A stretch of DNA of 21,465 nucleotides. Origin: a virus. Where the stretch lies: IMG/VR virus record IMGVR_UViG_3300046534_001058, positions 1 to 21,465 of that record. One strand, 5' to 3'. The notes beneath the pieces are model-generated. The model searched no databases and was not told the DNA's origin. It saw nothing but the letters and a program-made list of their open reading frames with translations. Positions 1-21,465 of the stretch are shown here, piece after piece; position 1 is the first letter of the stretch; each line of letters starts with the position of its first letter. Both the position numbers and the translations under genes were made by a program.

Positions 1-388
1 TATTTATTTCACCATTAACGTCTGGTTGTGCAAATGTAGTACCTCCAACACTAACCGTTGATACATAGGATGTAGAAACCCCTGTGCCCCTTGCCCTCAA
101 TAAAGCGGCATCCGCACCATCAGCAAAGGCTTGTAAATCTGTAACAGGAACTACGACTAAATCAGTATCGTCTAAACTTATATCAGCAGCGTCTAAATCT
201 GATGCAACCCAAGTTTTTAAAGTTGACAAAGGAACGTTTTTTGCTTGTCTGTCTGCTCCTACTACAAGTAGGCTGTCAGTTTTAGCCCCCACATTAGGGG
301 CATTTATTCTACTCTGTGCATTTACAGTTATAAAACACCCTAAAAGAATGATTATTGTAGTTATAAATGTTTTGAAAATTGGTTTCAT
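1..388 (-). CDS. Signal-peptide-bearing tail-region protein, 3' end cut by window edge
   Basis: About 129 residues are visible and the reading frame runs off the left edge. The start is the ATG at 386-388, preceded by an A-rich leader (AAAATAAATAAA) with no Shine-Dalgarno sequence. The N-terminus is a classical Sec signal: KPIFK, then a hydrophobic stretch (TTIIILLGCFITV), then NAQ-S, a typical flavobacterial signal peptidase I site. LLGC at residues 15-18 also loosely fits a lipobox, so a lipoprotein is possible. The mature part is rich in Asp, Ala, Val and Thr, with a segment around GTTFAQPDVNGEI that resembles phage fibre-type structural proteins (recollection only). It lies directly downstream of the tail genes, so a host-recognition or surface role is inferred. 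No enzyme motif is seen. The gene is well supported; its function is uncertain. Confidence 0.8.
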   Translation of the reverse strand, partial: MKPIFKTFITTIIILLGCFITVNAQSRINAPNVGAKTDSLLVVGADRQAKNVPLSTLKTWVASDLDAADISLDDTDLVVVPVTDLQAFADGADAALLRARGTGVSTSYVSTVSVGGTTFAQPDVNGEIN

Positions 389-418
389 TTTATTTATTTT
401 TAAAGATTAAAATTATTT

Positions 419-796
419 TTATACAAGTGTACCAGCGAAAACGTTGTAAACCGTTAAATCGTCAAATAATGAAGTATCACCCCCTAAATAGACTGCTTCT
501 ATGTAATTTGTCCCAGAAGTAAAGCCCTTGATAATATCGTTAATTTCCATAACTTGCATATTTGCAGGGGTGTCGTTGTCTGGGTTCTTAAATAGTTGGA
601 ATGATAAACTCTCAATTGTAATTACATTGATGTTTCCAGCGTATAGAAAGTTAGATTTTAAAACCCTTTCAACCCTATCATTAGAAGTGTTAAAAAAAAA
701 CATCCAATCCGTTTCTGGAATTGTTTGGGAAATTGGTAATTCATTTCCTTGTAAACTATTAAGAATTACATCCGCTAAGTCATCTATTAAAGCCAT
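419..796 (-). CDS. Hypothetical 125-aa protein of the tail module
   Basis: A 125-residue protein that I do not recognise. It starts MALIDDLADVILN, a short amphipathic helix, and then alternates hydrophobic and polar residues in a beta-rich pattern (for example INVITIESLSFQLF). There is no signal peptide, membrane segment or catalytic motif. It sits 33 bp downstream of the 686-aa tail protein gene and just before the exported protein at the left edge, on the same strand, so it is probably co-transcribed with the tail genes. It could be a small virion or baseplate component or a fibre chaperone; nothing in the sequence decides between these. The ATG at 794-796 follows a very A/T-rich leader. 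Confidence 0.75.
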   Translation of the reverse strand: MALIDDLADVILNSLQGNELPISQTIPETDWMFFFNTSNDRVERVLKSNFLYAGNINVITIESLSFQLFKNPDNDTPANMQVMEINDIIKGFTSGTNYIEAVYLGGDTSLFDDLTVYNVFAGTLV

Positions 797-829
797 GATA
801 CAAATTTATTAAATTTATTTTATTTATTT

Positions 830-2890
830 CTAATTTACAAATAATAATCCTGTTGAATCTCCTTTTATTGCTAAAGGCTGACTTCCTGTTGGGATTACTA
901 CTTCTTGTCCGTCTTTTCCTGAATCTGTGTCGAATACATAATTAGATTTGACAATTGTTGCTTTTACTTGGTTTAAATTAGTTCCTCCGAATGGTTTATT
1001 GCTCGGCTCTGCTTCTATTATATAATTTAACCCATCTATAAATAATCTGTCTTGCTGTATTGCTAAAACGATCAATTGACCGATAGCCGTTGGAACTGGA
1101 CGTGCATTAAACTCATAGAATTCCCTTATCCTTGATTCTAATAATACTGTGTTCCTATCTGTTGTATAAGTATCATTTTCGCTATTTGGCGTCCATTTTA
1201 GGCTGTAAACCTTTGGAACTCTTAATTTAAAACTAATACCAGTATTGAAATTGATTTCGTTGTTTGTCGTGTTATAATATTCAAGAAAGTAATGAGGTTC
1301 GCTTAGAACCTCTGAAACCTCTTGTAACTCGCTTAAAAACGTTGTGTCAGGGTAATTTGTTTTAGAATCTGTTCCTGCTATCTTTATTTGGGATTTTCCG
1401 CTTAGAGCAGAAGTATCAAAAATAACTTCATACCTCTCATAGTCTACTAAATTGTATTGAGTGCTTGTTATAACTTTAGTATTATTAGTCAAATTAGCAA
1501 CTACGCTAAGGAAATTTAGTACTAATGTATCTCCAGCAAAAGAAACTCCGCTCGGCGCTGGACTTATGGCTTCAACCAGCATCCATCCTAGCCCTTGAAT
1601 AAATAAGTATTCACCTATATCAACCCATGACATCACGGAGTTTCCAGTATTGTAAGAACCATTCTCTAGCAAAGTTAGAGAATCGTAGGTTGCACCAGCA
1701 CCAAAATATATTCCTATTTTTCCTTGATAATCTCCAGAAGTATAATTCACAATATATGAATCTCTAACATCTGTTTTACCCATATTGTCTGTCTTTTTAA
1801 CTACCGTTAAAGCCGTTTCGCTTAGGTCTGAATTTATCCTATTTGCGCTTATGTTTTCATAATTGCTTCTTATTTGCATTGTAGGGCTGTCGCATTGTTG
1901 CCATTTTTGGGAATACGAACATAATGGGATTTCTACATCCTCTTCTGTTGATAGTGTGTTTTCTGTGTTTTTCCTTGTGCCACAATTAACCCAATCCAAA
2001 TCTTTTTTCATTCGTATAGAGTTCAGTTCTGGATAATCAAAAATAGGATCAACATCTAATATAGTTCCTGCAAATGCAGCAATAGAAAACGGCAGGCTAA
2101 TTTTGCAGCCTAAATTGTCTTTAATATAAACAGTATAACTCCCAACGGCAAGACCAGAAAAAGCGTTTGAATTATAATATGTAACATCATCTAAAGAATA
2201 AGTAAAAGTCAAAGGGAACAAGTGGTCAACAGCCCCTGCATCTGATAAAGGAGCAAGCCTGTTTACTGTTACATTTCCACCGTTTAAAGTGTTTTGCACT
2301 TGCAAATCAATATAAGCCGTTAAAAGTTTTGGGATTCTAAGTTTTTGAGTTATAGAATCTGTGCCGTCTAACATTGTAAGCGTTATTGATGGCGCTCTTA
2401 TTGTTTCAAATATAAAGGGATTTGTCGATACTGCTTGCGCTATTGGAAACGTTATATTGTCTGATTGTATGCTTGTTTGTACTGTTAATTCTACATCATC
2501 ACAAGGGGTTGCTGCTTCTGCTGCACTTATTGAAGTGAAAGCATAAGTGTCTGGAGCGTTTTGGTTCTCTATGACCGTTGTAATTGCTCCGCCTGTTGTA
2601 TTAGAAGAGACTGTAAAGTTAGAAGCAGGGTTATTTGCTGATATTGTGTAACTTACTAAATCGTAAGAAATTGAATACAAATTAAGACCGTTATAATCAG
2701 AAGAAAATGCTTTTCCATACAAGTATATTTGAAACTTTATTACCGTTTCTAATGTAGTTTCGCCTATTGCGGTTCTGTTGGCCACAAATATTTCTGCCAT
2801 TTCTATCCCTGTTAAAGAATCAACAATAGTTAAGCCCTCCCCACTATTAGGGATTGAATTAAAATTTAATATTATTTTGCTATTTGGCAT
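830..2890 (-). CDS. Large tail-tip or fibre protein with a SprB-repeat-like segment
   Basis: A 686-residue, beta-rich protein with no signal peptide. Residues about 226-270 read like one repeat of the flavobacterial SprB family: TFTYSLDD, then SNAFSGLAVGSYTVYIKD and NLGCK, matching the SprB-type pattern of YSLDG, FxGLxAGTYTVxVxD and xxGC. This is a pattern match from memory, not a search result. The rest has many Asn/Thr/Ser-rich strands, and four scattered cysteines lie around residues 303-333. The gene is last of three long tail genes behind the tape measure and starts one base after the previous stop, so translation is probably coupled. Position and size suggest a tail-tip, baseplate or receptor-binding protein of the virion. 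SprB-like modules occur in gliding-motility adhesins of Flavobacterium-type hosts, so a role in attachment to the host is an inference. Confidence 0.85.
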   Translation of the reverse strand: MPNSKIILNFNSIPNSGEGLTIVDSLTGIEMAEIFVANRTAIGETTLETVIKFQIYLYGKAFSSDYNGLNLYSISYDLVSYTISANNPASNFTVSSNTTGGAITTVIENQNAPDTYAFTSISAAEAATPCDDVELTVQTSIQSDNITFPIAQAVSTNPFIFETIRAPSITLTMLDGTDSITQKLRIPKLLTAYIDLQVQNTLNGGNVTVNRLAPLSDAGAVDHLFPLTFTYSLDDVTYYNSNAFSGLAVGSYTVYIKDNLGCKISLPFSIAAFAGTILDVDPIFDYPELNSIRMKKDLDWVNCGTRKNTENTLSTEEDVEIPLCSYSQKWQQCDSPTMQIRSNYENISANRINSDLSETALTVVKKTDNMGKTDVRDSYIVNYTSGDYQGKIGIYFGAGATYDSLTLLENGSYNTGNSVMSWVDIGEYLFIQGLGWMLVEAISPAPSGVSFAGDTLVLNFLSVVANLTNNTKVITSTQYNLVDYERYEVIFDTSALSGKSQIKIAGTDSKTNYPDTTFLSELQEVSEVLSEPHYFLEYYNTTNNEINFNTGISFKLRVPKVYSLKWTPNSENDTYTTDRNTVLLESRIREFYEFNARPVPTAIGQLIVLAIQQDRLFIDGLNYIIEAEPSNKPFGGTNLNQVKATIVKSNYVFDTDSGKDGQEVVIPTGSQPLAIKGDSTGLLFVN

Positions 2891-2891
2891 T

Positions 2892-5096
2892 TTATATCGC
2901 TTTTAGTAGTTTCCATTTTCCCTGCTTATCAGGTTTCACGTCAAATATGTATCCGTATTCTTTTTGATTAAATTCATTAAAAAACTGTACTTTAAAAAAG
3001 TAGTTTGGTATTAATCTTCCCCCTACTTCTGTAAAGCCTGTAAGTGCTGCATTAACATCAAAATCAACTTCGTACTCAAATTCAATCCATTGGTTTTCAA
3101 ATAATGCTTTTTGTAGTTCTATAATAGGCTTATCCCCTTTTTCTGCTCTTTCTACTTCTCCTGTTTTTTGTGTTATTAGATCGTTTTTTGCCTTGCTTGA
3201 TGCAAACCTAATGCTTTTATCTTTAAAAGATTGTAAGCCTGCAGAATAAAACCATTCATGGCGCGCACTCATTCTATAAGGAGTATGCCTTAAATTGGTT
3301 GCTGTGTCTGGGGAAAATATGTTTTTAGGTTGGGCAGAAAAATCATCAGACCATATCCTTTCGCCATATCCAGCGCCATATCTTTGGATAAGGTCTATAA
3401 CGTGCAAATCATCATCGTACCTTGTATCTGTTTGCCCATAAGAAAATTTAGGTTTACGCCTTGCAAATTCTTTTGCATAACCGTCCGCCCTTGCTGGACT
3501 TAATTTTGTGTATTCTGTATCAACCCTTGTTATTGGTTCAGAATAATTTGTAATCAAATTGTATTCGTCTAGCCCCATTGCTTCCTCATAATCTCCACCC
3601 TTTTCAAATCCAAAACTTAGGCTTGCATGACTAAACTCTATTGCAGAGCGCCTGTGGACTTTATTTACTTGGTTGGGCAAAATTATTGCTACTTGGTTTT
3701 GGAAGAAGAATTTCATGTCCTCTACGATTAGAGCCTCCTCGCCATCTATTTTATCAATAGTATATCCTGTATTATGAAGAACGTTTGATGTTTTTAAGAA
3801 GTCTCCTAAAGATAAGGATAATTTTTTATCAGTAAATTGCCGTATCCATAAACCTAAAGCAAGCGCAACAGTAGAAAATTCTCCGTTGCTTGTATATCCT
3901 AGGTCTGTTCTTCCGTAAAAAGAACTATAAAAAGCCCCTTTACGACCTGTAATAATTTCCATCAATTTATCCCCTAGTTCGTGGAAGAAAACCGCTTGCG
4001 ATTGACTGTCTACTCTATTACTGTTTTCTGTTACCGTTACATTTGTAATCGTATCATGAAAATTAACTTTTAAATCTCCATCGCCTCCAATTCCTGTCCC
4101 AAATTTTGCCCCTGCATACCATTCTAAAGCCAAAGATTCTCCATTAAGTAATTCAACTTCTTCTAAAACTACGTCTATATTCAGTAAAAAACCATCTGGG
4201 TTATTTAGGTCTATTGAGCCTAAAACTTGCGACCTGTCTTTTATATCTAAACTAACCCCGTTCATATACTTAGCAAGAACTAAGACTAAGAATTTTGGAG
4301 TTGAATCGTTGATATCTCTTAAATCATCTACCTTTATTTCTTCAACCCTGCATGAATGCTTAATAATTATAGATTCAAAAACCTTATCAACATCATTTAA
4401 GTAATAAAACATTCCCCCATCTAAGCCTGTGTCTGGAGTAGAACCTCCCCAAGCGTTATATGAAATATCACGGATTACATCGCTAATTAATTGATCAGAA
4501 TCCGCTGTAACTTTTAACGGAACACCTAAAGAAGCGTACCTAACATTTGCGCTAGAATAGTTCATCCTAAAAGAAACACTACTTGCATCTATTGGGTCTG
4601 TGCTTAGTTCTGTAATTAATAGTATTTCTCTACTTACTAAAGCGGCTGTTATTATATCTATTTGGTCTATTATATCCCCATTTACAGATGTTGTTCTATC
4701 TATTTCAAATTCTTGCTTAGAATGTGATTTTACTATTGCATTTAGCCCACCACTTTTGAAAGGAATTTTTGTTCCTGTTTTAGTGTAATCCCAATTTGAA
4801 AAATCAAATGTTCCTGAACTATGTTTGTATTCTACTTCTGTCCTTGGGTTTATTTTCCACTCTTCTAAAGTAACATTTGCCTCTATATTTCTAAGGAAGT
4901 AAGCCCTATTTAAAAAGTCTGCACCCTCTAGCGTAAATTCTAAATTTTTGGATAGCGTTGTAACCACTCCAAAAGTCTTGACACTACGCTTGAAACTCCT
5001 TTCGCTTTCGTCCCAATTTTTGGGGTCTGTTTCGAGGGTTAGTCTTTCACCTGTATCTAGGTTTATCATTTTATAAATAACTTGTTCAAATCCCAT
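2892..5096 (-). CDS. Putative tail hub or baseplate protein (734 aa)
   Basis: A 734-residue protein with no signal peptide or membrane segment. It begins MGFEQVIYKMINLDTGERL and follows the tape measure gene with its ATG directly abutting the tape measure TAA, so the two are probably translationally coupled. In siphophages the gene after the tape measure normally encodes the distal tail or hub protein; here the large size suggests a fused distal-tail/hub/baseplate protein. The N-terminal 100 residues look beta-rich and could be the tube-binding part. The central part has long mixed alpha/beta stretches, and the C-terminal 150 residues (FENQWIEFEYEVDFD and onward) look like a beta domain. I see no catalytic motif such as a peptidoglycan hydrolase. 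The function is assigned by position only. Confidence 0.8.
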   Translation of the reverse strand: MGFEQVIYKMINLDTGERLTLETDPKNWDESERSFKRSVKTFGVVTTLSKNLEFTLEGADFLNRAYFLRNIEANVTLEEWKINPRTEVEYKHSSGTFDFSNWDYTKTGTKIPFKSGGLNAIVKSHSKQEFEIDRTTSVNGDIIDQIDIITAALVSREILLITELSTDPIDASSVSFRMNYSSANVRYASLGVPLKVTADSDQLISDVIRDISYNAWGGSTPDTGLDGGMFYYLNDVDKVFESIIIKHSCRVEEIKVDDLRDINDSTPKFLVLVLAKYMNGVSLDIKDRSQVLGSIDLNNPDGFLLNIDVVLEEVELLNGESLALEWYAGAKFGTGIGGDGDLKVNFHDTITNVTVTENSNRVDSQSQAVFFHELGDKLMEIITGRKGAFYSSFYGRTDLGYTSNGEFSTVALALGLWIRQFTDKKLSLSLGDFLKTSNVLHNTGYTIDKIDGEEALIVEDMKFFFQNQVAIILPNQVNKVHRRSAIEFSHASLSFGFEKGGDYEEAMGLDEYNLITNYSEPITRVDTEYTKLSPARADGYAKEFARRKPKFSYGQTDTRYDDDLHVIDLIQRYGAGYGERIWSDDFSAQPKNIFSPDTATNLRHTPYRMSARHEWFYSAGLQSFKDKSIRFASSKAKNDLITQKTGEVERAEKGDKPIIELQKALFENQWIEFEYEVDFDVNAALTGFTEVGGRLIPNYFFKVQFFNEFNQKEYGYIFDVKPDKQGKWKLLKAI

Positions 5097-8000
5097 TTAT
5101 AAAGTGTTTTGATAATTTAATAAATAATTCATGTTTTCGCCAAAATCTACGTTATTATTTAGGGTGATATTTGGTTTGTTTTTTCGCATTGATTCCTCTA
5201 GCCTGCTTGTTTGGTTATTTATACTACTTTCAATTCCTTTCATTGCTAAGAAATTCACAAGGTTTGTATCATGACTATTCATGTTAGCATTCATAGAATA
5301 TTGATGAACCCCATCATATAATTCATTTTGACTAAGTGAAGCCATTAATTTATTTGCATCAGGATGAATGATATCATCTTTTTTAACGCTTGTCATGTGG
5401 TTTGCTATCCTTGTTGGACTAAGTTCAATAGAGCCGTCTTTTGAGATTTTAGCCTCTCTTCTTTTCTCTCCCCATATTGCTGCACCCTCATAATCATTAT
5501 ATTTGCCTTTTCCTTCTGCAAATTTTGGAATTGGCGTTGCTAATACAGTTGCAATTTGGATAGCCCCTAAAGCGGCGATAAAAGGAACAAGCGGTAAAGT
5601 TACAACGGCAGCAGCAGCACTCGATATTCCCAATGCTGTATTAAGAGCAATTCCGACTATTGTAGCGGCCTTGTTAAATATGGCTTGTTTTTTTTGTAAT
5701 TTCTTTTTCTTTTCTTCTAATTTTTCTTTTTCCTTTGCTTCTTGCTCTGCTAGTTTTCTTTGAAGAGCCGCATCGCCCTCTGCCATTGCTTGAAGTTTAG
5801 CATATTTATTTTCGTTGGCTGCTAATTCAGCATCTATTTGTGCTATTTTCCCATCAAATAGAACGTTGCCTAGGTCTACTAAAGCATAAAAAGATGCAAA
5901 TGCTAAATCTAATTTTTCTTGCTCTACTGCCGCTTCTTCGTCTAATAATTCTTGAGATTTTTGTGGGATTACTACGCTAGGAGCATCAATTGAAACATCG
6001 TCAGCCGTTGGAGGTGAAATCCCTCCAGTCAGTTTTGTTGCTCCTGTTGCTTTCCCTTTTAAAGTAGTTCCAGTTCTTTTGCCTATTAAAGCCGCTTTAG
6101 CATTTTCGGCTGCTAAAATAGCCGCAGAATACGACTGATAGGCTGCTGTACTGGTTGCTAAAGAATCTCTTTCTTTTTTTAAGTCTGATATTATTTTACT
6201 ATATGAATCTATTGTTCCTTTTTGTGCTATTGATGTTTCTTTAATAGTTGTAACATATTCCTCATTCTTTTTAATTATATCATCTAGGGCATTTAATTGT
6301 AAAGTTTGAGATATAAGAGCCTTTTTTTCTGCTGGTAGTAATTGCGTTGTTATTAAGTCTATTCTCTTGCTTAACTGCCCTGCATTTGCGCCATGACTAT
6401 CATTTACTAAGTCCATTAACATTTTTTGAACCCTGCTAGAAGCATTTGTTTTTTCTAAAGCACCCTTTATCTGGCTTTGAAAATTTATGTGAGCCGCTAC
6501 TGCTTGCCCTGCTCTTTCTTGTCCTTTTGCGTATTGTTGCAATTCCCGACTAAATTTGCTTATAGCAATATCTGTTTTTTGTGCTTCTTTGTTAAATTCT
6601 GACAATTCTTTAGTCGCATCTTTAGCACCACTCCCGAAAGCATCCCAAAGGGCGACTGTTGCTGTTATGGCTATTGCTAAAATCCCAAGGGGCGTTGCTA
6701 CCATTGCCACCTTTAAAGCCCTTAAAGCAATGATTGCTTTATTTATACCCCCATTCATTGCTATTACCGCCACTCTATAAATAACAGTAGCAGCACTCAT
6801 TGCTCCTGTAACTAAAGCACCCCCAATCATGACTGCTTTATATATTAAAAATGATTTTATTGCTATTCCAACCCATTTAACTATTTCTTTTAGGTTTGTA
6901 GCAAGTGCCGTAATCCCTCTTTTTAATCTGCTTGCGACACTATTTGCATCATTCATATTTAGAATAATACCTTGCCACGCCGATCCTAGTAATTTTATAG
7001 CACCATCTAAAGTATCTAGTTCTTTTTTAGCCATCCTGTCTGCTGTCCCTGCTGCATCTTGGAGCGATTTATCTAGTTCTTTTGTTTTGTCTATATTGTT
7101 TGCTAAAACTGCTGCCGAAACTGCTGCCCTTTTTCCAAATTCATTATTAGAAGCCGTTAATTTATCTGTGCTTCCTTTAATCATTTCTAATATTTCGCTA
7201 TAATTTGCGCCTTTCCTTGCTGCTTCTATAAAAATATTCCTTAAAGAAGTGGAACTTGTTGATACGTCAATCCCTGAATCTGATAATTTTCCCATCAAGG
7301 CGATCAAAGTTGTAAATGGTATTCCAGCAGCGTTGGCTGCACCAGCAACAATAGGAATACCTTTTTCTAACTTTTGGAAATTTAAGGCTGATTTTGCAGT
7401 AGAAAGCGAAAGTACATCTAGTATTTTTGGAGCATCCGTTGTTGATAAATCATCAAATGTGTTTACTATCGCCCCTGTTAAAGTTGCTGTCGCTGCTAAT
7501 TCTGAGTTCATAGCGATAGAACCGTTTAAGGTTGCTGCTGTTAAGTCTATTATTTCTTGCTGAGAGAAACCTAATCTTGCGTATGCTATTTGGAGGGACG
7601 TTACTTCTTGTGCTGTTTTAACAGTTGTTTCTCCTAACCTTTGCGATTCATCTTTAAGACCACTCATTTCTCCTTTAGTCACTTGCAATATAGCGGATAA
7701 AGTGGCATTTGATTTTTCGTAAGTTCTAACGGTTGTTATAGCATCTCGCATTACTTGAACAATTAAGAAAGCACCACCGACAAGACCTAAAGCCGATGCA
7801 AATTGCCTAGCAGCACCAGCCGCCCCTTTTAATGCTACTCCGTAATTTCCAACGTTTCTAAAGTTTCTGCCTACTTGGGCATCAACTCTTTTCATCATTG
7901 CATCTTTCCTCTGGATAACTGATGTCAATCGTTTTAAGGATGCTTCTTCTTTTTTGTTTAACTTATTACCTAATTCCTGTTTTAAGGCCAGTTGTTGCCT

Positions 8001-8417
8001 CTTTTCTATTAGTTGATTTAGTTTAGTTGCTTGCTTTTGATATTCCGTTGCTAAAGTTGATGAAAGGACAGCCGCTTGCTTTACAGATTTGTTGACCTTT
8101 TGTAATTCTTGGCGCTCTCTTACTAAAGCGACATTTGTGCTTTCTACTGCAAGTGTCTTTTTTTGTATGGTTGTTAGTAGGTTTTTCTCTAATTTCTTTT
8201 GCTCTGCCAAAGCAATCGTTAATTGTTCTGTGATGACTTTAGTCTTGCCTAACTTTTCATTAACACCGCTAGGGGTTTTTATGGACTGAAATTCCTTACT
8301 AATTTTCCTTGCGTTTTGTGATATCTTAATAATATTTTTATCAGATATTAACAATTTGCCGTTAAGTTTATCTATTGCTTTATTGATTTCGTCTAAAGCG
8401 CTGATGTTATTTGGCAT
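5097..8417 (-). CDS. Phage tail tape measure protein (TP901-type)
   Basis: At 1106 residues this is the longest gene of the window, as expected for a tape measure, which sets tail length and lines the tail tube. Residues 1-190 are Lys/Glu/Gln-rich coiled coil. Next comes a TP901-like core around residues 200-420 (GAFLIVQVMRDAI, SLQIAYARLGFSQQEI, GAANAAGIPFTTLIALMGKL). Several strongly hydrophobic helices follow (VGIAIKSFLIYKAVMIGGAL; ATPLGILAIAITATVALWDAF; VVTLPLVPFIAALGAIQIA), typical of tape measures that may insert into the host membrane. A charged helix (KLAEQEAKEKEKLEEKKKKL) precedes the C-terminal segment with FAEGKGKYNDYEGAAIWGE, a common tail end in this family. It overlaps the preceding gene by 11 bp and abuts the following one. 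If tail length follows the usual relation of roughly 0.15 nm per residue, the tail would be about 165 nm. Confidence 0.95.
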   Translation of the reverse strand: MPNNISALDEINKAIDKLNGKLLISDKNIIKISQNARKISKEFQSIKTPSGVNEKLGKTKVITEQLTIALAEQKKLEKNLLTTIQKKTLAVESTNVALVRERQELQKVNKSVKQAAVLSSTLATEYQKQATKLNQLIEKRQQLALKQELGNKLNKKEEASLKRLTSVIQRKDAMMKRVDAQVGRNFRNVGNYGVALKGAAGAARQFASALGLVGGAFLIVQVMRDAITTVRTYEKSNATLSAILQVTKGEMSGLKDESQRLGETTVKTAQEVTSLQIAYARLGFSQQEIIDLTAATLNGSIAMNSELAATATLTGAIVNTFDDLSTTDAPKILDVLSLSTAKSALNFQKLEKGIPIVAGAANAAGIPFTTLIALMGKLSDSGIDVSTSSTSLRNIFIEAARKGANYSEILEMIKGSTDKLTASNNEFGKRAAVSAAVLANNIDKTKELDKSLQDAAGTADRMAKKELDTLDGAIKLLGSAWQGIILNMNDANSVASRLKRGITALATNLKEIVKWVGIAIKSFLIYKAVMIGGALVTGAMSAATVIYRVAVIAMNGGINKAIIALRALKVAMVATPLGILAIAITATVALWDAFGSGAKDATKELSEFNKEAQKTDIAISKFSRELQQYAKGQERAGQAVAAHINFQSQIKGALEKTNASSRVQKMLMDLVNDSHGANAGQLSKRIDLITTQLLPAEKKALISQTLQLNALDDIIKKNEEYVTTIKETSIAQKGTIDSYSKIISDLKKERDSLATSTAAYQSYSAAILAAENAKAALIGKRTGTTLKGKATGATKLTGGISPPTADDVSIDAPSVVIPQKSQELLDEEAAVEQEKLDLAFASFYALVDLGNVLFDGKIAQIDAELAANENKYAKLQAMAEGDAALQRKLAEQEAKEKEKLEEKKKKLQKKQAIFNKAATIVGIALNTALGISSAAAAVVTLPLVPFIAALGAIQIATVLATPIPKFAEGKGKYNDYEGAAIWGEKRREAKISKDGSIELSPTRIANHMTSVKKDDIIHPDANKLMASLSQNELYDGVHQYSMNANMNSHDTNLVNFLAMKGIESSINNQTSRLEESMRKNKPNITLNNNVDFGENMNYLLNYQNTL

Positions 8418-9054
8418 GACTTTTAATTTTTTTGTTGGTTTGCTCCAGTTCTTTCCAATATTCCAGCCATTCTGTGACGCTGGTTTTTTCTATGTCTATA
8501 TTCATTTTCAGATTAATTGTTAATCTTACTTTTTGCTGTATTAACGTTGTTGCTTCTTCTCCAGAAGATTTTGTCAATTCTTTGTATTCTTCTCGCTTCC
8601 TCTCTAATTTATTTTGCCCTCCTCTTAGTTGTTTCTGCAAACTTTCTAATTCTTCATCTATTGGCTTGTCTATGTCTGCTTTAAACCCCCAATTTGACAT
8701 TTCTTCATAATATGCAGCAACTATGTCAATCGGTTTCCCTTTTGATAATTGCATTAAGAAATTCCCTATGATTACTTGAACGGTTTCTAATTCATTTATC
8801 TCGCAAATCATAAGATACATCATAAGTGCATCTGTATTCCCTACCTTTTTCCCAAAATCATTGTACAGGCTTTCCCAAATTGACTGAATAGTGTCTGGCA
8901 TTTTAAACGTTTCTAAGGACATTTCGGGATGCCCCTTGTAATATTCCGCCACTAACCACCTCAAATCGCCCTTACAAGCGTTGTCAAACCTCTTAATTGA
9001 TATATCGTCAAGGCTTGTGTAAATAGTTAAACTTTTATTTCGTTTATTAGCCAT
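8407..9054 (-). CDS. Tail protein preceding the tape measure, possible assembly chaperone
   Basis: A 215-residue, mostly helical, charged protein with no signal peptide. It starts MANKRNKSLTIYTSLDD and has a helical core to about residue 130, then a Glu/Lys/Gln-rich coiled coil (LESLQKQLRGGQNKLERKRE). Its 3' end overlaps the tape measure start by 11 bp, and its 5' end overlaps the previous gene by 28 bp. In many siphophages the place just before the tape measure is held by tail-assembly chaperones (lambda G/GT type), usually made through a -1 frameshift. Here there is a single ORF and no convincing slippery heptamer in the right frame, so a non-frameshifting chaperone is the best guess. The assignment rests on position alone; the gene itself is well supported. 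Confidence 0.85.
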   Translation of the reverse strand: MANKRNKSLTIYTSLDDISIKRFDNACKGDLRWLVAEYYKGHPEMSLETFKMPDTIQSIWESLYNDFGKKVGNTDALMMYLMICEINELETVQVIIGNFLMQLSKGKPIDIVAAYYEEMSNWGFKADIDKPIDEELESLQKQLRGGQNKLERKREEYKELTKSSGEEATTLIQQKVRLTINLKMNIDIEKTSVTEWLEYWKELEQTNKKIKSHAK

Positions 9055-9470
9055 TCAATTAGTATTGGTAAAATTAAATTGTCGTTTACTAACTTATTAT
9101 TTTCTACTGTTAGCAAGAATATATCTTTGCCATACTTGTCAATAAGTTTTTTTGTTTTTTTGTCTGTTGAAAATATTTCTATTTTCTTATTTCTACCAGT
9201 GACGAAGAAGCCCTTGTAAAAATCTTCGGTGTCTAATAATGTAGTTCTATTATATACTTCACCTTTGGCTTTTTTGAGGGCGATTGTGTAAGAAGAATAA
9301 TGTCCCAAAAATTTGCCTTTCCCATCAATACCTTTATCAAATAATTGCTTTTCTCTAACGTAATCTGCAATCTGGTCTTGTAGTTTTAACACTATTCGCT
9401 CGGCTTGGGGAACTGCTTTGCTTTTTAGACCCTTTAATTGATCGATATATGATTTTACTAAGGTAGGCAT
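9027..9470 (-). CDS. Small tail or neck protein (147 aa)
   Basis: A 147-residue soluble protein. Its N-terminal third is helical and Lys-rich (YIDQLKGLKSKAVPQAERIV). It then has a stretch with DKGIDGKGKFLGHYS, TTLLDTEDFYKGFF and DKYGKDIFLLT. That pattern is familiar to me from small structural proteins encoded near the tail genes of Bacteroidota prophages, but I cannot name a family with confidence. It is the first gene after the terminator that follows the major tail protein, and its 3' end overlaps the next gene by 28 bp. Likely roles are tail completion, tail terminator or another minor virion part. There are no membrane segments or cysteines. Confidence 0.82.
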   Translation of the reverse strand: MPTLVKSYIDQLKGLKSKAVPQAERIVLKLQDQIADYVREKQLFDKGIDGKGKFLGHYSSYTIALKKAKGEVYNRTTLLDTEDFYKGFFVTGRNKKIEIFSTDKKTKKLIDKYGKDIFLLTVENNKLVNDNLILPILIEWLINEIKV

Positions 9471-9494
9471 AAATTTGATTTAAAAAAAATTATT

Positions 9495-9538
9495 TTAAAA
9501 AAGCCTGCTACTCCACACACAGAGTTCACAGGCTTTTC
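9495..9538 (-). terminator. Intrinsic terminator after the major tail protein gene
   Basis: A perfect 9-bp inverted repeat, AAAAGCCTG at 9499-9507 and CAGGCTTTT at 9529-9537, with an inner ACTC/GAGT stem (9510-9513 with 9522-9525). Read on the minus strand, the 3' arm runs into six consecutive T residues (GGCTTTTTTAAAA), the normal form of a Rho-independent terminator. It lies 24 bp after the stop of the 311-aa gene and before the ATG at 9470. It would end or attenuate the head-gene transcript after the most abundant tail product while letting some transcription reach the tape measure genes. Confidence 0.85.
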
Positions 9539-9561
9539 TCCTAACCAAAAAGAAATTTCTT

Positions 9562-10497
9562 TTAAGCCACTACGGTATAATCAACAAAATTTGATTTGTA
9601 AAGCCCATCTCCTGCTATTTTAATAACATTTGAATTTGCTGAATACATACCAACTTTTCCAATTTCTGCAGCATTCAATGCTGGGATTGTTAGAACGTAT
9701 GTTCCAGCCGTTCCAGAATCGTCTCCTGCTGTTGGGTCACTTGCTACTCCTCCAATAGTATTAGAAAATTGACCGAATAATGCAGCCGCTACTGCTGCCG
9801 TTCTTCCTCTGTCTACTACTGCTTTTATAGTTAAAGTGACATCTGCATCTGCAGGCGCATTCACAAGCGATAAAAATACTTGAGTTACAGGCTCAACCGT
9901 TCTAGGATCAAATGCTAAATTTTCGTTTTTCCAAACGTTATAATTTACATCTAATTCAAAACGATTAAGTAATTGCCATTCTAATCCAGACTTCGTAGAA
10001 GTTGTATTAGATGCAACCTGTAATTTTGCTTGACGAATCATACCAGTCGTGAAACCTTTAAAACCACCGCTTGCGTTTGACGTAAAGAAGACATCTCCTT
10101 TATTGTCTACGATCATTGTTCTCCAAGTTCCGTGACCCTCTACGCTACTTAGCGCCCTATTCCAGTACAAACCTTTTCCAGCGAACGTCGCTAAAAATTT
10201 ATACTTTCCTTTGTTTGTCAAAATCATTGTATCGTCTTCTAGAGTTTCAATAGCATCATCCGAACCATTTTCGGCGAACGTGCTAACTCCTTGAATTACG
10301 ATTAGATCACCTGAAATCTGCAAAGATTCAATGTAATCTGCGTCTATTACTTCACTATCTGCTATTACTAGACTTGGCGACACTAACCAAACGGCGACAG
10401 CCGCTTCTAATAAATCTGCACATCCTTTGTCTGTGTTAAACCCTAAAGTCGAACCTGACCCACACGAACCTAAATTCGCTAATTCTAATGCTGTCAT
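9562..10497 (-). CDS. Probable major tail (tube) protein
   Basis: A 311-residue beta-rich protein with no signal peptide or membrane segment. It sits between the neck genes and the tape measure module, where siphophages encode the tail tube subunit. The N-terminus (MTALELANLGSCGSGSTLGF) is followed by strand-rich segments, a central DKGDVFFTSNASGGFKGF stretch and a C-terminal Gly/Thr/Ala-rich domain (GTAGTYVLTIPALNAA), which may be an Ig-like or decoration domain. A strong terminator follows immediately, consistent with a highly expressed structural product. The start is the ATG at 10495-10497, one base after the stop of the 64-aa gene. No motif of the family is diagnostic, so the call rests on synteny, size and composition. 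Confidence 0.75.
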   Translation of the reverse strand: MTALELANLGSCGSGSTLGFNTDKGCADLLEAAVAVWLVSPSLVIADSEVIDADYIESLQISGDLIVIQGVSTFAENGSDDAIETLEDDTMILTNKGKYKFLATFAGKGLYWNRALSSVEGHGTWRTMIVDNKGDVFFTSNASGGFKGFTTGMIRQAKLQVASNTTSTKSGLEWQLLNRFELDVNYNVWKNENLAFDPRTVEPVTQVFLSLVNAPADADVTLTIKAVVDRGRTAAVAAALFGQFSNTIGGVASDPTAGDDSGTAGTYVLTIPALNAAEIGKVGMYSANSNVIKIAGDGLYKSNFVDYTVVA

Positions 10498-10498
10498 T

Positions 10499-10693
10499 TT
10501 ATATCCAATTTAATTTTTTATACAATTTAGCCTGAGCCTCTGTTAAAGAGACCGTACTACCTTTTTTGATTACTTTTTTGGCTTTACCAGTTTTGGTGCT
10601 GCCTTTATTTACGCCTTTCAGCATAGTGTAATCTGTTTTTACTTCGACACTTTTTATATCGACTTTTTCATCGACATTTTTTTCTACTGCCAT
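10499..10693 (-). CDS. Small basic protein between neck and tail tube genes
   Basis: A 64-residue Lys- and Val-rich protein. The first 20 residues are charged and probably flexible. The rest (TMLKGVNKGS, then VIKKGSTVSLTEAQAKLYKK) resembles the small beta-alpha module seen in several short phage proteins of head-tail regions, in which a glycine-containing strand pair precedes a helix with a LTxxxAxxL pattern. No named family can be assigned. It overlaps the upstream 173-aa gene by 10 bp and ends one base before the tail tube start, so it is probably translated in a coupled manner with both. Confidence 0.72.
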   Translation of the reverse strand: MAVEKNVDEKVDIKSVEVKTDYTMLKGVNKGSTKTGKAKKVIKKGSTVSLTEAQAKLYKKLNWI

Positions 10694-11205
10694 TTTATTA
10701 CGTTTTTACAATTTGTTTTTATAAATTCTACATCAATGTCTAAACGAACCGCATCCCACAGAGCAATCGTAGCACTTTCCTCACCGTTTGAACCCTCATC
10801 GCTATAATTTGGGTGCTTGGTAACTTTGTACTCGTCATTTTCTATCCTTGTTTCATTACTGCTTTTAATACCATGAATGATATATTCAGTAACTGGTAGT
10901 AATACAATTTTAAAGTTGTATTCATACCTTTGCGGATTGTATAATTGACTTCTTTCCTCTGTATTGGCGATAATAAAAGAACAAGTTCGATTACAAAGTG
11001 TCCCATTCTGTGAATGAGTGTCCTCTGCTGGTATTAGCAACCAAATAAGAGGGTATAAACCGTCTTTTTTACCTACTAAATACCTATTTAATTCTAATTT
11101 ATCACCCCATCCAAAGTTTATACTTCTGTCTATGCCATCATTGAAAACTGTCATAAGTGGCATTTGAAGAATAATATCTCTGATTATGTACTCTGGAACT
11201 ATCAT
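10684..11205 (-). CDS. Neck or tail-terminator candidate (173 aa)
   Basis: A 173-residue protein that starts with the last 4 bp of the preceding gene (ATGA-type overlap), which indicates translational coupling. It has an N-terminal helix (PEYIIRDIILQMPLMTVFND), a hydrophobic strand (YPLIWLLIP), further strands (CSFIIANTEE, NFKIVLLPVTEYIIHGI) and a C-terminal strand with LWDAVRLDIDVEFI. An alpha/beta protein of this size between the connector and tail tube genes fits a tail terminator or tail completion protein (lambda gpU or HK97 gp10 place). The sequence shows no specific motif, so the role is inferred from position. Confidence 0.78.
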   Translation of the reverse strand: MIVPEYIIRDIILQMPLMTVFNDGIDRSINFGWGDKLELNRYLVGKKDGLYPLIWLLIPAEDTHSQNGTLCNRTCSFIIANTEERSQLYNPQRYEYNFKIVLLPVTEYIIHGIKSSNETRIENDEYKVTKHPNYSDEGSNGEESATIALWDAVRLDIDVEFIKTNCKNVIKWQ

Positions 11206-11897
11206 ATACCTAATGAATTTAGACTTCCACTCAAATCTGCAAAGCCAAATTCCAAATCTGGAAAGTTGGTTGCATCTAATTCGTTTTTGTCGATTAAGTA
11301 TTGGTAAAGGCTTCTAGTTTTGTTTTGATTGTTATGGTAATCAATAACGACTGTTCCATAACCGTCTTCCCTTATCAATGGATATTCCGAATCTACCGCC
11401 TGATACCTTTCTACAAAGCGCTGCCAAGAACGTATCAACTTAGGCGTAATAGAAGCCGTTTCGCTGTTTGCAGCCTTTGGCAACTGAACACCTAAGTCGG
11501 TCAGTTTTTGTTGCTCTTCAATTAAGAATTGCGAATAGATATAATCAGAAATTAACGAATTTTTATTGAACCCTAATAAACCCTCCCACCTGTAAGAAAC
11601 TTGACCTGTTGAAACATAAGTTTCTCCGTTTACAAGTTTTTTCCATTTTTCTGGTGCTGCGGCTTTTATTACCCAATTATCTCCGTCTGCTTCTAGTTCT
11701 GCAATAAGTAATTCATAAAGAACAATTCCTAGCGCCTGTATCAAAAGCCCTCTTTCCAATACAGCAATAAGACCTTTTAAGTCTGTTTCTTTGTTTGGTA
11801 AACTTATTCCCCCAACGCTTGAAGTATATCCGTTAGGGATATAGTTCGGTTGTTTTAGGAAATAAGTAGTATTTATAAGGGATTTTTCTGTCGCCAT
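11202..11897 (-). CDS. Head-tail connector or adaptor candidate (231 aa)
   Basis: A 231-residue protein encoded shortly after the major capsid protein, where siphophages place the head-tail adaptor. It has an N-terminal segment (MATEKSLINTTYFLKQPNYI), then hydrophobic helices (LIAVLERGLLIQALGIVLYELLIAELEAD) that look like a soluble helical bundle, then a Trp-rich part (KWKKLVNG, YRWEGLLGF). A C-terminal region follows with SWQRFVERYQAV, LIREDGYGTVVID and SLYQYLIDKN. I cannot identify its family from motifs. It shares a 4-bp overlap with the next gene and lies 23 bp after the 52-aa gene. Confidence 0.8.
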   Translation of the reverse strand: MATEKSLINTTYFLKQPNYIPNGYTSSVGGISLPNKETDLKGLIAVLERGLLIQALGIVLYELLIAELEADGDNWVIKAAAPEKWKKLVNGETYVSTGQVSYRWEGLLGFNKNSLISDYIYSQFLIEEQQKLTDLGVQLPKAANSETASITPKLIRSWQRFVERYQAVDSEYPLIREDGYGTVVIDYHNNQNKTRSLYQYLIDKNELDATNFPDLEFGFADLSGSLNSLGI

Positions 11898-11920
11898 TTT
11901 AATCGTTCTTTAGTTATTAA

Positions 11921-12079
11921 TTATGCTTTTTTGGAAGCAGCCGCTTTTTCCCAAGCGACTATCTTATCCATCAAGTACTTTGCCTCAAATTTATTTACTC
12001 GGTGCTTTTTACCTTTGATTGTTATATCAACGGTATGCTCCTTGTAAAATCCATCTTGAACTTTTTTTTCTTTTGCCAT
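11921..12079 (-). CDS. Small 52-aa protein after the capsid gene
   Basis: The ATG at 12077-12079 opens a 52-residue ORF that ends with TAA at 11921-11923. The product starts MAKEKKVQDGFYKEHTVDI and ends in a helix KYLMDKIVAWEKAAASKK, giving a short beta hairpin followed by a Lys/Ala-rich helix. It fills the gap between the capsid gene and the 231-aa gene and has an A/T-rich leader like its neighbours. Without it there would be a 243-bp hole in an otherwise gap-free head cluster. It could be a small head protein or connector subunit; the function is unknown. Confidence 0.7.
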   Translation of the reverse strand: MAKEKKVQDGFYKEHTVDITIKGKKHRVNKFEAKYLMDKIVAWEKAAASKKA

Positions 12080-12140
12080 GATTTTAAAATTTATAAATTA
12101 ATTATTCAGTTTATTAATAATCCTTTATTAAAAGCCGCAA

Positions 12141-13433
12141 TTAAGCAGTTTCTAACAAGGCTTTAGCAGTAGTGATATCTGCTTTTACAATCGAACCGTA
12201 AAAGTTCGCTGGTATAAATGCGAAAAATCTTTGCTCCCCTAAGAAAGACACGAAATTTTTCTCCCAATCCCCAGCAGCACCTCTAAATCCTACGTCTAAA
12301 ACAATATCCTCACGGATTTTAACTTTAAACCTATTGAAGTTTCCTACATACAATTCACCTGCTGTTACAACAGTTGAAGTCTTAATAGGTAAACCTTTAA
12401 CAGCAATACCTCCAGCGCTCACAAATGGAGGCATAATGTATTGTAGTGTCGTAGGGTCTTTGATTAATTCCATTGAAGTTGCATCCGATGGGTGCATCAA
12501 TACTGCATTTGGAAAATCATTGTTCAATTCTACTTGGTTGATCGCTGTACGGATAACATCAAAAACATTTGCGTTATCAACAGTTCCTGCGAATGTCCCT
12601 GCCGTATAAGCAGTCGCATTTGCATCCATTCCCTCGATATTGTTTCCTGTACCGTCACCTGTTAAAATTTGGGTATCTGTAAACAATCTGATTTGCTCGT
12701 AAACTTCATCCTCAATCTCCTTTGCCATACCATCAACATCATCTAACATTTCTTTTGAAACTGTGATTATCAATGCTTCTTTCTTAGGTTTTTGAGTATG
12801 CTCTACTAAGTCAAAATCTCCTTGGGGCTTAACTGTACCCTCTGCAATCATAGTAACACCGCCCTCACGACCAGTCTTTTCAATCCATGAAAATAGATTT
12901 GCGTTTGTCCCAGAAGAATTAACCAACTCCAATAAAATTGGTTGACGTTGTAAATCACGAAAGATTCCAGCCTCTGATTCTCTACGCCCAATCTGTCCTG
13001 TTGAGTTAGTAGCGAAAGTCATTGCCTGAACCGCTTTAATAGTGATTTGCTCCGATGGTGCGTTTTTGTTGTCCTTCATTGCAGTAAGTTTCTCAGCCTT
13101 TGCTGTTAGTTCACTTTTTACAATTTGACGGAAAGACATACCCTCTTTTGAGGTGCTGCCTTCTTTTAGTTTTGTGATTGCTAATCCTTGGTTCTTTGCT
13201 ATCTCTGCTAAATCATCGTGATCTTTTTTAGATACCATTTCCCCTAGGTCTGTAATCTTTTTTTCTACGGCTTCTACTTCGGCTTTTGTTGCCGCTTTAC
13301 CTAGTTCCGTTTTAAATTCAGCAGTTACAACATCGTTGTATTCTGACTGCAATAGGGCTAATTCTTCAGCCGACTTGTTTGCTAAGTCTGCTTCTGTTAT
13401 CCCCTTTTTTGCTAAAAAATCTTTGAATTTCAT
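12141..13433 (-). CDS. HK97-family major capsid protein
   Basis: A 430-residue protein that forms the icosahedral shell. The first 135 residues or so are charged and helical (EEDL-type coiled coil such as AEVEAVEKKITDLGEMVSKK), typical of the scaffolding delta domain that the prohead protease removes. The HK97-fold core follows: AEGTVKPQGDFDLVEHTQKP, then VSKEMLDDV, then the highly typical TDTQILTGDGTGNNIEGM at about residues 252-269. The C-terminal part has NAVLMHPSDATSMELIKD and the P-domain strands (FKVKIREDIVLDVGF). The order portal, protease and capsid around it supports the call. I cannot place the exact cleavage site; a switch to an uncharged segment near TIKAVQAMTFATNS (residue 131 onward) makes that area a good candidate. 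Confidence 0.95.
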   Translation of the reverse strand: MKFKDFLAKKGITEADLANKSAEELALLQSEYNDVVTAEFKTELGKAATKAEVEAVEKKITDLGEMVSKKDHDDLAEIAKNQGLAITKLKEGSTSKEGMSFRQIVKSELTAKAEKLTAMKDNKNAPSEQITIKAVQAMTFATNSTGQIGRRESEAGIFRDLQRQPILLELVNSSGTNANLFSWIEKTGREGGVTMIAEGTVKPQGDFDLVEHTQKPKKEALIITVSKEMLDDVDGMAKEIEDEVYEQIRLFTDTQILTGDGTGNNIEGMDANATAYTAGTFAGTVDNANVFDVIRTAINQVELNNDFPNAVLMHPSDATSMELIKDPTTLQYIMPPFVSAGGIAVKGLPIKTSTVVTAGELYVGNFNRFKVKIREDIVLDVGFRGAAGDWEKNFVSFLGEQRFFAFIPANFYGSIVKADITTAKALLETA

Positions 13434-13443
13434 CTTTTAATTT

Positions 13444-14277
13444 TTAAAGGTTTAATAAATAATTTTGTTTCTCTTGAAGTGCTTTTTTTGCGGCTTCGAT
13501 TGCTTTATCTTGAAGTGACTTGGTGTCGGCTTCAGATGTTGTATAAATGATTGAAGTGGCATCGTTTGATCCTGCTAATACCATACTCCCCTCCTTATGT
13601 ATTTTTGCTTCCTCAACCCCCCAGAAATATCCTTGCTCTTCTACGGTTGCTTTGTTGGCTATTTGGCTTATCCTTGTATCGTAATATTCTTTGTTTGCTC
13701 TAAGTTCTTTTTCTTGGCTGTTTATTCCTAAAGTGATTTTGACATACTGCATACGAACAGAATTTTCTACACTTCTTTTTTCTTCCATTACTTTCTTTGC
13801 GCTACTCTTTACTATTTTATCTTCTGCAATAGCGAAAATAAGTGCTTGAGTTTGCCCTACAAAGTCTTTTCCTACTAAAGCCCAGTCTATTTCTTTGGTA
13901 AAAGCGTCAACATCACCATTCCACGCTATTACATCATCTACTTTAAAACTATGGTTGTCTACATAATAGATCATTCCTTTTTGTTCTTTTAAAGTTTTTT
14001 TCCACAAACCATCAAAATGAACGTCCCCATGAGAGTCAAAATATTTTGTTGTGTTAATAACTGGGTAAACTTTTCCATCTTCAAATCCTTCTACCTTTGC
14101 AGCCTCAATATTATTTCGCTTCATGTAAGCGCCTTGTATTGATAACTGACCCTTTTCTGCACTCTTGAAAATCTGGCTGCATTTAAGCCCTGTTATTTTG
14201 CTCTCATTTATTTTGAGAGCCCTGAACATTTCATTTTTGGTTTCAAAGTCCTGATTTAACTCTTTACAATGTATCAT
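13444..14277 (-). CDS. Prohead maturation protease (HK97/U35-like)
   Basis: A 277-residue protein placed between portal and capsid, where HK97-type phages encode the serine protease that trims the capsid scaffold. The core has a family-like order: INTTKYFDSHGDVHFDGLW (about 75-92), a candidate catalytic His in YYVDNHSF (H109), a candidate Ser in ENSVRMQYVKITLG (S173), and an EGSMVLAGSNDAT segment (about 229-241) that corresponds to the usual E-S-L-V-x-x-P-A region. The family resemblance is weak, so the residue assignments are tentative. The first 60 residues (MIHCKELNQDFETKNEMF) form an extra N-terminal domain not present in short family members. The C-terminus is a Lys/Ala-rich helix (KAIEAAKKALQEKQ). 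The ATG overlaps the stop of the 39-aa ORF upstream. Confidence 0.85.
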   Translation of the reverse strand: MIHCKELNQDFETKNEMFRALKINESKITGLKCSQIFKSAEKGQLSIQGAYMKRNNIEAAKVEGFEDGKVYPVINTTKYFDSHGDVHFDGLWKKTLKEQKGMIYYVDNHSFKVDDVIAWNGDVDAFTKEIDWALVGKDFVGQTQALIFAIAEDKIVKSSAKKVMEEKRSVENSVRMQYVKITLGINSQEKELRANKEYYDTRISQIANKATVEEQGYFWGVEEAKIHKEGSMVLAGSNDATSIIYTTSEADTKSLQDKAIEAAKKALQEKQNYLLNL

Positions 14278-14393
14278 TTTTTGACAGATTTATTGCCGTC
14301 CAATATGGCGTTCTTTTTAATAATGGATTTTTGTAACCCTTTAACGTTTACAGTTCCACTTTTCTCTAATGCTTTTACTAATTCTTTTTTCAT
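14274..14393 (-). CDS. 39-aa linker ORF between portal and protease
   Basis: An ORF of 39 codons whose ATG (14391-14393) overlaps the portal stop as TAATG and whose TGA (14274-14276) overlaps the protease ATG as ATGA. Both junctions are perfect stop-start overlaps, which is hard to explain unless it is translated. The product (MKKELVKALEKSGTVNVKGL and onward) is Lys-rich, with a short helix at each end. It could be a tiny structural or regulatory peptide, or its main job could be to carry ribosomes from the portal to the protease reading frame. The function is unknown. Confidence 0.7.
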   Translation of the reverse strand: MKKELVKALEKSGTVNVKGLQKSIIKKNAILDGNKSVKK

Positions 14394-15652
14394 TATTTCT
14401 TTAGATTAGTGATTCCTATATTAGCAGCCATTTCTTGAGCCTCTTCAATACTTACCCCAGCATTGACTAAATTCCTAAAGGCTGTTGATATTTTAAGAAA
14501 CTTATCTGCTTTCTTATCTTCGATATGCTGCATAGCGTCTACGTGGTCAAAGGTTGCCACTAAAGGAGTATCTTCGTATCCGTAAAAGGTATTTAAAGTA
14601 TTAACGAAATCGTTCATGTGTGGTTGTGCCACATTCTGAATCATTTCTATTTCTCCTTCTTTTTTATTTTCAAAAGTATCGCCACTCTCTGCATAGTTTT
14701 TCCAAATGGTTTCTGGTATTTGAAACGCTGATCTAATTATGCTTGTATTGTGTCCTGTTGCTTCTATAAGCCCTAGTTCTTTTAATGCTATGTGTAATGA
14801 TTGCCAGTTTACTCCTTGATTAGTAACAATGCTTCGTACTTTAGCCGCTGACATTCCGTACTTGTGTATCAATTTTCCTTCTATTTCTTCCCTATCCCCC
14901 TTTTCAATAGGAGTAGACATACCAGTATTCGCCCCTTTTGCTCCTTGGCCAGCAAACATTTCTCGCCCATTTGTTTGTAGCATCACGTTTTGGGATTCTA
15001 ATGCTAATCTAATATTTGATATTGCTGGCTTTACTGCTTTAACCCTGCTCGGCGATTGTAATAGGCTTCCAGTTATTCCGTTCGTAATATCATAGAAATA
15101 CATTAATTCCCCAACCTCTAAGGTAATTTTGTCCTGTCCCTCTACATATTCTAACTGTGTTTCTTTAAACTTTTCTTCATCTGCCTTGTCTATAAACATT
15201 GGCGTCTTGAAATTGGTTGGATATTTTAGTTTGCTGTTGTCTAGGTTGTATATTGATTCGGTTGTTTCAGGGCTTATATTGAAACCACTTGGCAAAATAG
15301 GTCTCATTATTCCTGTTCCATTTGTTATTTTTAGCCAAATGAATTCTTTTATAAAATCTGTATTTGATTGATAAAAATTAGGGTTGTCTAATAGTTTAAT
15401 CAATGGGTCTTGATCATCGTATGTTATATTATCTCCTTGCCTTCTTTTGATTTTAAACTTTGCTTTAGCACAAAAATCTGAAGTGATTTTTAAAGCCGTA
15501 AATAAAGCATGGTTTGTAATTGAGGATTGTATTAAGTCATCATCACCGAAGTCGGCTGAACCTATTTTACCGACAGAAAGAAAAGAATCTCCGTTGCGGT
15601 ATTTAGTAAAAGACCATTTTGATGGATTCCAAGAATTGAAGTTTACTGTCAT
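14393..15652 (-). CDS. Phage portal protein (HK97 family)
   Basis: A protein of 419 residues from the ATG at 15650-15652 (428 if the TTG at 15677-15679 is used). It forms the dodecameric portal ring through which DNA is packaged. Family features are the early DDDLIQSSITNHALFTALK segment, then IKRRQGDNITYDDQDPLIKL, DFIKEFIWLKITNGTG, LEVGELMYFYDITNG with GSLLQSPSR, the helical NIRLALESQNVMLQTN region, and the C-terminal FRNLVNAGVSIEEAQEMAA, where the NAGVSxEEAxE pattern is typical of portal ends. Gene order (large terminase, portal, protease, capsid) agrees. I prefer the ATG because the TTG lies inside a possible -7 promoter box; the A-rich leader before the TTG keeps that start possible. Confidence 0.93.
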   Translation of the reverse strand: MTVNFNSWNPSKWSFTKYRNGDSFLSVGKIGSADFGDDDLIQSSITNHALFTALKITSDFCAKAKFKIKRRQGDNITYDDQDPLIKLLDNPNFYQSNTDFIKEFIWLKITNGTGIMRPILPSGFNISPETTESIYNLDNSKLKYPTNFKTPMFIDKADEEKFKETQLEYVEGQDKITLEVGELMYFYDITNGITGSLLQSPSRVKAVKPAISNIRLALESQNVMLQTNGREMFAGQGAKGANTGMSTPIEKGDREEIEGKLIHKYGMSAAKVRSIVTNQGVNWQSLHIALKELGLIEATGHNTSIIRSAFQIPETIWKNYAESGDTFENKKEGEIEMIQNVAQPHMNDFVNTLNTFYGYEDTPLVATFDHVDAMQHIEDKKADKFLKISTAFRNLVNAGVSIEEAQEMAANIGITNLKK

Positions 15653-15676
15653 TTTCGCTAGAGGGTTTAATGCTAA

Positions 15677-15684
15677 CAAAGATA
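15677..15684 (-). promoter_or_regulatory. Possible -7 promoter box before portal gene
   Basis: On the minus strand this reads TATCTTTG, a full match to the Bacteroidota -7 consensus TAnnTTTG, about 25 bp before the portal ATG and inside the 125-bp gap after the large terminase. No good TTG-type -33 box is visible at the expected distance, so the match may be fortuitous in such AT-rich DNA. A small hairpin (TTTGC/GCAAA) lies close to the terminase stop in the same gap. Confidence 0.25.
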
Positions 15685-15777
15685 TTAATCTTTTTTAAAT
15701 AAAAATTAGTTTTGGTATGGCTTTTTTTTTGGTTTTGCTTAACCTCTTGCTTGACGATTTGCTTTAGCAAAAGATAT

Positions 15778-17001
15778 TTAGACCCATCTGTCTTGGAGCA
15801 AATCTCTTGCCACACCTGATAGCAAAGCAATACTATCAACGGCATCGTCGTGGGGTGCTTTTCCGTCTTTTGTATAAGAAAATAATTGTTTCATGGCTAA
15901 ATCGTAGTCACTTCCAACCGAATAATCATTCCGAAATACGAAATAATCTCTTAAAAAACCAGCGCTAAGGATAACTCTACTGTGTTTTTTCGTGTGCTGA
16001 TGTATGCCTATAAGGGTTGTCCCTGTAAGTTCATTGTTTATTTGCTTATAAACAACCGATCCATGATTATTGGTTTCTACTGCTAAATAATTTAGTTTAT
16101 GAAACCTTGCTTTTTCTGTTGATGCTGGGATTGAGTAATTTGTATTCTCCCTAGTAAAGAGCCAGTCTGTTACATAGAATTTCTCCCCTATTACAACGCC
16201 CATAGGAAAGGAGTAATAGTCCATTCCTTCATCGGCTACGTCTATTGCGCCTATTGAAACTTCAACAGCATCCCTGTTTAATTCTTCTAATCCAAAGTAT
16301 TCAAAATCGTTATGGTTAAACACCCTTTCCTCGCTTGCATCTATAAACTGTCCGTATATCTCTTGTTGAACTGCTTCTGCGCTTATAGCACCTATTTCCT
16401 TTTCTAGTTCCTGTATGTTTTCCCTAGATAGTTTAGGGTTGTCGTAAGATGATAATTGGACGCCTGCATAACCAGCGTGCTGTTCTAATACTTTTTGCCA
16501 TAGCACCCAGAAGCGATGGGGATTGCCTTTCTTATTGACCTTTCCTTTAGGTGTTCCAAATGCAAATAATTGACTATCCTCGTAATCCATAAGCATAGGC
16601 AAAATAGAGTTTGTATATAAATACTCATTGTTCAAGATAATTCCTGCCTCGTTTAGCCAAATTTTATCATATCCAAAACCCTCTATTGATTCTGGCCTAT
16701 CTGCAGAACGAAAATCAATGTAGCCATCTTCTATTTTTAGTATCTTTTTTTGTGCATTCCACTCGTAATCCAGTTCTGCTCTTTGTATATCTGGCAAAAA
16801 ATATCGCTCATAGTACCTATCAATATTTCCATTAATAGTATCGACCCAAAGAGATTTATCTCCTTGAGCCGTTGTTATTATTACAGCACGTTCAGCGCCC
16901 TGTGTCTTTCCAGACCGTCTTCCTGCTGGTATTGCATTAAACTTTGCTTTGCTTTGTAAGAACGCTTCATACTGCCATCTAAAGAGTGCTAGTTTTCCCA
17001 T
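15778..17001 (-). CDS. terL: Terminase large subunit
   Basis: A 407-residue DNA-packaging motor with an ATPase and a nuclease domain. The Walker A motif is GRRSGKT at residues 27-33. The Walker B strand is YDKIWLNEAGI at 111-121, with Asn-Glu (117-118) instead of the usual Asp-Glu. The coupling motif is FGTPKG at 148-153. The RNase H-like nuclease has AIDVADEG (Asp254), LAVETNNHG (Glu309) and PHDDAVDS (Asp385/386), which form the expected acidic triad. Length is close to the family norm. It overlaps the upstream zinc-ribbon-like gene by 23 bp and is followed by a 125-bp gap before the portal ATG. The motor acts with the small terminase and the portal ring. Confidence 0.96.
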   Translation of the reverse strand: MGKLALFRWQYEAFLQSKAKFNAIPAGRRSGKTQGAERAVIITTAQGDKSLWVDTINGNIDRYYERYFLPDIQRAELDYEWNAQKKILKIEDGYIDFRSADRPESIEGFGYDKIWLNEAGIILNNEYLYTNSILPMLMDYEDSQLFAFGTPKGKVNKKGNPHRFWVLWQKVLEQHAGYAGVQLSSYDNPKLSRENIQELEKEIGAISAEAVQQEIYGQFIDASEERVFNHNDFEYFGLEELNRDAVEVSIGAIDVADEGMDYYSFPMGVVIGEKFYVTDWLFTRENTNYSIPASTEKARFHKLNYLAVETNNHGSVVYKQINNELTGTTLIGIHQHTKKHSRVILSAGFLRDYFVFRNDYSVGSDYDLAMKQLFSYTKDGKAPHDDAVDSIALLSGVARDLLQDRWV

Positions 17002-17281
17002 TTATAAAGGTTGGTTTTTCAAGGGCTTTCCTTCTGCTTTGGTTAATATTGTTTTTGGTTTGCTTTGGTAGCGCCTCGTATGCTTCTTTAAGCGTTTGGG
17101 ATGCTTTGGTTGCTACTCTGTAAGCAGAATTGTATGCTAGTACAGCCTCTTTGTATGGCTTTAATATATCTGTATTTGTTTTGTGGCATTTCTTACACTT
17201 TTTTACCTTGATTAATTCTTTCCTTTTGCCTAGCCTTTCTATGTAGGTGCAGTCGTTACAGTTCTCTTGTTTTTCTTGCAT
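16979..17281 (-). CDS. Zinc-ribbon-like protein overlapping terL
   Basis: A 100-residue basic protein with two CxxC pairs, CNDC at residues 8-11 and CKKC at 33-36, the second followed by His37. Together these look like a zinc ribbon. The rest is a Lys/Ala-rich helical region (YKEAVLAYNSAYRVATKASQ) and a basic C-terminus. It overlaps both neighbours: the 55-aa membrane protein ORF by 26 bp and terL by 23 bp. HNH endonucleases often sit beside terL in siphophages and also have CxxC pairs, but no HNH core is visible here, so it is not called a nuclease. A DNA-binding role in packaging is an inference. Confidence 0.75.
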   Translation of the reverse strand: MQEKQENCNDCTYIERLGKRKELIKVKKCKKCHKTNTDILKPYKEAVLAYNSAYRVATKASQTLKEAYEALPKQTKNNINQSRRKALEKPTFINGKTSTL

Positions 17282-17423
17282 GATTTTTGTTTTGTGTGAT
17301 TATTTCTTTTGCCCCTGTATAAACTACTTTTATAAATAGCCATAAAAAGACCGCTAAGAATGAAACAAACATAGCAAAGCCTAACCATCCTAATATTATC
17401 AATATACTAATAAATGTATCCAT
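17256..17423 (-). CDS. Small single-span membrane protein in the terminase interval
   Basis: A 55-residue ORF from ATG 17421-17423 to TAA 17256-17258. Residues 4-34 form an almost unbroken hydrophobic stretch (ISILIILGWLGFAMFVSFLA, then VFLWLFIKVV), followed by a basic, polar tail (KEIITQNKNHARKTREL). The negatively charged N-terminus and basic C-terminus predict an N-out, C-in single span, or a tight helical hairpin given the length of the stretch. It overlaps the zinc-ribbon gene by 26 bp, so it is embedded in the packaging operon. A holin or another lysis-related function is possible because no other lysis gene is seen, but no family can be named. Confidence 0.68.
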   Translation of the reverse strand: MDTFISILIILGWLGFAMFVSFLAVFLWLFIKVVYTGAKEIITQNKNHARKTREL

Positions 17424-17437
17424 ATTGTTTTAGTTTT

Positions 17438-17578
17438 TTAATCATAATCTTTTATATTGTTGTCTTTCATGTACTTGCTTACTGCATAGTTAGTTATTTT
17501 AATATAAAGCCCTTTATGGTTTTTATTTAACCACTCTTTAAAAGTGATCAAATCCTGCTTTTTCTTATTTTTCTTCAT
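17438..17578 (-). CDS. 46-aa basic protein after small terminase
   Basis: An ORF of 46 codons plus stop, from ATG 17576-17578 to TAA 17438-17440, overlapping the end of the small terminase gene by 14 bp. The product begins with a Lys/Asn-rich stretch (MKKNKKKQDLITFKEWLNKN) and continues with YIKITNYAVSKYMKDN, one or two short helices with a basic face. The function is unknown. Coupled overlap with its neighbour and the lack of any other coding option in this interval are the evidence that it is real. Confidence 0.62.
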   Translation of the reverse strand: MKKNKKKQDLITFKEWLNKNHKGLYIKITNYAVSKYMKDNNIKDYD

Positions 17579-18083
17579 CCTTAATGTTTATAGGGGTTGA
17601 GGCTGGTTGTTGCACAGGGTGGATAGATTGATTTTTATCTATTATCTCGACTTGTATTTTCTTTGGTCGCTTATCCTCAATAACTTTCTTGTCTTGAAGC
17701 CCTAAATCCCTTGCTATTATGTTAGAATTTAAGAGGTTTGCAGCAGCACCGCTGAACTTTTGTTCGTATAACATTTGGTCTACTCGTGTAATGACAGTAA
17801 GATATTCTTCTCCGCTGTGGTTTCTATAATTAGTCCAAGTAGTTAAAGATATGTCTAAGAAGTTGCATAAGCCATGAACAGTAAAGGCTCTCAGTTTGCT
17901 TAATGTGAATTTTCTTACTGTTCCTTGATATACGTTTGCTTGCTCTTCTTGTAGTGGGTTTTCTATGCACCATTGAAAGTATTCATTGCAAGCATCTAAT
18001 AATATTTGAGGGGTTGCGTATTGCTTGTCCCTGCCGTCTTTTAATCTGACTTTGTAGTATTCATTTCCTATTGGTGCTGCCAT
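17565..18083 (-). CDS. terS: Terminase small subunit (DNA-packaging protein)
   Basis: A 172-residue DNA-recognition subunit of the packaging motor. It starts AAPIGNEYYKVRLKDGRDKQ, followed by a helical region (PQILLDACNEYFQWCIENPL). The middle holds LSKLRAFTVHGLCNFLDIS, where the helix-turn-helix-like FTVHGLCNFLDIS is typical of P22 gp3-type small terminases from Bacteroidota phages. The segment LTVITRVDQMLYEQKFSGAA and LNSNIIARDLGLQDKK completes the family pattern. The Pro/Lys-rich C-terminus may contact the large subunit. It begins 17 bp after the methyltransferase stop and is followed by three small ORFs before terL. Confidence 0.92.
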   Translation of the reverse strand: MAAPIGNEYYKVRLKDGRDKQYATPQILLDACNEYFQWCIENPLQEEQANVYQGTVRKFTLSKLRAFTVHGLCNFLDISLTTWTNYRNHSGEEYLTVITRVDQMLYEQKFSGAAANLLNSNIIARDLGLQDKKVIEDKRPKKIQVEIIDKNQSIHPVQQPASTPINIKDEEK

Positions 18084-18100
18084 TGTTTTTTTTTGCTAAG

Positions 18101-18760
18101 TTACGTTATTTTTTTTAATGTTTGTTTTAGTATTTCATAGCATAGTTTTTTAGGAACTTTACTGCGTTCGTAATTTCCTTTTAATCCTTGTGTTCCTGTT
18201 TTAGATCCTCTTGGTGCTGGTTCGTGTTGGCATTTAGTATTTCCATTAAAACACATTGCTTTAGGCTTCCATCCATTAGGGTTAAAAATATCAAAAATGT
18301 TGTTGCTCCATATATCTGTTGGTTTCATTGCAACAACTTCGGTTTCTTTTGTTTTATAACTACAATATGTAATGCTAGTTCTGTTAATACCTTTAACTTT
18401 TTTTCGCATTTTACCTCTTGGGTTTTCCATAAAAAATATAGCATCAGGAAACCATGTAAATATTTCAAGTGTCTTGTTTAATATTTTCATTCCTAATAAA
18501 GCTTCTTTTGTTTTAGGTGTGTGATCTTCATACCAATGATGTCCAATAGAAGCAACGCTAAAATAAGTGCAAGGAGGTGATGCCCAAATTACATCTGGTT
18601 TAAAATGTATCATATCTTTTGTTAAATCAAGAATATCAATAACTAAATCTATTTTATTAAAATTATTTATATCTACACTAAAAACATCAAATCCCTGTAT
18701 TTCTGCTTCTTTTCCAATACTTCTTGAACCTGCAAATAATTCTAATAGTTTCGGCTTCAT
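18101..18760 (-). CDS. C5 cytosine DNA methyltransferase, short phage form
   Basis: A 219-residue enzyme that transfers a methyl group from S-adenosylmethionine to cytosine in DNA. Motif I is LLELFAGSRSIG (residues 5-16) and the following VFSVDINN is motif II. The catalytic motif IV is WASPPCTYFS, with Cys64. Motif VI is FFMENPRGK, with Glu112. KPTDIWSNN at 146-154 lies where the target-recognition region begins. The C-terminus is a helix (KLCYEILKQTLKK) like the final helix of the family. At 219 residues it is much shorter than restriction-associated C5 enzymes (300-450), and no restriction endonuclease lies beside it. It probably protects the phage genome from host restriction or marks DNA for packaging. 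Confidence 0.9.
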   Translation of the reverse strand: MKPKLLELFAGSRSIGKEAEIQGFDVFSVDINNFNKIDLVIDILDLTKDMIHFKPDVIWASPPCTYFSVASIGHHWYEDHTPKTKEALLGMKILNKTLEIFTWFPDAIFFMENPRGKMRKKVKGINRTSITYCSYKTKETEVVAMKPTDIWSNNIFDIFNPNGWKPKAMCFNGNTKCQHEPAPRGSKTGTQGLKGNYERSKVPKKLCYEILKQTLKKIT

Positions 18761-18784
18761 TATTTCTATATATTTTTTTTATGG

Positions 18785-18940
18785 TTAATCAAATGACCTT
18801 TTTCTAAAATTTATAAGATGGTCTTCACATTCTAATTCTGTCCCTACCTTTTCTATATTGTAGGTCTTGCACTCTATGACGTAATGAGTTTCTTTTAGTT
18901 TTAATTCTGGTGCAAATGCTTTAATTTTTAAATGTTTCAT
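18785..18940 (-). CDS. 51-aa hypothetical protein
   Basis: An ORF of 51 codons plus stop from ATG 18938-18940 to TAA 18785-18787. The product (MKHLKIKAFAPELKLKETHY, then VIECKTYNIEKVGTELECED) looks like a small beta domain with two cysteines, C24 and C38, ending HLINFRKRSFD. It fills the space between the secreted barrel-like gene and the methyltransferase, both on the same strand, with 22- and 24-bp gaps. The leader is A/T-rich. No function can be given. Confidence 0.62.
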   Translation of the reverse strand: MKHLKIKAFAPELKLKETHYVIECKTYNIEKVGTELECEDHLINFRKRSFD

Positions 18941-18962
18941 TATTGATTTTTGTTTATTTTAT

Positions 18963-19520
18963 TTAATTAAATTTATATCCTATTTTAAAATGTACGCCCC
19001 AACTATATTTATTTCCGTTCCATATTTTATTTTCATCCTGCCTTGTTTGTCCGCTTAATATAGCATTTATATCAAATGTATCAGAAACATTATATCTCGC
19101 AATTGCTTTTAGTTTAATGCTCCCCCAAGTATTAGGGAGCGATTTTCCGCTATCTGTTACCCTTGATATGCTTCTATTTATGAACAAAATTTCTGCTCCT
19201 AAAAGGGTTTCTAGTCCGTTTTGATCTGTAAAAATAAGAGGTTTATTATATTGGAATCCTCCTGCAAAGTATTCTGGATTTAATTCTACAAATTCAGCAG
19301 TTATTCCTGCCTCAGAACCATTTCTGAATTTAGTAACCCAATCAAATGTAAATGCTAAATGACTTGAGGGATAATCGTATGCCCCTAATGTAAGTATTTT
19401 GATATTTGTTCCTATTCTTATCACTTGCTTTTCCCCGAATATTTCGGTGTGGCGTCTGTTTACTTGTGAATTTACTTGTAGTACCATCAATATTGATATT
19501 GTTAATAAAATGTTCCTCAT
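18963..19520 (-). CDS. Exported beta-barrel-like outer-membrane protein
   Basis: A 185-residue protein with an N-terminal Sec signal (MRNILLTISILMVLQVNSQ, cleavage after residue 19). The mature 166 residues alternate hydrophobic and polar residues in about eight segments, among them SHLAFTFDWVTKF, EAGITAEFVELN, TLLGAEILFINRS, GSIKLKAIARYNV and YSWGVHFKIGYKF. The last strand ends in F-N, close to the terminal aromatic that the BAM machinery recognises. This fits an eight-stranded outer-membrane barrel. It is unusual in a phage gene cluster and lies behind the only long spacer of the window. A role in changing the host surface, such as superinfection exclusion, is an inference. It might also be an acquired host gene. 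Confidence 0.85.
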   Translation of the reverse strand: MRNILLTISILMVLQVNSQVNRRHTEIFGEKQVIRIGTNIKILTLGAYDYPSSHLAFTFDWVTKFRNGSEAGITAEFVELNPEYFAGGFQYNKPLIFTDQNGLETLLGAEILFINRSISRVTDSGKSLPNTWGSIKLKAIARYNVSDTFDINAILSGQTRQDENKIWNGNKYSWGVHFKIGYKFN

Positions 19521-19550
19521 GATTTCTAATTTTTAAATTATTAATAAATC

Positions 19551-19575
19551 ATAAAACGGTTTTTATTCGTTTTAT
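19551..19575. repeat. Perfect 8-bp inverted repeat in leader of barrel gene
   Basis: ATAAAACG (19551-19558) and CGTTTTAT (19568-19575) are exact reverse complements separated by 9 bp. It lies 31 bp before the ATG at 19520. It could be a repressor operator or a leader hairpin that controls translation of the exported protein; the sequence does not distinguish the two. Confidence 0.6.
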
Positions 19576-19631
19576 CAGGGACATTTTCTTGCCTTTATTG
19601 TTTTTAATTTAGTTTCTAATTTTACAACCTT

Positions 19632-19671
19632 GCATATAATTCATTGTCTAAAATGACAACGCATTATATTC
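19632..19671. repeat. Long imperfect inverted repeat in the barrel-gene spacer
   Basis: The 17-nt arms at 19632-19648 and 19655-19671 match at 14 of 17 positions around a 6-nt loop. The innermost TTGTC-TAAAAT-GACAA part is perfect. As minus-strand RNA the stem has 14 Watson-Crick pairs plus one G-U pair. No T run follows it, so it does not look like an intrinsic terminator. An operator or a stable RNA hairpin is more likely. Confidence 0.65.
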
Positions 19672-19677
19672 ATTTTT

Positions 19678-19700
19678 GTATGCAATTAAAAAATACATAC
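19678..19700. repeat. Short inverted repeat GTATG-N13-CATAC
   Basis: GTATG (19678-19682) and CATAC (19696-19700) flank a 13-bp A/T-rich core. It lies just after the end of the 73-aa gene (in transcription order) and next to the long inverted repeat. By length alone it could be fortuitous; its clustering with two other inverted repeats in 188 bp makes an operator plausible. Confidence 0.35.
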
Positions 19701-19708
19701 AACAACGG

Positions 19709-19930
19709 CTATAAATAACCCTTATTTTGTGCCTTTCTATCAGCGTTTTCCTGATTCAAAGCGTATAAACTATTTTCACCATAAAAAAATTCCTTTAATC
19801 CTTTAGGTATTATTTTCTTTTTAGGTTGCTTAATCTTCCTTTCTTGTTCAAAAGTTCCGTAACCTTCTGGATTAGACATTGCAGCCATCATAGCCATCAT
19901 ACCTAACATATTTTGTTTTTTCATTCCCAT
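19709..19930 (-). CDS. Met-rich 73-aa phage protein
   Basis: A 73-residue protein with a striking methionine-rich N-terminus (MGMKKQNMLGMMAMMAAMSN), probably a short hydrophobic or amphipathic helix too polar to be a clear membrane span. It is followed by a basic segment (KIKQPKKKIIPKGLKEFF) and a C-terminal YALNQENADRKAQNKGYL motif. A second ATG two codons in (19922-19924) is an equally good start. I have a general impression of similar short proteins in Bacteroidota phages but cannot name a family. It is the last gene before the 188-bp structured spacer. Confidence 0.78.
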   Translation of the reverse strand: MGMKKQNMLGMMAMMAAMSNPEGYGTFEQERKIKQPKKKIIPKGLKEFFYGENSLYALNQENADRKAQNKGYL

Positions 19931-20036
19931 TTTTTTACTATTTTAAGTTATTAAATACGCAACTAATCTTATCTGAATACGTTATAAAATTTTAAGGCTC
20001 TGAACTAGAATATAACTATAACTAAATCCAGATTTA

Positions 20037-20070
20037 AAGGCAGGATGTTTTCCTTTCACTCGCCTACCTT
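20037..20070. terminator. Weak terminator-like hairpin after the 117-aa gene
   Basis: AAGGCAGG (20037-20044) pairs with CCTACCTT (20063-20070) over 8 bp with one G-T pair, across an 18-nt loop. It overlaps the stop codon of the 117-aa gene. On the minus strand only TTT follows, while on the plus strand a T-rich run (TTAATTTTTTTT) follows, so it suits plus-strand termination better although no plus-strand gene is present. The remaining 19931-20036 spacer is A/T-rich and I see nothing else in it. Confidence 0.35.
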
Positions 20071-20422
20071 AATTTTTTTTAATTGTTTGTGCATTTATTT
20101 TTTCTTGCTCTTTTGCTTGTTGTTCTTTTGCTTGTTTTAATAGGTTGTATATTTCCTCTCTATAAAACTGATTTGCTGCTTCTACGCCTCCAATAGAGAA
20201 TTGAACCAATAACCTCGCTCTATTGTTAGAGTAGTTTAAATCATTGTATTTTGTAAGTGCTTGAGCAAGTTTTTTAATGTAGAACCTCACTTTTTGTTTT
20301 GGTCTTCCGTCTGAAAAGTGCAGCCACCCGTCTCTTTGTTTTTTGTAATCGCCTTTTCCGATTCTTTCTTTTGTTTTCTGAACCTCTTCTGAAAGTTCGC
20401 CTTGTAGGTTTTTGTCTAGCAT
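20069..20422 (-). CDS. Hypothetical charged helical protein (117 aa)
   Basis: A 117-residue charged protein. It starts MLDKNLQGELSEEVQKTKER, contains HFSDGRPKQKVRFYIKKLAQ and NRARLLVQFSIGGVEAANQF, and ends in a long Lys/Gln/Glu helix (LLKQAKEQQAKEQEKINAQT). I chose the ATG at 20420-20422 because it sits one base after the stop of the preceding gene. An upstream in-frame ATG at 20465-20467 would add 15 residues but overlap that gene by 44 bp. The basic, helical character suggests nucleic-acid binding, but no domain is recognised. Confidence 0.75.
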   Translation of the reverse strand: MLDKNLQGELSEEVQKTKERIGKGDYKKQRDGWLHFSDGRPKQKVRFYIKKLAQALTKYNDLNYSNNRARLLVQFSIGGVEAANQFYREEIYNLLKQAKEQQAKEQEKINAQTIKKN

Positions 20423-20423
20423 C

Positions 20424-20648
20424 TTAATTGGTTTGTTTAAATTGTGATTTTTGTACCCATATTTCAATAGGGGTTTCGTTTATTATTGCCAGCAATTTTA
20501 AGCCATCAAATTTGTTCATTGCTATTCTGATTTGATTATCTGTTTCTGTAACTGCCTTGTATATTCCTCCCCTTTCAAAATGACTTTTCCATCCTGTAAT
20601 TGAAGTTTCCTCCAAGCCGTCACACCTATATTCTTCTCCGTTCTCCAT
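20424..20648 (-). CDS. Small beta-rich protein overlapping the HTH gene
   Basis: A 74-residue ORF (MENGEEYRCDGLEETSITGW) whose second half (GGIYKAVTETDNQIRIAMN, then IINETPIEIWVQKSQF) has the alternation and glycine-turn pattern of a small SH3-like beta domain and looks like real coding sequence. Its first 127 bp lie inside the HTH gene in another frame, an unusually long overlap for this compact cluster. A downstream start at 20517-20519, just after the HTH stop, would leave only 31 residues and cut the domain, so the longer form is preferred. A sequence frameshift joining the two is a further possibility. Confidence 0.6.
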   Translation of the reverse strand: MENGEEYRCDGLEETSITGWKSHFERGGIYKAVTETDNQIRIAMNKFDGLKLLAIINETPIEIWVQKSQFKQTN

Positions 20649-20812
20649 GTTTTTGATCCGTTTAATTTAGCAAACCGCCTTGACAGCGTATCCCTAACCA
20701 TACTCCTAGACACTTTTGCTTCCTTTGCTATGTTGTCTATCCCATTATTTTGTAGGACGTCAAATAGGAAGTTAATTTCATCGTGTATTGCATCGTGATA
20801 CTTTATTGCCAT
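20522..20812 (-). CDS. Helix-turn-helix protein, probable transcriptional regulator
   Basis: A 96-residue protein. Residues about 16-47 give a helix-turn-helix: FLFDVLQNNG, then IDNIAKEAKVSRSMVRDTLS, with the IAKEAKVSRSMVRD part matching the classical helix-turn-recognition helix pattern. It is followed by RRFAKLNGSK and a C-terminal part (VILKGEEYTRQLQKQIIK). It begins 3 bp after the stop of the 58-aa ORF and overlaps the next gene by 127 bp. It could bind an operator in this phage or act as a small DNA-binding accessory protein. The last 40 residues overlap another frame, so their authenticity is less certain than that of the HTH. Confidence 0.75.
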   Translation of the reverse strand: MAIKYHDAIHDEINFLFDVLQNNGIDNIAKEAKVSRSMVRDTLSRRFAKLNGSKTWRTEKNIGVTAWRKLQLQDGKVILKGEEYTRQLQKQIIKSE

Positions 20813-20815
20813 TTT

Positions 20816-20992
20816 TTACAGGTTTGGGTAATTAGTTTCAAGCCTACTTAGTGGGATGTCGTAGTTGGGGTCTTGTTTAATTTTATCACTTACAGCGCTT
20901 TTCATTTGCCAGCAGCCGTCTATCTTTGTTTGCTGTACGATTATCCCTGTTTCTGTTTTGTTTTCTGTTTTGGTGCTGTTTATTAATTTCAT
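20816..20992 (-). CDS. 58-aa hypothetical protein
   Basis: An ORF of 58 codons plus stop from ATG 20990-20992 to TAA 20816-20818. The product starts MKLINSTKTENKTETGIIVQ and continues GCWQMKSAVSDKIKQDPNYD, soluble and polar with no motif that I know. It starts 3 bp after the stop of the 73-aa gene and ends 3 bp before the HTH ATG, so these genes form one tight transcription unit. The leader contains AATTAATTTATAA, which also precedes the 52-aa head gene at the same distance. Confidence 0.65.
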   Translation of the reverse strand: MKLINSTKTENKTETGIIVQQTKIDGCWQMKSAVSDKIKQDPNYDIPLSRLETNYPNL

Positions 20993-20995
20993 AAT

Positions 20996-21217
20996 TTAAT
21001 TTTTATAAATTAATTGTTTTGTGATTCTGTTAAATTTTCGCATCCAATAACTTAATGCTTTTATTCTAATTTCCCTATCGTGCTGAAAATGTTTACTTCC
21101 ATGACCAAAAAACTTATAGAAAGTCGAATCTTCTTCTTTTCGGTTTACTTGACCCTCTACTATTTCAATATTTTCTTGAACTTTGCCTAACTGTTCTATT
21201 AAATCTAATCTTTTCAT
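20996..21217 (-). CDS. 73-aa hypothetical basic protein
   Basis: A 73-residue protein that starts MKRLDLIEQLGKVQENIEIV, a helical Glu/Gln-rich segment, followed by GHGSKHFQHDREIRIKALSY and WMRKFNRITKQLIYKN. It is His- and Arg-rich in the middle and looks like two helices joined by a polar turn. No family is recognised. It is the second gene of the small-gene operon that begins near the right edge; a 42-bp gap separates it from the 54-aa ORF. Confidence 0.72.
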   Translation of the reverse strand: MKRLDLIEQLGKVQENIEIVEGQVNRKEEDSTFYKFFGHGSKHFQHDREIRIKALSYWMRKFNRITKQLIYKN

Positions 21218-21259
21218 AATTTATTTAAGTTAAAAAGGGATTTTTACACCCCATTGTTT

Positions 21260-21424
21260 TTATTGTAGTGAAATTAATTTAGTTGCTTTATCAAAACCAC
21301 AACCACTATAATCTTCAATTTCTCCGTTTGTTGATACAAATATTTCAATATCACAATCAAATATAAAGTCCGTTCCTATTACTTCGTTTCTAAAAATTCT
21401 GATTTTTTTTTCAAATAATTTCAT
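21260..21424 (-). CDS. 54-aa hypothetical protein
   Basis: An ORF of 54 codons plus stop from ATG 21422-21424 to TAA 21260-21262. The product (MKLFEKKIRIFRNEVIGTDF, then CDIEIFVSTNGEIEDYSGCG) looks like a compact beta domain with three strands and a C-terminal helix. It is the first gene visible at the right edge and lies about 30 bp from a good -7 promoter match. The function is unknown. Confidence 0.65.
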   Translation of the reverse strand: MKLFEKKIRIFRNEVIGTDFIFDCDIEIFVSTNGEIEDYSGCGFDKATKLISLQ

Positions 21425-21455
21425 AATTTTGTGTTTTTAATTAGTTTCAACACTT

Positions 21456-21463
21456 CAAATGTA
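21456..21463 (-). promoter_or_regulatory. Putative Bacteroidota -7 promoter box for the small-gene operon
   Basis: On the minus strand this reads TACATTTG, an exact match to TAnnTTTG. Transcription would start about 6-10 bp further on, giving a leader of roughly 22-28 nt before the ATG at 21424. The -33 element would lie beyond the window edge, so it cannot be checked here. Confidence 0.4.
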
Positions 21464-21465
21464 AT

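What the first reader, a model, noticed from the sequence alone, without database searches (positions are those of the whole stretch)
18963..19520. Phage-encoded exported beta-barrel protein among early-type genes
A Sec signal peptide plus about eight amphipathic strands and a near-terminal aromatic fit an outer-membrane barrel. It lies away from the virion genes and has its own long spacer, which points to independent expression. Phages that make an outer-membrane protein often use it to mask or replace a receptor, so superinfection exclusion or lysogenic conversion is a reasonable hypothesis.
Basis: partly seen in the sequence, partly recalled or inferred. Interest (0 to 1): 0.6.

Follow-up and report, generated by a model that had tools for sequence, protein, structure and literature searches.

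The report
Phage-encoded outer-membrane barrel protein
A virus of flavobacteria carries a gene for a small barrel protein predicted to sit in the outer membrane of the infected cell; it belongs to a family that no database names, found in many unrelated flavobacterial phages and in host chromosomes, and it may act by closing the cell surface to other phages, which is untested.

Summary
ORF 18963-19520 (-), 185 aa, has a Sec signal peptide and eight amphipathic strands ending ...KIGYKFN. AlphaFold2 with an 8-row alignment of phage relatives gives a signal helix plus eight strands (pLDDT 79.5; 42.9 without alignment), matching Ail, NspA, OmpW, OmpA and OprF (Z 10-17). Single-sequence searches find nothing in Pfam, PHROGs, NCBIfam, PDB, phage, plasmid or prokaryote collections, but profile work places it in a divergent family of 150-190 aa exported barrels. 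These occur in Tenacibaculum phages JQ and Gundel_1, Winogradskyella phage Peternella_1, Flavobacterium phage MaF61, several IMG/VR phages including a 368-kb one, and 13 of 299 sampled Flavobacteriaceae genomes. Against profiles built without it, the window protein outscores 30 unrelated flavobacterial barrels in six of six tests. Phage and chromosomal copies are intermixed; phage copies lie in early or accessory regions, in phages with and without an integrase or transposase. The structural reading is therefore well supported by prediction. The function, masking or altering the surface of the infected cell (superinfection exclusion, or protecting progeny from receptor debris), is plausible but inferred. 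"Independent expression" is only partly supported: there is a 188-nt structured spacer, but no promoter was found.

The parts
18963..19520 (-). gene of the exported 8-stranded outer-membrane beta-barrel protein (185 aa)
   Evidence: ORF; AF2 with alignment; fold search; family profile tests
19467..19520 (-). Sec signal peptide, residues 1-18, predicted cut before Q19
   Evidence: sequence; helix 2-22 in the model; same layout with Q after the cut in nearly all relatives
18966..19430 (-). barrel domain, residues 31-185, eight strands
19521..19708 (-). upstream spacer with two stem-loops (about 19671-19707 and 19634-19670)
   Evidence: (z -3.0); no promoter consensus
18785..18940 (-). 51-codon ORF directly downstream, unknown
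18101..18760 (-). short cytosine-type DNA methyltransferase (phrog_757) between the barrel gene and the terminase; same PHROG near the tandem barrel genes of L075
17565..18083 (-). small terminase subunit, start of the packaging module
   Evidence: PF16677, phrog_606
15778..17001 (-). large terminase subunit
   Evidence: phrog_2; relatives

Best explanation
The gene encodes a Sec-exported 8-stranded outer-membrane beta-barrel of a so far unnamed flavobacterial family that moves between host chromosomes and phages. After infection the protein is made, exported, presumably inserted by the BAM machinery, and exposes four loops on the infected cell. Most likely it alters or occludes the receptor surface so that further phages do not adsorb and progeny are not lost on debris of lysed cells. 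Supported by computation: signal peptide, eight strands, barrel fold, family membership, intermixed phage and host copies, early/accessory position. Inferred: insertion in the outer membrane, time of expression, and the effect on adsorption.
For: Fold: pLDDT 79.5 with 8 strands; Z 10-17 to OmpA/OmpW/NspA/OprF/OmpX/Ail, Foldseek best hit Ail. Family: E 2.4e-8 against a 26-row profile, best of 1000 shuffles 0.04; rank 1 of 31 against 30 true flavobacterial OMP_b-brl barrels in six tests, profiles built without the window. Distribution: phages JQ, Gundel_1, Peternella_1, MaF61, IMG/VR phages L072, L075 (two in tandem), L076, L105, L128, L129 and a prophage-like region in G690. Positions: next to HTH, primase, methyltransferase, HNH or terminase genes, not seen beside lysis genes. 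Gundel is a podovirus with no integrase and Peternella is Mu-like (PMC8776804), so a benefit to lysogens alone does not explain the spread. Phage copies are not one clade (AU p 4e-5). A phage exclusion protein that disables an outer-membrane receptor, with prevention of loss on debris as its proposed use, is established for T5 Llp (PMC9586334).
Against: No direct functional evidence. The best-studied receptor-blocking proteins are lipoproteins, not barrels. The chromosomal copies show that the fold also has a host role, so the phage copy could serve that role instead. The window protein sits on a very long branch (2.89) and is at most about 24% identical to any relative, so its function may have drifted. 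The closest phage by terminase lacks the gene. No promoter was identified.
Confidence: 0.45

Rival explanations
1. A fitness (moron) gene: the barrel gives the infected or lysogenic cell a host-type outer-membrane function (adhesion, lipid asymmetry, nutrient passage) copied from host homologues, with no role against other phages.
For: Chromosomal homologues stand in ordinary chromosomal neighbourhoods, in some genomes in several copies; closest folds include Ail; a Mu-like phage and a prophage-like region carry it.
Against: Also in a phage without integrase (Gundel), where the infected cell soon dies.
Confidence: 0.25
2. A helper of lysis or release: accumulation of a foreign barrel weakens or remodels the outer membrane at the end of infection.
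For: Phages of these bacteria must breach an outer membrane, and spanins were recognised in only some of the flavophages listed in PMC8776804; the gene is just upstream of the packaging module.
Against: Not seen next to endolysin or holin genes in the loci read; small 8-stranded barrels are not known to permeabilise (own knowledge).
Confidence: 0.1
3. A passenger host gene or remnant picked up by the phage, with no function there.
For: Extreme divergence of the window copy (long branch); the closest phage lacks it.
Against: Signal peptide, 8-strand pattern and terminal aromatic are all intact; family found again in about ten other phages.
Confidence: 0.1
4. Virion structural protein.
For: Lies within 1 kb of the terminase genes on the same strand.
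Against: Sec signal peptide and outer-membrane fold; position varies between phages and is mostly outside head-tail operons.
Confidence: 0.03

Closest known systems
Ail/Lom family (phage lambda Lom, Yersinia Ail, OmpX; 8-stranded outer-membrane barrels)
   Same: 8 strands, Sec signal, similar size; Ail is the best Foldseek match; Lom is phage-encoded (own knowledge)
   Different: No sequence match; different bacterial phylum; 7-17% identity in structural alignments with Ail and OmpX
Pfam PF13505 OMP_b-brl (small outer-membrane barrels)
   Same: Relatives L117, L128, L110 and the MaF61 protein hit it weakly (E 0.003-0.06)
   Different: All below the curated cut-off; window protein has no hit; true PF13505 proteins score lower against the new family than the window does
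Unannotated exported proteins of Tenacibaculum phages JQ (QIG62289.1) and Gundel_1 (QQV91485.1), Winogradskyella phage Peternella_1 (QQV91556.1), Flavobacterium phage MaF61 (XYH49338.1)
   Same: Same family profile and strand pattern; phage-encoded; signal peptide followed by Q
   Different: 19-24% identical to the window protein; annotated only as hypothetical; text searches of the JQ and Gundel/Peternella papers find no mention of an outer-membrane protein
Phage T5 Llp and other receptor-blocking exclusion proteins
   Same: Phage-encoded, sent to the outer membrane, proposed outcome the same (PMC9586334)
   Different: Llp is a small periplasmic lipoprotein, not a barrel; receptor known there, unknown here

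Membership tests
8-stranded outer-membrane beta-barrels (fold class of OmpA TM domain, OmpX/Ail, NspA, OmpW) | Sec signal peptide without lipobox | tested here: met
   Sequence; helix 2-22 in the model. SignalP itself was not available.
8-stranded outer-membrane beta-barrels (fold class of OmpA TM domain, OmpX/Ail, NspA, OmpW) | Eight antiparallel amphipathic strands closing a barrel | tested here: met
   Z 16.3 to NspA over 145 residues, Z 16.3 to the OprF barrel; amphipathy 0 of 5000 shuffles. Prediction, not experiment.
8-stranded outer-membrane beta-barrels (fold class of OmpA TM domain, OmpX/Ail, NspA, OmpW) | Aromatic or hydrophobic residue at or near the C-terminus | tested here: met
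   ...KIGYKFN: F184 of 185; most relatives end in F, W or L at or close to the last position
8-stranded outer-membrane beta-barrels (fold class of OmpA TM domain, OmpX/Ail, NspA, OmpW) | Located in the outer membrane | not testable with these tools
   needs fractionation
New flavobacterial phage/chromosome barrel family (defined here) | Scores above unrelated barrels and shuffles against the family profile | tested here: met
   rank 1 of 31 in six tests
New flavobacterial phage/chromosome barrel family (defined here) | Subgroup motif DPKM..GPY (subgroup C) or VGD..GN (subgroup B); marks subgroups, not the whole family | tested here: not met
   Window has NIKILTLGAYDYPS at this place; motif only partly kept, so it is not filed in either subgroup
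Ail/Lom family | Sequence match to Ail/Lom models | tested here: not met
   No Pfam, NCBIfam, PHROGs or PDB sequence hit
PF13505 OMP_b-brl | Score above the curated cut-off of 28.7 bits | tested here: not met
   No hit for the window protein
Superinfection-exclusion proteins | Expression blocks adsorption or DNA entry of phages | not testable with these tools
   needs plating and adsorption assays

The most novel reading that the evidence does not exclude
Flavobacterial phages of unrelated types repeatedly pick up host outer-membrane barrels of one fast-evolving family and use them as surface-closing exclusion factors, a Bacteroidetes counterpart of receptor-blocking proteins that works with an integral barrel in place of a lipoprotein; the chromosomal copies may themselves be captured anti-phage surface proteins or the receptors being mimicked.
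Probability: 0.3. Interest if true: 0.75.

Novelty: new member of a known kind. Interest (0 to 1): 0.5.

Why it matters
Receptors and superinfection exclusion are poorly known for Bacteroidetes phages. A recognisable, testable family of phage-encoded outer-membrane barrels, present in isolated phages with culturable hosts (JQ, Gundel_1, Peternella_1, MaF61), gives a direct entry point. It also shows that genes standing as 'hypothetical' in phage records and missed by Pfam, PHROGs and NCBIfam can be resolved by iterative profiles plus fold prediction.

Tried and rejected
Single-sequence searches gave nothing: Pfam, PHROGs, NCBIfam, PADLOC, PDB, phages and plasmids by tblastn, viral and genome contig scans (7, 10), about 790 draws of Flavobacteriia genomes (25, 58; the two marginal hits lie in 736- and 432-aa frames; the first, read, is not a small barrel). 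AF2 without alignment was too poor to use (pLDDT 42.9). The closest phage by terminase (L002, 67%) has no such gene in its 6 kb upstream of the terminase or elsewhere on the contig by search and by a signal-peptide filter, so the gene is accessory. Alignment A10 was dropped because L128 was misaligned; A11 was used for the fold. Idea that phage copies form one lineage: rejected by AU test, with the caveat of long branches. Assembly chimaera: unlikely, since ORFs and phage genes of one strand lie on both sides. Bacteroidetes-type promoter in the spacer: none found.

Full report
What is there. The window is a 21,465-base virus record, a fragment of a tailed phage, by its relatives a phage of flavobacteria: on the minus strand it reads, in order of transcription, a series of small ORFs, the 185-aa ORF of the finding, a 51-codon ORF, a short DNA methyltransferase, small and large terminase subunits, portal, and then head and tail genes (names of the later genes partly from order and length). 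The nearest phages by large terminase are IMG/VR contigs (67% and about 61% identity); annotated relatives include Tenacibaculum phage JQ and Leeuwenhoekiella phage Arctus_1. The ORF is at the stated coordinates.

Search by single sequence finds nothing. Pfam, PHROGs, NCBIfam, PADLOC, PDB sequences, phage and plasmid records, IMG/VR and GTDB contigs, and two draws of about 400 Flavobacteriia or Flavobacteriaceae genomes give no usable hit.

A lead by anatomy. A filter for signal peptide plus small size in related phages picked a 152-aa protein of Tenacibaculum phage JQ that ends VFVKIGYKIW, against VHFKIGYKFN in the window. Its tblastn relatives are in Tenacibaculum phage Gundel_1, Winogradskyella phage Peternella_1 and Flavobacterium phage MaF61, all annotated as hypothetical. 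Profiles then reached IMG/VR phages L072/L073, L075 (two tandem genes) and L076 (a 368-kb phage); the same filter found one in G022 (L093/L105); 13 of 299 sampled Flavobacteriaceae genomes gave matches at E up to 1e-4 (the two weakest, L120 and L121, I left out of the family as generic barrels), and a scan with a subgroup of those gave L128, L129 and L130.

Statistics of membership. With 26 relatives, hmmsearch of the mature window protein gives E 2.4e-8 where the best of 1000 shuffles is 0.04. Since other outer-membrane barrels also score a little (L120), I made a harder control: 30 proteins that match PF13505 from ten of the same genomes. Against profiles built without the window protein it ranks first of 31 in all six tests, for example hhalign 47.5 against at most 29.9 and, for the nearest subgroup, 48.6 against at most 28.2. 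The nearest subgroup is mostly chromosomal, motif DPKM..GPY, which the window only partly keeps.

Fold. With an alignment of eight phage sequences AlphaFold2 rises from pLDDT 42.9 to 79.5, pTM 0.68, with a signal helix and exactly eight long strands. The rows were chosen after comparing subset alignments with the full-family alignment, so the alignment is not blind, but the single-sequence model already showed most of the same strands. Foldseek ranks Ail first, with NspA, OmpW, OmpX and OmpA among the significant matches; VIA-align gives Z 10 to 17 to these and to OprF. Among viral models the hits include proteins named outer membrane protein beta-barrel of uncultured tailed phages and the Gundel_1 protein. 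The alternation of inward and outward residues on the eight strands exceeds all 5000 shuffles; a model-free version is weaker, 40 of 2000.

Evolution and position. In a tree of 28 members phage and chromosomal copies are intermixed (five changes, at least three forced by well-supported branches; a single phage clade is rejected, AU p 4e-5). The window copy has a very long branch, so its exact place is unsure. Phage copies sit near HTH, primase, methyltransferase, HNH or terminase genes, and none was seen in a lysis cassette. L075 repeats the window's arrangement: barrel genes near a methyltransferase of the same PHROG (phrog_757) and upstream of the large terminase. Carriers include a podovirus without integrase (Gundel) and a Mu-like myovirus (Peternella) (PMC8776804), and a 368-kb phage. 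One chromosomal member, in G690, lies beside a head maturation protease and other phage-like genes and is counted as a prophage copy.

How it probably works. The signal peptide sends the protein through Sec, and the barrel presumably enters the outer membrane through BAM (general knowledge). What it does there is inference. A gene kept by phages with and without integrase, in accessory early-type regions, and diverging fast, suits a protein that changes the surface of the infected cell: it may cover or alter the receptor, prevent secondary adsorption, and keep progeny from sticking to debris, the purposes given for T5 Llp (PMC9586334). The main rival is a general fitness function taken over with the host gene. 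I give about 0.45 to the exclusion reading as a whole and above 0.9 to the barrel itself.

What does not hold. The gene is not far from the packaging genes (about 0.9 kb upstream of the small terminase gene), and independent expression is not shown: the 188-nt spacer is real and folds into two hairpins (z -3.0), but promoter patterns are absent or at chance level. Lysogenic conversion cannot be judged from this fragment.

Novelty. Phage-encoded small outer-membrane barrels are a known kind (Lom of lambda, own knowledge; several proteins in BFVD). The sequence family described here has no model above cut-off in Pfam, PHROGs or NCBIfam among the members tested, and text searches of two papers on its isolated carriers find no mention of an outer-membrane protein. 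So: a new family within a known kind, with an untested but directly testable function.

Noticed in passing
window 18101-18760 (-): Short (219 aa) cytosine-type DNA methyltransferase with an SPPC motif, phrog_757, directly upstream of the small terminase gene; the same PHROG lies near tandem barrel genes in L075.
   Followed up: partly
window 19521-19708: AT-rich spacer that folds into two hairpins (z -3.0), with no promoter consensus; possible transcript end or processing site.
   Followed up: partly
L075:5815-6306 and 6514-6999: Two tandem barrel genes whose signal peptides are identical over 19 residues while the barrels differ strongly, suggesting duplication with fast divergence of the mature part, or exchange of it.
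   Followed up: no
G645 contig C3:369553-371612 and other places: Chromosome with five family matches, three of them in tandem; function unknown.
   Followed up: no
L062:10703-10978 and L023:8681-9004: Small exported proteins (91 and 107 aa), apparently not barrels, shortly after the large terminase gene in relatives of the window phage.
   Followed up: no
G427 and G654 (L137:8102-8614, L141:7371-7901): Chromosomal barrel genes just downstream of what look like SUF iron-sulphur assembly genes in two genomes, a conserved neighbourhood (recognised by eye, not tested).
   Followed up: no
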